Part shown: positions 1 through 64,000 of the stretch, one piece after another | How the letters are laid out: each line of letters opens with the position of its first letter | How positions within the stretch are numbered: position 1 is the stretch's first letter | NCBI RefSeq assembly: GCF_030317115.1 | Contig: NZ_JASZYF010000011.1 | Location: forward strand, 62,001 to 126,000 | Direction: 5' to 3' | DNA from: Variovorax gracilis | GTDB lineage: Bacteria; Pseudomonadota; Gammaproteobacteria; Burkholderiales; Burkholderiaceae_C | DNA length: 64,000 bases | Position numbers and translations under genes: made by a program | Notes under the pieces: model-generated | Databases searched by the model: none | What the model saw: only the letters and a program-made list of their open reading frames with translations | Told to the model about the DNA's origin: nothing

Positions 1-9
1 GACCCCCTC

Positions 10-438
10 ATGCCCATCTGGCAAAAAGAGATTTCGATCGAAGAACTCACCCGCTCCCACGCGGACACCACCGTGTCCCACCTCGGCATCGAATTTCTCG
101 AAGTGGGCGACGACTTCATCCGCGCCCGCGTGCCAGTGGACAAACGCACTACGCAACCCTACGGCATCCTCCATGGCGGCGTGTCGGTGGTGCTGGCGGA
201 AACGCTGGGATCGTGCGGCGCCCACTACTCGGCGCCCGAGGGCCATCGCGCGGTGGGGCTGGACATCAACGCGAACCATCTCAAGTCCGCATCCAGCGGC
301 TGGGTGACCGGCACCGCGCGCCCCGTGCACCGGGGCCGCACCACGCAGGTGTGGCAGATCGACCTGACGAACGAAGACGGCGAACTGACCTGCGTCTCGC
401 GCATCACCATGGCCGTGCTGGCGCCGCGCGGCGGCTGA
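10..438 (+). CDS. Hotdog-fold acyl-CoA thioesterase (YdiI/MenI-like)
   Basis: This 142-residue protein has the size and layout of the PaaI/YdiI hotdog thioesterases, which hydrolyse acyl-CoA or aryl-CoA thioesters in the cytoplasm. The motif YGILHGG at residues 51-57 is the oxyanion-hole segment, and Glu64 sits where YdiI-type enzymes carry their catalytic carboxylate. The start is the ATG at base 10, giving MPIWQKE, a normal N-terminus for the family. It precedes the rutG-like permease by 54 bases on the same strand and may be cotranscribed with it. The substrate cannot be read from sequence; menaquinone synthesis genes are not visible nearby, so a general salvage role is as likely as a MenI role. 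Confidence 0.9.
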   Translation: MPIWQKEISIEELTRSHADTTVSHLGIEFLEVGDDFIRARVPVDKRTTQPYGILHGGVSVVLAETLGSCGAHYSAPEGHRAVGLDINANHLKSASSGWVTGTARPVHRGRTTQVWQIDLTNEDGELTCVSRITMAVLAPRGG

Positions 439-492
439 CGGCCCTGCTCCCGAGCCCCTCCAACAAGACAAACAACCGAGGAGAAGAAAACC

Positions 493-1857
493 ATGAGCGA
501 TTCCTACCTTCCCCGCTGGCGCAAGGTCGCCGCGACCGCGGGCACCGTCGTCGCGCCGGATGAGCGCCTGTCCTGGGGGCAGACCACGGCGATGGGCGTG
601 CAGCACGTGATCGCGATGTTCGGCGCGACGGTGCTGGCGCCGATCCTGATGGGCTTCAATCCCAACATCGCGATCCTGATGAGCGGCATCGGCACACTGC
701 TCTTCTTCTTCATCACGGGCGGGCGCGTGCCGAGCTACCTCGGATCGAGCTTCGCCTTCATCGGCGTGGTGATCGCGGCGAGCGGCTACGCGGGGTCGGG
801 GCCGAACGGCAATCTCGGCGTGGCGCTGGGCGGCATCATCGCCTGCGGCCTCGTCTACACGCTGATCGGCGTGCTGGTGCACTTCACGAACGAGCGCCAC
901 ACCAAGCGCGCGCCAGTGCGCGGGCTCGAAGGCATCGAGGTGGAGGAAGTGGAGCAGGACGTCGCGGTGCACTGGATCGAGCGGCTGATGCCGCCGGTGG
1001 TCACGGGCGCGGTGGTGGCGGTGATCGGGCTCAACCTGGCGAGCGTGCCGATCAAGAACATGGCGCCCACGGGCTTCGACACGTGGATCCAGGCGCTGAC
1101 CTTCCTGTGCGTGGGGCTGATCGCGGTGTATTCGCGCGGGATGATCCAGCGCCTGCTGATCCTCATGGGCCTGATCGTCGCGAGCATCATCTACGCGGTG
1201 CTGACCAACGGCCTCGGGCTGGGCAAGCCGATCGACCTCGGCCCGCTGGCGGCGGCGCCCTGGTTCGGGATGCCGAAGTTCTCGTCGCCGGTGTTCGACG
1301 CCAACGCCATCCTGCTGATCGCGCCCGTGGCGGTCATCCTGGTGGCGGAGAACCTCGGCCACCTGAAGGCGGTCGGCGCCATGACGGGGCGCGACCTCAA
1401 CCCCTACCTGGGCCGCGCCTTCATCGGCGACGGCATCGCGACCATGGTGAGCGGCGGTGTCGGCGGCACCGGCGTGACGACCTATGCCGAGAACATCGGC
1501 GTGATGGCCGCCACGAAGATCTACTCGACGGCGATGTTCGTCGTCGCGGCGCTGATCGCGCTGGTGCTCGGCTTCAGTCCCAAGTTCGGCGCGCTGGTGC
1601 AGGCGATCCCGCTGCCGGTGATGGGCGGCGTGAGCATCGTGGTGTTCGGCCTGATTGCCGTGGCGGGCGCGAAGATCTGGGTCGACAATCGCGTGGATTT
1701 CTCGCAGAACAAGAACCTGATCGTCGCAGCGATCACGCTGATCCTCGGCACGGGCGATTTCACGCTGAAGTTCGGCCAGTTCGCACTGGGCGGCATCGGC
1801 ACCGCGACCTTCGGCGCGATCCTGCTCTACGCGCTGCTGGGACGCTCCCGCAACTGA
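493..1857 (+). CDS. rutG: RutG-type pyrimidine permease (NCS2 family)
   Basis: This is a 454-residue inner-membrane nucleobase:cation symporter of the NCS2 family. It matches E. coli RutG closely as I recall that sequence: VAPDERL near the N-terminus, GVQH, FFITGGRVPSYLGSS in the early helices, VAENLGHLKAV and TTYAENIGVMA in the substrate-binding core. An acidic loop of about 25 extra residues precedes WIERLMPP compared with E. coli. A good Shine-Dalgarno (GAGGAGAAG) lies just before the ATG. RutG imports uracil or related pyrimidines, but no rutA-F genes are adjacent here, so it may serve simple uracil uptake. Confidence 0.9.
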   Translation: MSDSYLPRWRKVAATAGTVVAPDERLSWGQTTAMGVQHVIAMFGATVLAPILMGFNPNIAILMSGIGTLLFFFITGGRVPSYLGSSFAFIGVVIAASGYAGSGPNGNLGVALGGIIACGLVYTLIGVLVHFTNERHTKRAPVRGLEGIEVEEVEQDVAVHWIERLMPPVVTGAVVAVIGLNLASVPIKNMAPTGFDTWIQALTFLCVGLIAVYSRGMIQRLLILMGLIVASIIYAVLTNGLGLGKPIDLGPLAAAPWFGMPKFSSPVFDANAILLIAPVAVILVAENLGHLKAVGAMTGRDLNPYLGRAFIGDGIATMVSGGVGGTGVTTYAENIGVMAATKIYSTAMFVVAALIALVLGFSPKFGALVQAIPLPVMGGVSIVVFGLIAVAGAKIWVDNRVDFSQNKNLIVAAITLILGTGDFTLKFGQFALGGIGTATFGAILLYALLGRSRN

Positions 1858-1994
1858 TCGATGAGGGGCGTGGCGCCCCGGAAAGTGCAACGTCGTGCAA
1901 GAGCTGTTGTGCACCGTCATCGATATTCGGGCGTTGAAGGCCATTGGAGCCCAGTGCCCGTTAGACTCCAACGCTTTTCGCACCTACGTTTTCC

Positions 1995-2762
1995 ATGGCC
2001 GATGCTTCCGCCGCGCGCACCAAGGCGGTATTTGAATTCAAGAGCGCAACGCTGCCGTTGATCGCGGTCATCCTCAAGACGGCTGATCTCGATGTGCTGG
2101 CGGAGGCGCTCGACGCCCAGTTGGCAGACTCGCCCGACTTCTTCGAACAGGAGCCGGTGGTCATCGACCTCTCGCAATTGCAGGACGAAGGTTCCGGCTC
2201 CGACGCTGAAATCGACTTCACGGCGTTGCGCGGACTGCTTGCGCGCCACCAGACGCAGCCTGTGGCCGTGCGCGGCGGCAGCGATGTCCAGAACATCGCG
2301 GCCCGCGCCGCCGGACTCTCGGTCACCGCGATGCCGGTCGCGCCCACGCCGACGCCGCGGGCCCCGGCGCCACCGTCGGAACCCGTGAGCGAAGCGCCGC
2401 AGATCGTGCGCGAAGTGCAGGTGCCGGCCAACGGCACGCTGGTCATCGACCGCCCGCTGCGCTCCGGCCAGCAGGTCTATGCACGTGGCGGCGACGTGAT
2501 CGTGACCGCCGTCGTGAGTTTTGGCGCGGAAGTGATCGCCGACGGCAACGTCCACGTCTACGCACCGCTGCGCGGCAAGGCGATCGCAGGCGCGCGCGGC
2601 AACACCGAGGCGCGCATCTTCACGACCTGCATGGAGGCGCAGCTCGTGGCGATCGCAGGCATCTACCGCACGGTCGAAGTCGCCCTGCCCGCCGACATCG
2701 CGGGCAAGGCGGCACAGATCTGGCTGGACGACAAGAAGATCGTGATGGACCCGATCTCCTGA
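1995..2762 (+). CDS. minC: Septum site-determining protein MinC
   Basis: MinC of 255 residues, the FtsZ polymerisation inhibitor that blocks division at the poles. The N-terminal domain (about 1-105) is followed by a Pro/Ala-rich linker (about 115-140) and the C-terminal beta-helix domain that binds MinD, with RSGQQVYARGGDV and the glycine-rich repeats GKAIAGARGN typical of the family. It is the first gene of minC-minD-minE, with minD 53 bases downstream. Length and domain order are normal. Confidence 0.96.
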   Translation: MADASAARTKAVFEFKSATLPLIAVILKTADLDVLAEALDAQLADSPDFFEQEPVVIDLSQLQDEGSGSDAEIDFTALRGLLARHQTQPVAVRGGSDVQNIAARAAGLSVTAMPVAPTPTPRAPAPPSEPVSEAPQIVREVQVPANGTLVIDRPLRSGQQVYARGGDVIVTAVVSFGAEVIADGNVHVYAPLRGKAIAGARGNTEARIFTTCMEAQLVAIAGIYRTVEVALPADIAGKAAQIWLDDKKIVMDPIS

Positions 2763-2815
2763 TCCGGCGCCACGACCAACTGAACAACTGAAACGAACAT
2801 AAGAAGGAAATGGCG

Positions 2816-3631
2816 ATGGCCAAAATAGTGGTGGTGACCTCAGGCAAAGGCGGCGTCGGCAAGACGACCACGAGCGCGAGCTTTGCATCGGGGCTCGCCC
2901 TCGCAGGCAAGAAGACGGCGGTGATCGACTTCGACGTGGGCCTGCGCAACCTGGACCTGATCATGGGCTGCGAGCGGCGCGTGGTGTACGACCTCATCAA
3001 CGTGATCCAGGGCGAGGCCAACCTGAGCCAGGCGCTCATCAAGGACAAGCAGTGCGACAACCTGTTCGTGCTGGCCGCCTCGCAGACGCGCGACAAGGAC
3101 GCGCTGACGCAGGAAGGCGTCGAGAAGATCCTGAAGGAACTCGCCGACCAGGGCTTCGACTACATCGTGTGCGACTCGCCGGCCGGCATCGAGGTCGGCG
3201 CGCTGATGGCCATGCACTTCGCCGACGAGGCGCTGGTGGTGACCAACCCCGAGGTGTCGTCGGTGCGCGATTCCGACCGCATCCTGGGCATGCTGAGCTC
3301 CAAGACCAAGCGCGCCAAGGAAGGCGGCGAGCCGATCAAGGAACACCTGCTGATCACGCGCTACAACCCCAACCGCGTGGCGGGCGGGCAGATGCTGTCG
3401 CTGGAGGACATCCAGGACATCCTGCGCATCAAGCTCATCGGCGTGATCCCCGAATCCGAGAGCGTGCTGCAGGCGTCCAACCAGGGCGTTCCCGCGATCC
3501 ACGACAAGGACACCGACGTCGCGCAGGCCTACACCGACGTGGTGGCGCGCTTCCTGGGCGAGGACAAGCCGATGCGCTTCGTCGACGCCGAGAAGCCGGG
3601 CTTCTTCAAACGAATCTTCGGAACGAGGTAG
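2816..3631 (+). CDS. minD: Septum site-determining ATPase MinD
   Basis: MinD is the membrane-associated ATPase that recruits MinC and oscillates with MinE. The deviant Walker A motif GKGGVGKTT is at the N-terminus, and the C-terminus ends in the amphipathic membrane-targeting helix PGFFKRIFG. Two ATGs lie close together at 2810 and 2816. The second is chosen because the AAGAAGGAA Shine-Dalgarno would abut the first, and because MAKIVVVTSG is the conserved start. This gives 271 residues, the usual length. minE begins 3 bases after the stop codon. Confidence 0.97.
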   Translation: MAKIVVVTSGKGGVGKTTTSASFASGLALAGKKTAVIDFDVGLRNLDLIMGCERRVVYDLINVIQGEANLSQALIKDKQCDNLFVLAASQTRDKDALTQEGVEKILKELADQGFDYIVCDSPAGIEVGALMAMHFADEALVVTNPEVSSVRDSDRILGMLSSKTKRAKEGGEPIKEHLLITRYNPNRVAGGQMLSLEDIQDILRIKLIGVIPESESVLQASNQGVPAIHDKDTDVAQAYTDVVARFLGEDKPMRFVDAEKPGFFKRIFGTR

Positions 3632-3634
3632 CCA

Positions 3635-3907
3635 ATGTCCCTCTTTTCCTTTCTGCTCGGTGAAAAGAAGAAAACGGCCAGCGTGGCCAAGGAGCGGCTG
3701 CAGATCATCCTCGCGCACGAGCGCAGCAGCCTGGGCGGCAAGCGGCCCGACTACCTGCCGGAATTGCAGCGCGAGCTGATCGCGGTGATCTCGAAATACG
3801 TGTCGATCAAGGCCGAGGACATCAAGGTCCACCTGGAGAAGCAGGACGATCTCGAGGTACTGCAAGTCAAGATCGAACTGCCGGACGCGGCGCTCGCGGC
3901 GCGCTGA
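3635..3907 (+). CDS. minE: Cell division topological specificity factor MinE
   Basis: MinE of 90 residues. It stimulates MinD ATPase and releases MinCD from mid-cell. The N-terminal segment MSLFSFLLG is the membrane-targeting helix, followed by the anti-MinCD region with [13 protein letters not shown] and a C-terminal topological specificity domain. It starts 3 bases after minD and closes the minCDE operon. A rho-independent terminator hairpin overlaps its last codons. Confidence 0.96.
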
Positions 3908-3919
3908 TCGCCGCTTTTT
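3896..3919 (+). terminator. Rho-independent terminator overlapping the minE stop
   Basis: A 6-bp GC stem (GCGGCG at 3896-3901 with CGCCGC at 3909-3914) and a 7-base loop are followed by five T residues. The stem begins inside the last minE codons and the stop codon sits in the loop. It is placed to end minCDE transcription before the convergent hydrolase gene. Confidence 0.6.
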
Positions 3920-3925
3920 CCGGGC

Positions 3926-4828
3926 TCAGGGCTGCGTGATGAACGCGGCCACTGCCTGCAGCACCGCTGCTTCCTTCAGGATGCGGCGATGTCCCAGCCC
4001 CTGCGTGGCGACGAGCCGCGCGCCGGGAATCGCGTCACGGTAGGCGACGCCGTCCTCGAAGCGGTTGACCCGGTCCTCCCGATCGTGCACCACCAGGGTC
4101 GGCTGCACGATGCGGGGGCCCACGGCGGCCGGCTCCAGGAGCGGCATCAGGATGGCCTCGCGCGCCTCGATCAGCCGCTGCATCGCCGCCCGCGTGCGCT
4201 CGCTGAGCCCGAACACCTGCGCGAAGTAACGCGTGAATTCGTGTGGCGAGGCCGGCGGAGCCATCAGCACCAGGCGCTCGACGGGCAAGCCCCGGCTGGC
4301 CGCATAGGCCAGCGCATTCGCGCCCAATGAATGCGCCACCACCGCCTTGATCGTCTCGCCGCGCTGGATCAGCCGCGCGGTGACGTAGTCGATGGCTCGC
4401 GCGAACTGCGGCAGGTTGCTCACCGTCCCGGCGCTGCGGCCATGGGCGGGCATCTCGACCAGCACCGGCGTGAAACCCGAAGCCGCGACCGCCTTCGCGA
4501 GCGGCAGCAACTGGCCGGCATGGCCACCCCAGCCGTGCACGAGCAGCACTTGCGGCGCATCCATGGGAACGACGACGGGCGTGTAGACGCCGATGCTGGT
4601 GTTCTCGTACGACCATTCGTCGCGGCGCCAATGGTTGTCGGGCCCCTGGCTGCGATTCAGCCATTTCGGCGGCAGGGGCGTGCCGAATACCCGGTAGGCC
4701 GCGCGCACCCCGAGCGTGGGCCACAGGCGCTCCGAAGCGCCGAGCCCCAGCCGGAGGGTGCGGATCAAGGGGCTTGCGCCGTAGTAGTTGGATGCAGCGT
4801 TGGACGCGGCGGAAGTGGCGGTGGTCAT
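3926..4828 (-). CDS. Alpha/beta hydrolase, TetR-linked
   Basis: A 300-residue alpha/beta-hydrolase fold protein. HGWGGHAG at 98-105 forms the oxyanion hole, AHSLG carries nucleophile Ser167, and the C-terminal VVHDREDRV and LGHRR supply the acid and histidine of the triad. No signal peptide is visible, so it is probably cytoplasmic. The ATG at 4828 is chosen because AAGGACC sits 4-5 bases upstream; the reading frame extends further but without family similarity. A palindromic operator shared with the upstream tetR gene lies 26-41 bases before the start, suggesting direct repression by that regulator. The substrate is unknown. Confidence 0.88.
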   Translation of the reverse strand: MTTATSAASNAASNYYGASPLIRTLRLGLGASERLWPTLGVRAAYRVFGTPLPPKWLNRSQGPDNHWRRDEWSYENTSIGVYTPVVVPMDAPQVLLVHGWGGHAGQLLPLAKAVAASGFTPVLVEMPAHGRSAGTVSNLPQFARAIDYVTARLIQRGETIKAVVAHSLGANALAYAASRGLPVERLVLMAPPASPHEFTRYFAQVFGLSERTRAAMQRLIEAREAILMPLLEPAAVGPRIVQPTLVVHDREDRVNRFEDGVAYRDAIPGARLVATQGLGHRRILKEAAVLQAVAAFITQP

Positions 4829-4853
4829 GAGAGGTCCTTCGGCAATGGATTTA

Positions 4854-4869
4854 TCGCACAATCGTGCGA
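4854..4869. promoter_or_regulatory. Palindromic operator, copy 1 (hydrolase promoter)
   Basis: TCGCACAATCGTGCGA has perfect 6-bp arms around a 4-base centre. The same box, with arms intact except one base, occurs at 5529-5544 upstream of the TetR gene. It lies just upstream of the hydrolase start and downstream of the tetR stop, where a repressor would block the hydrolase promoter. Confidence 0.7.
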
Positions 4870-4914
4870 AAACTGGACAAAGAGGAAGATGGTTTCGAAG
4901 CAGGCATGACGGCC

Positions 4915-5517
4915 TCAGGTCCGGTAGCTGGCCAGGAGCCGCTGCCACGTCAGCGTGGCCCGGTCGGCGGCGCGCGGATCGCGCAGGAAGCGCGCGTCGT
5001 GCAGCAGCCCGATCACCAGCGCGTTGATCTCGCTGACGAGCTGTGCCGGGTCGGTATCGCCCTTGAGCTCGCCGGTCTCGACGGACTGCGCGACGGTGCG
5101 CCGCAGCGCAGCGCGCCAGCGCGTCACCTCGGCCAAAAGATGGTCGCGCAGTTCGCCCTCCCGATCGTCGAGCTCGAAGGCGCCGGCGGTGTAGATGCAA
5201 CCGGTCTGGATCTCGACGTCCCGCATCCGGGCGAGCCAGCGCTCGACGATGTCGTTCAGGCGCGCCACCCCCTTGGGCTTTTGCATGGCCGGGACGAACA
5301 CGTCGGCCAGGAAGCGGCGGCCATATTCTTCGATGACCGCCTTCTGCAGCGCCTCGCGCGAACCCACGCGGGAGAACACCCCGCTCTTGGACAGCCCGAG
5401 GCGGCTGGCCACCGCCTGGAGCGTGATCGCCTCCAGCCCTTCGGCCGAGGCGACGTCCATCGCCGCGCCGATGATCGCGGCACGGGTCAATTCGCTCTTC
5501 TGGGTCTTGGCGTCCAT
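4915..5517 (-). CDS. TetR/AcrR family transcriptional repressor
   Basis: A 200-residue TetR-type regulator with its helix-turn-helix at about residues 10-55 (AITLQAVASRLGLSKSGVFS) and a C-terminal ligand-binding domain. The start at 5517 (MDAKTQKSEL) gives the normal family length. It is transcribed towards the hydrolase, 86 bases away, and divergently from the phasin gene at 5633. Palindromic boxes upstream of itself and of the hydrolase suggest autoregulation and repression of the hydrolase. The phasin, whose start is about 90 bases from the second box, may also be controlled. The ligand is unknown. Confidence 0.92.
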   Translation of the reverse strand: MDAKTQKSELTRAAIIGAAMDVASAEGLEAITLQAVASRLGLSKSGVFSRVGSREALQKAVIEEYGRRFLADVFVPAMQKPKGVARLNDIVERWLARMRDVEIQTGCIYTAGAFELDDREGELRDHLLAEVTRWRAALRRTVAQSVETGELKGDTDPAQLVSEINALVIGLLHDARFLRDPRAADRATLTWQRLLASYRT

Positions 5518-5528
5518 GCGGCGCAATT

Positions 5529-5544
5529 TAGCACATATGTGCGA
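5529..5544. promoter_or_regulatory. Palindromic operator, copy 2 (tetR/phasin divergent region)
   Basis: TAGCACATATGTGCGA lies 12 bases upstream of the tetR start codon. Its core GCACATATGTGC is a perfect 12-bp palindrome, and it shares GCACA and GTGCGA at identical spacing with the box at 4854-4869. The placement fits autorepression and possible control of the divergent phasin gene. Confidence 0.7.
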
Positions 5545-5632
5545 AATATCAAGTTCTACCGCCAAGGGCTTCCATCCGGGCACCCTGTGGGCGTATCGTG
5601 GCGGTCCAACCTCAAATCGGAGACTCCGCACC

Positions 5633-6118
5633 ATGGCAACCAGCAAATCGAGCACCACCACCAGCGCCAAGAAGGCTCGCCCCGCCGGCATCCCGACGGT
5701 GGAAGACGTTCAGGAAGCCTTCGTGAAGCCGCTGAAGGGCATGGCCGAGCGGCTGCAGAGCCTTCCGTTGGCGGGCTCCATCGTCGAGAGCGGGCGCAAG
5801 GACCTGCAGGCGCTGGTTCAGGCCAACGAGAAGTCCTATCAGGGGCTGCAGGCCGTGGTCCAGCGCCAGACCGAGATGCTCAAGAGCTCGATCGAGGAGT
5901 GGCAAGGCACGGTGAAGGGCATGGCGGGCACGGATCCGCGCGAAAACCTCGCCAAGCTCGATGCCATGGGCAAGGCGGCATTCAAGCAGGCGCTCGACGA
6001 CATTCGCGAACTGTCGGAGATGGCAGCGAAGTCGCAGTCCGAGGCCTTCGACGTGGTGCGCCGCCGCATTCAGGACAACGTGGACGAGGTCAGCAAGCTG
6101 CTGAAGCAGCGCAAGTAA
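5633..6118 (+). CDS. Phasin family protein (PHA granule-associated)
   Basis: A 161-residue protein with a Lys/Ser/Thr-rich N-terminus and long amphipathic helices rich in Glu, Lys and Gln, typical of phasins that coat polyhydroxyalkanoate granules. It contains SQSEAFDVVRRRI near the C-terminus, a common phasin pattern. The ATG at 5633 gives MATSKSS; reading-frame sequence further upstream overlaps the tetR promoter and is not phasin-like. A second phasin is at 55061. It is divergent from the TetR gene and may share its operator. Confidence 0.8.
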   Translation: MATSKSSTTTSAKKARPAGIPTVEDVQEAFVKPLKGMAERLQSLPLAGSIVESGRKDLQALVQANEKSYQGLQAVVQRQTEMLKSSIEEWQGTVKGMAGTDPRENLAKLDAMGKAAFKQALDDIRELSEMAAKSQSEAFDVVRRRIQDNVDEVSKLLKQRK

Positions 6119-6237
6119 GGGTCTGCCCGGGCAAGTCTCAGTGTTTGCCCTGCGCGAGAACGAGAAAAAGGTCCGTGACGAAATTTGCAGGAAGCGTACA
6201 TTGGTGCGATTTCCTCAGCGATCAGATCGAATCAGTC

Positions 6238-6486
6238 ATGGCATCGAATTCTCAGACGCGCGTTTCTTCCAAGGCGGACGCCGAAGCCGCGGCCCGTGAA
6301 CGGCTGCGGCAGGCCCTGCCCGCCACGGTCGGGTACCTGCAGCAGCACCAGGCCGGGCGGATCGACGGCGACGACATCGATGCCTACGTGAGACTGAACT
6401 GGCTCGAGTGGCACGGCGGCGGCTTGCGCCTGACGATCACCGGGCGCAACGTGTGCGCCCAGATGGCGCCCTCCACCGCCGCCTGA
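6238..6486 (+). CDS. Small conserved hypothetical protein
   Basis: An 82-residue protein without a signal peptide or membrane segment. It has an Ala/Arg-rich helical N-terminus and the pattern YVRLNWLEWHGGGLRLTITG, suggesting a small mixed alpha/beta fold. I do not recognise the family. Codon use is strongly GC-biased in the third position like its neighbours, supporting real coding. It ends 19 bases before the convergent RcnB-like gene. Confidence 0.65.
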   Translation: MASNSQTRVSSKADAEAAARERLRQALPATVGYLQQHQAGRIDGDDIDAYVRLNWLEWHGGGLRLTITGRNVCAQMAPSTAA

Positions 6487-6505
6487 AGCCCCCGGTTCCG
6501 CGGCC

Positions 6506-6934
6506 CTACTGGCCGACGATGATCTGTGCGATCAGGCCGGTGGCGATCGCCGCCAGCACGAAGTCCCCACCGACACCCACCCACTGGTAGCCGCGCGGCG
6601 GCTGGTGCAGGCGCTGGCCACGCCAATCATTGACGACGTAGCTGCGGCCCCGGTATTCGCCGGGCACGTGTCCGCCCCTGCGCCATTCGACGTGCGGGTT
6701 CGGATAAGCCGGGCGGCTGTACTGCGGGCCGGGACGGAAGTCCTGGTGGCGCTGCTGGTAGTGGCCGTTGCCGGGACCGCCCTGGCGGGTATGTTGTTGC
6801 TGCTCGTAGCGGTCATGGCGGTCGTTGTTGCGATCGGGTCCGCGATCGAAACGGCCGTCCTGCGCGAAGGCACTTCCCGCCATGCACATCGCCAGCGCTG
6901 CGGTGGCGACTGCCATGCTCTTGGACTTGTTCAT
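6506..6934 (-). CDS. RcnB-family exported protein
   Basis: A 142-residue exported protein with a clear signal peptide (cleavage after GSAFA, near residue 25), a low-complexity Arg/His/Asp/Gln-rich middle, and a C-terminal RcnB-like domain (GEYRGRSYVVNDWRGQRL, PPRGYQWV) ending in a hydrophobic segment. RcnB of E. coli is a periplasmic protein that tunes nickel/cobalt efflux. The start at 6934 has AAGGAG 7 bases upstream. The His-rich region could bind metal, but no Ni/Co exporter is adjacent. Confidence 0.8.
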   Translation of the reverse strand: MNKSKSMAVATAALAMCMAGSAFAQDGRFDRGPDRNNDRHDRYEQQQHTRQGGPGNGHYQQRHQDFRPGPQYSRPAYPNPHVEWRRGGHVPGEYRGRSYVVNDWRGQRLHQPPRGYQWVGVGGDFVLAAIATGLIAQIIVGQ

Positions 6935-7058
6935 TCTGGAACTCCTTCTGCGTTGATGAGGAGTCCAGTGTGGAAGGCGCATGTATCCGGCTCACCCGGT
7001 GCATGTACGCGCGAGGTGAAGCAAGGTAAAGCCGGGCCGCTGCCTGGCCCGTGTCACC

Positions 7059-7382
7059 TCACGGCGCGTTGCCTTGCGGTCCGACCGCCGGCGTGGACGG
7101 CTTGGCGCCCGAATGGGGCGACAGCTTGCGGCCCAGCGATTCGCCCCAGCGCCGGACGGGCGCACTGGCGCGTTCGGCCGTGTGGTCCACGCCCCGGCGC
7201 GTCGCGTTGCCGGCGCGTTCGATGCCACGGCCGGTGGCGTCCGCGCCGCGCTCGATGCCGCCCAGCACCTTGCTGTCATGCGTGTTGCCGGTGGCTGCGT
7301 GAACGGGAAGCGCCAATGCGCCCAGGGCGATCCATGCGGCTGCGGGCGCCAGGAAGGCGCGGGTTCTTTCAGTTCGGGACAT
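7059..7382 (-). CDS. Exported hypothetical protein
   Basis: A 107-residue protein with a signal peptide (hydrophobic segment to PVHAA near residue 28) and a mature region rich in Gly, Arg, Ala and Thr with imperfect repeats of the type RGIERAGNATRRG. It has no recognisable catalytic domain and I cannot assign a family. The start at 7382 (MSRTERT) is preferred because the sequence upstream in frame is proline-rich and unlike a leader. It lies 19 bases downstream of the adenosyltransferase gene on the same strand, so transcripts may run in from there. Confidence 0.65.
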   Translation of the reverse strand: MSRTERTRAFLAPAAAWIALGALALPVHAATGNTHDSKVLGGIERGADATGRGIERAGNATRRGVDHTAERASAPVRRWGESLGRKLSPHSGAKPSTPAVGPQGNAP

Positions 7383-7401
7383 CTGCTGAATTTCCTTTGT
7401 C

Positions 7402-7986
7402 TCAAGATTCGGAGGCCTGCTCGTCGGCGGCGGCCCGTGCCATGCGTTCGCTCTTCCAGTACACGTCATCGCCACCGTCGACGCGGTTCAGCACACGTGC
7501 CAGCACGAAGAGCAGGTCGCTCAGTCGATTGAGGTAGCGGCGCAGCGTGTCGTTGATCTCGGCATCCGCACCCAGCGCCACGACGGCGCGTTCAGCGCGC
7601 CGCGCCACGGTGCGGCACACATGCGCGAGCGATGCGGCGCGAGTGCCCGCCGGAAGAATGAACTCGGCGAGCCGGGGCAACGCCGCGTTGTACTCGGCGA
7701 GCGCATTGTCCAACTGGAGCAGCGCCTCGGGCTTGAGCAGCGTGTAGCCGGGCATCGACAGCTCGCCACCGAGGTTGAAGAGCTGGTGCTGCACGTCGAC
7801 CAGCAACTCGCGCACTCCGGCCGGCATCGGCTCGCATAGCAGCACGCCGATGGTCGAGTTGAGTTCGTCGACGTCGCCCATCGCGTGCACGCGCAGGTGG
7901 TCCTTGGGCACGCGCGTGTTGTCGCCGAGGCCGGTGGTGCCGTCGTCGCCGGTGCGCGTCGCGATCTGTGTGAGTCGATTGCCCAT
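7402..7986 (-). CDS. PduO-type cob(I)alamin adenosyltransferase
   Basis: A 194-residue ATP:cob(I)alamin adenosyltransferase of the PduO/MMAB class, which makes adenosylcobalamin in the cytoplasm. The ATP-binding N-terminal motif TRTGDDGTTGLG is at 10-21, followed by MGDVDELNS, the conserved RRAERAV segment and YLNRLSDLLFVLAR near the C-terminus. Length is typical of single-domain enzymes. It is divergent from the FAD-linked oxidase gene, with 68 bases between the starts. No B12-dependent mutase is visible in the window. Confidence 0.93.
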   Translation of the reverse strand: MGNRLTQIATRTGDDGTTGLGDNTRVPKDHLRVHAMGDVDELNSTIGVLLCEPMPAGVRELLVDVQHQLFNLGGELSMPGYTLLKPEALLQLDNALAEYNAALPRLAEFILPAGTRAASLAHVCRTVARRAERAVVALGADAEINDTLRRYLNRLSDLLFVLARVLNRVDGGDDVYWKSERMARAAADEQASES

Positions 7987-8054
7987 GAGGGTGTCTTCCG
8001 TGGCGTTGCAGAGTGCGGTTCGTAGAATGTTAGACCCTTCAGGAGATCGCCTCG

Positions 8055-9479
8055 ATGAACGCCCCCACCGCCCTTTCCCATCTCACGCCCGAGATTGCGC
8101 TGCGCGAGGTGCCCGACGCGCTGATCGAAGCACTGAAGTCCCGCTTCGGCGATCGCTGTTCCACGGCACTGGCAGTGCGCACCCAGCACGGTCGCGACGA
8201 ATCGTCCTTCGACGCCCCCCCGCCCTCCGCCGTGGTCTTTGCCGAAAGCACGCAGGACGTGGCGGATGCGGTCAAGCTCGCGAGCGACCACAGCGTGCCG
8301 GTCATTCCGTTCGGCGTCGGTTCATCGCTCGAAGGGCATCTGCTCGCCGTGCAGGGCGGCATCAGCATCGACGTGAGCCGCATGAACCGCGTGCTGTCCG
8401 TCAACGCCGACGACCTCACGGTCACCGTGCAGCCCGGCGTCACGCGCAAGCAGCTCAATGACGAGATCAAGAGCACAGGCCTCTTCTTCCCGATCGACCC
8501 GGGTGCCGATGCCTCGATCGGCGGCATGGCGGCCACGCGCGCGAGCGGCACGAACGCCGTGCGCTACGGCACGATGCGCGAGAACGTGCTGTCGCTCGAA
8601 GTGGTCACCGCCAGCGGCGAGGTGATCCGCACCGGCACGCGCGCCAAGAAGTCATCGGCGGGCTATGACCTGACCCGCCTGCTGGTCGGCAGCGAAGGCA
8701 CGCTGGGCGTGATCACCGAGGTCACCCTGCGCATCTACCCGCTGCCCGAGGCCGTGTCGGCCGCGATCTGCTCCTTCCCGAGCATCGAGGCCGCGGTGCG
8801 CACCACCATCGAGGTCATCCAGCTCGGCGTGCCGATCGCGCGCGTGGAACTGATCGACGTGAACACCGTGCGCATGGTCAACGCCTACTCCAAGCTCGGC
8901 CTGCGCGAAGAGCCGATGCTCTTGATGGAATTCCACGGTTCGCCGGCCGGCGTGAAGGAACAGGCCGAGACCGTGCAGGAGCTGGCGAGCGGGCACGGCG
9001 GCAAGGCCTTCGAATGGGCGAGCACGCCTGAGGAACGCACGCGTCTCTGGACCGCGCGCCACAACAGCTACTTCGCGGCCGTGCAATCGCGCCCCGGCTG
9101 CCGGGTGATCTCCACGGACACCTGCGTGCCCATCTCGCGCCTGGCCGATTGCCTGCTCGAATCCGTGGCCGAAGCCGACGCCAGTGGCATCCCCTACTTC
9201 CTGGTCGGCCACGTGGGCGACGGCAATTTCCACTTCGGCTATCTGCTGGACCCGAACGCACTCGAAGAGCGCGTCACGGCCGAGAAGTTGAATCACGCCC
9301 TGGTATCGCGTGCGCTCGCCCTGGAGGGCACCTGCACCGGCGAGCACGGCGTCGGCCTGCACAAGATGGGCTTTCTCGTCGACGAGGCCGGCGCGGGCGC
9401 GGTCGACATGATGCGGACGATCAAGCGCGCGCTCGATCCGAAGAACATCATGAATCCCGGCAAGATCTTCAGCCTGTAG
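8055..9479 (+). CDS. FAD-linked 2-hydroxyacid dehydrogenase (GlcD/D-LDH type)
   Basis: A 474-residue FAD-binding oxidoreductase of the GlcD/D-lactate dehydrogenase family. The PCMH-type FAD domain (about 60-240) contains IPFGVGSSLEGH, DPGADASIGGM and GSEGTLGVITE. The C-terminal domain has HVGDGNFHFGYL and the GEHGVG motif near the end, which are conserved in this family. It likely oxidises D-lactate, glycolate or another D-2-hydroxyacid and passes electrons to the quinone pool or a cytochrome. glcE/glcF partners are absent, favouring a stand-alone D-lactate dehydrogenase. A strong bidirectional terminator follows. Confidence 0.92.
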   Translation: MNAPTALSHLTPEIALREVPDALIEALKSRFGDRCSTALAVRTQHGRDESSFDAPPPSAVVFAESTQDVADAVKLASDHSVPVIPFGVGSSLEGHLLAVQGGISIDVSRMNRVLSVNADDLTVTVQPGVTRKQLNDEIKSTGLFFPIDPGADASIGGMAATRASGTNAVRYGTMRENVLSLEVVTASGEVIRTGTRAKKSSAGYDLTRLLVGSEGTLGVITEVTLRIYPLPEAVSAAICSFPSIEAAVRTTIEVIQLGVPIARVELIDVNTVRMVNAYSKLGLREEPMLLMEFHGSPAGVKEQAETVQELASGHGGKAFEWASTPEERTRLWTARHNSYFAAVQSRPGCRVISTDTCVPISRLADCLLESVAEADASGIPYFLVGHVGDGNFHFGYLLDPNALEERVTAEKLNHALVSRALALEGTCTGEHGVGLHKMGFLVDEAGAGAVDMMRTIKRALDPKNIMNPGKIFSL

Positions 9480-9497
9480 TACCTGCGGGCGGCCATG

Positions 9498-9534
9498 AAA
9501 AAAGCCCGGGGCTCGAAAGAGCCGCCGGGCTTTT
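9498..9534. terminator. Bidirectional rho-independent terminator
   Basis: A near-perfect hairpin built from AAAAGCCCGG and CCGGGCTTTT with inner stem GGCTC-GAAA-GAGCC. It has an A-run on the left and a T-run on the right, so it can stop transcripts from both sides. It sits between the convergent oxidase and CsgG-like genes. Confidence 0.85.
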
Positions 9535-9552
9535 GCACCCTGAGCGCTGCCT

Positions 9553-10449
9553 TTATTTTTTCGTGTTGGTACCGGTGCGCGGGGCCGCCGGCGCCGAAGT
9601 CTGCGAGGGGGCCGCCCCACCGTCGACGCCCAGGCGGCCACCACCGCCGAGCCCCTGGCCCTGGACCGTCTGCGCCTTGTAGTTGCGCAGCGAGACGACC
9701 ATCTGGTTGAACGCGTCCATGAACGCGGCGCTGATGACCTTGCCTTGCGCCGTGTTGGTGTAGCCGCCGAGCCCTGCCGCAGCGCTGCTGCCGAACACCG
9801 AGCCGAAGGCGCCGAAATCGGTCTTGGAGGCGCTGCCTTCCGAGGCGGACACCTGGACGCCCGAGCGGTTGTCGACCAGCGTGAGCATCGCGCTGGCCTC
9901 CTTGGTCTGCATGCTCCCCCCGACGGCCGAGAGCACGCCGCTGTAGCGGCCGCCCACCAGGCCGCCGAGCGCGCCGCCCATGCCGCCCGCATTCTGGTTG
10001 CTGAAGACGATCTCGGGCGACAGCGCGTAGTCGGAGGCCACCATCTGCCCGGCGCCGAAGTTGCTGCCCTGCCGCATCTCGCCCGATTGCATGAGCTGGC
10101 GTTCGCGGGACATGGCGTTCATGCCGGCTGCGCCGCGCTCGACCACGACGAAGCAGTTCGATTGCTGCACCAGCAAGCGCAGCAGATTGGCGGTGGGCGG
10201 CAGCTTGTATTCGTTGCGGATGATGGTGTACCAGCCCGCCGACTGGTTCTCGACCAGCGACACCGTTCCGAGAGGCGACGCGCATTTTTCGAGCGCCGCG
10301 TTGGTGTTGGCCGACGCGCTGCCCGCCGCGCTGCCTGTGGCCACCGTCTTCGCGCTCTGGCTGCCCATCTGCATGTCCGTGGTTTCGCAACCCGTGAGGA
10401 ACAGCGCGCCCAAGGCAAGGGCGGCGAGCGGAAGTCTCGTGTTGTCCAT
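9553..10449 (-). CDS. CsgG/HfaB-like outer-membrane lipoprotein
   Basis: A 298-residue lipoprotein: the signal peptide ends in the lipobox LTGC with Cys21 as the lipidated residue. The body resembles the CsgG domain (VQQSNCFVVVERG, LSPEIVFSNQN, TLVDNRSGVQVS), a family that forms outer-membrane secretion channels for curli or holdfast proteins. A Gly/Ala-rich central stretch and a Pro/Ala-rich tail are present. No curli subunits (csgA/B) or csgE/F are in the window, so it may be a stand-alone CsgG homologue with another envelope role. Confidence 0.8.
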   Translation of the reverse strand: MDNTRLPLAALALGALFLTGCETTDMQMGSQSAKTVATGSAAGSASANTNAALEKCASPLGTVSLVENQSAGWYTIIRNEYKLPPTANLLRLLVQQSNCFVVVERGAAGMNAMSRERQLMQSGEMRQGSNFGAGQMVASDYALSPEIVFSNQNAGGMGGALGGLVGGRYSGVLSAVGGSMQTKEASAMLTLVDNRSGVQVSASEGSASKTDFGAFGSVFGSSAAAGLGGYTNTAQGKVISAAFMDAFNQMVVSLRNYKAQTVQGQGLGGGGRLGVDGGAAPSQTSAPAAPRTGTNTKK

Positions 10450-10556
10450 GGCTGGATTCCTCTTAGTACTTTCTGGTTAAAAACGAAACCAGAGGATAGG
10501 CCGAAGTAACCGGATGAATCAATCGCCCGGACAGCCAGGAATCCGCCGCAGCCGAG

Positions 10557-11498
10557 CTATGCCGTTTGGCGGATACGGTCGATCAATCCGTTGAGGGCTT
10601 CGAGCGAACCGAAGTGAATGGCCAGTTCGCCGCTCTCCTCGATGCGGCCGCCTCGCTTGCTGCGCTTCTTGATGCGGACCTCGACCTCCGCGGCCAGGAG
10701 GTCGGCGAGTTCCTCCTCGACCCGCAGGAGGTCGCGGGACTTCTCGCCGGCACCGCGACGGGGCGAAGGCGTCAGGCTGAACTCGGCAGCCAGCTTCTTG
10801 ACCAGCGCCTCGGCCTCGCGCACCGACATCTTCTTGGCGGCGATCTGGTTCGCGGCGGTGATCTGGGTGCCCTTGTCGAGCGACAGCAAGGCACGGGCGT
10901 GCCCCATGTCGATGTCGCCGGCCATGAGCATCGCCTGTGCCGGCTCGGCCAGGTTCAGCAGCCGCAAGAGGTTGCTGGCGGCACTGCGGGACCGACCCAC
11001 GGCCTGCGCGGCGGATTCGTGAGTGAGCCCAAACTCTGCCACCAGGCGCTGCAGGCCTTGGGCTTCTTCCAGCGGATTGAGATCTTCGCGCTGGATGTTC
11101 TCGATCAGAGACATCGCCGCCGCGGCTTCGTTCGGCACGTCTCGCACCAGCACCGGCACGCTTTCGAGCCCTGCGAGGCTGGCCGCACGGAAACGCCGCT
11201 CGCCCGCGATGATTTCGAACTCGGCGTTCTTGGTGCGCGCCATCTCCGAGTCGAGGCGGCGGACAAGGATGGGCTGCATGATGCCCTGCGCCTTGATGCT
11301 TTCGGCCAGCTCGTACAGGGCGCCCTCGTCCATCCGGGTCCGGGGCTGGTAGACGCCGGGAACCATTTGATCGAGGTTCAGGGTCGTCGGGTTGGACGGC
11401 GCGACGTCTTCGGCGGTCGCGGTGTCCGGCCCATTGAAGGTGGGCCCGAGCAGGGCTTCGAGTCCGCGGCCGAGGCCCTTGGGTTTTTTTGTGGCCAT
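10557..11498 (-). CDS. parB: Chromosome-partitioning protein ParB
   Basis: Chromosomal ParB of 313 residues, the CTP-dependent clamp that loads at parS and spreads. The N-terminus carries the short helix PKGLGRGLEALLG that contacts ParA. The CTP-binding ParB domain includes GERRFRAA, the helix-turn-helix follows (GLTHESAAQAVGRSRSAASN), and the C-terminal dimerisation domain ends the protein. Start ATG 11498 matches the conserved MATKKPKGLGRG. It is the third gene of parA-hydrolase-parB. Two parS sites lie about 2-3 kb upstream in rsmG and mnmG. Confidence 0.96.
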   Translation of the reverse strand: MATKKPKGLGRGLEALLGPTFNGPDTATAEDVAPSNPTTLNLDQMVPGVYQPRTRMDEGALYELAESIKAQGIMQPILVRRLDSEMARTKNAEFEIIAGERRFRAASLAGLESVPVLVRDVPNEAAAAMSLIENIQREDLNPLEEAQGLQRLVAEFGLTHESAAQAVGRSRSAASNLLRLLNLAEPAQAMLMAGDIDMGHARALLSLDKGTQITAANQIAAKKMSVREAEALVKKLAAEFSLTPSPRRGAGEKSRDLLRVEEELADLLAAEVEVRIKKRSKRGGRIEESGELAIHFGSLEALNGLIDRIRQTA

Positions 11499-11503
11499 GG
11501 AGG

Positions 11504-12046
11504 TCAGTCTTCTTTCAGTAGGTCGTTCAGCAGCGCCCGGCCTTCGGGCCAATCGCCCAGGCCGGATTCGCTGTTGATGTGGCCGCGGGCGCCGGCGTCT
11601 CTATAGGGAGAGTGCCAGTCGCGCGCCATCTCCCGGGAGCGGGCCGCATCGCAATAGGGATCGTCATGCGCCGCGACCATCAGGGAAGGAAACGGCAGCG
11701 GCTGGCGGACGATGGGCGCCCAGCCGGGAATCATCTGGCGAAGGTCGTCGCGCTCCAGGTCCCCGGGTGCCACCAGCAGCGCGGCGCGGACCTTGCCGGT
11801 GTGGCGCGAGTGCGCTGCCCACGCGGCGACCAGGATGCAGCCGAGGCTGTGCGCCACGAGGGCGACCGGGCCGGGCGCCGCGAGCACTTCTTCCTCGAGC
11901 CGGGCGGACCAGTCTCCGCGCAGCGGTCGCATCCAGTCGTGCTGCTCGACGCGGTGGTCGCCGTAGATCGCCTCCCAGCGACTTTGCCAATGGTCAGGGT
12001 CGCTGTTCTGCCAACCGGGCAGCAGCAGGATTTTCGTGACGGTCAT
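11504..12046 (-). CDS. RBBP9/YdeN-type serine hydrolase between parA and parB
   Basis: A 180-residue minimal alpha/beta hydrolase of the RBBP9/YdeN family. LLLPGWQNS lies near residues 7-15, AHSLG carries nucleophile Ser67, AHDDPYC holds the probable Asp, and GHINSESG near the C-terminus holds the His. It sits 26 bases downstream of parA and 5 bases upstream of parB on the same strand, so the three genes almost certainly share a transcript. Family members are poorly characterised; no partitioning role is known to me. Confidence 0.88.
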   Translation of the reverse strand: MTVTKILLLPGWQNSDPDHWQSRWEAIYGDHRVEQHDWMRPLRGDWSARLEEEVLAAPGPVALVAHSLGCILVAAWAAHSRHTGKVRAALLVAPGDLERDDLRQMIPGWAPIVRQPLPFPSLMVAAHDDPYCDAARSREMARDWHSPYRDAGARGHINSESGLGDWPEGRALLNDLLKED

Positions 12047-12072
12047 CTGTGGCGAAGAGGGATGGGATGAGC

Positions 12073-12939
12073 TCAAGGGCTTTCGGGCACCTGGTCGGTC
12101 ACCGTAGGCGGGTCCATCGGGACCGGAGCGACCGGTGCGACGGGCACGGGCGCCTCCGCCGCCAGTGCGCTCGCGGGCGGCATCTTCTCCACCAGCTCCT
12201 GGGCGAAGGCCACGAAAGCCTGGCTGCCCTTGGCGGCGGGATCGAAGACCACGCCCGGCAGCCCGTAGCTGGGCGCCTCGGCCAGGCGCACATTGCGCGG
12301 AATCACCGTATCGAAGACCTTGTCCCCGAAGTGCCCCTTGAGCTGCTCGCTCACCTGCTGCTGCAACGTGATGCGCGGATCGAACATCACGCGCAGCAAG
12401 CCGATGATCTGCAGGTTCTTGTTGAGGTTGGCGTGCACCTGCTTGATGGTGTTGACCAGGTCGGTCAGCCCTTCGAGCGCAAAGTATTCGCACTGCATCG
12501 GCACAATGACGCCGTGCGCGGCGCACAAGCCGTTCAGCGTGAGCAGGCTGAGGCTCGGCGGGCAATCGATCAGGATGAAGTCGTACTCGGCACCGACCGC
12601 CGCCAGGGCCGTCCGCAGGCGCTTTTCCCGCCGGTCGAGGGCGACCATTTCGACCTCGGCGCCCGCCAATTCGCGGTTGGCACCCAGGACGTCGTAGCCG
12701 CATTTCTCGGACGTCACCCGCGTTTCGGCCACCGAGGCCGATTCGAGCAGCACGTCATACACGGTGGTTTCAAGCTGGCGCTTGTCGATGCCCGATCCCA
12801 TGGTGGCGTTGCCCTGCGGATCGAGGTCGATCATCAGGACTCTCTGCCCCACCTTCGCCAAGCCGGCCGCAAGATTGACGGTCGTCGTCGTCTTGCCGAC
12901 GCCGCCCTTCTGGTTCGCAATGCAGAAGATCTTTGCCAT
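12073..12939 (-). CDS. parA: Chromosome-partitioning ATPase ParA
   Basis: A 288-residue chromosomal ParA (Soj type). The deviant Walker A KGGVGKTTT lies at about 11-19, with VLMIDLDPQGNAT after it and the Walker B segment FILIDCPPSLSLL. It binds DNA non-specifically in its ATP form and is stimulated by ParB, moving origin regions apart. A Pro/Ala/Val-rich tail of about 35 residues extends the C-terminus beyond the usual fold. It leads the parA-hydrolase-parB operon. Confidence 0.95.
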   Translation of the reverse strand: MAKIFCIANQKGGVGKTTTTVNLAAGLAKVGQRVLMIDLDPQGNATMGSGIDKRQLETTVYDVLLESASVAETRVTSEKCGYDVLGANRELAGAEVEMVALDRREKRLRTALAAVGAEYDFILIDCPPSLSLLTLNGLCAAHGVIVPMQCEYFALEGLTDLVNTIKQVHANLNKNLQIIGLLRVMFDPRITLQQQVSEQLKGHFGDKVFDTVIPRNVRLAEAPSYGLPGVVFDPAAKGSQAFVAFAQELVEKMPPASALAAEAPVPVAPVAPVPMDPPTVTDQVPESP

Positions 12940-12998
12940 GGGTCAGGCGCCTTGCCGGAGGTCGAGCGATGGAATACGGGCTGGGATGCTGGTCATGC

Positions 12999-13613
12999 TC
13001 ACCTGGAGATCGCCAGCTTGAAGCCGAACGCAATCAGAAAGACGCCGGCCAGCTTGTTGAGGACGCCCGAAATGCGGGGGTTGGCGCGCATGCGCTCGGC
13101 CAGGAAGTGCGTCAGAAGCGTCGCGATCAGGCCATAAAGGAAGGTCAGGACCGCAATCGTGAGGGCCATGACGCCGAAGGTCGTCAGGCCTTGGTGCCGG
13201 GCTGGATCGACGAACAGCGGGAAAAAAGCCATGTAGAAGACGATGGCTTTCGGGTTCAGAAGGGTGATGGCCAGCGCCTGGCGAAAGTATTGGCCGGCAC
13301 GGATGTTGAGGATCGGCGCGGCGCCCGGCTTGGCACGCAGCATCTTGAAGCCAAGCCACGCCAGATAGGCGGCACCGAGCCACTGGACAGCGCTGAAAGC
13401 GGCCGGATAGGCGGTCAACAGCGCGGCGACGCCAGCGACGGCCGCCCACATCAGCACCTGGTCGCCAGCGATCAGGCCGATGGTGGCGGCCAGCCCGCCG
13501 CGGATGCCGCCTTTGCCAGTCGAGGTGATCAGGGCCAGATTTCCCGGTCCGGGAATCGCGAGGAAAAGGACGATGGCCGCGACGAACGCGCCGTAATCAG
13601 CGATGCCGAACAT
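12999..13613 (-). CDS. LysE/RhtB-family exporter
   Basis: A 204-residue inner-membrane protein with about six hydrophobic segments and the family signature PGPGNLALI in the first helix (conserved PGP motif of amino-acid exporters). LLNPKAIVFYMAFFP is the second conserved LysE/RhtB element. It probably exports amino acids or derivatives; the substrate cannot be inferred. It lies between parA and rsmG on the same strand with about 60-base gaps on both sides. Confidence 0.9.
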   Translation of the reverse strand: MFGIADYGAFVAAIVLFLAIPGPGNLALITSTGKGGIRGGLAATIGLIAGDQVLMWAAVAGVAALLTAYPAAFSAVQWLGAAYLAWLGFKMLRAKPGAAPILNIRAGQYFRQALAITLLNPKAIVFYMAFFPLFVDPARHQGLTTFGVMALTIAVLTFLYGLIATLLTHFLAERMRANPRISGVLNKLAGVFLIAFGFKLAISR

Positions 13614-13672
13614 GAAAATTGCCTGAGATGGGAAGCGTCGAGTCTAAGCGAGGTCGACGCGGCGGACGCTGA

Positions 13673-14311
13673 TCAGCCGGCTGGTTTTCGCATCCAGACG
13701 ACGCAGCGCTCGGCATCGAGGCCCGGAACCGACAGTTGTTCCACGTGAAACACTGCCGCGTCGACAGGAAGCTGAGCGATTTCATCGTCGGGCGCCCTGC
13801 CCTTCATGGCAAGCCAGATGCCGCCCGGGGCCAGCAGGTGCGCGGAGCCGGTGATGAAATCGGGCAGCGATGCGAAGGCGCGTGAGCTGATCACATCGTA
13901 GCTTCCGGTCAATGACTCGACCCGGGCATGCAGGCCGCGCAGATTGCGGAGACCCAGTTCAGATGCCACCTGTTGAACGAACGCAGCCTTCTTGGCGACG
14001 GCGTCCAGGCAAGTGACGTCGATGTCGTCTCGAAGGATCGCGATCACGACACCGGGAAGCCCGGCGCCAGCGCCGACGTCCAACAGCTTGGCCTCCGTCG
14101 AACGCTCGCGCTGGAGTGGCTGGATGACGGAAAGACTGTCGAGCAAATGGTGGGTCAGGACGGTCGCCGGGTCCCGCAGTGCCGTGAGGTTGTAAACCTT
14201 GTTCCACTTCAATATGAGCGCGCCGTAGGCCAGCAACCGCTCGGTCTGCCGGGCCGTCAATTCGATGCCGAGCTTTTCTGCGCCGTCGCGCAGCAGTCGT
14301 TCCTGGCTCAT
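13673..14311 (-). CDS. rsmG: 16S rRNA m7G527 methyltransferase RsmG
   Basis: RsmG (GidB) of 212 residues, which methylates N7 of G527 in 16S rRNA using SAM. The SAM-binding motif [15 protein letters not shown] and the downstream [10 protein letters not shown] match the family. Its start overlaps the mnmG stop by 4 bases, the classic gidA-gidB coupling. A parS site lies inside the 3' part of the coding sequence. Confidence 0.95.
13737..13752. promoter_or_regulatory. parS site 1, inside rsmG
   Basis: TGTTCCACGTGAAACA matches the chromosomal parS consensus TGTTNCACGTGAAACA at every fixed position. It lies within rsmG, 2.2 kb upstream of the parB start. ParB encoded in this window should nucleate here. 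Confidence 0.93.
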
Positions 14312-16254
14312 TCCGCGGCTTGGGGCTCGGCTGCCGTGTCTTGAACGAACGCGCGATGTCCGCCCTTGCGAAGATGGATCATCAGCAATGAGATGGCGGC
14401 GGGCGTCACGCCGGAAATTCGCGAGGCAATGCCCAGCGTTTCGGGGCGATGCTTGGTGAGCTTTTGCCGCACCTCGAAGCTCAGCGCCTTGACTTGCGCG
14501 TAGTCGAGGTCAGCCGGCAACTTGAGATTCTCGAAGTGTGCGGCCCTTTCGACCTCGTCATGCTGCCGGTTGATGTACCCGGAGTACTTGGCGGCAATTT
14601 CGATCTGTTCGATTTCGGTCTCGCCCAGCGGTTCGCCCGAGTTGTATTTGCCGCCGTCCAGCGACATCAATGATTCGTAGCTCACGTTGGGCCGGCGCAG
14701 CAGATCGCCCAAGTTGTATTCGTGGTCGATGGCCTTGCCTAGAACGCGCTCCGACTCCGAAGGCGGCAGATTGCGCGGGTTGACCCAGATCGAACGCAGG
14801 CGCTCTGTTTCACGTGAAACAGCATCGCGCTTCCGCGAGAAGGCATCCCAGCGGGCGTCATCGACCAGGCCCAGCTTGCGGCCGGCTTCGGTCAGGCGCA
14901 TGTCCGCATTGTCCTCGCGCAGTTGCAGGCGGAACTCCGCCCGACTGGTGAACATGCGATAAGGCTCGGTCACACCCTTGGTGATGAGGTCGTCCACCAG
15001 AACGCCCAGATAGGCTTCGTCGCGCCGGGGCAGCCAGGCGGCCTCTCCCCTGCACTGCAGTGCAGCATTGATGCCGGCGAACAGGCCCTGGGCGGCAGCC
15101 TCTTCGTAACCCGTCGTGCCATTGATCTGCCCGGCAAAGAAGAGGCCGTTGATGGCACGCGTCTCGAAGCTGCTCTTCAGTTCCCGGGGATCGAAGTAGT
15201 CGTACTCGATCGCATAGCCCGGGCGCAGGATGTGCGCGTTCTCCAGACCGGCCATCGAACGCACCAACTGGTACTGGATGTCGAACGGCAAGCTGGTGGA
15301 AATCCCGTTCGGGTAGTACTCGTTCGTGGTCAGCCCTTCCGGCTCCAGGAAGATCTGGTGGCTTTCCTTGTCGGCAAAGCGATTGATCTTGTCTTCCACG
15401 CTCGGGCAGTACCGCGGCCCGATGCCGTCGATCTTGCCGGTGAACATGGGGCTGCGGTCGAAACCCGAGCGGATGATGTCGTGCGTGCGCGCATTGGTGT
15501 TGGTGATCCAGCAGGGCATCTGCTGCGGATGCATGTCCGCGCGGCCCATGAAGCTGAATACCGGCATCGGTCCGGCCCCGCCCGGCATGCCGTCGCCCGG
15601 CTGCTCGGTGCATTTGGAGAAGTCGATGCTTCGCCCGTCCAGACGCGGCGGCGTCCCGGTCTTCAGCCGCCCTTGCGGCAGCTTCAGTTCCTTGAGCCGT
15701 GCCGAGAGGCTGACGGCCGGCGGATCGCCTGCGCGCCCGGCCTGGTAGTTGTCGAGCCCGACGTGAATGCGGCCGTCCAGGAAAGTCCCGGCCGTCAACA
15801 CCACGGCCCGCGCGCGAAATGCGATGCCGACCTGCGTGACAGCGCCGACCACCCGGTCGCCTTCGATCATCAGGTCGTCCACGGCCTGCTGGAACAACGA
15901 GAGGTTCGGCTGATTCTCCAGCCGGCGGCGGATCGCCGCCTTGTAGAGCACGCGGTCCGCCTGCGCGCGCGTGGCCCGCACGGCCGGTCCCTTGCTCGAA
16001 TTGAGGATTCGGAACTGGATGCCGCCCTCGTCCGTCGCAATGGCCATCGCCCCACCCAGCGCATCGACCTCTTTCACCAGGTGCCCCTTGCCGATGCCGC
16101 CGATCGACGGATTGCAACTCATCTGCCCCAGGGTCTCGATGTTGTGGGTGAGCAGCAAGGTGCGGGCGCCCATTCGCGCGGAGGCCAGCGCGGCTTCGGT
16201 GCCGGCATGACCGCCACCAACGACGATCACATCGAATTCTTCGGGGTACAGCAT
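14308..16254 (-). CDS. mnmG: tRNA cmnm5U modification enzyme MnmG
   Basis: MnmG (GidA) of 648 residues, the FAD protein that with MnmE modifies U34 of certain tRNAs. The N-terminal dinucleotide-binding motif [10 protein letters not shown] and the conserved [14 protein letters not shown] are present, and the C-terminal MnmE-binding helical region is complete. The ATG at 16254 (MLYPEEFDV) is the family start; a longer in-frame extension exists but has no similarity. A perfect parS is embedded in the gene. Upstream lies a 200-base gap with a strong palindrome. Confidence 0.95.
14806..14821. promoter_or_regulatory. parS site 2, inside mnmG
   Basis: TGTTTCACGTGAAACA is a perfect 16-bp palindrome identical to the optimal chromosomal parS. 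It lies about 1.05 kb from parS site 1, inside the mnmG coding sequence. Confidence 0.96.
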
Positions 16255-16387
16255 GGGAGAGGGGCGCACTGTCGCGTGCGCTGCGGAAAGGGGCGCCAAT
16301 TTTAATCGCCGAAGCGCCTTCGTGCGACTTCTGGGGGCATGCGACCCGGACCCGTCGGGCGCGTTCGGGCACGCATCCCATCTCGAT

Positions 16388-16414
16388 CTGTTGCTATCAT
16401 TTTGATAGCAACAG
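16388..16414. repeat. 12-bp perfect inverted repeat (GCTATCA type)
   Basis: CTGTTGCTATCA at 16388-16399 and TGATAGCAACAG at 16403-16414 form a perfect 12-bp stem with a TTT loop. It lies between the 3' end of the transglutaminase gene and the mnmG start. It could end the former transcript or act as a regulatory hairpin. A related shorter palindrome is at 37740-37756. Confidence 0.75.
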
Positions 16415-16419
16415 TCAGC

Positions 16420-16450
16420 AGGGCGTGGGCGGCCACGCGAAATGGCGAGG
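16420..16450 (-). repeat. Extragenic repeat, copy D (5' module only)
   Basis: A truncated copy of the long extragenic repeat seen at 21071, 45411 and 63359: GGGCGTGGGCGGCCACGCGA parallels the minus-oriented copy beside dnaN. It abuts the stop codon of the transglutaminase-like gene in the same relative orientation as the other copies. Confidence 0.45.
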
Positions 16451-16453
16451 TCG

Positions 16454-17377
16454 CTACTCCGCGACGGCCACCACATGGGCGGAGGCCTGCCCCTTGTCCG
16501 CGTCGTCATGCGGCAGCACCGGCACCGGCTTTTCAATCCCGACGAGCAAGCCACTCGGCTCGGGCTCGGCCGAAGGCGCGACGCCTTCATCCTGCAGTTC
16601 CCGCACCGTCAAGTCCTTCCCGGTCATGGTGACGGGACCGAAGATCGTGCAGAACGCGACGTCCTTGGCATCTCGCCCCGTGCCGACGCGAACGAGCCGG
16701 TCGACGGGCGCCATGCGGGTCGCGTCGAACAGGACCCACTGCCCGCCGAGCCAGGCTTCGAACACTGCGTGGAAATCCTGCGGCGGCTCGTCGAACCAGA
16801 CATAGCCCACCACCAGCCGCGCCGGGATGTTCAGCGCGCGACAGAAGGTGATGCCCAGGTGTGCGAAGTCGCGGCACACGCCGGCGCGTTCCACGAATAC
16901 TTCGCTCGCAGTCGTGGTCGACACGCTGCTGCCGGGCTCGTACGTGATGCTCTCGTGAATCCAGTCGACGATGGCCTGCACTCGCCCGATGCCGGGCGGC
17001 AGATCGCCGAACAGCTGCTGAGCGCAGCGCGACATCAGGTCCGACTCGCAATAGCGCGTCGGCATCATGTAGTGAAGGATCTCGTTGGGCACCTCGTTGA
17101 CCGGCACTTCCTGCAGATCGGTCGGCACCTGGACATGCGAGCGCTGCACGCTGGCGCGGTAGCGGATCTTGAGCGGACCCGGCTGCGCATCGAAGCGGAC
17201 GAAGCGATTGCCGCTGCCTTCGTCGCAAAACGCCTGCATCTCGACAGCGGGTTCGATCACCAGTTCCTCGCTGATCAGCACCTGGGCACCGCTGCGCGCC
17301 GCCTCGATGTTGAGCAGCAGGTGCGAAGGCGCGGCCACCTCGTATTCGAGCACCGCTTCGACGTGTGAGAAATGCAT
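16454..17377 (-). CDS. Transglutaminase-like cysteine protease-fold protein
   Basis: A 307-residue protein with an N-terminal beta-rich domain (about 1-130) and a transglutaminase-like core. The triad is visible: Cys168 in [11 protein letters not shown], His203 in DFHAVFEAW and Asp218 in VLFDATR. No signal peptide is seen, so it is probably cytoplasmic, and may act as a protease or amidase. The C-terminal 50 residues are acidic and Pro/Val-rich. It stands alone between mnmG and the DUF1328 gene. Confidence 0.88.
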
Positions 17378-17428
17378 CGGTCTCCTGCGCCTGCAGCACA
17401 GCCTGCTAATAGATAAGGGTTGCGCGAG

Positions 17429-17605
17429 TCAGGACTGCGCGCTGAGCTGCCTGCCTGGCGAACCGCGCATGCGGCGGCGCCGCTCGGGCAGTTGCCAATG
17501 GGACTGCGTCACGTGGAGCACGCGCATCACGCGATGCGCGGGGCTCTGGAGCAACACCACCAGGGGCCGCACATGCGGCCACCGCATCGGAGATCGTTCC
17601 ATCAT
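17429..17605 (-). CDS. Possible small basic protein coupled to DUF1328 gene
   Basis: A 58-residue reading frame whose ATG overlaps the stop codon of the DUF1328 gene (ATGA), the arrangement expected for translational coupling. Third codon positions are mostly G or C. The product is rich in Arg, His and Val with no recognised family. It could be a real small protein or a chance open frame in GC-rich DNA. Confidence 0.35.
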
Positions 17606-17790
17606 CGGTCCAGCGCCTTTCTCGCCGCACCCACGCCCAGCGCGGCCAGCACGAGAAACACGACTGCAAGGATCAGGAACAGTCCGAACAGCACCTTGGC
17701 AATGCCGGCCGCGCCCGCGGCCACACCGCCAAAGCCAAGTGCACCGGCAATCAACGAGATCACGGCAAAAACAATGGCGTACTTCAACAT
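17602..17790 (-). CDS. DUF1328 small membrane protein (YtjA-like)
   Basis: A 62-residue protein with two hydrophobic segments ([19 protein letters not shown] and a second from about 30 to 52), matching the DUF1328/YtjA family of tiny inner-membrane proteins often linked to stress responses. AGGAGTTCCT precedes the ATG at 17790. It is divergent from gstA. The function is unknown. Confidence 0.85.
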
Positions 17791-17925
17791 AGGAACTCCT
17801 GGCGATGGCCCATCCACCGCAGCGCCGCAAGCTTAGAAAGCGCTTGCTCCAGCCCTCATAGTCGCGGTGCGCGAGCGGCCGTAGGACAAAAACGCGATGG
17901 CGCCGAACCCGCTAGCATCGACCTT

Positions 17926-17939
17926 CGCTTTCGAAAGCG
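17926..17939. promoter_or_regulatory. 14-bp palindrome upstream of gstA
   Basis: CGCTTTCGAAAGCG is a perfect palindrome 38 bases before the gstA start. Upstream, around 17828, a second inverted repeat (GCAAGC...GCTTGC) contains the related GAAAGCGC. Both lie in the divergent DUF1328/gstA promoter region and could bind a dimeric regulator. Confidence 0.4.
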
Positions 17940-17977
17940 CCCTTTCCAAACTTTTGCATTTCATTGGAGTTCCTTGC

Positions 17978-18586
17978 ATGAAGCTGTACTACTCACCAGG
18001 CGCCTGCTCGCTGTCCCCCCACATCGCAATGCGTGAAGCAGGCCTGGCCTTCGAACCCGTGCTTGCCAGCACCAAGAGCCACAAGCTCCAGGACGGCACC
18101 GACTACTACGGCATCAACCCGCTCGGCTATGTGCCCCTGCTGGAGCTCGACGACGGCTCCCGCCTGCGCGAAGGCCCGGCAATCGTCCAGTACATCGCCG
18201 ACCTGGCGCCGACCAAGAACCTCGCGCCGGCCAACGGCACGATCTCGCGCTACCGCCTGCAGGAATGGCTGACCTTCATCGGCACCGAGATCCACAAGAG
18301 CTACTCGCCGCTGTTCAATCCGAACATGCCGGAAGACGCCAAGACCACCTTCAAGACCAAGCTCAAGTCGCGCTACGAATGGCTCGACGGCCAGCTCGAA
18401 GGCAAGGACTACCTGATGGGCGAGCACTTCACGGTCGCCGACGGCTACCTGTTCACCGTCACCAACTGGGCGAAGCCGACGGGGGTGGATATCGCGTCCT
18501 TCGCCAACCTGAACGCCTGGCATGCACGCGTTGCGGCACGCCCGGCTGTCCAGGAAGCCATGAAGGCCGAGGGCCTGATCAAGTAG
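17978..18586 (+). CDS. gstA: Glutathione S-transferase, beta class
   Basis: A 202-residue GST. The N-terminal thioredoxin-like domain starts MKLYYSPGACSLSPHIA, very like E. coli GstA, with the beta-class cysteine in GACS. The glutathione-binding segment GYVPLLELDDG...EGPAIVQYI follows, and an all-helical C-terminal domain contains FTVADGYLF. It conjugates glutathione to electrophiles in the cytoplasm. The ATG at 17978 is the family start. A stem-loop repeat follows immediately after the stop. Confidence 0.93.
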   Translation: MKLYYSPGACSLSPHIAMREAGLAFEPVLASTKSHKLQDGTDYYGINPLGYVPLLELDDGSRLREGPAIVQYIADLAPTKNLAPANGTISRYRLQEWLTFIGTEIHKSYSPLFNPNMPEDAKTTFKTKLKSRYEWLDGQLEGKDYLMGEHFTVADGYLFTVTNWAKPTGVDIASFANLNAWHARVAARPAVQEAMKAEGLIK

Positions 18587-18589
18587 GCC

Positions 18590-18624
18590 ACACCAGCGGG
18601 GCCGGCAAAGCCGGGTCCGCGTGT
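18590..18624 (+). repeat. Extragenic stem-loop repeat, copy E (3' module)
   Basis: Nested arms ACAC/GTGT, GCGG/CCGC and CCGGC-AAA-GCCGG form the 3' module of the repeat family seen at 21071, 45411 and 63359. It begins 4 bases after the gstA stop and lies before the convergent transporter gene. Confidence 0.6.
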
Positions 18625-18625
18625 T

Positions 18626-19849
18626 TCACGAACCCGCCAGCGCCTTCTGCCGGGATGCCAGCAGCGCGCCGGCCCACAGCGTGATCGCGGAGGCGACCAG
18701 GCCCCGGGCCAGGCCGCCTTCGCCATCGGAGATCCAGCCGGTCACCGTGGGCCCCACGATCTGCCCCAGCGCGAAGGCGATCGTGAAGGCGCTGATGCCG
18801 GTCGCCCATTGCGCGGCCGGCAGGTTGTGGCGCACCAGTGCGGTCGTCGATGCCACCACCGACAGGAACACCGCGCCGAACAGCAGCCCCGAGGCCATCG
18901 CCACCGGCCACGACGGACTCAGCACCGGCAGCATCGTCGCAACGCCCAGCAAGGCGTTGAGCACCGCCTGCGGGCCGCCGCCCCGAAAACGGTCGAGAAG
19001 ACCCGCCCACAGTCGCGACGAGGCCACGCACGCCACGCCGAGCAAGGCATAGAAGACGGTGATGTCGGCAGGCCTTGCCCCCTGCTCGCGCAGCAGCGCG
19101 ATCACGAAGGTCATGTAGCCGATGTAGCCGGCACCGAAAAGCGTATAGCCCGCCAGCGCCCAGCCGAAGCGGCGCACGGGCGTCGACGAATGCGGCGCCG
19201 CGTCGACCGATGGCGAAGGCACGTGCGCGCGCGCCTCGGCGGGCAAGGCCCGCATCGCCAACGCCAGAACCGCCGTCGCGATGAAACTGGCCAGCGCCAG
19301 TGCCCACCATGCCCAGGCCCAGCCGTGCGGCTGGCTCGACGCAGCCTGCAGCACCGCCGGCACGAGCAGCGCCGACAACGTGATGCCCAGGCCCGTACCG
19401 CCGTAGTAAAGGCCCAGCAGAAAGCCGGAGCGCGACGGCTGCAAGGCGCCCAGCCGCGCCGCCAGCAAACCGCCCGCGACGAACACCCATGCACTCGCCA
19501 GGCCGGCGAGCAGCCGCTGCAGCAGCAGCGCGGGTGCCGAGGTGAAGAAGCCGCTCGCCACCATGAAGAGGCTGGCCCAAACCGCGCCGCCGACCAACAG
19601 GCGAACGGGTCCGAAGCGCCGCATCAAGCCCGGCGTCATCAGCGCGCCGAGCAGGTAGCCGGCCGCATTCGCGGTGTTCATGCCTCCTGCAAGTGTGTAG
19701 CTCCAGCCGAGGTCCGCGCGCATCGGCGGCAACAGCAAGCCGTAGGAAAAGCGCGTGATACCCAGCGAAACCGCCGCCCCCAGCGACAGCGCGAGCGCAA
19801 GGCGCAATGCCTGCGCGGGCGTGAGGGTGGCGGCGGTCGTATGGATCAT
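18626..19849 (-). CDS. YbfB/YjiJ-type MFS transporter
   Basis: A major-facilitator protein of about 407 residues with twelve hydrophobic segments. The N-terminal SLGITRFSYGLLLPPMRADL followed by a GG-MNTANAAGYLLGAL helix is characteristic of the YbfB/YjiJ transporters. The ATG at 19849 (MIHTTAAT) is preferred; an alternative lies 24 bases upstream. It is divergent from the Old Yellow Enzyme gene and converges on gstA. The substrate is unknown. Confidence 0.87.
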   Translation of the reverse strand: MIHTTAATLTPAQALRLALALSLGAAVSLGITRFSYGLLLPPMRADLGWSYTLAGGMNTANAAGYLLGALMTPGLMRRFGPVRLLVGGAVWASLFMVASGFFTSAPALLLQRLLAGLASAWVFVAGGLLAARLGALQPSRSGFLLGLYYGGTGLGITLSALLVPAVLQAASSQPHGWAWAWWALALASFIATAVLALAMRALPAEARAHVPSPSVDAAPHSSTPVRRFGWALAGYTLFGAGYIGYMTFVIALLREQGARPADITVFYALLGVACVASSRLWAGLLDRFRGGGPQAVLNALLGVATMLPVLSPSWPVAMASGLLFGAVFLSVVASTTALVRHNLPAAQWATGISAFTIAFALGQIVGPTVTGWISDGEGGLARGLVASAITLWAGALLASRQKALAGS

Positions 19850-19964
19850 GCGTGCGCGGCCATTCTGCGGCAACGCTTATCAGCAAATCGACAACCCCGC
19901 GACAGCGCGGTTGAAGAGCGGGGTTTACCCTTGCCTTCGTTCTCCACAACAGCAACTCAAAACA

Positions 19965-21065
19965 ATGTCCTCCCTCTTCGATCCCGTGCAGGCCGGCGAC
20001 CTGAAGCTGAGCAACCGCATCGTCATGGCGCCCCTCACGCGCAATCGCTCGCCCAACGCGGTCCCGCGCGACATCACGGCCACCTACTACGCACAGCGCG
20101 CCAGCGCAGGCCTCCTCATCACCGAAGCCACCGCCATCAGCCACCAGGGCCAGGGCTATGCGGACGTACCGGGTCTCTATGGCTCGGAACAGCTCGATGC
20201 CTGGAAGCGCGTCACCGACGCGGTGCACGCCGAGGGCGGCAAGATCGTCGTGCAGCTCTGGCACGTGGGCCGTGTCTCGCACGTGGAACTGCAGCCCGAG
20301 GGCGGCAAGCCCGTCGCGCCCTCCGCGATCACGGCCAAGACCAAGACCGTGCTCATCAAGAACGGCGTTCCCACCTTCACCGAGACGTCCGAGCCCCGCG
20401 CGCTCGATGCGAGCGAACTGCCCGGCATCGTCCACGCCTATGCCGCGGCCGCACGCAACGCGGTGGAGACCTCGGGCTTCGACGGCGTCGAGATCCATGG
20501 CGCCAACGGCTACCTGCTCGACCAGTTCCTCAAGACCGGCAGCAACAAGCGCACGGACGACTACGGCGGCAGCATCGAGAACCGTGCCCGGCTGCTGCTG
20601 GAAGTGACGCGCGCCGTGGTCGATGCCGTCGGCGGCGGAAAGACAGGCATCCGCCTGTCGCCCGTGACACCGGCCAACGATGCGCACGACGACAACCCGC
20701 AGCCGCTGTTCGACTACGTCGTCAAGCAGCTCGCACCGCTCAACCTCGCCTACATCCACATCATCGAAGGCGCCACCGGCGGCCCGCGCGAGATCGACGA
20801 TCGCCCCTTCGACTACGAAGCCCTCAAGGCCGCCTATCGCCAGGCGGGCGGCAAGGCCGCATGGATGGTGAACAACGGCTACGACAAGCCGCTGGCCGAG
20901 GAAGCGCTGAAGGAAGGCGACGACCTCGTTGCCTTCGGCAAGCCCTTCATCTCCAACCCGGACCTGGTGCGTCGCCTGCGTGAGGGGACTCCCCTGAACG
21001 CGTGGGACAAGAACACGTTCTACGGCGGCGGCGAAGTCGGCTACATCGACTACCCGGCACTTTGA
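19965..21065 (+). CDS. Old Yellow Enzyme-type alkene reductase (NemA-like)
   Basis: A 366-residue FMN-dependent TIM-barrel ene-reductase, close to N-ethylmaleimide reductase NemA. It has PLTRNRS near the N-terminus, VQLWHVGR, EIHGANGYLLDQFL and DDYGGSIENRARL, which form the FMN and substrate pocket. It uses NAD(P)H to reduce activated alkenes, nitro compounds or quinones. A covarying extragenic repeat begins just after the stop codon. A divergent MFS gene may supply or export a related compound. Confidence 0.93.
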   Translation: MSSLFDPVQAGDLKLSNRIVMAPLTRNRSPNAVPRDITATYYAQRASAGLLITEATAISHQGQGYADVPGLYGSEQLDAWKRVTDAVHAEGGKIVVQLWHVGRVSHVELQPEGGKPVAPSAITAKTKTVLIKNGVPTFTETSEPRALDASELPGIVHAYAAAARNAVETSGFDGVEIHGANGYLLDQFLKTGSNKRTDDYGGSIENRARLLLEVTRAVVDAVGGGKTGIRLSPVTPANDAHDDNPQPLFDYVVKQLAPLNLAYIHIIEGATGGPREIDDRPFDYEALKAAYRQAGGKAAWMVNNGYDKPLAEEALKEGDDLVAFGKPFISNPDLVRRLREGTPLNAWDKNTFYGGGEVGYIDYPAL

Positions 21066-21070
21066 ACTCG

Positions 21071-21155
21071 CCCCCAGGCTTGCCCACTTCGTGTGGCCGC
21101 CTACCCCCTACCGGGGGCAATCCCGGCGGGCCGGCGAAGCCGGCTCCGCGGGATT
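21071..21155 (+). repeat. Long extragenic stem-loop repeat, copy A
   Basis: The full-length element runs from CCCCCAGGCTTGCCCACTTC, through a CCCCC-TACC-GGGGG hairpin, to a nested structure with outer arms AATCCC (21119-21124) and GGGATT (21150-21155) around CCGGC-GAA-GCCGG. It starts 5 bases after the reductase stop codon. Related copies are at 45411 and 63359 with different but complementary outer arms. Confidence 0.75.
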
Positions 21156-21178
21156 TCTGGCGAAGGCAGGAGGTTGCG

Positions 21179-22558
21179 TCAGGTTGAGGGGAAGGCTACG
21201 CTGACTCTCAGGCCGCCTTCATTCGATGCCTTCGCGAAGGCGAGTTCGGCGCCGAGCAGCTTCGCGTAGCGGGCGACGATCGCGAGTCCCAGACCTGCGC
21301 CCTGTCCGAGCTTCTGGCCGGCAGGGCCTTGCGCCCAGCGCTTCATCAGGTCGCGTTGCGCTTCGGGCGGGATGCCGGGGCCGTCGTCGACCACGGCCAG
21401 TGTGCGGCCCGCCAGTTCGATGGTGATGGTGCGTCCGCCGTAGCGCAGCGCGTTGTCGATCAGGTTGTCGAGGATCCCTTCGACCAGCGCTGCGTTCGCC
21501 TCCACCGTCACGGCCTCGTCGAGGCCCTGCGCGCCCAGATCCACCCCGTGGGCATCGGCCCGCGCCAGATGCCGCAGCACCGCCTGCTGCGCCAGGTCAT
21601 CCAATCGCAGCGCTTCGCGCTGCAGGCCCGTGCGTCCTTCGTCGGCCAGCGCCAGAGCAAGCAACTGGTCCACCAGATGGCTCGCACGCGCCTGGCTCTC
21701 TGCGATGCTCTCCAGCTGTTCGCGCCACACCGAAGGCGACTGCTGCGCCAGCCCGTAGTCGGCCAGCGCACGAATGCCCGCGAGCGGCGTGCGCAGTTCA
21801 TGCGCGACGTTGCCCGCGAACTCCCGCTGCGCGGAAGCGCTCTGCGCGAGCCGGTCCAGCAGCGCATTGAGCGTATCGCCCAACTGTTCGAGCTCGCGCG
21901 AGCTTCGCGCCACGGGCACGGGCGCGAGGTCGTGGGCATCGCGTTGTTCCAGCGTCTGGCGCAATTCACCGAGCGGGCGAAGCTCGCGGTCGATGCCGCG
22001 CCACAGCCAGGTCGCCAGCAGCGCGAGCAGCACGAACTGCGGGGCCAGCGAATAGACCAGCAGCCGCTCCACCAGCACCGCGCGGGCCCGCGTGGTCTGC
22101 GCGATCACCACGCGATAAGCGTTGGGCGCATCGTGGTTCAGCACCACCGCGCGCAGGTCCTTGCCCTGGTAGGTGACGCGCGAGAAGCGATAGCGTGCGC
22201 CCTCCTCCGGCTCGGGCGCCTGCAGCCCCGCATGGCCGGCGAGCAGCGATCCGTCGGGCCGCAGCACCGCGAAGAAGACGGTTTCTGATTGGTCGAACAG
22301 CACGCTGTTGACCTCGCGCGGCGACAGCAGCAATTCGATGTCGCGCTCGCCCGCCTGCACGTTGGCCGAGACGGCATAGGCATCGTCCAGCATCCCGCGA
22401 TCGAAGGCCTGCTCGGTGAAGTAGTTCGCCACCACCAGGGCCACCGCGGTGCCCACCAGCCAGGTCAGGGCCAGCGGCAGCAGCACGCGCCGCAGCACGC
22501 GCGCGGTCAGCGAGGGCGCGGCGGCAGCGCCCGCCCCAGCCGTCGCGCGCACGCTCAC
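21179..22558 (-). CDS. Sensor histidine kinase (QseC-like), metal-pump linked
   Basis: A 459-residue membrane sensor kinase. It has a transmembrane helix at about 22-45, a periplasmic domain to about 160, a second helix at about 166-186, then HAMP, HisKA with phosphoacceptor His253 in AHELRTPLAG, and HATPase with DNLIDNALRYG and GAGLGLAIV. The start is a GTG at 22558 overlapping the response-regulator stop (GTGA), so the pair is translationally coupled. It is divergent from the RND metal-efflux operon and probably senses a periplasmic metal. Confidence 0.9.
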   Translation of the reverse strand: MSVRATAGAGAAAAPSLTARVLRRVLLPLALTWLVGTAVALVVANYFTEQAFDRGMLDDAYAVSANVQAGERDIELLLSPREVNSVLFDQSETVFFAVLRPDGSLLAGHAGLQAPEPEEGARYRFSRVTYQGKDLRAVVLNHDAPNAYRVVIAQTTRARAVLVERLLVYSLAPQFVLLALLATWLWRGIDRELRPLGELRQTLEQRDAHDLAPVPVARSSRELEQLGDTLNALLDRLAQSASAQREFAGNVAHELRTPLAGIRALADYGLAQQSPSVWREQLESIAESQARASHLVDQLLALALADEGRTGLQREALRLDDLAQQAVLRHLARADAHGVDLGAQGLDEAVTVEANAALVEGILDNLIDNALRYGGRTITIELAGRTLAVVDDGPGIPPEAQRDLMKRWAQGPAGQKLGQGAGLGLAIVARYAKLLGAELAFAKASNEGGLRVSVAFPST

Positions 22559-23244
22559 ACGTCCGCTTCCAGCAGATAGCCGATGCCGCGCAGTGTGCGG
22601 ATCGCCGCGCCGCTGCCGACCAGCTTCTTGCGCAACCGGGAGATGAAAGCCTCCAGCGCGTTGTCGCCCAGCGACTCGTCGAAGGTCGACAGCTTGTCCG
22701 ACAGCTCCCGCTTGCTGATCGTGCGGCCCGGCGGGCTCATCAGTTCCCAGAGCACCTCGAACTCGCGCGCGGGCAGGTCGAGCGGAATGCCGCCGACCGC
22801 GAAGCGGCGCGCCCGGCGATCGAGCCGCAGCTGCCCCAGCGTCGCGATGTCCTCCGTGCCCTGTGCGCGGCGCACCAGCGCGCGAAGGCGAGCCTCGACC
22901 TCGGCCAGGTCGAAGGGCTTGCCGAGGTAGTCGTCGGCGCCCGCGTCCAGGCCGGCGATGCGCTCGTCCGTGCGGTCGCGGGCCGTCAGCACCAGCACCG
23001 GCGTGCGGTCGCCGCGCGTGCGTGCATGGCGCAGCGCCGTCAGTCCGCTCGCGAGCCCGCTGGTCGGACTCGAGGTCGCGGGCAGGTTCAGGTCGAGCAG
23101 CACGGCGTCGAAGCGCTGCACGCGCCACAGGTGGTCGGCCTCCTCCACGCTCGCGGCGACGTCGACGCGGTGTCCCGCGTCCCCCAGGCTGCGCAACATC
23201 ACGCCGCGCAGCACGGCGTCGTCTTCGACCAGGAGGATTCGCAT
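22555..23244 (-). CDS. OmpR-family response regulator, metal-pump linked
   Basis: A 229-residue response regulator. The receiver domain has the acidic pocket VEDD at 6-9, phosphoacceptor Asp51 in VLLDLNLP, and the conserved KPF lysine. The winged-helix DNA-binding domain ends with the typical LRGIGYLLE. It is coupled to the histidine kinase downstream and divergent from the efflux operon. Tandem GTCAGCAC repeats in the shared intergenic region are its likely target. Confidence 0.92.
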   Translation of the reverse strand: MRILLVEDDAVLRGVMLRSLGDAGHRVDVAASVEEADHLWRVQRFDAVLLDLNLPATSSPTSGLASGLTALRHARTRGDRTPVLVLTARDRTDERIAGLDAGADDYLGKPFDLAEVEARLRALVRRAQGTEDIATLGQLRLDRRARRFAVGGIPLDLPAREFEVLWELMSPPGRTISKRELSDKLSTFDESLGDNALEAFISRLRKKLVGSGAAIRTLRGIGYLLEADV

Positions 23245-23289
23245 GGGATGTGAGAAGTGAGGAGGTACGTGTTTTTACAACATGCGAGG

Positions 23290-23308
23290 GTCAGCACGCC
23301 GTCAGCAC
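23290..23308. promoter_or_regulatory. Tandem GTCAGCAC repeats, likely response-regulator box
   Basis: GTCAGCAC occurs at 23290-23297 and again at 23301-23308, an 11-base period. OmpR/PhoB-family regulators bind direct repeats with this period. The box lies between the divergent two-component and metal-efflux genes, 21 bases before the efflux start codon. Confidence 0.6.
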
Positions 23309-23328
23309 TCCGACGCGATAAACGGCCA

Positions 23329-24597
23329 ATGAGGATACGACAGCAGGCCGCTTGCGCGGCCTTTTTCATGGGCGCCATGGCGATCGCGCCTGCGTGGGCG
23401 CAGACCTCGCAGCGCCTGCTCACGCTCGACGAAGTGCTGCGCGCGGCGCGCGACAACCCCGATGTGATGCTCTCGCGTCAGTCGCTCGCCGCAGCTCGCG
23501 CCGATGTGCTGGCCGCCGACCATGCGCCGCCACCGCTGCTCACCGCCAAGTCCAGCACGATCGACCTGCAGAACGGTGTCGGCGGCGGCGACATCGGCCG
23601 CAAGCGGGTCGACAACTCGCTCGGCATCGACTGGACCTGGGAGCGCGGCGGCAAGCGCAGCGCCCGCACCACGGCGGCCGAACGTGCGGCCGACGCGGCG
23701 CTTGCCGACGTCGACGACGTGCAGGTGCAGCAGCTGATCGCAGCGGGCAGCGCCTTCTTCGACCTGCTCGGCGCGCAGGAGCGCATCGTCGAAGTGAACG
23801 CCGTCGAGCGCAGCGCCCAGCAGCTCTCGGATGCCTCGGCGCGGCGCGTCCAGGCCGGCGACCTGCCCGCGCAGGAAGCGGCACGCACGGCCATCGAGGC
23901 GCAGCGCAGTCGCGTCGACCTGCGTGCGGCCGAACTCGACCGCGAGCGCGCGCAGATCTCCCTCACGCAATTGCTCGGGCCGGGCGCGGCGGTCCGCGGC
24001 CTGGCTGCCAACGCGGACTGGCCCGCGCTGACCCTGCCGGCGGGCGACACCGACCTCGATGCCCTCGTCGACGCGCGCTCCGACGTGCGCGCCGCGCAGG
24101 CACGCGTCGCCTCCACCGACGCCGCACTGGCGGCTGCGCAGGCACAGCGCAGCGCCGACGTCGTCTGGGGCGTCTCGCTCGACCGCTACCCGGGCACATC
24201 CAATCGCCTGCTCGAAGTCCGCGCCGTCGTGCCGCTGCACTGGGGCTACCAGTTCGAGGGCGAGATCGGGCGCGCCCAGGCGGTCTACACGCAGGCGCAG
24301 GACGCGCTGGCCCGCAAGCGGCACGACGCGAAGCTGGAACTCCAGCGCCTGCGCGACGAGGCCGAGGCGAATGCGCGCCGGCTGCAGATCTTCGAGAAGG
24401 ACATCCTCGCCAGCGCACGCCAGGTCGCAGACAACGCCGAGCTGGCCTACCGCAAGGGCGCGATGTCGCTCAGCGACCTCCTCGATGCGCGGCGCACGCT
24501 GCGTGCCACCCAGCTTGATGCGATCGCCGCGCGCGTCGACCACGCCAAGGCCGCATTGGCCTGGCGCCTGCGAACCCAACCCATGCCCACGCCATGA
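23329..24597 (+). CDS. TolC-family outer-membrane factor (CzcC-like)
   Basis: A 422-residue outer-membrane efflux channel with a signal peptide ending APAWA near residue 24 and long coiled-coil helices in two homologous halves. It pairs with the downstream adaptor and RND pump as the CzcC component of a metal exporter. The ATG at 23329 (MRIRQQAAC) starts the signal peptide; an earlier in-frame ATG would overlap the regulatory repeats. The stop overlaps the adaptor start by 4 bases. Confidence 0.9.
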   Translation: MRIRQQAACAAFFMGAMAIAPAWAQTSQRLLTLDEVLRAARDNPDVMLSRQSLAAARADVLAADHAPPPLLTAKSSTIDLQNGVGGGDIGRKRVDNSLGIDWTWERGGKRSARTTAAERAADAALADVDDVQVQQLIAAGSAFFDLLGAQERIVEVNAVERSAQQLSDASARRVQAGDLPAQEAARTAIEAQRSRVDLRAAELDRERAQISLTQLLGPGAAVRGLAANADWPALTLPAGDTDLDALVDARSDVRAAQARVASTDAALAAAQAQRSADVVWGVSLDRYPGTSNRLLEVRAVVPLHWGYQFEGEIGRAQAVYTQAQDALARKRHDAKLELQRLRDEAEANARRLQIFEKDILASARQVADNAELAYRKGAMSLSDLLDARRTLRATQLDAIAARVDHAKAALAWRLRTQPMPTP

Positions 24598-25790
24598 ACG
24601 CCCTTCTTCCCCCGCCCGTGCGCCCGCTGCTGCTCGCCGCGCTGGTCGCGTTGACGCTCGCCGCCTGCGGCGATCGCAACGCACCGGTCGCCGAGGCCGA
24701 GCCGCCATCCCCGATCGTCCAGAACAACCAGATCCGCTTCGCGCCCGACCATCCGCAACTCAAGCTGCTCACGCTCACGGCGGCTGCGCCCGGAAAGAGC
24801 GTCCGAACCGAACTGCCCGCGCGCCTCATCTGGAACGAGGAGCGCACGCAGCGCATCTACGCGCCCTTCGCCGGCCGCGTCACTGCGATCAAGGCCGACA
24901 TCGGCCAGCCGGTGCAGCCCGGCACGGTGCTCGCCCAACTCGCGTCGCCCGATTTCGGGATCGCGCAGGCCGACACCGCGAAAGCGCAGGCCGACGTGTC
25001 GTTCGCACGCAAGAACCTGCAGCGGCAACGCGAACTCTTCGAGGCCGGCATCGTCGCGAGGAAGGACCTCGAACAGGCCGAAGCCGACGCTGCCCGCTCG
25101 CAGGCCGAGGTCGCGCGCGCCGGTGCACGCACTGCGATGTACGGCGGCGGCGGCGGCGTCAACCAGCGGCTCGCCATCCAGTCGGCCATCGCCGGCGCGG
25201 TGGTGGAGCGCAATCTCAATCCCGGCCAGGAGCTGCGGCCCGACCAGTCGGGCGTGGGCGTGCCGCCGCTCTTCGTGGTGAGCGATCCGACCTCGCTCTG
25301 GGTGCAGATCGATGCGCGCGAGTCCGAGGTCGCCACGCTGCGCCCCGGCGCGGTCTTCCAGCTCAGGGTGGCCGCGCTGCCCGGCGAGAATTTCGAGGGC
25401 TACGTGACCGCCACGGCCGACTTCATCGACCCCGCGAGCCGCACCATCAAGGTCCGCGGCATCGTGCCCAACCCCGATCGCAAGCTGAAGGCCGAGATGC
25501 TGGCGACTGCCCAGTTCGAGCGCATGCTGGGGTCGGGCGGCGTCGTGGTGCCTGCATCGGCGGTCATCCTTCGGGGTGCCCAGCATTCGGTGCTGATCCA
25601 GGTGCAGCCCGGCGTGTTCGAGCCGCGCGAAGTGCGCATCGGCTATTCGGGCCCGGCTGAGATCGTGCTCTCGAGCGGCCTGGAGGTCGGCGAGATGGTG
25701 GTGAGCGAGAACGCGCTCCTCCTTGCGCGCGAACTCCGCCAGGCGCAGGACACGGCCGCCGCCAACGTGGTCGGCACGGGCAAGCCATGA
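24594..25790 (+). CDS. RND periplasmic adaptor lipoprotein (CzcB-like)
   Basis: A 398-residue membrane-fusion protein. The N-terminal signal ends in a lipobox (LAAC, Cys about residue 23). Barrel-sandwich hybrid halves flank an alpha-hairpin (FARKNLQRQRELFEAG) and are followed by beta-barrel and membrane-proximal domains. It links the RND pump to the outer-membrane channel. It overlaps both neighbours by 4 bases. No His-rich N-terminal metal-binding tail is present. Confidence 0.92.
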   Translation: MNALLPPPVRPLLLAALVALTLAACGDRNAPVAEAEPPSPIVQNNQIRFAPDHPQLKLLTLTAAAPGKSVRTELPARLIWNEERTQRIYAPFAGRVTAIKADIGQPVQPGTVLAQLASPDFGIAQADTAKAQADVSFARKNLQRQRELFEAGIVARKDLEQAEADAARSQAEVARAGARTAMYGGGGGVNQRLAIQSAIAGAVVERNLNPGQELRPDQSGVGVPPLFVVSDPTSLWVQIDARESEVATLRPGAVFQLRVAALPGENFEGYVTATADFIDPASRTIKVRGIVPNPDRKLKAEMLATAQFERMLGSGGVVVPASAVILRGAQHSVLIQVQPGVFEPREVRIGYSGPAEIVLSSGLEVGEMVVSENALLLARELRQAQDTAAANVVGTGKP

Positions 25791-28700
25791 AGCGCCTCAT
25801 CCAGTACGCGCTCCACCAACCGCTCTTCATCGTGCTGGGCACGCTGCTGTTTGCGCTGGCGGGCGTGGTCGCCTTCAAGAATCTCTCGGTGGAAGCCTTC
25901 CCGGACGTGACGGACACGCAGGTCACGGTGATCGCGCTCTATCCGGGCCGAGCGGCGGAAGAGGTCGAGAAGCAGGTCACCTTGCCGATCGAGGTGGCGC
26001 TCTCGGGTCTGCCCAATGCCATTCGCGTGTTCTCGCACACGCAGTTCGGACTGTCGTTCACCGTCGTCACCTACGACGACGCGGCCAAGGTGCAGGACGT
26101 GCGCCAGCAGGTCAACGAGCGCCTGCGCGGCGTCGACCTGCCTGCGGGCGTGGACGCGGACATCGCACCCAACGCCACGCCGGTCGGCGAAATCATGCGC
26201 TATCGGCTACGCGGCGACGGCCTCTCGACCACGGAGCTGCGCAGCATCGAGGACTGGACCGTCGAGCGCCAGTTGCGCCAGGTCCCCGGCGTTGCCGACG
26301 TGGTGGCGATGGGCGGCTTCATCAAGCAGTACGAAGTCCAGCCCGATCTCGACAAGCTGCGCGCCTACAAGCTCAGCTTCCAGAACCTGCTCGACGCGCT
26401 GGGCCGGGGCAATTCGAACGCGGGCGGCAGCTATGTGGCGCAGGGCGCGCAGCAATACGCGATCCGAGGCATCGGCCTGCTGCGCTCGGCCGACGACATC
26501 GGCCGCATCGTGGTGTCGGCACGCGGCGCCACCCCGGTCCTCGTGCGCGACGTGGCCAGGGTGGAAGTCGGCGCGGTGCCCCGTCTGGGCACTGTGGGCC
26601 AGGACCTCGACGACGACGTGGTCACCGGTATCGTGGTCATGCGCAAGGGCGAGAACCCGAGCGTCGTGCTGAAGGGCGTGAAGGAAAAGATCGCCCAGCT
26701 GAATGCGCGCGGCATGCCGCCCGGCGTGCAGATCGTGCCCTTCTACGACCGGACCTGGCTCATGGGCAAGACGCTGGCGACCGTGTTCCGCAACCTCGTC
26801 GAAGGTGCGCTGCTGGTCTCGCTGGTGCTGTACCTGTTCCTGTCGAACCTGCGCGCCAGCCTCGCCGTCGTGGCGGTGATCCCGCTGGCACTGCTCGCGA
26901 CCTTCCTGGGCCTGAAGATCATGGGCGTGCCGGCCAACCTGCTGAGCCTGGGCGCCATGGACTTCGGCATCATCGTGGACGGCGCGGTGATCGTGATCGA
27001 GAACATCATGCATCGCCTCTCCCAGAAGCCGGAGACGATGAGCGAGGACGAACGCCGCAGCACCATCGTCGAGGCAGCCACCGAAGTCGGACGGCCCACG
27101 CTGTTCTCGATGCTGATCATCATCGCGGCGCACATCCCCATCTTTGCGCTGCAGCGGCACGAGGGGCGCATCTTCCAGCCGATGGCGCTGTCCGTCACCA
27201 CCGCGCTGATCGGCTCGCTCGTGTTCTCGCTCACCCTGGTGCCGCTGCTCGCTTTCCGCATGCTGCGGCGCAAGCTGCCGCATGGCGACAACCGCGTGGT
27301 CGCGGCCAGCAAGCGCTTCTACGCACCGGTGCTCGACTGGGCGCTGGCCCATCGCACGAAGGTGGTCGCCATCGCGCTCGGCGTGTTCGCGCTGGCGCTG
27401 GTCGCCGCCTCCCGGCTCGGCTCGGAGTTCCTGCCCGAACTCAACGAAGGCACCATCTGGGTCAACCTGCGGCTGCCGGCCAGCGTCTCCAACGACGAGG
27501 CCGCGCGCATCCTGCGCAACGTGCGCAAGGCGCTGCTCACCGTGCCGGAAGTGCGGACCACGGTCTCCAAGGCCGGCCAGCCCGAGGACGGCACCGACCC
27601 CAAGACCATCAGCATGGCGGAGATCTTCGTCGACGTGAAACCCACGGACGAATGGCGCAAGGGGCTCACCCGGGAGCAGCTCATCGACGAGATGGACCGT
27701 GCCGTCTCGGCGCTTCCCGGCATGGAGCCGTCTTTCTCTCAGCCGATCCGCGACAACGTGCTCGAGTCGATCTCCCAGATCGACGGGCAGATCGTCATCA
27801 AGGTGTCGGGCGACGACCTCGGTGTCCTGCGCCGCATCACGGAGTCGATCGAGCACGAGGTCAAGCAGGTCCCCGGCGTGTTCCGCGCAGAGATCGACCG
27901 CCTCGGCGACCTGCCGCAGCTGGTGGTCGACATCGACCGCGAGCGCGCCGCCCGCTACGGGCTCAACGTGAACGACGTGCAGGACGTGATCGAGGCCGCG
28001 CTGGCCGGCAAGTCGGCCACCTACCTCTGGGAGGGCGAGCGCAAGTTCTCGGTCGCCGTGCGTCTGCCGCAGGCGCGCCGCGCCATCGCGACGCTGGGGG
28101 CCACGCCGATCGCCACGGCCGACGGCAACTACACCACGCTCGGCGCGGTCGCCAACATCCGCGAAACGAGCGGCGCCATGAACATCGCGCGCGAGGCGGG
28201 GCGCCGCACGATGGCCATCGGCATCTTCATCAAGGACCGCGACATGGGCTCGGTGGTGAAGGACATGCAGGCGCGCGTCGCCCAGAACGTCAAGCTGCCG
28301 GCCAGCTACACCGTCGGCTGGTCGGGCGAGTTCGAGAACCAGGAGCGTGCGATGTCGCGGCTCGCGGTGGTCGTGCCGATCTCGCTGCTGCTGATCTTCG
28401 TGCTGCTCTTCGACGCCTTCAAGTCGCTCAAGATGGCCTCGCTCATCCTGCTGAACGTGCCGCTCGCGTTGATCGGGGGATTCGTGGCGCTCTATGTGCT
28501 GGATATTCCGCTGTCCGTCTCGGCGGCCATCGGCTTCATCGCGCTCTCGGGCCAGTCCGTGCTCAACGGGGTGGTGATGCTCTCGGTGTTCCAGCAACTG
28601 CGCAACGAAGGCCTCGGCGTGCTGGAGGCCGCGCGCGAAGGCTCCATGCAGCGCCTGCGCACCGTGCTGATGACCGCCCTGCTCGCCGCGCTGGGCCTGC

Positions 28701-28888
28701 TGCCCATGGCGCTGTCGCACGACATCGGCTCGGAAACCCAGCGCCCGCTCGCGATCGTGGTGATCGGCGGTCTCTTCACTGCGACGCTGCTCACGCTGGT
28801 GGTGCTGCCCGCACTCTACGTCGCCTGGTTCGCACCGAGGTCGAAATCAGCGCCGCGCACCGTGGCGGCCTCGGAGGCAGCGACATGA
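25787..28888 (+). CDS. Heavy-metal RND efflux pump (CzcA family)
   Basis: A 1033-residue RND transporter of the heavy-metal efflux group. The fourth transmembrane helix carries DFGIIVDGAVIVIEN at 392-406, with Asp392, Asp398 and Glu405, the proton-relay pattern of divalent-cation (Co/Zn/Cd/Ni) pumps rather than the monovalent CusA type. Two large periplasmic loops and twelve helices are present. It works with the upstream CzcB- and CzcC-like proteins. The stop overlaps the start of a carrier-like gene (ATGA). Confidence 0.95.
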   Translation: MKRLIQYALHQPLFIVLGTLLFALAGVVAFKNLSVEAFPDVTDTQVTVIALYPGRAAEEVEKQVTLPIEVALSGLPNAIRVFSHTQFGLSFTVVTYDDAAKVQDVRQQVNERLRGVDLPAGVDADIAPNATPVGEIMRYRLRGDGLSTTELRSIEDWTVERQLRQVPGVADVVAMGGFIKQYEVQPDLDKLRAYKLSFQNLLDALGRGNSNAGGSYVAQGAQQYAIRGIGLLRSADDIGRIVVSARGATPVLVRDVARVEVGAVPRLGTVGQDLDDDVVTGIVVMRKGENPSVVLKGVKEKIAQLNARGMPPGVQIVPFYDRTWLMGKTLATVFRNLVEGALLVSLVLYLFLSNLRASLAVVAVIPLALLATFLGLKIMGVPANLLSLGAMDFGIIVDGAVIVIENIMHRLSQKPETMSEDERRSTIVEAATEVGRPTLFSMLIIIAAHIPIFALQRHEGRIFQPMALSVTTALIGSLVFSLTLVPLLAFRMLRRKLPHGDNRVVAASKRFYAPVLDWALAHRTKVVAIALGVFALALVAASRLGSEFLPELNEGTIWVNLRLPASVSNDEAARILRNVRKALLTVPEVRTTVSKAGQPEDGTDPKTISMAEIFVDVKPTDEWRKGLTREQLIDEMDRAVSALPGMEPSFSQPIRDNVLESISQIDGQIVIKVSGDDLGVLRRITESIEHEVKQVPGVFRAEIDRLGDLPQLVVDIDRERAARYGLNVNDVQDVIEAALAGKSATYLWEGERKFSVAVRLPQARRAIATLGATPIATADGNYTTLGAVANIRETSGAMNIAREAGRRTMAIGIFIKDRDMGSVVKDMQARVAQNVKLPASYTVGWSGEFENQERAMSRLAVVVPISLLLIFVLLFDAFKSLKMASLILLNVPLALIGGFVALYVLDIPLSVSAAIGFIALSGQSVLNGVVMLSVFQQLRNEGLGVLEAAREGSMQRLRTVLMTALLAALGLLPMALSHDIGSETQRPLAIVVIGGLFTATLLTLVVLPALYVAWFAPRSKSAPRTVAASEAAT

Positions 28889-29202
28889 ACGAGCCGTTCA
28901 CCCTCACACCCAAGGAGTTTCAGACCGTGAACTCGCCGACCTTCAACACCATCGCAACCATCCTGGAAACCGACTTCCACCTTCCGCGGGACGCGCTCCG
29001 GCCCAACGTGGCCCTGGACCAGCTCGGCCTCCAGCCGCTCGAACAGCTGGAGCTGGTCTTTGCCGTCGAGGACGCCTTCCGGCTTCGCATTCCCGGCGCC
29101 ATGCTCGACCCGCGCCGTGGCTGCATCACCCTGCAGCAGCTGTGCGAGGTGGTCGAAGGCACCCACGCCCCGGTGTCCCAGCGTCCCCTCGCTGGACATT
29201 GA
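28885..29202 (+). CDS. Acyl-carrier-like protein lacking the active serine
   Basis: A 105-residue protein whose middle resembles the helical core of acyl carrier proteins: LGLQPLEQLELV then AVEDAFRLRIP parallels the LGADSLDTVELV...EEEFDIEIP pattern. The phosphopantetheine serine of DSL is replaced, with Gln50-Pro51-Leu52 at that site, so it should not be modified. It overlaps the RND pump stop by 4 bases and is thus translationally coupled to the metal exporter. No fatty-acid or polyketide gene is nearby. A structural or regulatory role for the pump is possible but unproven. Confidence 0.75.
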   Translation: MNEPFTLTPKEFQTVNSPTFNTIATILETDFHLPRDALRPNVALDQLGLQPLEQLELVFAVEDAFRLRIPGAMLDPRRGCITLQQLCEVVEGTHAPVSQRPLAGH

Positions 29203-29254
29203 CATCGTGAGAAGGTTCAAACTGGCGGCTCATTCATACGAAGGAGCAACCACG

Positions 29255-29449
29255 ATGAGCCAGAAGTTCCAGGTCACGGGAATGAGCTGCGGCCATTGCG
29301 TCAGCATGGTGGAGCAGGCGGTACACACCATCGATCCAGAGGCGCAGGTCACGGTCGACCTCGAAACCGGTCACGTCGACGTGCTGAGCGGACACCCGCG
29401 ACAGGACATCATCCTGGCGATCGAAAACGCCGGCTACAAAGCCCAGTAG
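29255..29449 (+). CDS. HMA-domain metallochaperone (CopZ-like)
   Basis: A 64-residue heavy-metal-associated domain protein. The metal-binding loop GMSCGHC (MXCXXC) is at about residues 9-15, and the rest fits a ferredoxin-like beta-alpha-beta fold. It likely carries copper or another soft metal in the cytoplasm. AAGGAG precedes the ATG at 29255. It lies 52 bases after the carrier-like gene and may belong to the same transcript as the efflux operon. Confidence 0.92.
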   Translation: MSQKFQVTGMSCGHCVSMVEQAVHTIDPEAQVTVDLETGHVDVLSGHPRQDIILAIENAGYKAQ

Positions 29450-29577
29450 CGGCGCTCCGGCGGGCCGTCGCGGCTTGAAAACGAGAAGGAACGCGCAAAT
29501 CGATTCAAATAGTTGAATACTTTGTGTTTCAAAGTGCAAAATGCGTAGGCAATTCACATTGACGCCAAAGAGGTCCC

Positions 29578-30348
29578 ATGCTGTCGAGTCTGATGCCCTC
29601 CTCCGTTCGGGAAGCCGCGTACCGCCGCAAGTTCCTGGAGAACCGTGAAGAGAATCTCTTCATGGGCTCTTTCGAGAGTTTTGCGGACGCCGAAGCCCAC
29701 GCGCCGCCGACCAAGGCCGTCGGCTATGACAACGCCGAAGCGGCCAAGACGCTCTACAGCCATCAGGTCTACTTCTACGACTACCCGGGCCTGTTCTGGC
29801 TGGGCCGCGCGCTGGAAGAAGGCATGCGCAGCGTGTTCGACCTGGGCGGCCACGTCGGCATCAAGTACTACGCGTTCCGGCGCATGCTGCCCTATCCCAA
29901 CGACCTGCGCTGGACCGTCTGCGACGTGCCCGGTGTCGTGCGGACGGGCCAGGACCTGGCGGTACAGCGCGAGGTGACCCAGCAGTTGGACTTCACCACC
30001 GACTTCAACGATGCCACGGGCTATGACGTGCTCTACGCCTCTGGCAGCCTGCAGTACTTGCCCTTGCGCATCTCCGAGATCATCGCGGCGCTGCCGGCCA
30101 AGCCCCGGCGCATCATCATCAACACGGCGGCGGTGCACGAGCAGAAGACGCTCTACACGCTCAACAGCATCGGCTTTGCGGTCTGCCCCTACCGCATCCA
30201 GCATTACGACGCGCTGCTGGCAGAACTCGCCGCGGCCGGCTACAAGCGGCGCGATGCCTGGCGCAACGAGGGCAAGCCGATCGAGGTGCCGTTCGTCGAG
30301 GGTGGGGACAAGGCGTTCTATGCGGGGTGCTGCTTCGATCTGCATTGA
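29578..30348 (+). CDS. TIGR04325-type putative methyltransferase
   Basis: A 256-residue protein resembling the TIGR04325 putative methyltransferase family. It has a Rossmann-like segment SVFDLGGHVGIKYYAF near residue 85, a downstream VCDVPGVV and YDVLYASGSLQYL, all typical of SAM-dependent enzymes. No signal peptide is present. Relatives often sit in polysaccharide clusters, but none is visible here. The target is unknown. Confidence 0.78.
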   Translation: MLSSLMPSSVREAAYRRKFLENREENLFMGSFESFADAEAHAPPTKAVGYDNAEAAKTLYSHQVYFYDYPGLFWLGRALEEGMRSVFDLGGHVGIKYYAFRRMLPYPNDLRWTVCDVPGVVRTGQDLAVQREVTQQLDFTTDFNDATGYDVLYASGSLQYLPLRISEIIAALPAKPRRIIINTAAVHEQKTLYTLNSIGFAVCPYRIQHYDALLAELAAAGYKRRDAWRNEGKPIEVPFVEGGDKAFYAGCCFDLH

Positions 30349-30381
30349 ATGTGCCCGCCGCGCCGGGCCAGGACGCCCGCG

Positions 30382-30519
30382 TCAGGCGTTCCATGGCTGA
30401 GCAGCGACGATCGCAATGCCCTCGTAGCTGCCCAGCGGCAGCAGGTCTCGCCGGTCGCCGCGCGACCACAACGACCAGCCGACGCAGATCGCCCACGATG
30501 TGCCTTGTTTGGCCAACAT
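30382..30519 (-). CDS. Possible small hypothetical protein
   Basis: A 45-residue frame on the minus strand, 31 bases after the TerB-like gene stop. Third codon positions are largely G or C and the product is Trp-rich (SWAICVGWSLWSRGD). I recognise no family. It may be a genuine small gene, a decayed remnant or chance; it is the only plausible coding in this 200-base gap. Confidence 0.28.
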   Translation of the reverse strand: MLAKQGTSWAICVGWSLWSRGDRRDLLPLGSYEGIAIVAAQPWNA

Positions 30520-30550
30520 GTCGGGCAATGTCTCGGAGTCGGCGCCCAGG

Positions 30551-31519
30551 CTAGGCGCCGCGCACCATCGACAGGATCTTTCCCGCATCCAGCGTACGCG
30601 CCTTGTCCTGCATTGCGGGCAGGTAGCGCGACTGCAGCCCCTGCGCCTCCTGCGTCACATTGGCGAACGTGTCCTTCAGCATCTGCGTCGACAGCGTGCG
30701 GCCGCCGGCGTAGTAGCGCTTGGCGACGTGGCCCAGCGCATAGGTGGTCGCGAAGCTCATGCCCGAACTCACTGCCTGCTTGCCGACGCCGCGCAGCAAG
30801 CCGCCGCCGACCTTGCCCAGCAGCCCGCCGAGCAGCTTGCGGCCGGCCTGCTCCAGGTACTGCGAGGTCAGGCCCACGCCGACCGTCGCCAGGAAGTCCT
30901 TCACGTGCCCGCTGTCGAGCTGGTAGCCGTAGGCTTGGCCGATGCGGTAGACCAGCTTCATCTGCAGCGGAATGATCGCCATGGTCGACAGCGTCTCGGG
31001 CAGCAGTTCGAGCGCGCCGTTGAGGATCGCCGCGTTGAGGATCGCCTGGTCGAGTTCCGCGTCAGGCACCGTCGAAGCGGCCCGCGGGCTGCCTGCCGAG
31101 ACAGGAGCGGGTAAGGGAGCGGGCACGGCCGCCGGCGCCAGCGGCACGGCGGCGATGGCTTCGGCTTCCTGCTCGAACTTCTGCGCGGCCGGCGTGTCGA
31201 GCTGCAGGGCATTGCGCACCTGCGCCAGGAACTTGCGCTCGGCCTCGGACTGCGTGCCATCGGCGTCGCACACGCACACGGCCATTTCGTAGGCGAGCTG
31301 CCGCGAATCTTCGCCCTGCAACTGCGCCGCCACGTCGGCCAGCGTCACACGCTTCATCAGCACGTCCTGGTACAGCATGGGCAGTTGGACGCCGTCGGCC
31401 TGCGAGAGACCTTCGGCGATGCGCTTGATCTCGGCGCGCTCGCGCTCATGCTTCTCACCGTCGACGAAGGCGGCCAGCAGGCTCAGCGTCACGATGGATC
31501 GGGTTTCGGATGGGCTCAC
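30551..31519 (-). CDS. TerB-like plus DUF697-like two-domain protein
   Basis: A 322-residue protein. Residues 1-115 resemble the TerB fold (LLAAFVDGEKHERERAEI, VCVCDADGTQSEAERKFL), a helical domain with paired acidic motifs seen in tellurite-resistance and stress proteins. A Pro/Ala linker (about 120-150) leads to a DUF697/YcjF-like C-terminal region with hydrophobic Gly-rich stretches (LGGLLGKVGGGLLRGVG). It may associate with the inner membrane. It is divergent from creB. Confidence 0.75.
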   Translation of the reverse strand: MSPSETRSIVTLSLLAAFVDGEKHERERAEIKRIAEGLSQADGVQLPMLYQDVLMKRVTLADVAAQLQGEDSRQLAYEMAVCVCDADGTQSEAERKFLAQVRNALQLDTPAAQKFEQEAEAIAAVPLAPAAVPAPLPAPVSAGSPRAASTVPDAELDQAILNAAILNGALELLPETLSTMAIIPLQMKLVYRIGQAYGYQLDSGHVKDFLATVGVGLTSQYLEQAGRKLLGGLLGKVGGGLLRGVGKQAVSSGMSFATTYALGHVAKRYYAGGRTLSTQMLKDTFANVTQEAQGLQSRYLPAMQDKARTLDAGKILSMVRGA

Positions 31520-31593
31520 ACGTACCTCCTGAGTGTTCGACCCCGTTCGTTTCCTTCTCGGCGCAAAGGTTCCGGCCCGCTACCATCCGGACC

Positions 31594-32340
31594 ATGCTCG
31601 CCCACCCGCGGATCCTCATCGCCGAAGACGAATCCGGCATCGCCGACACCCTGCAATACGTGCTGCGCACCGACGGTTTCGTGCCCGTGTGGTGCCCCAC
31701 CGCCGAGGAGGCGATCGCGCAGTTCACCGCCGAGCCGCCGGCGCTCGCCATTCTCGACGTGGGCCTGCCCGACATGAACGGCTTCGAGCTGTTCAAGCGA
31801 CTGCAGAAGCTGCCGTCCGGCGGCGAGGTGCCGATGCTTTTCCTCACGGCGCGCAGCGACGAGATCGATCGCGTGGTCGGCCTCGAACTCGGCGCCGACG
31901 ACTACATCGCCAAGCCTTTCTCCCCGCGCGAACTCGTGGCCCGCGTGCGGACCATCCTGCGGCGCAGCGGACGCACCGGACAAGGCCCGATGACGGCTGC
32001 TGCGGCCACGCCCGCCGCCGCCAGCACGCCTTCGCCGATGCCCTTCGCGCTCGACGTCGATCGCATGCAGATCCGCTACTACGGCCGCCTGCTCGAACTC
32101 TCGCGCTACGAATACGGGCTGCTGCGCCTCATGGTCCAGCGCCCCGGCCGGGTGTTCACGCGCGACGAACTGCTGAGCCTCGTCTGGGACGAGGCGAGCG
32201 ACAGCTTCGACCGCACCGTGGACGCCCACATCAAGACGCTGCGCGCCAAGCTCAAGGCCGTCGCGCCCGAGGTCGAGCCGATCCGCACGCTGCGCGGCAC
32301 CGGCTACGCGCTCAACGAAGAGCTGCCGCCGAGCGTGTGA
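31594..32340 (+). CDS. creB: Response regulator CreB
   Basis: A 248-residue OmpR-family regulator strongly similar to E. coli CreB: EDESGIADTL, phosphoacceptor Asp55 in ILDVGLPD, GADDYIAKPFSPRE, and a winged helix with FDRTVDAHIKTLRAKLKA. CreB binds TTCAC-N6-TTCAC tags, and one lies upstream of the exosortase module 4 kb away. The ATG at 31594 is chosen by homology. The stop overlaps the creC GTG start. Confidence 0.92.
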   Translation: MLAHPRILIAEDESGIADTLQYVLRTDGFVPVWCPTAEEAIAQFTAEPPALAILDVGLPDMNGFELFKRLQKLPSGGEVPMLFLTARSDEIDRVVGLELGADDYIAKPFSPRELVARVRTILRRSGRTGQGPMTAAAATPAAASTPSPMPFALDVDRMQIRYYGRLLELSRYEYGLLRLMVQRPGRVFTRDELLSLVWDEASDSFDRTVDAHIKTLRAKLKAVAPEVEPIRTLRGTGYALNEELPPSV

Positions 32341-33776
32341 CCCGTAGAACCCGCATCTTCATCGGCATCCTGCTGATCTACACGGCGGGCATCGCCTTCC
32401 TGCTTTATCGCGTCGTCGCCGACATCGACCCGCGCTACCGAGAATCGGCCGAGGAATCGCTGGTCGAGACATCCCAGCTGCTCGCCAGCCTGATCGAGCA
32501 GGACGCGATCGCCGGCGCGATCAACACCGCGCGGCTGGAGCCGCTGTTCCGCTCCGTCTACGCGCGCCAGTTCTCGGCGCAGATCTACAACCTGCACAAG
32601 AGCCACGTCGAGCTGCGCGTGTACGTCACCGACCGCAACGGCCGCGTGCTCTTCGACTCGATGGGCCGCAGCACCGGCGCCGATTACTCGCAACGCAGCG
32701 ACGTGAGCCGCTCGCTCGCCGGCGTGTATGGCGCGCGCACCTCGCGCGACATCTCGGGCGATCCGCTGACCTCGGTGATGTACGTCGGCGCGCCGATTCG
32801 CTGGGACAACGAGATCGTCGGCATGGTCAGCGTGGGCAAGCCGGTGCAGAGCTTCGGCCAGTTCGTGCAGGATGCGCGTGCGCGCACGCTGTGGGTCGGT
32901 GTGGGTTCTGCCTTCGCGCTGCTGGTGCTGGCGATCATCGTGTCCATCTGGCTGGTGCGGCCCTTCGGGCTGATCTCCGACTACTTCGGCTGGCTGCGCA
33001 GCCAGCGCGACCTGAGCCTGTCGCGCATGGTGCGCCGCGCGGTGGACACGCTGCGCAGCGGCGTGCACGAGATGCGCGACGCGCTCACCGGCCGCAACTA
33101 CGTCGCCGACTACGTGCAGACCTTCACGCACGAGATCAAGAGCCCGCTGTCGGCGATCCGCGGCGCGGCCGAGCTGATCCAGGAGCCGTCGATGCCGCAG
33201 GCGGAGCGCGAGCGCTTCCTCGGCAACATCGCGCACGAGACGCAGCGCATCCAGGAGATCGTCGACCGCATGATGGAGCTCACCGCGCTCGAGACGCGGC
33301 GTGCGCTGGAACGCATCGAGAACGTCGCGCTGGCGCCGCTGCTGCAGGACGTCGGAGCCGGCGCGCAGGCCGCTGCGGCCGCTCGCGACATCCGCATCAA
33401 CGTGGTCATCCACAACGAAGCGCGCGTCGAGGGCGACCCCTTCCTGCTGCGCCGCGCGGTGAGCAACCTGCTCGACAACGCGATCGATTTCTCACCCTCC
33501 GGCGCCGAGGTGCTGCTCGCGCTGGAGACGAGTTCGCGCCAGGCCCGGATCAGCGTGCGCGACCGCGGCAAGGGCATCCCGGACTACGCCAAGGACAAGG
33601 TGTTCGAGAAGTTCTATTCGCTTGCGCGCCCGCACAACCAGAAGAAGAGCACGGGCCTCGGCCTCGCCTTCGTGAAGGAGATCGCGACGCTGCATCGCGG
33701 CCGCGTCGAACTGGCGAACGCGCCACGCGGCGGCGCGCTCGCCACCCTCACGCTGCCGCTGCTCTCACATCACTGA
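32337..33776 (+). CDS. creC: Sensor histidine kinase CreC
   Basis: A 479-residue inner-membrane kinase. An N-terminal helix is followed by a periplasmic domain with the CreC landmarks VLFDS, YGARTS and SVMYVGAPI, a second helix near 185-205, then HisKA with His265 in FTHEIKSPLSAIRGAAE and an HATPase with STGLGLAFV. It starts with GTG overlapping the creB stop by 4 bases. The 3' end overlaps the convergent hypothetical gene by 7 bases. No creD gene follows. Confidence 0.92.
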   Translation: MTRRTRIFIGILLIYTAGIAFLLYRVVADIDPRYRESAEESLVETSQLLASLIEQDAIAGAINTARLEPLFRSVYARQFSAQIYNLHKSHVELRVYVTDRNGRVLFDSMGRSTGADYSQRSDVSRSLAGVYGARTSRDISGDPLTSVMYVGAPIRWDNEIVGMVSVGKPVQSFGQFVQDARARTLWVGVGSAFALLVLAIIVSIWLVRPFGLISDYFGWLRSQRDLSLSRMVRRAVDTLRSGVHEMRDALTGRNYVADYVQTFTHEIKSPLSAIRGAAELIQEPSMPQAERERFLGNIAHETQRIQEIVDRMMELTALETRRALERIENVALAPLLQDVGAGAQAAAAARDIRINVVIHNEARVEGDPFLLRRAVSNLLDNAIDFSPSGAEVLLALETSSRQARISVRDRGKGIPDYAKDKVFEKFYSLARPHNQKKSTGLGLAFVKEIATLHRGRVELANAPRGGALATLTLPLLSHH

Positions 33777-34375
33777 CCGATCAACGCGCGGTAGGCATTG
33801 CGCGTCTGCGGGCTCACCGCGTCGAGCACCTGCTGGTACGAGGTCTTGTGCCGCGCCAGCAGCCGCGCCGAAGCGATCGTCCTCGACTTGCAGAACCAGT
33901 GGCAGGTGTGTTGCATGAGGAAGAGCTCGGCCGACATGGTGAAGGCCTTGGCCTTCGCGGAGCGGCCCGCGCTGTTCTTCATGACTTCCGTGATGCCGCG
34001 CGCGTGGATCGCGAAGGCCTTGCGCAGGTCGAAGGTGGCGCCCGGAAACAGCCGGTGCGCGAAGGGGATGGCCACCGGGAACTTGCTCACGCGCGTTTCC
34101 CGTTCGGCGACGTGGGAGAACTCGGTGGCGAAGTTGTCGAACTGCGCCGATAGCTTTGCCTCGGTGGTGTCGAGCAGTGCCCAGACCTGCTCGCGGCGTG
34201 CGGGGTCGTCTTCGCCGAGGCAGCGCAGGTAGCCCTCGGTGAGGTTCTCCATCAGCTTCTCGATCTGGTAGTTGCCCAGATGGCTGCCCAGCAGCGCAAT
34301 GCGGCGCTTCTGGTCGTGGGACTTGAGCATGTAGGCGCCGATGACGATCAGCGCCATCAGGGTGAGAGATTCCAT
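33770..34375 (-). CDS. Conserved hypothetical protein, membrane-anchored
   Basis: A 201-residue protein with a short N-terminal hydrophobic segment (SLTLMALIVIGAYML) that could anchor it in the membrane, followed by a soluble helical region. I recognise no family. The ATG at 34375 is chosen because upstream sequence in frame is Arg-rich and out of context. Its 3' end overlaps creC on the opposite strand by 7 bases. Confidence 0.65.
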   Translation of the reverse strand: MESLTLMALIVIGAYMLKSHDQKRRIALLGSHLGNYQIEKLMENLTEGYLRCLGEDDPARREQVWALLDTTEAKLSAQFDNFATEFSHVAERETRVSKFPVAIPFAHRLFPGATFDLRKAFAIHARGITEVMKNSAGRSAKAKAFTMSAELFLMQHTCHWFCKSRTIASARLLARHKTSYQQVLDAVSPQTRNAYRALIGQ

Positions 34376-34471
34376 GGCTGCGTTCGGAGGGTGTCTCAGA
34401 CGACGGAGAAAAATTCGAAGACGCACCAAGGATGGCAGCGATCCGCAATGACCAGGGGGATGTGAGCCGCG

Positions 34472-34847
34472 TCAAGGCTCCGTTCCATCGCTTCCCTCAT
34501 CGACATCACGGCGAGCGGCGCGCAACTGCCGGAGCAATTCCGGAAGCGCCGTCTGAAGAGTCTCCCACACCACATCGAGGTTGATGTCGAAGTAGCCGTG
34601 AGCAATGCGGTTGCATACCGCGCATGCTTAGCCACTGCACTTCCGGGTGAGCCTGGGTGAACTTGGCGTACCCGTCCATCACTTTCGTGGCGGCCTCGCC
34701 AACGAAGATGAGGCTCATGATGACCGCCTGCTGCGTGCGCTTGTCCTCCAGGAAATCATGCTTCGCCAGCCCTTCTGCAAAGCCGCACGCGTCAGTCGCC
34801 GCTTGCAGCATGTGATCGAGATAGTCGGCGAGCCGGTTCTCGTTCAT
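34472..34847 (-). pseudogene. Frameshifted HepT-like HEPN toxin
   Basis: The 5' part encodes a normal HepT/DUF86 start through the SMRGM segment. A two-base loss near 34608-34612 then shifts the frame. The continuing frame reads NRIAHGYFDINLDVVWETLQ and ends at 34472, the rest of a normal HepT. The lost bases fall in the codon for the Arg of the RX4HXY ribonuclease motif, so the catalytic site is destroyed as well as the frame. It overlaps the start of the partner antitoxin stop by 4 bases. A sequencing error cannot be excluded. Confidence 0.8.
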
Positions 34848-35134
34848 ACAGGTTGAGCTTCGGCGAGCACCCTGGCCCGGAATCTCGGCGACAACTCAGC
34901 CGGAGTCAGCAGATCGACGTGGATGCCCAGCAGCGCTTCCAGTTCGTCCTGCAGGCCGCCCAGATCAAATAACGTCGCGCCCGGCAGCGCATCGACGAGC
35001 AGGTCCAGGTCGCTGCCGTCCTGGTCGGTGCCATGCAGCACCGAACCGAAGATTCGCGGGTTCGCTGTGCGAAAGCGATCCGTCGCTTCGCGTACTGCAC
35101 ATCGCTTGGCATTGAGAACAACGGATGGTCGCAT
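34844..35134 (-). CDS. MntA-like nucleotidyltransferase antitoxin
   Basis: A 96-residue minimal nucleotidyltransferase of the MntA type. The motif GSVLHGTDQDGSDLD fits GSX10DXD, the catalytic signature. MntA antitoxins neutralise HepT ribonucleases by adding AMP to them. Here the adjacent toxin is frameshifted. The ATG at 35134 (MRPSVVLNA) gives the usual length. The gene stop overlaps the hepT start (ATGA). Confidence 0.88.
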   Translation of the reverse strand: MRPSVVLNAKRCAVREATDRFRTANPRIFGSVLHGTDQDGSDLDLLVDALPGATLFDLGGLQDELEALLGIHVDLLTPAELSPRFRARVLAEAQPV

Positions 35135-35295
35135 TGGCACTCTTTCTTGTCGGATCTCATCGAGATGGTAAGAGATCGAGAATGGATTTTTCGAGTATTG
35201 CAGCAACCTGCCTTCTCGTGCCGGGCCCGACAAGCTTACGGGCTTGTTCCCGCGGAGTGGCGGGACGCCACAGCGCCCCGCTCCCACGAAGGCTG

Positions 35296-37677
35296 CTACC
35301 TGAAGAAATCAAGAATCCGGCTGCGTTCCTCCGGCTCCGCCGGCGCACCCACGGACGCGCCCGCCAGCGCCTCCACCGGCAACGGTGCAGGCGTGTCGAT
35401 GCCCAAGGTCGCGACACCGCGCCCCGGCCCGAAGTCGTCGAAGTACCACTCGCCTTCGACATTGAGCACGCCACCCGGCACCGCGGGCTCGCTCACGGGA
35501 ACGCCCTTCAGCGCGGTCTGCATGTAGCCGGTCCAGATCGGCAGGCTCAGGCTGCCGCCTGTCTCGCCGCGCACGCCGAGTTGGCGCGGCGTGTCGTAGC
35601 CCACCCAGGCGACGCCGACCATGGTCGGCTGGAAGCCGGCGAACCAGGTGTCGATCGAATCGTTGGTCGTGCCGGTCTTGCCGTAGAGGTCGTCGCGCTT
35701 GAGCGCCTGGCGTGCCTTCGCGGCCGTTCCGCTCTTCACCACGCTCTGCAGCAGCGAGCTCATGATGTAGGCGTTGCGCTGCGGAATGGCGCGCCTCGAT
35801 TCGTCGAGCACCGGCGGCTCGGTCTCCAGCAGGACCTTGCCCTTCATGTCGGTGACACGCGTGACCAGGTAGGGATTGACGCGATAGCCACCGTTGGCGA
35901 ACACCGAATACGCGGCCGCCATCTGCATCGGCGTGACCGAGCCGGCGCCCAGCGCCATCGGCAGGTTCGCCGGATGCTTGTCGCGGTCGAAGCCGAACTG
36001 GGTGATCCAGTCCTGCGCATAAGAGGGGCCGATGGACTGCAGCACACGGATGGTCACCGTGTTCTTCGACTGCTGCAGCGCGCGCCGCAGCGAGATCGGT
36101 CCCTCGTAGGTGTTGTCGTAGTTCTTCGGCTCCCACGGCTGCCCGCCCGCACCCGCCTCGAAGGACAGCGGCGCGTCGTTGACGACCGTGGCCGGCGAGA
36201 AGCCTTTCTCCAGCGCCGCCGAATAGATGAAGGGCTTGAAGCTCGAACCCGGTTGCCGCCACGCCTGCGAGACGTGGTTGAACTTGTTCTTGCCGTAGTC
36301 GAAGCCGCCCACCAGTGCCTTGATGGCGCCGGTGCGCGGGTCCATGCCGATGAAGGCGCCTTCGACCTCGGGCAGCTGCGTGATCTCCCAGGTGTCCTTC
36401 GGCGTCCTGGCGACGCGGATCACCGCACCGCGACGGATCCTGATGGCCGGCGCCGCCTTCTCGGACAAGCCGGACTGCGCGGGCTTCAGGCCTTCGCCCG
36501 CGATCTGCAGCGTCTCGCCGTTCGCGCGCACCGCGGTCACTTCCTTGCTGCTCGCCTGGAGGACCACGGCCGAGATCACGTCGCCGTTGTCGGGGTGGTT
36601 GGCCAGCGCGTCGTCCACCGCCTCGTCGAGTTCCTTCGGGTCGCTCGGCAGGTCCACCACCTGCTCGGGCCCGCGATAGACCTGCCGGCGCTCGTAGTCC
36701 ATGATGCCCTTGCGCAGCGACTTGTAGGCCGCCGCCTGGTCGGCCGCGACCAGCGAGGTATGAACCTTGAGGCCGCTCGTGTAGATGCTGTCGCCGTACT
36801 GTGCATGCATCATCTGGCGCACCGTCTCGGCCACGTACTCGGCATGCAGGCGGTTCGGGTCGGCGGCATCGCGCAGATGCAGTTCTTCCTTCCGGGCATC
36901 GGCCGCCTGCGCGGCGGTGATGAAGCCGGTTTCCTCCATGCGGTCGATCACGTAGAGCTGGCGCGCGCGTGCCCGGCGCGGGTTGCTCACGGGGTTGTTG
37001 GTGCCCGGCGCCTTCGGCAGCCCGGCGAGCATGGCCGCCTCGGCAATCGTGAGGTGCTGCAGCGGCTTGCCGAAGTAGGCCTCGGCCGCGGCCGCGAACC
37101 CGTAGGCGCGATTGCCCAGGTAGATCTGGTTCAGGTAGATCTCGAGGATCTGGTCCTTCGTGAGCTGCTGTTCCAGCCGCAGGGCCAGCAGGATCTCGTA
37201 GGCCTTGCGGCTCAGCGTGCGTTCCGAGCTTAGGTAGACGTTGCGCGCGACCTGCATCGTGATGGTGGATGCGCCCTGCTGCCTTCCGCCCTTGAAGCTC
37301 GCCAGCGCAGCGCGCACGAAGCCCTTGTAGTCGACGCCGCCATGGTCATAGAAGCGCGCATCCTCGACGGCGAGCACGGCGTCCTTCATCACCTGCGGAA
37401 TCTCCGCGAACGGCGTGAGATTGCGGCGCTCCTCGCCGAACTCGCCGATCAGCTCGCCTTCGGCCGAATAGACCCGCAGCGGCAGCTTGGGCCGGTAGTC
37501 GGCGAGATCGGAGACGCTGGGCAGCTTGGGGTAGATCGTGACCGCAGCGATGCCGCCGGCAATCAGCAGGACGAGCGCGCCCGTCGCGGCGGCGGCGCCG
37601 CCCCAAACGGCGATGCGTCGCAGCCGGATCGACCGGTCCGGGCGCGCGGGCCCGCTGGAGGATGATTTCTTGGTCAT
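35296..37677 (-). CDS. mrcA: Penicillin-binding protein 1A
   Basis: A bifunctional class A PBP of 793 residues. An N-terminal transmembrane helix precedes the GT51 glycosyltransferase domain (EDARFYDHGG, QGASTITMQVARN), an OB-like middle region, and the transpeptidase domain with nucleophile Ser478 in SSFK (478-481), SKN and KTGT. It polymerises and cross-links peptidoglycan in the periplasm. The ATG at 37677 (MTKKSSSSG) is chosen; an upstream ATG would add 19 residues. It is divergent from the VIT/exosortase operon. Confidence 0.93.
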   Translation of the reverse strand: MTKKSSSSGPARPDRSIRLRRIAVWGGAAAATGALVLLIAGGIAAVTIYPKLPSVSDLADYRPKLPLRVYSAEGELIGEFGEERRNLTPFAEIPQVMKDAVLAVEDARFYDHGGVDYKGFVRAALASFKGGRQQGASTITMQVARNVYLSSERTLSRKAYEILLALRLEQQLTKDQILEIYLNQIYLGNRAYGFAAAAEAYFGKPLQHLTIAEAAMLAGLPKAPGTNNPVSNPRRARARQLYVIDRMEETGFITAAQAADARKEELHLRDAADPNRLHAEYVAETVRQMMHAQYGDSIYTSGLKVHTSLVAADQAAAYKSLRKGIMDYERRQVYRGPEQVVDLPSDPKELDEAVDDALANHPDNGDVISAVVLQASSKEVTAVRANGETLQIAGEGLKPAQSGLSEKAAPAIRIRRGAVIRVARTPKDTWEITQLPEVEGAFIGMDPRTGAIKALVGGFDYGKNKFNHVSQAWRQPGSSFKPFIYSAALEKGFSPATVVNDAPLSFEAGAGGQPWEPKNYDNTYEGPISLRRALQQSKNTVTIRVLQSIGPSYAQDWITQFGFDRDKHPANLPMALGAGSVTPMQMAAAYSVFANGGYRVNPYLVTRVTDMKGKVLLETEPPVLDESRRAIPQRNAYIMSSLLQSVVKSGTAAKARQALKRDDLYGKTGTTNDSIDTWFAGFQPTMVGVAWVGYDTPRQLGVRGETGGSLSLPIWTGYMQTALKGVPVSEPAVPGGVLNVEGEWYFDDFGPGRGVATLGIDTPAPLPVEALAGASVGAPAEPEERSRILDFFR

Positions 37678-37739
37678 GGCAAATGAGGGGTCGACGCGGG
37701 AGAAAACGAGGGAAATCCCATGGTGGATGGGCATACTTT

Positions 37740-37756
37740 GCTATCAATTGAATAGC
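37740..37756. repeat. Short GCTATCA-type palindrome
   Basis: GCTATCAATTGAATAGC has GCTAT/ATAGC arms around CAATTG. It resembles the 12-bp hairpin at 16388-16414, sharing GCTATCA. It lies 62 bases upstream of the mrcA start. Short elements of this kind are, as I recall, common in Comamonadaceae intergenic regions. Confidence 0.5.
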
Positions 37757-37855
37757 GCCGTCGACCCAGGTAGGAGCGTCACCGCCGCTTCGAGTTCCCC
37801 TCCGGAATTGCATAAGGGATGAAGCCCTAATACTCCAGGAGCGAACCGAAGCCAG

Positions 37856-37895
37856 TGTGAAGTCTTCGACAGCCTGACTTCACACAGACTTCACA
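37856..37895. promoter_or_regulatory. CreB recognition tag plus inverted half-site
   Basis: GACTTCACA occurs at 37876-37884 and 37887-37895, giving TTCAC-N6-TTCAC at 37879-37894, exactly the CreB tag known from E. coli and from the blr-tag of other bacteria. A third copy in inverted orientation (TGTGAAGTC) is at 37856-37864. The box lies 108 bases upstream of the VIT/vWA gene. creBC is encoded 4 kb away. Confidence 0.8.
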
Positions 37896-38002
37896 CAACG
37901 CCGCCCACTTCGAACAGGCTTCCAACTGCCTTCTCGGCAGCCCGTGACATTGGCTCCCGTGCACCGTTGCACGACACCCTTCGAGGGAAGAGGACCCAAG
38001 TC

Positions 38003-40069
38003 ATGGAAAGCTCCATACCCCGCCCGGGCCGCTGGCTCTGGCTCGCCACGCTGGGCCTCGCGGCCACCGGCTTCGTCACGCTGATCGCGCGGCCGGCGCA
38101 TGCGCAGGAAGCGCCGGGCCCGAGACTGAAGACCGAGAGCCCCTACTTCTTCGTGAAAAGCGACGACCCGGAAACGGACCGCCTGCCGCTCAAGGGCACG
38201 GAAGTGGACGTGAAGATCTCGGGCGTCATCGCCGACGTCACCGTCACGCAGACCTACCGCAACGAAGGGAAGCGCGCCATCGAGGCCCGGTACGTGTTCC
38301 CCGGCTCGACCCGGGCGGCGGTCGGCGGCCTCAACGTGCGGCTGGCCGACCGCCTCATCACCGCGCAGATCCGCCAGAAGGAGCAGGCGCGCATCGAATA
38401 CGACAACGCGAAGAAGGAAGGCAAGACCGCCGCGCTGCTCGAACAGCACCTGCCCAACGTGTTCCAGATGAACGTCGCCAACATCCTGCCGGGCGACGAC
38501 TTGAAAGTGCAGCTGCGCTACACCGAGCTGCTCGTGCCGCAGGGCGGCAACTACCAGTTCGTCTTCCCGACGGTGGTGGGGCCGCGCTACAACAGCCCGC
38601 GGTCCGAGAACGCGCAAGCGGCCTGGGTCGCGCAGCCGGTGCTTCGGGCCGACGTCGCACCCGGCACCAGCTTCAAGCTCAAGGTCGCGCTGGACGCGCC
38701 GCTCGGCATCCGGGAAGTCCGCTCGCTCACGCACGCCATCGACGTACGCCAGCGCGACGGCAACGAGCATGCCGACATCGCGCTCGCCCGCAGCAGCGAG
38801 CCTTCGGACAACCGCGATTTCGTGCTCGACTACCGGCTCGCCGGCGAGCGCATCGAGTCGGGCCTGATGCTCTACATGGGCCACGGCGACAACGCCGAGA
38901 ACTTCTTCCTCGCGATGGTCGAGCCGCCGAAGTCGGTGGCCGCGAGCGCCATCTCGCCGCGCGACTACATCTTCGTGGTGGACATCTCGGGCTCGATGCA
39001 CGGCTTTCCGCTCGACACGGCCAAGGTCGTGCTGGAGCGGCTCATTGGCGGCCTGCGACCCAGCGACACCTTCAACGTGCTGCTGTTCTCGGGCAGCAAC
39101 CGCATGCTCTCGCCGCACTCGGTGCCGGCTACGCGCGCCAACATCGCTCAGGCACTCGCCACGATCCGCAACTACAACGGCAGCGGCAGCACGGAGCTGA
39201 TTCCGGCACTGAAACGCGCCTATGCCGAGCCCAAGGCCGACGAGGTCTCGCGCACAATCGTGGTGGTGAGCGACGGCTACGTCACGGTGGAGCGCGAAGC
39301 CTTTGAGCTGGTGCGCAAGAACCTCTCCAAGGCCAACGTGTTCGCCTTCGGCATCGGCTCCTCGGTCAACCGGCACCTGATGGAAGGCCTGGCCCGCGCC
39401 GGCATGGGCGAGCCCTTCATCATCACCGACCCCGTGCAGGCGCCCGAGCAGGCTGCGCGCTTCCGCAGGATGATCGAATCGCCCGTGCTCACGAGCGTGA
39501 AGGCGCGCTTCGAAGGCCTCGATGTGTACGACGTGGAGCCCGCGGCACTGCCCGACGTGCTCGGCGAGCGGCCGGTGATCGTGTTCGGCAAGTGGCGCGG
39601 CGAAGCCAAGGGCCGTGTCGTGATCGAGGGCCGCGGCGCCGAGGGTCCGTACCGGCAGGAACTCAAGGTGGATCCGCACATGCTCCAGGATGCCGCCGCG
39701 CTGCGCAGCCTGTGGGCGCGCCATCGCATCGCGAGCCTGAGCGACCAGGAAGCGCTGGAAGGCGGCGACTCGCTCCAGCAACGCATCACCGATCTCGGCC
39801 TGCGCTACAGCCTGCTCACGCAGTACACGAGCTTCATCGCCGTGGACCAGGTGGTTCGCAACGCGGCGCCGCAGAACAGCGTCGGCGTCGATCAGCCGGC
39901 GCCACTGCCCAAGGGCGTCAGCGAGCTGGCTGTAGCCCACAGCCTGGGTGCCGAGGTGCCGAGCACGCCGGAGCCCGAGACGCTGGGCGCGATCGCGGTG
40001 GTGCTTTCGATGCTGGCGATGCTGCGCCGTCGCGCGCGCCGCAACGATCCACGCCGCCTCACGTCCTGA
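38003..40069 (+). CDS. VIT/vWA surface protein with PEP-like sorting signal
   Basis: A 688-residue protein of the marine proteobacterial sortase target type (TIGR03788-like). The signal peptide ends near AHA at about residue 35. A VIT domain (about 45-180) precedes a vWA domain with the MIDAS motif DISGS near 327. The C-terminus carries PEPETLG at 656-662, a hydrophobic helix and an Arg cluster (RRRARR), the three parts of a PEP-CTERM-like signal. The next gene encodes an exosortase, so it is probably its substrate. The ATG at 38003 follows AAGAGGACC. Confidence 0.9.
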   Translation: MESSIPRPGRWLWLATLGLAATGFVTLIARPAHAQEAPGPRLKTESPYFFVKSDDPETDRLPLKGTEVDVKISGVIADVTVTQTYRNEGKRAIEARYVFPGSTRAAVGGLNVRLADRLITAQIRQKEQARIEYDNAKKEGKTAALLEQHLPNVFQMNVANILPGDDLKVQLRYTELLVPQGGNYQFVFPTVVGPRYNSPRSENAQAAWVAQPVLRADVAPGTSFKLKVALDAPLGIREVRSLTHAIDVRQRDGNEHADIALARSSEPSDNRDFVLDYRLAGERIESGLMLYMGHGDNAENFFLAMVEPPKSVAASAISPRDYIFVVDISGSMHGFPLDTAKVVLERLIGGLRPSDTFNVLLFSGSNRMLSPHSVPATRANIAQALATIRNYNGSGSTELIPALKRAYAEPKADEVSRTIVVVSDGYVTVEREAFELVRKNLSKANVFAFGIGSSVNRHLMEGLARAGMGEPFIITDPVQAPEQAARFRRMIESPVLTSVKARFEGLDVYDVEPAALPDVLGERPVIVFGKWRGEAKGRVVIEGRGAEGPYRQELKVDPHMLQDAAALRSLWARHRIASLSDQEALEGGDSLQQRITDLGLRYSLLTQYTSFIAVDQVVRNAAPQNSVGVDQPAPLPKGVSELAVAHSLGAEVPSTPEPETLGAIAVVLSMLAMLRRRARRNDPRRLTS

Positions 40070-40081
40070 GGACGCATCGCC

Positions 40082-41014
40082 ATGTCACTTGCTCTCCTGG
40101 CACGAACGCATCCCCGGGTCATCGACTGGGGCATCCATCTCGACCGCGCGCCGGCTGCCGGATGGCTCGGCCTGCAAGCCGCCGCGCTGACGCCTGCATG
40201 GATCTGGATGGCGCAACGAATGCGCGACGGCTCCGATGATCCGCTCGGGCTGCTCGCTCTCGCCGCGCTGGCCACGCTCACCTGGACGCTGCGCCGCGAG
40301 CTGCGGCCTGCACCGCGTCTGGGCTGGCTTGCGCTGGCGAGCGTCGGCACGCTGGCCGCCACGGTGCTGCGTACGGGATTCGGCCCGCTGCCTTCGGCGC
40401 CGCCGCTCGCCGCAAGCCTGCTGGCGGTGCTGGCCTTCGCCTGCTGCCTGCTCGCCTTCCTGCCCCGGCGCGCGGCCGCGTTCCCTGTGATGGGCCTCGC
40501 CGTGCTCGCGCTGCCGCTGCTGTCCTCGCTCCAGTTCTACGCGGGCTATCCGCTGCGCGTGATCACGGCGGAAGCCAGCCGATGGCTGCTCGCGCCCGGC
40601 TTCAGCGTGTCGCGCGAAGGCAGCAGCCTGCTGGTCGATAGGCAAATGGTCATCGTCGATGCACCCTGCTCCGGCGTGCAGATGGCGTGGCTCGGCTACT
40701 TCACGGCCTGCGTCGTGGCGCTCTGGGCCGGACGCAACGATCGCGGCTTTCTTTCGCGGCTGCCGGTGGTCGGCCTGCTGGTGCTGGGCGGCAACATCGT
40801 GCGCAACAGCGTACTGGTCGCGCTCGAAGCCGCAGGGCACGCGCCCGCACCGTGGTTGCACGACGCATTCGGCCTCGTGCTGCTCGCGCTGGTGTGCGGC
40901 GGCATCGCGCGGGTCATGGCACGCGACCCAGGTTCCCGGCCAGGCGCAGGGACCGCCGCCATCCCGGGCCTGATCACGTCTGCAGGAGGCCGCCGTGTCG
41001 ATACCGCTCTTTGA
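40082..41014 (+). CDS. Dedicated exosortase
   Basis: A 310-residue inner-membrane protein with about eight helices. The exosortase triad is visible: Cys196 in DAPCSGVQM, Arg241 in NIVRNSV and His260 in LHDAFGL. Exosortases cleave PEP-CTERM-type signals and are thought to transfer the protein to a carrier or envelope component. It starts 12 bases after the VIT gene, whose C-terminus fits a substrate. The stop lies 20 bases inside the EpsI-like gene. No EPS cluster or PEP-CTERM array is in the window, so it appears single-target. Confidence 0.9.
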   Translation: MSLALLARTHPRVIDWGIHLDRAPAAGWLGLQAAALTPAWIWMAQRMRDGSDDPLGLLALAALATLTWTLRRELRPAPRLGWLALASVGTLAATVLRTGFGPLPSAPPLAASLLAVLAFACCLLAFLPRRAAAFPVMGLAVLALPLLSSLQFYAGYPLRVITAEASRWLLAPGFSVSREGSSLLVDRQMVIVDAPCSGVQMAWLGYFTACVVALWAGRNDRGFLSRLPVVGLLVLGGNIVRNSVLVALEAAGHAPAPWLHDAFGLVLLALVCGGIARVMARDPGSRPGAGTAAIPGLITSAGGRRVDTAL

Positions 41015-41567
41015 TCGCTGGCTCGCCAATCGCTTTGTCAACCGCATTGCGCACAAGGCGGTTTTCGCGTTGGTCATGCTGCTGTGCGTGATCTGGTCCG
41101 CGGCCTCCGCGCTGCACCGGCCGCCCGCGCCCGCCGCATCGGCTGTCTTCGAGGAATGGCCCAGCGAGTGGGACGGCGTGCCACTGCGTCCCCTGGCACT
41201 CAGCGAAGTGGAGCAGCGCTTCGCACAGCAGTTTCCCGGCGCGATCGCGCGCATGACCGATGGCGAGCAGATGCTGGTGCTTCGCCAGGTCCACGCACCC
41301 ACCCGCATGCTGCACCCCGCCGCCGATTGCTACCGCGCACTCGGCTACGGCATAGCCCAGGCGCGCCTGGAGCGCGACGTGCATGCCCGCCTGTGGCGCT
41401 GTTTCGTCGCCGAGCGCCAAGGTGCGCAAAAAATGCGGGTCTGCGAGCGCATCGTCGATGCCCGAGGGGACGCTTTCACCGACACTTCAGCCTGGTACTG
41501 GGCGGCAGCCAGCGGTCGGTCGAGCGGACCATGGCAAGCTGTGACCCTGGCGAGACGGATCGAGTGA
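40995..41567 (+). CDS. Exosortase-associated EpsI-like protein
   Basis: A 190-residue protein with one N-terminal transmembrane segment (VFALVMLLCVIWSAASAL) and a periplasmic domain with HPAADCYRALGY, resembling EpsI/DUF3485 proteins that accompany exosortases. It starts with GTG at 40995, preceded by AGGAGG, and overlaps the exosortase end by 20 bases. Its partner role is unknown. Confidence 0.75.
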   Translation: MSIPLFDRWLANRFVNRIAHKAVFALVMLLCVIWSAASALHRPPAPAASAVFEEWPSEWDGVPLRPLALSEVEQRFAQQFPGAIARMTDGEQMLVLRQVHAPTRMLHPAADCYRALGYGIAQARLERDVHARLWRCFVAERQGAQKMRVCERIVDARGDAFTDTSAWYWAAASGRSSGPWQAVTLARRIE

Positions 41568-41574
41568 GAGAGAC

Positions 41575-42855
41575 TTGTTAAAAAAAGCGCTGCTTTACCT
41601 GCTTTTCGCGACCCTGGCCCTGGTGCTCACGGCGGGCGTCGCCGCGTATCTGATCGTGCGGCTGGCCCTGGCGCCCGGCCCTGACGAATGGCCTGCCCGC
41701 GTCAAGATCGGCCCCGCATCCATCGACATCGGCGTGCCGACCGCCATCCGGCTGGCCACCTCCTCCTGGTTCGCGCCGTGGGTGGCAGGCCGTACCGTGC
41801 AGACCGACTTCGGCCCGGTGCTCTTCGGGTGGAACGAGCCCACCGCCACCCTCGAACTGCAATGCGCGCCCTGCAGCGCCAAGGTGCCCGCACTCGGCGA
41901 GGCGCCCATCCGGCTCGAACGCCTGCGGGCCACGGTACGCCGCGATGGCGGTGCGCTCGGCGGCACCCTCGAAGCCTTCCCGCCCGGGCCCATGCCGGCT
42001 GCCACGGACGGCGCGAGCGACGGGGTGCTGCGCGCGCAGTGGAGCGGCCGCCTCACGCAGAAAGCCCTGCAACTCAACATCAACGCGGCGGACGCGCCCA
42101 TCACGCGCTGGTATGCCGTGCTGGCGCCCGGCCTTCCCGAACTGCAGCGAGGGCGCATCGGCGGCACCTTCGGGCTGCACGCCCAGGTTGCGCTGCCCGC
42201 CCGCACCTTCACGCTGCAGCCCCGCATCTCGCAATTCACGGTCGAAGGCCTGGGCACCGAGGCGATGGTCAATGCACGCAGCAGCTGCGGCGCACCAAGC
42301 CGGCTCACGAACGAGAGCTGGCTCGCCCGATCCGTCATCGCGGCGGAAGACCAGCGCTTCTTCTCCCATCCCGGCTACGACCTCGCCGAACTCGTACCCT
42401 CGCTCGAAAGCAACCAGAAGGCGGGCCAGGTGGAGCGCGGCGCAAGCACCCTCACGCAGCAGCTCGCCAAGCTGCTCGTGACCGGCGGCGAACGCAGCGC
42501 CGACCGCAAGCTGCGCGAACTGCTCTACGCAGTCGAGATGGAACAGACGCTGGGCAAGGCCCGCATCCTCCAGCTCTACCTGGACAACGCACCCTGGGGC
42601 CCCGACCTGTGCGGTGCCGAAGCCGCCGCGCGCCGCTACTTCAAGCGCGGCGCCCGAAATCTCGAACCGGCCCAGGCCGTCTGGCTCGCGGCGATGCTGC
42701 ACAACCCCAACGTCGCGGTCGAGAAGTGGCAGCGCGACGGCAACATTGATGCCGCGCGGGCCAAGACGGTCGCCGAAGGGGTGCGCGGGATCACCAAGCC
42801 GCAGCGTGACGCCCTGCTCCGGAATGTGGCGACTGCGCGCTTCGCTCCGCCCTGA
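41575..42855 (+). CDS. GT51 peptidoglycan glycosyltransferase with AsmA-like N-terminus
   Basis: A 426-residue membrane protein. After an N-terminal helix, about 215 residues of beta-rich sequence resemble an AsmA-type domain. The C-terminal part (about 240-400) is a GT51 transglycosylase: catalytic Glu258 in AAEDQRFFSHPG and RGASTLTQQLAKLL. There is no transpeptidase domain. It starts at a TTG (41575), 7 bases after the EpsI-like stop, so it belongs to the exosortase operon. It would add glycan strands, possibly where the VIT protein is placed. Confidence 0.87.
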   Translation: MLKKALLYLLFATLALVLTAGVAAYLIVRLALAPGPDEWPARVKIGPASIDIGVPTAIRLATSSWFAPWVAGRTVQTDFGPVLFGWNEPTATLELQCAPCSAKVPALGEAPIRLERLRATVRRDGGALGGTLEAFPPGPMPAATDGASDGVLRAQWSGRLTQKALQLNINAADAPITRWYAVLAPGLPELQRGRIGGTFGLHAQVALPARTFTLQPRISQFTVEGLGTEAMVNARSSCGAPSRLTNESWLARSVIAAEDQRFFSHPGYDLAELVPSLESNQKAGQVERGASTLTQQLAKLLVTGGERSADRKLRELLYAVEMEQTLGKARILQLYLDNAPWGPDLCGAEAAARRYFKRGARNLEPAQAVWLAAMLHNPNVAVEKWQRDGNIDAARAKTVAEGVRGITKPQRDALLRNVATARFAPP

Positions 42856-42942
42856 AGCCGCTCCACGGCCGCACCAATTCGGCGCATCGACCGCCCGGCC
42901 AGCCCCGGGATCGCTGGCACATGTCTTGCACAAGCAGCATCA

Positions 42943-44055
42943 ATGGATGCTGTCACCGCCCTTCCGCCCGCAGCCGTTGAAATCGTTGCACTGAGCAAGT
43001 GCTACGCCGCCGGCGCGCCTCCCGCCGTCGACCAGATCGACCTGCGCATCGCCAGCGGAAGCTACTGCTGCCTGCTCGGCCCCTCGGGCTGCGGCAAGAG
43101 CACGACCTTGCGCATGGTCGCGGGGCACGAGTCGGTGTCGGGCGGGGACATCCTGCTCGACAACCGCAACATCACCAACCTGCCGGCCGCCGCCCGCGGC
43201 ACGGCGATGATGTTCCAGAGCTTCGCGCTGTTTCCGCATCTCTCGGCGCTCGACAACGTCGCCTTCAGCCTCAAGATGAAGGGCATCTCGAAGAGCGAAC
43301 GCCACCGCCGGGCAAAGAATCTGCTCGACCGCGTGGCGATGGGGCACCTGGCGGAGCGCAAGCCCGGCGAGCTCTCCGGCGGCCAGCAGCAGCGCGTGGC
43401 GCTGGCGCGCGCCCTCATCACCGAGCCGCGCGTGCTGCTGCTCGACGAGCCGCTCTCCGCGCTCGACCCCTTCCTCCGCATCCAGATGCGCGCCGAGCTT
43501 CGCCGCTGGCAGAAGGAACTGGGCCTGACCTTCATCCACGTGACGCACTCGCAGGAAGAAGCGATGGCGTTGGCCGACACGATGGTGGTCATGAACCACG
43601 GGCTGATCGAGCAGGTCGGCTCGCCGCACGAGGTCTACAACCACCCTTCCAGCGAGTTCGTCGCGCGCTTCATGGGCGGACACAACGTGTTCGCCCTGCA
43701 TGACGGGCTGGTCGCGGTGCGCAACGACCACATACAGATCGCCCCGGCCACGGGGGCGCTCGGCGAAGTCGGCATTCCCGCCCACGTGACCGACGTGGAG
43801 TACCAGGGCACCTACGTGCTGCTCGGCCTCAGGCTCACCGGCGAGCGGCCGGAGCGCAGCGGCGTCTCGGTGCTGCTGTCCGAAAAGGCCTTCGTCACGC
43901 GCAGCTACGAAGTCGGCGACAGCGTGCGGCTGACCTGGGCCGAGGCCGACGCCCGCAAGCTCGGACCCGGCGCGTCGCGACCCAATGGCACCACGAACGG
44001 CACGCCATCGCCGCGGTACGAGCCGCTCGCGGCACTGGCCGCGATGGCGTCCTGA
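42943..44055 (+). CDS. Polyamine-type ABC transporter ATPase (PotA-like)
   Basis: A 370-residue ABC ATPase. Walker A GPSGCGKST lies at 46-54, the signature is LSGGQQQR, Walker B is LLLDEPLSALD and the switch His is in THSQEEA. A C-terminal TOBE domain (about 270-350) is typical of PotA and related importers of spermidine, putrescine or related amines. It leads the ABC operon, with the binding protein 76 bases downstream. Confidence 0.93.
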   Translation: MDAVTALPPAAVEIVALSKCYAAGAPPAVDQIDLRIASGSYCCLLGPSGCGKSTTLRMVAGHESVSGGDILLDNRNITNLPAAARGTAMMFQSFALFPHLSALDNVAFSLKMKGISKSERHRRAKNLLDRVAMGHLAERKPGELSGGQQQRVALARALITEPRVLLLDEPLSALDPFLRIQMRAELRRWQKELGLTFIHVTHSQEEAMALADTMVVMNHGLIEQVGSPHEVYNHPSSEFVARFMGGHNVFALHDGLVAVRNDHIQIAPATGALGEVGIPAHVTDVEYQGTYVLLGLRLTGERPERSGVSVLLSEKAFVTRSYEVGDSVRLTWAEADARKLGPGASRPNGTTNGTPSPRYEPLAALAAMAS

Positions 44056-44131
44056 CCTGCGCCGCGTGCCCTTGGTTCTCGGATTTTTCCTTCCACCCCC
44101 TTTCCTCATCACTGCCCCCAGGAGACCTCCC

Positions 44132-45403
44132 ATGTCCGAAAAAAACGAATCGTCTTCCACCGGCATGCAGCGCCGAACGCTGTTGCAGGGCACGGCGGGC
44201 ATCCTGGCGACAGGCGTGTTCCCCGCCATCCATGCCCAGGAAAAGATCGTGCTGCGCTACCTCGGCACCGCGGTCAACCAGGACAAGGCGATCGCCGAGA
44301 AGTTCAAGGCCGACACCGGCATCGAGATCCAGTACGTGGCGGTGACCACCGATGACGTCACCAAGCGCGCCGTGACCGCGCCCAACAGCTTCGACCTGAT
44401 CGACACCGAGTACTTCTCGCTCAAGAAGATCGTGCCCACGGGCAACCTCAAGGGCATCGACACCAAGCGCGTGAAGAACGCCGACAAGATCACCACGCTC
44501 TTCACCAAGGGCGAGGTCGCCGGCAAGAAGGTGGGCGACCAGGGCACCGCGCCGATCAAGGTGATCTTTCTCGAAGGCGAGAAGAGCAAGGCCTTCGCCA
44601 AGTCGCCCACGCAGTTCATGTCGCTGATCCCGACCACCTACAACGCCGACACGCTGGGCATCCGGCCCGACCTCATCAAGCGCCCCATCGGCTCGTGGGC
44701 CGAGCTGCTGAACCCGGAGTTCAAGGGCAAGGCCGCGATCCTGAACATTCCATCGATCGGCATCATGGACGCCGCGATGGTGGTGGAGTCCAAGGGCATC
44801 CACAAGTACGCCGACAAGGGCAACATGACCAAGGCGGAGATCGACCTCACGATCAAGACGCTGATCGAGGCCAAGAAGGCCGGCCAGTTCCGCGCGCTGT
44901 GGAAGGACTTCAACGAGTCCGTCAACCTGATGTCTTCGGGCGAGGTGGTGATCCAGTCGATGTGGTCGCCGGCGGTGACAGCCGTCCGAAGCAAGGGCAT
45001 TGCCTGCACCTTCCAGCCGCTGAAGGAAGGCTATCGCGCCTGGGCCTCCGGCTTCGGCCTGCCGGCCACGCTCTCGGGCAAAAAGCTCGACGGCGCGTAC
45101 GAGTTCATCAACTGGTTCCTCGACGGATGGGCCGGCGCCTACCTCAACCGTCAGGGCTACTACAGCGCCGTGCTGGAAACGGCCAAGGCCAAGATGGAGC
45201 CGTACGAGTGGGCGTACTGGATGGAAGGCAAGCCGGCCACGCAGGACATCAAGAGCCCGCAGGGCGACGTGATTGCCAAGGCCGGCGCGGTGCGCGACGG
45301 CGGCAGCTACGAACAGCGCATGGGCGGCATCGCCTGCTGGAACGCCGTGATGGACGAGAACGAATACATGGTGAGAAAGTGGAACGAATTCGTCGCCGCG
45401 TGA
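44132..45403 (+). CDS. ABC substrate-binding protein (PotD/PotF-like)
   Basis: A 423-residue extracytoplasmic binding protein. The N-terminus has a twin-arginine-like signal (QRRTLLQGTAG, Arg14-Arg15) ending near IHAQ. The body matches the PotD-type fold (YLGTAVNQDKAIAEKF, DLIDTEYFSL). The ATG at 44132 follows AGGAGACC. Export through the Tat pathway is possible. An extragenic stem-loop repeat lies between its stop and the first permease. Confidence 0.92.
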   Translation: MSEKNESSSTGMQRRTLLQGTAGILATGVFPAIHAQEKIVLRYLGTAVNQDKAIAEKFKADTGIEIQYVAVTTDDVTKRAVTAPNSFDLIDTEYFSLKKIVPTGNLKGIDTKRVKNADKITTLFTKGEVAGKKVGDQGTAPIKVIFLEGEKSKAFAKSPTQFMSLIPTTYNADTLGIRPDLIKRPIGSWAELLNPEFKGKAAILNIPSIGIMDAAMVVESKGIHKYADKGNMTKAEIDLTIKTLIEAKKAGQFRALWKDFNESVNLMSSGEVVIQSMWSPAVTAVRSKGIACTFQPLKEGYRAWASGFGLPATLSGKKLDGAYEFINWFLDGWAGAYLNRQGYYSAVLETAKAKMEPYEWAYWMEGKPATQDIKSPQGDVIAKAGAVRDGGSYEQRMGGIACWNAVMDENEYMVRKWNEFVAA

Positions 45404-45410
45404 TGAAGCT

Positions 45411-45500
45411 CCCCCCCAAGCTTCGCGCACTTCGAGTCGCTACGCCAACCCCCTGCCGGGGGCAACACCCGCAGCCCGGCAAAGCCGGTTCTGCGGTGTT
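45411..45500 (+). repeat. Long extragenic stem-loop repeat, copy B, inside the ABC operon
   Basis: A CCCCC-TGCC-GGGGG hairpin is followed by a nested stem with outer arms AACACC (45464-45469) and GGTGTT (45495-45500) around CGCAG/CTGCG and CCGGC-AAA-GCCGG. It begins 7 bases after the binding-protein stop and ends before the permease genes. Confidence 0.75.
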
Positions 45501-45527
45501 CCAGGAAGAGGCATCGGTCCCCTTGCC

Positions 45528-46445
45528 ATGAGCTCGCAGGTCGCCAGCTTGCCGGTTGCCACGCAGCCCACCCGCACCCTCGGCGCGTGGTGGCAGGCGG
45601 GGCCGTTCGCGCTGGTGTTCCTGCTGTTCTTCCTGATCCCGCTGTTGCTGATCGCGATGGTCAGCCTGTGGAATTTCAACGAGTACGAACTCATCCCCGC
45701 GCTCTCGCCGCGCAACTACCTGAGCATCTTCGAAGGGTGCTCGCACCTCACGGACAACGGCGACTTCTGCGTCACGCTGTCGACCTATCTCAGCACGCTC
45801 AAGTTCTGCGTGCTGGTGTGGGCCATCACGCTCTTGATCGGCTTCGCGGTGGCGTACTTCCTCGCGTTCCACGTGCGTTCGCCGGGCATCCAGACGCTGC
45901 TCTTCGTGCTGTGCACCGTGCCCTTCTGGACCTCGAACGTGATCCGGATGATCTCGTGGGTGCCGCTGCTCGGGCGCAATGGGCTCGTGAACCAGGGCCT
46001 GATGGGCGTGGGCCTGATCGACACGCCCATCGAGTGGCTGCTGTTCTCCGACTTCTCGGTGGTGCTCGCCTTCGTGCACCTCTACACGATGTTCATGATC
46101 GTGCCGATCTTCAACTCGATGATGCGCATCGACCGCTCGCTGCTCGAAGCCGCGAGCGACTCCGGCGCATCGGGCTGGCAGACGCTGTGGAACGTGATCG
46201 TGCCGCTCTCGCGCACCGGCATCCTGATCGGATCGATCTTCGTCATCACGATCGTCATGGGCGATTTCGTCACCATCGGCGTGATGGGCGGCCAGCAGAT
46301 CGCCTCCATCGGCAAGATCATCCAGGTGCAGACCTCGTACCTGCAGTTCCCGCTCGCCGCGGCAAACGCGATGATCCTGCTGGCGGTGGTGCTGATGATC
46401 ATCTGGGGCCTGACCCGGCTCGTCGACATCCGGAAAGAACTATGA
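45528..46445 (+). CDS. ABC permease (PotB-like)
   Basis: A 305-residue inner-membrane permease with six helices and the EAA loop LLEAASDSGASGWQTLWNVI near residue 205. It pairs with the downstream permease. Its start is 27 bases after the repeat. The stop overlaps the next start by 4 bases. Confidence 0.93.
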   Translation: MSSQVASLPVATQPTRTLGAWWQAGPFALVFLLFFLIPLLLIAMVSLWNFNEYELIPALSPRNYLSIFEGCSHLTDNGDFCVTLSTYLSTLKFCVLVWAITLLIGFAVAYFLAFHVRSPGIQTLLFVLCTVPFWTSNVIRMISWVPLLGRNGLVNQGLMGVGLIDTPIEWLLFSDFSVVLAFVHLYTMFMIVPIFNSMMRIDRSLLEAASDSGASGWQTLWNVIVPLSRTGILIGSIFVITIVMGDFVTIGVMGGQQIASIGKIIQVQTSYLQFPLAAANAMILLAVVLMIIWGLTRLVDIRKEL

Positions 46446-47332
46446 GCAACCGGATCGGTGAGCAACGTTCAGCAGGCTTCTGGCCGCTCGCCATCGTCTT
46501 CTCGCTCTTCGTGCTCTTCCTCTACGGACCGATGATCACGATCTTCGTGCTCAGCTTCCAGGGCCCGGAGGGCGGTCTGACCTTTCCGCTGCGCGGCGTT
46601 TCGCTGCACTGGTTCCACAAGCTTGCCGAGGGGCTGGGCACGGTCGACATCGGCGCGGCTTTCCGCCGCTCGCTCATGCTGGGGGCGGTGGTGATGCTCT
46701 TCACCGTCGTGCTGTCGGTGCTCGCGGGCCTCGCCTTCCGCAAGCGGCTCAAGGGCGGCAACGCCCTGTTCTTCATCACGGTGGCGAGCCTGATCATGCC
46801 GTCGATCATCGTGTCGCTCGGCATCGGACTGCAGTTCCGCCTGCTCGACGGCGGCATCAAGAGCGCCCTGACGGCAGTGGATGCGACCAGCACGCTGGAG
46901 AACTACGGCACCGCGCTCGGCCTCCTCACCTCCGCGCTGGGCGCGCACCTCACGTGGACGCTGCCGTTCGGGCTGCTCATCATGTTCGCGGTGTTCAACC
47001 GCTTCAACCCGGCCTACGAAGAGGCCGCCCGCGATCTCGGCGCGACGCCGTGGCAGAGCTTCTGCCACGTGGTGCTGCCGCTGATCGGCCCGTCCATCGT
47101 GGGTATCGGCATGTTCGGCTTCACGCTGAGCTGGGACGAGATCGCACGCACCTCGCAAGCCATCGGCGACGTCAACACCCTGCCCCTCGAACTCCAGGGC
47201 CTGACTTCGACCGTGACCACACCATCCATCTACGCGCTCGGCACGGTGACCACCGTCGTGTCCTTCGCCGTGATGGCCCTCGCGCTCGGTTCTGCGGCGC
47301 TGTTGCGCAGGCGGTCCACGCGCCGTCGCTGA
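46442..47332 (+). CDS. ABC permease (PotC-like)
   Basis: A 296-residue inner-membrane permease with the EAA loop YEEAARDLGATPWQSFCHVV. It forms the second half of the channel with the PotB-like protein. It overlaps the upstream gene by 4 bases and the racemase start by one base (TGATG). Confidence 0.93.
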   Translation: MSNRIGEQRSAGFWPLAIVFSLFVLFLYGPMITIFVLSFQGPEGGLTFPLRGVSLHWFHKLAEGLGTVDIGAAFRRSLMLGAVVMLFTVVLSVLAGLAFRKRLKGGNALFFITVASLIMPSIIVSLGIGLQFRLLDGGIKSALTAVDATSTLENYGTALGLLTSALGAHLTWTLPFGLLIMFAVFNRFNPAYEEAARDLGATPWQSFCHVVLPLIGPSIVGIGMFGFTLSWDEIARTSQAIGDVNTLPLELQGLTSTVTTPSIYALGTVTTVVSFAVMALALGSAALLRRRSTRRR

Positions 47333-48063
47333 TGGCTTGCCTGCTTGTCATCAACCCCAACACCTCGGCTTCGGTCAGCGAGTTGCTGCAGCGGCATTTG
47401 CAGGCGCAGGCGGGCGAAGCGCTGCAGGTGCAGGCGGTCACCGCGCGCTTCGGAGCGCCGTACATCGCGTGCGAGGCCAGCTATGCGGTTGCTCAGCACG
47501 CGACGCTCGATGCCTGGGCGGCAACGCACGCGCACGGCGAACGGCCCGATGCGGTGCTGATCGGCTGCTTCGGCGATCCGGGCCTTTTCGCGCTGCGCGC
47601 GGGCGTGGGCGTGCCGGTCAGCGGATTGGCGGAGGCGGCGTTCCTGTCGGCGGCGAAGCATGGCCGCTTCGCCATCGTCACGGGCGGCGCACCCTGGCGG
47701 CCGATGCTCGAAAGGCTGGCGTGGTCGCTGGGCTATTCGGCATCGCTCGCGGGCATCCATACCGTCGCGCCGACGGGCGCGCAGCTTGCCGCCGATCCGC
47801 AGGGCGCTCGCAAGCTGCTGGCGCAGGCGTGCCGCGAAGCGGCCCTGCGCTTCGATGCGCAGGCCGTCATCCTCGGCGGCGCCGGGCTGGCCGGCATGGC
47901 GGCCGACATCGCCGACAGCGTGCCGGTGCCGCTCGTCGACAGCGTGAGCGCAGGGGCCGCATGGGCCCTCGATGCGATCCGTTCCGCGACGCCGCATCCG
48001 TCCACCCGCGCCTTCGGCGTGGCGTGGCAGAACGTCTCCTGGGAACTCGAATCGCTGGGCTAG
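47332..48063 (+). CDS. Asp/Glu/hydantoin racemase-family protein, one Cys missing
   Basis: A 243-residue protein of the Asp/Glu/hydantoin racemase family. The first catalytic Cys is present at residue 79 in LIGCFGDPGL. The second, normally in LGCxG, is replaced by Gly183 in LGGAGLAGM. One-base overlap with the permease gene places it in the ABC operon. It might act on an imported amine or amino acid, perhaps not as a classic racemase. The start is ATG 47332 (MACLLVINPNT). Confidence 0.85.
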   Translation: MACLLVINPNTSASVSELLQRHLQAQAGEALQVQAVTARFGAPYIACEASYAVAQHATLDAWAATHAHGERPDAVLIGCFGDPGLFALRAGVGVPVSGLAEAAFLSAAKHGRFAIVTGGAPWRPMLERLAWSLGYSASLAGIHTVAPTGAQLAADPQGARKLLAQACREAALRFDAQAVILGGAGLAGMAADIADSVPVPLVDSVSAGAAWALDAIRSATPHPSTRAFGVAWQNVSWELESLG

Positions 48064-48128
48064 TTCGCGCCTGGCAGCCACAAAAGCGGCATCCCCACCG
48101 ACAGCGCGGTCGTCGCGCTCGTGCCACC

Positions 48129-49043
48129 ATGCGCCGCATGACCACCCCACGCCACGCCCACCACTCGCACGGCGTCGAGCCGGTTGCGCTCGCCCGGCCA
48201 CGCGGCATCGACCAGATCGTCGCCGGCGTCTCCACGAGCGACGGCGACGGCGTCAAGCTCACGCGCGTGCTGCACCAGCCCCTGCAACGGCGACTCGACC
48301 CGTACCTGATGCTCGACGCCTTCGGCAGCGACAACCCGGGCGACTACATCGGCGGCTTTCCGAGCCATCCGCACCGCGGCTTCGAAACGGTCACCTACAT
48401 GATCTCGGGGCGCATGCGCCATCGCGACAGCGCGGGCCACGAGGGGCTGCTTTCCAACGGCGGCGTGCAATGGATGACCGCCGGCCGTGGACTGGTCCAC
48501 AGCGAGTTGCCCGAGCAGGAGGAAGGGTTGATGGAAGGCTTCCAGCTCTGGCTCAACCTGCCGGCGAGGGACAAGCTGCGCGACCCCTGGTATCGAGACA
48601 TCCAGAGCGAGGAGATCCCCGAACTCGCCACGCCGTCCGGCGTGCACGTGCGCGTGATCGCGGGCGAAAGCCACGGCGTCAAGGGCGCCGTGCAGCGCGA
48701 GCACACCGAGCCGCTCTACCTCGACATCACCATGCCGCCCGGCAGCGCTTTTTCGCAACCGCTGCCGGACACGCACAACGCGTTGCTCTACGTCTTTCGC
48801 GAATCGCTCTACATCGGCAGCAGCGAGATCCCGACCAAGCGCATGGCGATCCTCTCGAACGAACCCGGCAGCGACGGCGTGGTGCTGCATGCACCCGCAT
48901 CCAACCACAGCCCGGCGCGGGCATTGCTGATCGCGGGCAAGCCGCTGCGCGAGCCCATTGCGCAGTACGGCCCCTTCGTCATGAACACCCGCGAAGAGGT
49001 GATGCAGGCGGTGCAGGACTTCCAGAAAGGCAAGCTCGTCTGA
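48129..49043 (+). CDS. Pirin family protein
   Basis: A bicupin pirin of about 304 residues. The metal-binding pattern HPHRGFETVTY and the GG-VQWMTAGRG-VHSE segment are typical; bacterial pirins bind iron and some have quercetinase activity. Two ATGs at 48129 and 48138 are equally plausible. It follows the racemase by 65 bases and could be cotranscribed. Confidence 0.88.
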   Translation: MRRMTTPRHAHHSHGVEPVALARPRGIDQIVAGVSTSDGDGVKLTRVLHQPLQRRLDPYLMLDAFGSDNPGDYIGGFPSHPHRGFETVTYMISGRMRHRDSAGHEGLLSNGGVQWMTAGRGLVHSELPEQEEGLMEGFQLWLNLPARDKLRDPWYRDIQSEEIPELATPSGVHVRVIAGESHGVKGAVQREHTEPLYLDITMPPGSAFSQPLPDTHNALLYVFRESLYIGSSEIPTKRMAILSNEPGSDGVVLHAPASNHSPARALLIAGKPLREPIAQYGPFVMNTREEVMQAVQDFQKGKLV

Positions 49044-49203
49044 CGGCCTCAGCACTCCCGTCAACAATGACGAAGTCACGGCCACCGTACATTTTTCTTT
49101 ACGCGCGCTAACTCCGGCCTCACGGACGCGATACATCGCGCCGCCACACTTCCCTTCACCTGCTGCCCCTCGGCGGCGGGCTTCTTCGAAAGGAAGCACT
49201 CTC

Positions 49204-49764
49204 ATGATCACGTCCCGCAAAAGCCTTCTCTGGGCCAGCCTCCTGGCCTCCGCCACCTTCGCCTCGGCCGGCGCGTTCGCGCAGCAGGCTCCGCAGGTCG
49301 CACCCGCAGCGCCTGCGACGACCCAGGCACAGCCGGGCGCACAACCCCAGGCGAAGCACCAGCACACCCGGGAAGACCGCGCGCAGCGCTTCGAACGCAT
49401 GAAGCAGCATCGTGCGGAACGCCTCTCGGCGCTCAAGGAAAAGCTCAAGCTCACGCCGGCGCAGGAAGGCGCATGGAACAGCTTTGCGACGGCCCAGCAG
49501 CCGCCGGCACGCTCCCCCGAGCAGGCCCGCGCCGAGCGCGCCGAGTTCGCCAAGCTGACGACGCCGCAACGCCTGGATCGCATGCAGGCCCGCCAGGCCG
49601 AGCGCAGCGCGATGTTCGCCAAACGAGCCGATGCCACGCGCAGCTTCTATGCCGGGCTGACGCCGGAGCAGCAGAAGACCTTTGACGCCGAGTCGATGGC
49701 GCGCTTCGGTCGCGGCGAGCATGGCGGCCAGCACCGCCACCCGGCTCCGCCGGCCAAGAGCTGA
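49204..49764 (+). CDS. Spy/CpxP-like periplasmic protein
   Basis: A 186-residue exported protein with a signal peptide ending at GAFA near residue 27. The mature part is helical with LTPAQEGAWNSF and LTPEQQKTFD, the LTxxQ motifs of Spy and CpxP, which act as periplasmic chaperones or stress sensors. It is rich in Arg, Gln and Ala. A strong terminator follows. Confidence 0.85.
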   Translation: MITSRKSLLWASLLASATFASAGAFAQQAPQVAPAAPATTQAQPGAQPQAKHQHTREDRAQRFERMKQHRAERLSALKEKLKLTPAQEGAWNSFATAQQPPARSPEQARAERAEFAKLTTPQRLDRMQARQAERSAMFAKRADATRSFYAGLTPEQQKTFDAESMARFGRGEHGGQHRHPAPPAKS

Positions 49765-49782
49765 TCGCGACGGCCCATTGAG

Positions 49783-49818
49783 AAGGCCCGCAACGCCCAG
49801 GCGTTGCGGGCCTTTCTT
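49783..49818. terminator. Bidirectional rho-independent terminator
   Basis: AAGGCCCGCAACGC pairs with GCGTTGCGGGCCTT (14 bp) around a CCAG loop, followed by TCTT. It separates the Spy-like gene from the convergent exported hypothetical gene. Confidence 0.85.
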
Positions 49819-49840
49819 CATGACGATCGGAAATGAGTGA

Positions 49841-50269
49841 TTACTGCGGCGTGCCGGTCTTGTCCTTCGGATTGGTCGGCACTTCCGGCCGCTCGCCCTT
49901 CTCGCCGAAACGTGGCTTGACCTTGCGGCCCGTCTGGCTCACTTCGGTGCGCGACATCTCGCCGGTGGGCTGCGGAATGGCATTGGGCTGGTGATTCACC
50001 GTCGTCGTGGCCTCGCCCTTGGGGATCGGGTTGTTGGCGTTGTTGCGGTTGTGGGCGCGGGCCTCCGACTTCACTGCATCGCGCGAGGCGGGATTGGTGC
50101 CGTCAGGCCGCTGGGTCGGATTGCCGACGCCGGCCGGTGTCTTGGTGCTGGCCTGTCCTGCCACGGCCGGGTCCGGTTGCGCGGGCATCGAGGTGGTCTG
50201 GGCCGACGCAATGCCCGCGACGCCCATCAGGCCGGCGAGAACGGTGGTTGCGAGAATTCCTTGCTTCAT
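49841..50269 (-). CDS. Exported hypothetical protein, Pro/Thr/Asn-rich
   Basis: A 142-residue exported protein with a signal peptide ending GIASAQ near residue 24. The mature part is low-complexity, rich in Pro, Thr, Asn and Gln, with no recognised domain. Codon use matches its neighbours. It converges on the Spy-like gene across the terminator. Confidence 0.65.
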
Positions 50270-50358
50270 GATGATGGCTCCTTGTCAGTTTCAAGCGGAA
50301 TACGAGCCCTTCCTTCAAGCTCTGAATGCACCGTAGGAGGGCATGCGGGCGCGCCATG

Positions 50359-50460
50359 TGGGGATGGCGGAGCCATCCCTGTAGGAGCCGGTCGCCGGGC
50401 CGCGCAGGTCAATGAAGAAGGTGGCGCGTTCCTACACCTGTGGCGTAGCCCACGCCTTAC
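50359..50460. repeat. GTAG-REP-like hairpin cluster
   Basis: GGGATGGC-GGA-GCCATCCC (50361-50379) is an 8-bp hairpin, followed by GTAGGAGCCGG and, near 50442-50456, GGCGT...ACGCC. The GTAGGAG start resembles the conserved head of GTAG-type REP elements. No transposase (RAYT) is visible. Confidence 0.4.
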
Positions 50461-50470
50461 AACCGTATCT

Positions 50471-51256
50471 GTGAAGCCCTCCTCCCATTCAGCCGCCGTG
50501 ACGACCCCGCCGACGTCACTCAAGGTGATGACCGTGAACACCCACAAGGGCTTCACGGCGCTGAATCGCAAGTTCATCCTTCCCGAGCTGCGGGAGGCGG
50601 TGCGCACGGTAGGCGCGGACGTCGTTTTCCTGCAGGAAGTGCTGGGGACCCATTCGCGCCACTCGCGCCGCGTCGACAACTGGCCCGAGGCGCCGCACTA
50701 CGAATTCCTCGCCGACACGATGTGGCCGCAGTTCGCGTACGGCCGCAACGCGGTGTATCCCAAGGGGCACCACGGGAATGCGGTGCTGTCGAAGTTTCCG
50801 ATCGTTCATTACAAGAACCATGACGTGTCCATCACCGGCCCGGAAAAGCGGGGTCTTCTGCACTGCGTGCTGCGCCTGCCCGCACGGCCGGTCGATGTGC
50901 ATGTGATCTGTGCGCATCTCGGCCTGTCGGAAGTGCACCGCCTGCAACAGCTCGAACTCCTCTGCCACATCGTGCGCGACGAAGTGCCCGGCGACGCCCC
51001 TCTGGTCGTGGCGGGCGACTTCAACGACTGGCGCGGCCGCGCGCATGACATCCTCGAACAGGGCGCGGCGCTGCGGGAAGTCTTCGTGCATGCCAACGGC
51101 CGCGCGGCCCGGACCTTTCCGGCGCGCTTTCCGCTCTTGCCGCTGGACCGCATCTACGTGCGCAACGCGGGCGTCCATGCGCCGGTGGTGCTGCCGCGCC
51201 GGCCCTGGTCGCACCTGTCGGACCACGCGCCCCTGGTGGCGGAGATCGAGCTATGA
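50471..51256 (+). CDS. ybhP: YbhP-like endonuclease/exonuclease/phosphatase
   Basis: A metal-dependent hydrolase of the EEP superfamily, up to 261 residues. FLQEV, GDFND and SDHAPL are the conserved metal and catalytic motifs. The GTG at 50471 is chosen as the longest start with plausible sequence; ATG 50528 would give 242 residues. It is the first gene of ybhP-clsB-ybhN, an order known from E. coli. Its stop overlaps clsB (ATGA). Confidence 0.87.
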
Positions 51257-52503
51257 GCGTTTCTGAAATCTCCAACGGCAACCAGCGCTGGATCGGCGGC
51301 AACCGCATCGCGCTGCTGGAAAACGGCGAGGAGTTCTTCCCGCGCGTCTTCGAGGCCATCCGGGAGGCCCGGCGCGAGGTGGTCATCGAGACCTTCATCC
51401 TCTTCGAGGACAAGGTCGGCACCCAGCTCCACGAGGCCATGCGTGCGGCGGCCCAGCGAGGCGTGAAGGTCGACCTGATGATCGACGGCTTCGGTTCGCC
51501 CGACCTGTCGCGGGAATTCATCGCCGGCCTGACTTCGGCGGGTGTGAAGGTGCGCGTGTTCGATCCGGGCAAGCGGGTCTTCGGGCAGCGGCTCAACGCC
51601 TTCCGCCGCATGCACCGCAAGATCGTGGTGATCGACGGCACGACCGCCTTCGTGGGCGGCATCAACTACTCGGCCGACCATCTGCTGGACTTCGGACCCA
51701 AGGCCAAGCAGGACTACGCGGTGGAGCTTGCCGGGCCCATCGTCTCTGAAATCCATCGCTTCGTGCTGCATGCGATCGCGGTCGGTGGCAAGGGCTCGGG
51801 CTGGTTCCGGCGCCGCCTCAAGGCCACGCACGAGCGCAACGACCCCGCGGGCGAAGCCGAGGTGCAGTTCGTGACGCGCGACAACCGCCGGCACACCAAC
51901 GACATCGAGCGCCACTACCGCGCCGCCATCCGCAGCGCAAGGCATCGCATCGTCATCGCCAACGCGTACTTCTTCCCCGGCTACCGGCTGATCAAGGAGA
52001 TGCGGCGCGCAGCGAGGCGCGGTGTGGACGTCCGGCTGATCCTCCAGGGCGAGCCGGACATGCCGATCGTCAAGGTCGCGGCCAGCATGCTGTACCACCA
52101 CCTGCTGCATGCGGGCGTGCGCATCTACGAATACTGCGAAAGGCCGCTGCACGGCAAGGTCGCGCTGGTGGACAACCAGTGGAGCACCGTCGGATCGAGC
52201 AACCTCGACCCGCTGAGCCTGTCGCTGAACCTCGAGGCGAACGTGATCGTGCGCGACAAGGCCTTCAACAAGGTGCTGTCGGAGCGCCTCGACCACCTGA
52301 TGCGCCACAGCTGCAAGCAGATCGAGGCCTCCGACCTGACCGAATGGAGCGGCTGGCGGCTGGTGCGCAGCTTCTTCATCTTCCACCTGCTGCGCTGGTA
52401 TCCGTCATGGGCAGGCTGGCTGCCGCGCCACGCACCGCGCCTGAAGCCGCTGGATGCGCCCGACGCGCCCGCCGGCGGCGCGACCCAGACGGACGCCGCC
52501 TGA
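51253..52503 (+). CDS. clsB: Cardiolipin synthase B
   Basis: A 416-residue phospholipase-D-superfamily enzyme. Two HKD motifs, HRKIVVIDG and [10 protein letters not shown], each with the downstream Gly-Gly/Ser-Asn, form the active site that makes cardiolipin from phosphatidylglycerol and related lipids. It resembles YbhO/ClsB. It is cotranscribed with ybhP and the YbhN-like gene. Confidence 0.93.
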
Positions 52504-53492
52504 TGGCCGGCACGGGGTCCGCAATGGGCGCCATGGAGCCGCAAGCCCACCGTGCCCACGGGTGGTGGCCCTGGGCGAAGCGCATCGCCGCATGGCTCTT
52601 CTTCGCGGTCGTCATCTACCTCATCGTGCAGCAGGCCCGCACCATCGACTGGAGCGACGTGCTCGATTCGGTGCGGGCCATTCCCTTGCCGATGCTGCTG
52701 GCGGCCCTCCTCCTCGCCATCGGCAGCCACGCGCTCTACAGCACCTACGACCTGCTCGGCCGGCGCATGACGGGGCACAAGCTCGGCACCGGCACCGTGA
52801 TGGGCGTCACTTTCATCAGCTACGCCTTCAATCTCAACCTCGGCGCGCTGGTCGGGGGCGTCGCGTTCCGGTACCGCCTGTATTCGCGGCTCGGGCTGGA
52901 CAACAACACCATCACCCGGGTGCTGGGCTTCAGCATGCTGACCAACTGGTTCGGCTACTTCGTGGTGGCCGGTGCGGCCTTCTGCTTCTGGCCCATGGGC
53001 TTGCCGCCCGACTGGAAGATCGACAGCGGCGGACTGCGCCTCCTCGGTGCGGCCCTGTTGCTGGCAGGGGTCGCGTACCTCGCCCTGTGCGCGATCGCGC
53101 GCGAGCACACCTGGCGCATCCGCAATCAGGAGCTGGACACGCCGCCGCTGCGCATCGCACTGCTCCAGCTTGTCATGTCCTGCGGCAACTGGTGCCTGAT
53201 GGGCGGGGTGATCTGGTTCCTGGTGCAGCAGCAATTGCCCTACCCCACGGTTCTCGCGGTGCTCCTGGTCGCTGCCGTGGCGGGCGTCATCACGCACGTT
53301 CCAGGCGGGCTCGGCGTGCTGGAGGCTGTGTTCATCGCGCTGCTCTCGCACCGCGTGCCCCAGGAGAAGCTGCTCGGCGCGCTGCTGGCGTATCGCGCCA
53401 TCTACTACCTGCTGCCGCTCATCGTCGCGAGCCTCTTCTACGTGGTGACTGAACTGCGCGCCAAGCGGTTGCGCAAGAGACTTGCGGGATAG
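52503..53492 (+). CDS. ybhN: YbhN-like membrane protein (UPF0104)
   Basis: A 329-residue membrane protein with about eight helices, related to the lysylphosphatidylglycerol synthetase transmembrane domain. It follows clsB with a one-base overlap (TGATG). YbhN-type proteins are thought to affect phospholipid flipping or lipid homeostasis. The catalytic LPG domain is absent. Confidence 0.88.
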   Translation: MAGTGSAMGAMEPQAHRAHGWWPWAKRIAAWLFFAVVIYLIVQQARTIDWSDVLDSVRAIPLPMLLAALLLAIGSHALYSTYDLLGRRMTGHKLGTGTVMGVTFISYAFNLNLGALVGGVAFRYRLYSRLGLDNNTITRVLGFSMLTNWFGYFVVAGAAFCFWPMGLPPDWKIDSGGLRLLGAALLLAGVAYLALCAIAREHTWRIRNQELDTPPLRIALLQLVMSCGNWCLMGGVIWFLVQQQLPYPTVLAVLLVAAVAGVITHVPGGLGVLEAVFIALLSHRVPQEKLLGALLAYRAIYYLLPLIVASLFYVVTELRAKRLRKRLAG

Positions 53493-53572
53493 GGTCGCGC
53501 CAGCGAAGGCCTCCTCCTTTATCACCTGAGCGCCTACAGGCCGCACAAGGGCAGCGACCTAAGTTAGTGCTC

Positions 53573-54298
53573 ATGTCGCAGCACACCGTCACCCTCTCGG
53601 GCGAGATCGACTTGCCAGGCTTCCGGCGCGAAGCCCGGGCGCTCCTGGCGGGACTCGTGCCGCCCGAGGACACGCATTGGCACACCGTCGCCGGCGCCGA
53701 CTGGATGACCAGGAGCGGGAGAACGGCCCTCGCAGGCTCGCGCGACACGCAAGCCACCGCGAATCCCTTCCTGCCCCGCTCCTTCCTGTCGCTGTGCGAC
53801 ACGGTCATCCTGCACAACGACCCGTCACGCTTCGTGCTGCTCTACCGGCTCCTCTGGCGCCTGGTGCACGAGCCGGACCTGCGGCGCAATCCACTCGATA
53901 CCGATCGCATGCGTGCGCTGCACATGGCCCAGGCGGTGCGCCGCGACATGCAGAAGATGAAGTCGCTGATCCGCTTCACCGCAGTCGATGAAGGCGCCGG
54001 CGCAGAGCCATTGCACATCGCATGGTTCGACCCGGACCACCACATCGCGGAGGCGATTGCACCCTTCTTTGCCCGTCGCCTCGCGCACCGGCGGTGGGCG
54101 ATCCTGACGCCGGAACGCAGCGTGCGCTGGAATGGCGAGACCCTCGAGTTCGGCCTGGGCGTGCAGCTCGACAACATGCCGCCCGACGCGATGGGAGGGG
54201 ACGCGCTGCTCGCGCGCTATCGCCAGGTCTTCAATGCCGTGCGGCCTGCGCACGCAGAAAGGCCCGAAGCCCAGTCTTCCGATGCACGCAGTCCGTGA
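53573..54298 (+). CDS. DUF4130 / TIGR03915 DNA-metabolism protein
   Basis: A 241-residue protein matching the DUF4130 (TIGR03915) family by LLYRLLWRLVHEPDL, MKSLIRFTAVDEG and WFDPDHHIAEAIAPFFARR. Members often precede a radical-SAM protein and are linked to uracil-DNA glycosylase-like activities. No such partner is adjacent here. The start at 53573 (MSQHTVTL) is chosen; a GTG 6 bases upstream is possible. Confidence 0.82.
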   Translation: MSQHTVTLSGEIDLPGFRREARALLAGLVPPEDTHWHTVAGADWMTRSGRTALAGSRDTQATANPFLPRSFLSLCDTVILHNDPSRFVLLYRLLWRLVHEPDLRRNPLDTDRMRALHMAQAVRRDMQKMKSLIRFTAVDEGAGAEPLHIAWFDPDHHIAEAIAPFFARRLAHRRWAILTPERSVRWNGETLEFGLGVQLDNMPPDAMGGDALLARYRQVFNAVRPAHAERPEAQSSDARSP

Positions 54299-54313
54299 GC
54301 GGATGCAACGAAC

Positions 54314-54889
54314 TCAGAAGCGGTACAGGTAGCGCACCCGCCAGAAGTTCTCGCCTGGGTTCGGCTCCTTGATGCCGGCATTCGAGAAGTGCTGGAACCG
54401 GAAGGACAACTCGTGCTCACCCTGGGCGCCGAAGTTGCGTCCGAATCCGATCTGCTCGGTGAACTGGAAGGCAGTGCTGAACTCACGGCTGGCCGTGCGA
54501 TAGATGCTGTCCATGACCGTGCCGCCGACGCCCGCCTCGACGAACCACGGGGACTCACCCTGGCTGAAGCGCCAACGCCAGTTGGCAATGACGCCGGCCT
54601 GCGTATAGCTCCCGCGCTCGCGCCCGCTGGGGACGGGCGCGCTCCAATTGCTCAGGAAGATGTCCCAATAGAACGACAGCGCCCCGGGCGGCGCCGGTGG
54701 CTCTCGATGGCTCCAGGGCACGACGACACCGATGGTGAACGCATTCGTGTCACCTTCGGTGTGGGGCGCCTGGCCCCCTTCAAGATAGATTCCGACCGCC
54801 TGATCCGCGCGGTGAGCGGCAGCAACGCCGGAAAGCAACAGGCATCCCGTGCACAGGACCGCCTTGAAGCAGGACGATGAGTTGGACAT
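54314..54889 (-). CDS. pagL: Lipid A 3-O-deacylase (PagL)
   Basis: A 191-residue outer-membrane beta-barrel enzyme. The signal peptide ends near VAAAH (about 25), and the catalytic pattern QHFSNAGIKEPNPGENF gives His167, Ser169 and Glu180. PagL removes the 3-O-acyl chain of lipid A, altering endotoxicity and membrane properties. The ATG at 54889 starts the signal peptide. It converges on the DUF4130 gene. Confidence 0.88.
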   Translation of the reverse strand: MSNSSSCFKAVLCTGCLLLSGVAAAHRADQAVGIYLEGGQAPHTEGDTNAFTIGVVVPWSHREPPAPPGALSFYWDIFLSNWSAPVPSGRERGSYTQAGVIANWRWRFSQGESPWFVEAGVGGTVMDSIYRTASREFSTAFQFTEQIGFGRNFGAQGEHELSFRFQHFSNAGIKEPNPGENFWRVRYLYRF

Positions 54890-55060
54890 TCGACTGGCCT
54901 GCGGATAGTTACGTGTAACAAGCATCTCAAGATTGGTCCCCGGTCAGAGTTGGCGTTCGCCGTGCCGAAAAGTAGGACTGCGTCCCCAATCGATGTTGCA
55001 GTGCAGCAAAGTGCGCGCCAGAAGCCTATAGTCGGTGAACACCACGTGCAGAACCCTCCA

Positions 55061-55561
55061 ATGACTCCCAGCCTCTCTTCCCCGCGCTTTTTCAACCCGC
55101 TCATGCTGTGGGTCGACGTCGCAGTCAAGACCAACGAGATGCTCCTGTCGTCCGGCTCCGTCATCCAGATGCGCACCGAGCGCATCGCGAAGGCGGGCCT
55201 CTCTCCCAGTGATGCCGATCTTGCCGAATTTCAGCTCATGGGTCACGAAAAACTCGCGGCCGTGAGCGAGGCCGGCGCGGCCATGGCCAGCCAGATGCAC
55301 ACCACCCAGTTCGCGGTGATCCAGCGCATGGTCAAGCACTGGCTGGGCAGCGGGGTGGCGCTCTTCTCCCTCGCCACGAGCACGACGCCAGCACAGGCCG
55401 CAGCGCATGTCGAGGCGTTCGGCACGGCCACCATGCGCTCGGCCGCCGCGGCGAGCGAGTTGAGCAGCGCCGGCGCACGCATCGTGCAGCGGGGCCTGAA
55501 GCCCATCCATGCCAAGGCGACCTCGAACGCGCGCCGGCTGGCCCTGTTGCTGCAAGCCTGA
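55061..55561 (+). CDS. PHA granule-associated phasin
   Basis: A 166-residue phasin. FFNPLMLWVDVAVKTNEMLL and the following helical region match the polyhydroxyalkanoate granule-associated phasins. It would bind PHA granule surfaces. An upstream TTG frame extension lacks similarity. It is the second phasin of the window. Confidence 0.85.
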   Translation: MTPSLSSPRFFNPLMLWVDVAVKTNEMLLSSGSVIQMRTERIAKAGLSPSDADLAEFQLMGHEKLAAVSEAGAAMASQMHTTQFAVIQRMVKHWLGSGVALFSLATSTTPAQAAAHVEAFGTATMRSAAAASELSSAGARIVQRGLKPIHAKATSNARRLALLLQA

Positions 55562-55604
55562 CGCCGCATCGCGGCCCCGCAGTCCCAAAAAAACGTCGAC
55601 GCAC

Positions 55605-55627
55605 AAGCTTCGTGTAGCGCGAGGCTT
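55605..55627. promoter_or_regulatory. Inverted repeat upstream of merR-type gene
   Basis: AAGCTTCG (55605-55612) and CGAGGCTT (55620-55627) are 7/8 complementary with a 7-base spacer. MerR-family regulators bind such repeats between promoter elements. The repeat lies 14 bases before the merR-type start codon, fitting autoregulation. Confidence 0.45.
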
Positions 55628-55641
55628 GCTAGCCTTGGCGC

Positions 55642-56058
55642 ATGCGGATCTCCGAACTCGCCCATCGTGCCGGCGTGACCGTGCATGCGCTGCGCCACTA
55701 CGAACGGCTCGGCCTGCTGCGGCCGGCGCGCACGGCGTCAGGCTATCGCGACTATCCGGAATCGATGCGGCGCGAGGTGGTGTTCATCGCCATGTCGCGG
55801 CGCATCGGCTTCTCGCTGCAGGCGATCGGTGAGCTTCTGCCGGCCTACCGCGCCGGCCGCCTCAGCTTCCAGACCATGACGGAGGCTCTGCACGAGCGCG
55901 CGGCTGCGCTGGATCGGGAGATCGCCGAACTCCAGGCCCTGCGTGCGCAGGTGATCGACCATGTGTCGTGGCTGCGCGAGCAGGAGGCCAGGCAGCGCGA
56001 CCGGCCCAAGACCGCCAAACCCTGGCCCAAGCCCACTTCCCGAAAGGAAAAGCAATGA
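55642..56058 (+). CDS. MerR-family transcriptional regulator
   Basis: A 138-residue MerR-type regulator with the N-terminal winged helix (MRISELAHRAGVTVHALRHY, residues 1-20, then YERLGLLRPART) and a C-terminal coiled coil. No metal-binding cysteines typical of MerR or CueR are seen. Its stop overlaps the thioesterase start (ATGA), so the two are coupled. The effector is unknown. Confidence 0.9.
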   Translation: MRISELAHRAGVTVHALRHYERLGLLRPARTASGYRDYPESMRREVVFIAMSRRIGFSLQAIGELLPAYRAGRLSFQTMTEALHERAAALDREIAELQALRAQVIDHVSWLREQEARQRDRPKTAKPWPKPTSRKEKQ

Positions 56059-56480
56059 CCACCGCACAGCTTCACCGCATCGAGACTGCCGTGCTCGCCA
56101 TGCCGATGGCGCGCACGCTGGGCCTGCGCTTCACTCAGATGGCGCCGGGCCGGATCGAGATCGAGATGCCGATCGCCGAGGCCTTCACCTTCAGGCCCGG
56201 CCAGCTTCAGGCCACGCCGGTCTTCGCGGTCGCCGATTTCGCGGCCGTCGCCGCGGCAGGCAGCGTGCTGCCCGAGGGTTGGAGCAACGCCACCATCGAC
56301 ACTTCGCTGAAGCTGGTGGCGCCCGCCGTCGGCACTGCCGTGCGGGCGCGTGGCCGTGTCGTGAGCGCGGGCAAGCTGTTGACCGTGTGCGCGGCGGATG
56401 TGTTCGCGGTCGATTCCGACGGTGAGGAAACGCTGTGCGCCACGCTCCTCGGCACGGCGCGCAACATCAAGCCGGCCTGA
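56055..56480 (+). CDS. Hotdog-fold thioesterase (DUF4442/PaaI-like)
   Basis: A 141-residue hotdog-fold protein (RIEIEMPI, TPVFAVADFAAVAAAG, ATIDTSLKLVAPAVG). It is translationally coupled to the MerR-type gene and is probably controlled by it. It may hydrolyse an acyl-CoA; the catalytic residues are not obvious. Confidence 0.8.
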   Translation: MTTAQLHRIETAVLAMPMARTLGLRFTQMAPGRIEIEMPIAEAFTFRPGQLQATPVFAVADFAAVAAAGSVLPEGWSNATIDTSLKLVAPAVGTAVRARGRVVSAGKLLTVCAADVFAVDSDGEETLCATLLGTARNIKPA

Positions 56481-56483
56481 CGC

Positions 56484-57725
56484 TCAACGCGCGGGCACCA
56501 GCCGGAGCAAGGTGATCTCCGACGGTGCGCCGAAGCGCTTCGGCGGCCCCCAGTAGCCGGTGCCCCGGCTCGTATAGACCCACATGTCGCGCAGCTTGTG
56601 CAGCCCCGCCGTGAAAGGCTGCTGCAGCGGCACGAAGAGGTTCCACGGAAAGAACTGGCCGCCGTGCGTGTGGCCCGACAACTGCAGGTGATAGCCCGCG
56701 TCGGCCGCGGCGGTTGCGCTGCGGGGCTGGTGCGCCAGCAGCACGCGCGTGTGCACCAGCGGCGGCGCGTCGTGCACTGCCCCGTGCGGATCGCTCGCAT
56801 GCGCCGCGTCGAAATGCACCGCCGTGTAGTCGGTCACGCCGGCGACCACGAGGGCACTTTCGAGCACCTCCTCGTCGGTCTGCGCGCCGCTCACATTGCG
56901 CGTCTGGAGCACCACGTGCTCGTTGAGCAGCACGCGCAAGCCGAGCCGGCGCAGCTCGGCGATCCATGCGTGCGCGCCCGCGTAGTACTCATGGTTGCCC
57001 GTCACCACGAAGGTGCCGTGCTTCGCCCGCAGTCCCCGCAGCGGTGCGATGTGCTCGCGGAGTTCCTGGACGGTGCCATCGACCAGGTCGCCCGTGATCG
57101 CGACCATGTCGGCCCCGAGGCCGTTGACCGCATCGACAATGCGCTGGATGTAGCCGCGCTTGATGGTCGGCCCCACGTGGATGTCGCTGAGTTGCGCGAT
57201 CGTGAAGCCGTCCAGCGCCGATGGCAGGTTGCGGATCGGCACGTCGACGCGCACCACGCCGGCCGTGCGCCGTGCGTTGAGGAAGCCGATCAGCGTGATC
57301 GCCGTGGCCAGCAGCGGCACCGCGGCGGCGCTGGCGACCCGCCAACGCGGCCAGTCGATCGTCGTACCGAGCGGTAGCGACGCCAGCCAGGCCAGGAGCA
57401 ATCCGGCGTCGCGCGCCAGGGTGAGGACGAACATCGACGAGAACCAGCCCATGCTCAGCAGGCCGATCCATTTCCATCCGTCGGCGAACTGCCGGCGCCC
57501 GGAACGCATGCCGGCAAAGGGCAGCGGCATGGTCGCGGCCGACACCACCAGCGCAAGCAGCAGCAGCCACCATCCGCTCGCCGAGCCCGAGAGCGAAGGC
57601 AGCAGGCGCAGGCCCATGTACACGTGCAGCAGGGTGGTGAGAACAATCAGGGGACGAAGCGGCATCAGGGCCTTGAAGACGGGCACGTGCCCGGACACAC
57701 CATGTGCGAGCGATTCGCTCGACAT
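56484..57725 (-). CDS. Membrane metallophosphoesterase (YkuE/YaeI-like)
   Basis: A 413-residue protein with several N-terminal helices (to about 160) and a calcineurin-like phosphoesterase domain: SDIHVG, GDLVDG, GNHEYY and GHTHGGQ bind two metal ions. Family members can act on UDP-diacylglucosamine or other phospho-substrates at the membrane. The ATG at 57725 is chosen; ATG 57665 would remove 20 residues. Confidence 0.85.
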   Translation of the reverse strand: MSSESLAHGVSGHVPVFKALMPLRPLIVLTTLLHVYMGLRLLPSLSGSASGWWLLLLALVVSAATMPLPFAGMRSGRRQFADGWKWIGLLSMGWFSSMFVLTLARDAGLLLAWLASLPLGTTIDWPRWRVASAAAVPLLATAITLIGFLNARRTAGVVRVDVPIRNLPSALDGFTIAQLSDIHVGPTIKRGYIQRIVDAVNGLGADMVAITGDLVDGTVQELREHIAPLRGLRAKHGTFVVTGNHEYYAGAHAWIAELRRLGLRVLLNEHVVLQTRNVSGAQTDEEVLESALVVAGVTDYTAVHFDAAHASDPHGAVHDAPPLVHTRVLLAHQPRSATAAADAGYHLQLSGHTHGGQFFPWNLFVPLQQPFTAGLHKLRDMWVYTSRGTGYWGPPKRFGAPSEITLLRLVPAR

Positions 57726-57765
57726 TCAAGGTGCATGCCACCTCGAAGGCGGCTATTTTCGGTCG

Positions 57766-58227
57766 TCAGGAATGCGCGCTGACACTGGTCCCCGCCGGCC
57801 ACACGAAAAGCGTGCGTGTGCCGCTGCCCGCGATGATCTCCACCTGCTGCTTCATCGTCTGGCCAGAGAGCGTGGCTTCGACTTCGTAGCGGCCCGGGTC
57901 GAGACGCACCACCATGAACGGGCCATCGGCCACGACGCGGCTCAGCACCGGCTCGCCCGAGGCGTTTCGCACCGTCACCAGCACCTCGCCGGCGAAATCC
58001 GACGGCTTGCGGTCGCGGATCGAGAACTCGAAGGTGGCGGGCCACCGTGGCGCGACGGTCTCCATCAATTCCGCCTCGTCGCTGCTCACGCCGCCGCTCA
58101 TGTATTCGATGCCGTTCGCCATGTGAATGGGCGGGTTGAAGACGGCGTGCGCCGCCAATACACCGAACAGTGACGCGCCGCCGATGGCGAGGGTGGCCAC
58201 GGGCTTCCAGATCCGCTGGGTTCTCAT
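57766..58227 (-). CDS. Exported carboxypeptidase-regulatory-like protein (paralog 1)
   Basis: A 153-residue exported protein with a signal peptide ending LAAHA near residue 30 and a PPIHMANGIEYMSGG segment, followed by a beta-sandwich-like domain (RLDPGRYEVEATLSG, TLFVWPAG) resembling carboxypeptidase regulatory-like domains. It is about 45% similar by eye to the next gene, so the two arose by tandem duplication. The function is unknown. Confidence 0.75.
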   Translation of the reverse strand: MRTQRIWKPVATLAIGGASLFGVLAAHAVFNPPIHMANGIEYMSGGVSSDEAELMETVAPRWPATFEFSIRDRKPSDFAGEVLVTVRNASGEPVLSRVVADGPFMVVRLDPGRYEVEATLSGQTMKQQVEIIAGSGTRTLFVWPAGTSVSAHS

Positions 58228-58317
58228 CGCTGTGTCCTTTGCTCGAATGGGCATGAAGAAACTCACGCGGCCAACTATCCGCAGCAATTCTTAGGAGAAC
58301 CTGATCGGACGGACGAC

Positions 58318-58815
58318 TTAGTCGCCGGTATTCACCGAAGCCTGGTGCTCCGGCCGCGGCCGGCCCATCGCCGCGGCGAAATCGACATTCGACGGCCACA
58401 TGAACACCGCCCTGGATGCCGTGCCGTTGAACACCACCAGCGGTTGCCTGAGCGTGACGCCGCCCATCGATGCCTCGACCTCGTAGGCGCCGGGATCGAG
58501 CCGGGCGAGCATGAAGGGCGCGCCGGTCGAGGCTTCCATGACCGGCCTGCCCGTATAGCGCTCGCGCACCGAGACTTTCACGTCGGAGGGAAATGCAATG
58601 CCCGGCTTCGCACGGCTGACGCCGAACTCGAAGGTGGCCGCCCAGCGTGGCGAGACCGTCTGCATGAAGGCAGCCTCGTCGCTGCTCTTTCCGCCGCACA
58701 TGTACTCGATGCCCTGGGCCATCCGGATGGGCGGGTTCGTCAGCGCATGGGCTGGGGCGAACGCGCCAAAGATTGCCAAGGCCGCCACGGGCCGCCAAAA
58801 CCGGATCGGGTTCAT
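58318..58815 (-). CDS. Exported carboxypeptidase-regulatory-like protein (paralog 2)
   Basis: A 165-residue exported protein with a signal peptide ending APAHA near residue 24 and PPIRMAQGIEYMCGG, RLDPGAYEVEASMGG and VFMWPSN, parallel to paralog 1. Its C-terminus is longer. The leader regions of both genes are also alike (GACAGC/ACAGCGATG type), supporting duplication of the whole unit. Confidence 0.75.
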   Translation of the reverse strand: MNPIRFWRPVAALAIFGAFAPAHALTNPPIRMAQGIEYMCGGKSSDEAAFMQTVSPRWAATFEFGVSRAKPGIAFPSDVKVSVRERYTGRPVMEASTGAPFMLARLDPGAYEVEASMGGVTLRQPLVVFNGTASRAVFMWPSNVDFAAAMGRPRPEHQASVNTGD

Positions 58816-59097
58816 CGCTGTGCTGTCCTCTTGCTCGAAATTGGCGTCTGGCCGCCGCTGATTTTGCTTAGCAAGAGTCGGGCTAGGAATAGCGTTTACG
58901 CGGATTCTCGAGCGCCCCCGCACCCGGCGGGTGTCGAAAAACGCATAAGCAACGTCGCTTTCCAATTGTTGGCAAAGCGGAAATTGAGATGTTCCCGCAG
59001 CGGCCTTCGGAGGCGGCGAACCGCGTCCAAACTCCGTGCTCCCCAACGAAGCCGCCGGCGCCTGTGCCGCCAGCGGCCTTTTTTCCAGGACTTCTCG

Positions 59098-60333
59098 ATG
59101 AACGCACCCTGCACGACCTGCGCCGATGCGCTGGCCTCTGAAACCGATAGCGCCGGGACGCCGCGATCCGCCTGGCTCGCGGTCGGCTCCATCGCCGTCG
59201 GCACCTTCGCGATGGTGACGACCGAATTCCTGCCGATCGGCCTGCTGACCGACATCGGCGCCGGCCTCCAGGTCTCCGACGGCACGGCCGGACTGATGGT
59301 CACGATGCCGGGCGTGCTTGCGGCCTTCGCGGGGCCCGCGTTGATCGTCGCATCGGGCCGGCTGGACCGGCGCACCGTGATGGTGTGGCTGACTGCGCTG
59401 CTGGTCGCATCGAACGTGCTGGCCGCCTTCGCGCCCAACTTCGCCACCATGCTCGTCGCCCGACTGCTGCTCGGCCTGTGCGTGGGCGGCTTCTGGACCT
59501 TTGCGCCGAGCGCGGCCACCCAATTGGTGCCAGCCGTCTCGCAGGCGCGGGCCATGTCGCTCGTCCTCGCGGGCATCTCGGTGGCCACCGTGTTCGGCGT
59601 CCCGGCCGGCGCGCTGGTCGGCAACCTCGCCGGTTGGCGCGCAGCCTTCGGTATCACTGGGCTGCTGGCGGCCGGCGTGCTGCTGGTGCAGATGTGGCTG
59701 CTGCCCGCCATGCCGCCCGCCCGCGCCATCCGGCCGCGTGACCTGCTCACGCCGCTGACACGCCGCATGGCGCAGGTCGGGCTCTTGACCGTGCTCTTCC
59801 TGATCGCGGGGCACTTCGGCGCGTACACGTACCTCAAGCCGCTGCTGCAGCAAGTCTTCGGCCTTGGACCGGGGGCCGTGACGGCGCTGCTGCTGACCTA
59901 TGGAGCGGCCGGCTTCGTCGGCACCTTCATCGGCGGAAGCCTGGTGGCGCGCAGCGTGCGCACCGCGACCTTGCTGGCAGCCGGGCTGCTCGCGGCGGCG
60001 CTGCTGCTGTCGACGGTGGCTGGCAGCGGGCTGGTGGCGGCGGGCGCGGTGGTCGTGATCTGGGGCGTGGCCTTCGGCCTGATCCCGGTCGCGCTGACCG
60101 GATGGATGCTGGAGGCCGTGCCCGATGCGCCCGAGGCCGGGCAGGCACTGCTCGTGAGCGGGTTCCAGGTGGCGATCGCTTCGGGTGCGCTGCTGGGCGG
60201 CGTCACCGTCGATGCCTATGGCATCTCGAACACCATGATGCTGAGCGGTGCGCTCGTGCTGGTCGCTGCGGCAATCGTCGCTGCCCTGGGCCGGGCACCG
60301 GGCGGCGTGTCGCTGGCTGCGTCAGGGCGGTGA
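59098..60333 (+). CDS. DHA1-type MFS efflux transporter (NepI-like)
   Basis: A 411-residue MFS protein with twelve helices. ATTEFLPIGLL-like VTTEFLPIGLLTDI in helix 1 and the DHA1 pattern ARLLLGLCVGGFW place it with NepI/arabinose-type efflux proteins. The ATG at 59098 (MNAPCTTC) is chosen. Its 3' end overlaps the convergent cytochrome gene by 12 bases. Confidence 0.88.
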   Translation: MNAPCTTCADALASETDSAGTPRSAWLAVGSIAVGTFAMVTTEFLPIGLLTDIGAGLQVSDGTAGLMVTMPGVLAAFAGPALIVASGRLDRRTVMVWLTALLVASNVLAAFAPNFATMLVARLLLGLCVGGFWTFAPSAATQLVPAVSQARAMSLVLAGISVATVFGVPAGALVGNLAGWRAAFGITGLLAAGVLLVQMWLLPAMPPARAIRPRDLLTPLTRRMAQVGLLTVLFLIAGHFGAYTYLKPLLQQVFGLGPGAVTALLLTYGAAGFVGTFIGGSLVARSVRTATLLAAGLLAAALLLSTVAGSGLVAAGAVVVIWGVAFGLIPVALTGWMLEAVPDAPEAGQALLVSGFQVAIASGALLGGVTVDAYGISNTMMLSGALVLVAAAIVAALGRAPGGVSLAASGR

Positions 60334-60669
60334 GGGCTGGGACAGAACCCACTCGGCCAGCGCCTTCGCATCCGAATCGGTGACCCTGGATTGCCGCGGC
60401 ATGATGACGCGGCCCCAGTTTCCGACGCTGCCGTTGCGGATCTTGGTGGCGAGTTGGGTGGGCGCCCCCGGGTCGTTGCGGTAGCGCGCCGCGATCTGCG
60501 CGAAGCCCGGGCCGACCTGCTTGCGGACCAGGCCGTGGCAGGCCATGCAGCCGTAGTCCTGGCTCAGTGCCTGCGCTGGCGCGTCGGCTGCAGCGGCGGG
60601 ACACATCAGAGAGGCCGCGGCCGCAGCATGAACAAGGCGCAGGCCCATTGCCCGCAGTTCCGGCCGCAT
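60322..60669 (-). CDS. Small c-type cytochrome
   Basis: A 115-residue exported monohaem cytochrome c. A signal peptide ends near PAAAA; CMACH (Cys41, Cys44, His45) binds haem and Met90 in RVIMPRQ is the likely axial ligand. It is a class I cytochrome of cytochrome c-551/552 size and carries electrons in the periplasm. It overlaps the convergent MFS gene end. Confidence 0.9.
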   Translation of the reverse strand: MRPELRAMGLRLVHAAAAASLMCPAAAADAPAQALSQDYGCMACHGLVRKQVGPGFAQIAARYRNDPGAPTQLATKIRNGSVGNWGRVIMPRQSRVTDSDAKALAEWVLSQPSPP

Positions 60670-60687
60670 ACCTTGCCGAACGGGAGA

Positions 60688-63444
<2,757 letters not shown>

Positions 63445-64000
63445 TTAGATGCGCATCGGCATGACCACGTACTTGAACGACGCGTTCTCCGGAATCGTCA
63501 TCAACACCGAGCTGTTGGAATCGGCGAAGTCCATCTTCACCATGTCCTGGCTCATGTTGGCGAGCGCATCGATCAGGTAGGTCACGTTGAAGCCGATCTC
63601 GATGGCGTCGCCGCCGTAGTCGATGTCGAGCTCATCTTGCGCTTCTTCCTGCTCGGCGTTGTTCGACGCGATGCGCAGGGTGCCGGGCTCGATGTTGAGC
63701 CGTACGCCCTTGAACTTCTCGCTGGTCAGGATCGCGGTGCGCTGCAGGCTGGCCAGCAGCGGCGCGCGACCCAGCGTCACGGTGTTCTTGTGGTTCTTGG
63801 GGATCACGCGGTTGTAGTCGGGGAACTTGCCCTCGACCAGCTTGGTGACGAACTCCATGCCGCCGAAGCTGAACTTGGCCTGGTTGTTCGCGAACTGCAT
63901 CTCGATCGCGCCCTCGGCGTCGGACAGCAGGCGCTGCATTTCCAGCACCGTCTTGCGCGGCAGGATGACTTCCTGGCGCGGCACTTCGACGTCGAGCGTG
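63445..64000 (-). CDS. dnaN: DNA polymerase III sliding clamp DnaN (partial)
   Basis: The C-terminal 185 residues of the beta clamp; the N-terminal part is beyond the window edge. The segments VEGKFPDYNRVIP, FKGVRLNIEPGTLRI and the terminal KYVVMPMRI are conserved clamp sequence that forms the partner-binding pocket. Upstream, dnaA and the origin should follow. Confidence 0.95.
   Translation of the reverse strand, partial: TLDVEVPRQEVILPRKTVLEMQRLLSDAEGAIEMQFANNQAKFSFGGMEFVTKLVEGKFPDYNRVIPKNHKNTVTLGRAPLLASLQRTAILTSEKFKGVRLNIEPGTLRIASNNAEQEEAQDELDIDYGGDAIEIGFNVTYLIDALANMSQDMVKMDFADSNSSVLMTIPENASFKYVVMPMRI

Follow-up and report, generated by a model that had tools for sequence, protein, structure and literature searches.

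Does an exosortase encoded beside a peptidoglycan glycosyltransferase display its substrate through the growing cell wall? The question is raised by a 64-kb stretch of a Variovorax genome of 7.78 Mb (contig C8, positions 62001 to 126000), here called the window, in which four tightly packed genes on the plus strand encode, in this order, a VIT/vWA protein, an exosortase (XrtQ), an EpsI-like protein, and a GT51 peptidoglycan glycosyltransferase. A preliminary description of this DNA had claimed just such a row and had taken it for a single-target exosortase module tied to cell wall synthesis. All four open reading frames were found on the plus strand, and profile scans confirmed their domains. 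The features of the locus are as follows.

35296..37734, minus strand: PBP1A-type penicillin-binding protein, divergent neighbor (PBP_1a_fam, 617.7 bits)
38003..40069, plus strand: VIT/vWA protein, presumed XrtQ substrate (PF08487, 114 bits; VWA_3, 65.2 bits)
39965..40036, plus strand: PEP-CTERM-like signal, STPEP followed by a hydrophobic helix and an arginine cluster (TIGR02595, C-terminal position)
40082..41014, plus strand: xrtQ, exosortase Q (NF012182, 392.8 bits; cut-off, 270)
40667, 40802, and 40859, plus strand: codons of the XrtQ triad, Cys196, Arg241, and His260
40995..41567, plus strand: EpsI-like protein (20-base overlap with xrtQ; XrtT C-terminal match)
41575..42855, plus strand: GT51 peptidoglycan glycosyltransferase (Transgly, 144.8 bits)
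42346 and 42517, plus strand: codons of the GT51 glutamates, Glu258 and Glu315

The four genes and their products

The second gene encodes a protein with an Exosortase_EpsH domain (91 bits in a Pfam scan) that also exceeds the curated cut-off for exosortase Q. The definition of the exosortase superfamily motifs, as well as the argument for the triad, was taken from PMC1569441. The motifs Cys-x-Gly (C196/G198), Asn-x-x-Arg (N238/R241), and His-x-x-x-Gly (H260/G264) were invariant in all 18 rows of the XrtQ alignment, so that the exosortase with a Cys/Arg/His triad that had been claimed is indeed encoded here. The third product matched the C-terminal part of the XrtT model (positions 287 to 446; 41.3 bits), and at 6 loci xrtQ and epsI lie in one shared frame; it is on these grounds that we call it EpsI-like. 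The earlier label is kept only in this sense, as the EpsI model itself (TIGR02914) was not among the family-model matches. Its predicted fold (pLDDT of 87.2) consists of one long N-terminal helix and an alpha/beta domain, and its alignment held 23 rows from a subset of loci, L056 having been dropped after a stop codon.

The GT51 protein has an N-terminal helix and a private beta domain (about residues 35 to 235), and no transpeptidase domain was found in it. It matched the Transgly family (PF00912), and both Glu258 and Glu315, which we take to be the catalytic positions, were invariant and aligned to Aquifex PBP1A. The alignments of the GT51 held 29 and 68 rows. The match and the two intact glutamates together qualify it as the glycosyltransferase that had been proposed. 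The region described as AsmA-like, on the other hand, could not be recognized as such, since the N-terminal region had neither a Pfam match nor a strong fold match.

The VIT/vWA gene has a longer TTG-start frame opening at 37967, and the N-terminus of its product, read by eye, resembles a signal peptide. The C-terminus is formed by STPEP, a membrane helix, and arginines. Against TIGR02595, the protein scored 16.0 bits in the protein scan, exactly the cut-off of 16, and 22.1 bits in the genome scan; against the Pfam PEP-CTERM model (PF07589), it reached 10.1 bits, under the cut-off of 20.7. The putative signal is weak by model but supported by its conservation. A motif of the form [PSTAG][STG][TA]PE[PAQ] was found near the C-terminus in 43 of the 46 family VIT frames, the misses being L053 (PATPEP), L082 (PSTPEQ and a longer tail), and L067 (a run-on frame), and the sorting motif was present in all 79 named loci with a VIT frame, three with PATPEP included (L109, the one remaining locus, lacks such a frame).

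Genome searches found one exosortase and one VIT protein in the whole genome. The PEP-CTERM model gave six genome matches at E values up to 10, with the window protein at the top (22.1 bits; the next, 16.8). It was the sole match with an intact signal near the frame end (34 residues from match start to stop), while the frames of four of the other five run 66 residues or more and the fifth is broken by a stop. The neighboring VIT/vWA protein is apparently the only XrtQ substrate in the genome, in keeping with the claim of a single target per exosortase, although the model covers just 24 positions, so that a divergent second target could escape detection.

Linkage and co-occurrence across genomes

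The comparison of gene order in neighboring genomes that had been suggested as a check was run, and the four genes proved to be linked. XrtQ was found in 49 of 299 genomes of the family, the window's included, and all four genes were found in 46 of these 49 (the window's genome, 44 stretches, and one genome over two contigs). The stretches taken around XrtQ numbered 49 and represented 48 other genomes, with two of the stretches from a single genome that spans two contigs. The order VIT-xrtQ-epsI-GT51 was seen in 44 of the 49, with median gaps between successive genes of 11, -17, and 3 bases. Three of these 44 are partial or run-on: at L070 the VIT query matched from residue 480 onward only, at L067 the VIT frame overruns its end, and contig ends truncate L076 on both sides. 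Elsewhere, L069 has no GT51 in the stretch; L083 has xrtQ at the contig start, an epsI match of 32 residues, and no GT51; L085 has a truncated xrtQ and an epsI match of 39 residues; and L084 and L086 are two contig ends of one genome, jointly holding all four genes.

Among the named loci, the nearest of which are Variovorax (XrtQ identities of 92 and 90%), the full gene order was present in 73 of 80. L109 begins within the module and L122 ends within it, the GT51 being present in the genome of the latter, and at L140 no GT51 was found in the 441 bases left between epsI and the contig end. L128, L142, L147, and L150 have no adjoining GT51, yet all four genomes contain this gene, about 9 to 11 kb beyond xrtQ and on a contig of matching length at L128, L142, and L150 and on another contig in the L147 genome. 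In these four, the sequences that follow epsI resemble one another (81 to 83% identical for at least 3.4 kb), and the displaced GT51 still adjoins the ABC gene that follows GT51 in the window, which makes one ancestral insertion the simplest account. Read by eye, the L128 insert appears to carry an AraC-type regulator together with a transporter operon of the branched-chain amino-acid type. The PBP1A gene, from which divergence had been proposed, is a divergent neighbor in near relatives (adjoining the module in 70 of the 80 named loci, mostly Variovorax) but lies outside the conserved module, being strongly matched in only 6 of the 49 wider family stretches, taken with 6-kb flanks.

A query built from 28 rows of the GT51 N-terminal region detected this domain in 48 of the 299 family genomes, 46 of which have XrtQ (Fisher P = 6e-48, a value that ignores kinship). 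In G129 and G266 the GT51 was found, but neither XrtQ nor the VIT protein was matched. The latter genome is 84% complete, with its GT51 copy on a 4,134-base contig; G129 is a real exception, with GT51 and without XrtQ. Conversely, a recheck of 60 to 150 candidates per genome left three genomes with XrtQ and without this GT51 (G027, G035, and G148). Only G035 is otherwise intact, with VIT, xrtQ, and epsI present; the loci of G148 and G027 look degraded, with xrtQ either placed where the contig begins or truncated, and with epsI matches of just 32 and 39 residues. The existence of modules without GT51 and of GT51 without XrtQ means that the glycosyltransferase is not strictly required.

In an order-wide sample, the domain was detected in 3 of 200 genomes (the window's, G020, and G476), all with the module; XrtQ was over the cut-off in two and more distant in one. 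G476, from another family, carries the complete module of four genes, in which XrtQ is more distant (208 bits). An XrtQ-like gene (about 128 bits) occurs together with an EpsI-like gene in G330 and G374, which are also from another family; both genomes lack this GT51, and in G330 a VIT protein adjoins the two genes. In a class-wide sample, this GT51 was found in 1 of 229 genomes, the window's, with at most the best 13 candidates per genome scored. The genome searches overall scored the best 8 to 14 first-look candidates per genome, and misses hold at that depth.

Relatives of the VIT/vWA protein and known sorting systems

The VIT/vWA protein scored 419.5 bits against TIGR03788, the target family of the class GN sortase (TIGR03784), which bears out the kinship claimed earlier, though under the cut-off of 551.65; with this score and with STPEP in place of a TAT-type signal, the protein falls outside that family. 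Both systems pair a homologous VIT/vWA target, ending in a C-terminal helix, with an adjoining sorting enzyme. They differ in the enzyme, the sortase being unrelated to exosortase, in the signal (TAT type versus STPEP), in the GT51, which the class sample yielded only in the window's genome, and in their targets, which fall into separate clades. Curated sortase-target VIT proteins occurred in 34 of the 229 class-sample genomes. Four neighbors of class-sample VIT proteins were scanned; the class GN sortase was the best match in all four and over its cut-off in three. TAT stood near the end of 22 of 28 gamma VIT frames, as PxTAT in 14 of those 22.

A tree was built from 55 rows, of which 20 are XrtQ targets (the window's and 19 drawn from the 46 family frames) and 28 come from the 30 gamma loci, with 7 others making up the total. 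It placed the sortase targets in one clade (support, 100/100) and the family XrtQ targets in another (99/99), which encloses one nested plain-helix paralogue. Nearest to the XrtQ-target clade was the G476 protein, followed by a pair including L216. The tree has long branches (L253, L254, and L260) and uneven letter make-up, and its root is for drawing only. A motif search for the VIT relatives of L213, L218, L219, L220, and L222 picked up none of them. L216 has an OmpA-type C-terminal domain (PF00691, 64.5 bits), as does L259, deeper in the tree (45.8 bits). OmpA-type domains bind peptidoglycan, a role also found in the family names from the profile scan. Relatives with such domains provide an indirect argument that these proteins need fixing to the wall. 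Thus, one VIT/vWA family uses varied C-terminal devices: a TAT-type sortase signal, an STPEP exosortase signal, an OmpA-type domain, or a plain helix.

To the preliminary description this also looked like a distinct, little-described envelope system, which is partly supported. Exosortase Q is a family already named in databases (NF012182), and NCBI gives that name to Variovorax homologues. By their family names, the XrtN system (TIGR04477) and MSEP-CTERM (TIGR04286) likewise pair a VIT protein with an exosortase, so that the pairing alone is not new; neither model was among the seven families that the window VIT/vWA protein matched at E values up to 1. What the window module adds is its GT51 partner. 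The nearest comparison for this enzyme is MtgA (TIGR02070), also a GT51 without a transpeptidase domain, but the window protein remains under that cut-off (138.4 versus 182.65 bits) and carries an additional beta domain, roughly 200 residues long, at its N-terminus. ArtA with PssA/PssD (PMC7157517) is alike in that the sorting enzyme adjoins genes of the acceptor pathway and unlike in that those genes concern a lipid acceptor, in place of the peptidoglycan glycosyltransferase of the Variovorax module. In the literature searched, with most subscription papers outside its scope, we found no paper on XrtQ and no link between XrtQ and a GT51 partner. In the same literature, exosortase and "VIT domain" were not found together, and "peptidoglycan glycosyltransferase" was absent among the matches listed. 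PMC6168606, on biotin synthesis in Riemerella, contains exosortase and a longer VIT name, and PMC9850573 contains both Variovorax and exosortase.

What the glycosyltransferase may do

We give about even odds (a probability of roughly 0.5) to a dedicated one-substrate exosortase system in which the GT51 works with sorting and newly made peptidoglycan becomes the anchor of the VIT/vWA protein or the route of its display. The protein would be exported, its C-terminal helix then keeping it in the inner membrane. Cleavage by XrtQ would take place at STPEP, with a Cys thioester as intermediate, and the enzyme would hand the protein, perhaps with the help of the EpsI-like protein, to an acceptor, possibly lipid II or nascent glycan. 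On the periplasmic face, the single-function GT51 would most likely polymerize lipid II at the site of the handover. Coupling of display to peptidoglycan growth is plausible because the GT51 is intact and co-occurs with XrtQ. The neighbors of archaeal artA pointed to the enzymes needed for lipid attachment (PMC7157517), and sortases transfer proteins to lipid II (PMC1569441). It seems unlikely that XrtQ links the VIT/vWA protein covalently to lipid II or nascent glycan, with the GT51 polymerizing the loaded precursor; if true, a Gram-negative bacterium would have, built on an exosortase, the counterpart of the Gram-positive route from sortase to lipid II.

The module might instead serve ordinary PEP-CTERM display, with XrtQ releasing the protein or attaching it to a lipid, to exopolysaccharide, or to the outer membrane, while the role of the GT51 is limited to local wall remodeling that permits passage or assembly. 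A cyanobacterial exosortase paper (PMC12188702) favors this account in that it hypothesizes an outer-membrane or polysaccharide location for PEP-CTERM proteins; the lipid attachment of archaeosortase substrates (PMC7157517) and the exosortase modules without this GT51 point the same way. By itself, however, such display would fail to explain why a private GT51 accompanies XrtQ in 46 of the 48 genomes that have it, and we regard it as doubtful. Less probable still is a GT51 that is merely a co-transcribed peptidoglycan synthase with its own role outside sorting, for example, under the same stress. Its presence in G129 and G266 would fit, as would the four other GT51 genes in the same Variovorax genome, because of which the activity is not unique there. 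Against this, the GT51 was retained in the four insert-bearing named genomes (with the shared insert counting as one event) and was not found in the other class-sample genomes, including the 34 with sortase-target VIT proteins, at the best 13 or fewer candidates each.

It is very improbable that XrtQ merely trims the VIT/vWA protein, freeing it into the periplasm without transfer. Such an enzyme would agree with the evidence from sequence, which is the conservation of Cys, Arg, and His alone, but several relatives keep a C-terminal device (a sortase-type signal, an OmpA-type domain, or a plain helix), which argues for a need of fixing and against simple trimming.

In PMC12188702, the final anchor of bacterial exosortase substrates is still a hypothesis. 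With an operon of one enzyme, one substrate, and its own GT51, only one protein has to be followed to address this anchor, and its acceptor can be tested. The module, in the soil bacterium Variovorax and its relatives, provides a way to probe the attachment partner of sorting-enzyme substrates.

Glycosyltransferase gene and its surroundings in other genomes

At four loci in the compared genomes (L128, L142, L147 and L150), epsI and the gene for the module's peptidoglycan glycosyltransferase, GT51, were separated by an inserted operon, read by eye as encoding an AraC-type regulator and a transporter. The insert was similar across all four.

L128:8479-14882, AraC-type regulator and transporter operon insert (by eye)

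A module-type GT51 was looked for in genome G035 and not found; at its expected place lies a reverse-transcriptase-like ORF, oriented towards epsI, in which a YADD motif was recognised by eye. The GT51 of genome G129 is solitary, with no VIT protein or XrtQ match in that genome, and two-component-system-like ORFs were read by eye upstream of it.

L069:3989-5434, plus strand, reverse-transcriptase-like ORF (G035; YADD motif by eye)
L214:8296-9588, plus strand, solitary GT51 (G129)

In genome G330, from another Burkholderiales family, the gene for an XrtQ-like exosortase (129 bits) is accompanied by one that is EpsI-like and one encoding a VIT protein, and no GT51 match was found near this locus. 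The family nearest to its VIT protein was XrtN-system (TIGR04477), at 114.6 bits, below the cut-off of 250.

L212:6968-10213, minus strand, XrtQ-like exosortase, EpsI-like gene and VIT protein (G330)

VIT/vWA proteins with other C-termini

Besides the XrtQ module, genome G015 encodes a second VIT/vWA protein, ending in an OmpA-type domain with no sorting signal. The G126 paralogue, which ends in a plain helix, falls inside the XrtQ-target clade of the VIT/vWA tree and adjoins sigma-factor-like and regulator-like ORFs (read by eye).

L216:7777-10140, plus strand, second VIT/vWA protein, OmpA-type C-terminus (G015)
L217:7892-10273, plus strand, VIT/vWA paralogue, plain C-terminal helix (G126)

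Efflux system and GT51 cysteines in the window

The window also contains an RND efflux system, consisting of an outer membrane factor, a fusion protein and an AcrB-type pump.

23257-28888, plus strand, RND efflux system

Relative by relative, Cys238 and Cys346 of GT51 were either both kept or both missing, and the two residues may possibly form a disulfide.

42286-42288 and 42610-42612, codons of GT51 Cys238 and Cys346
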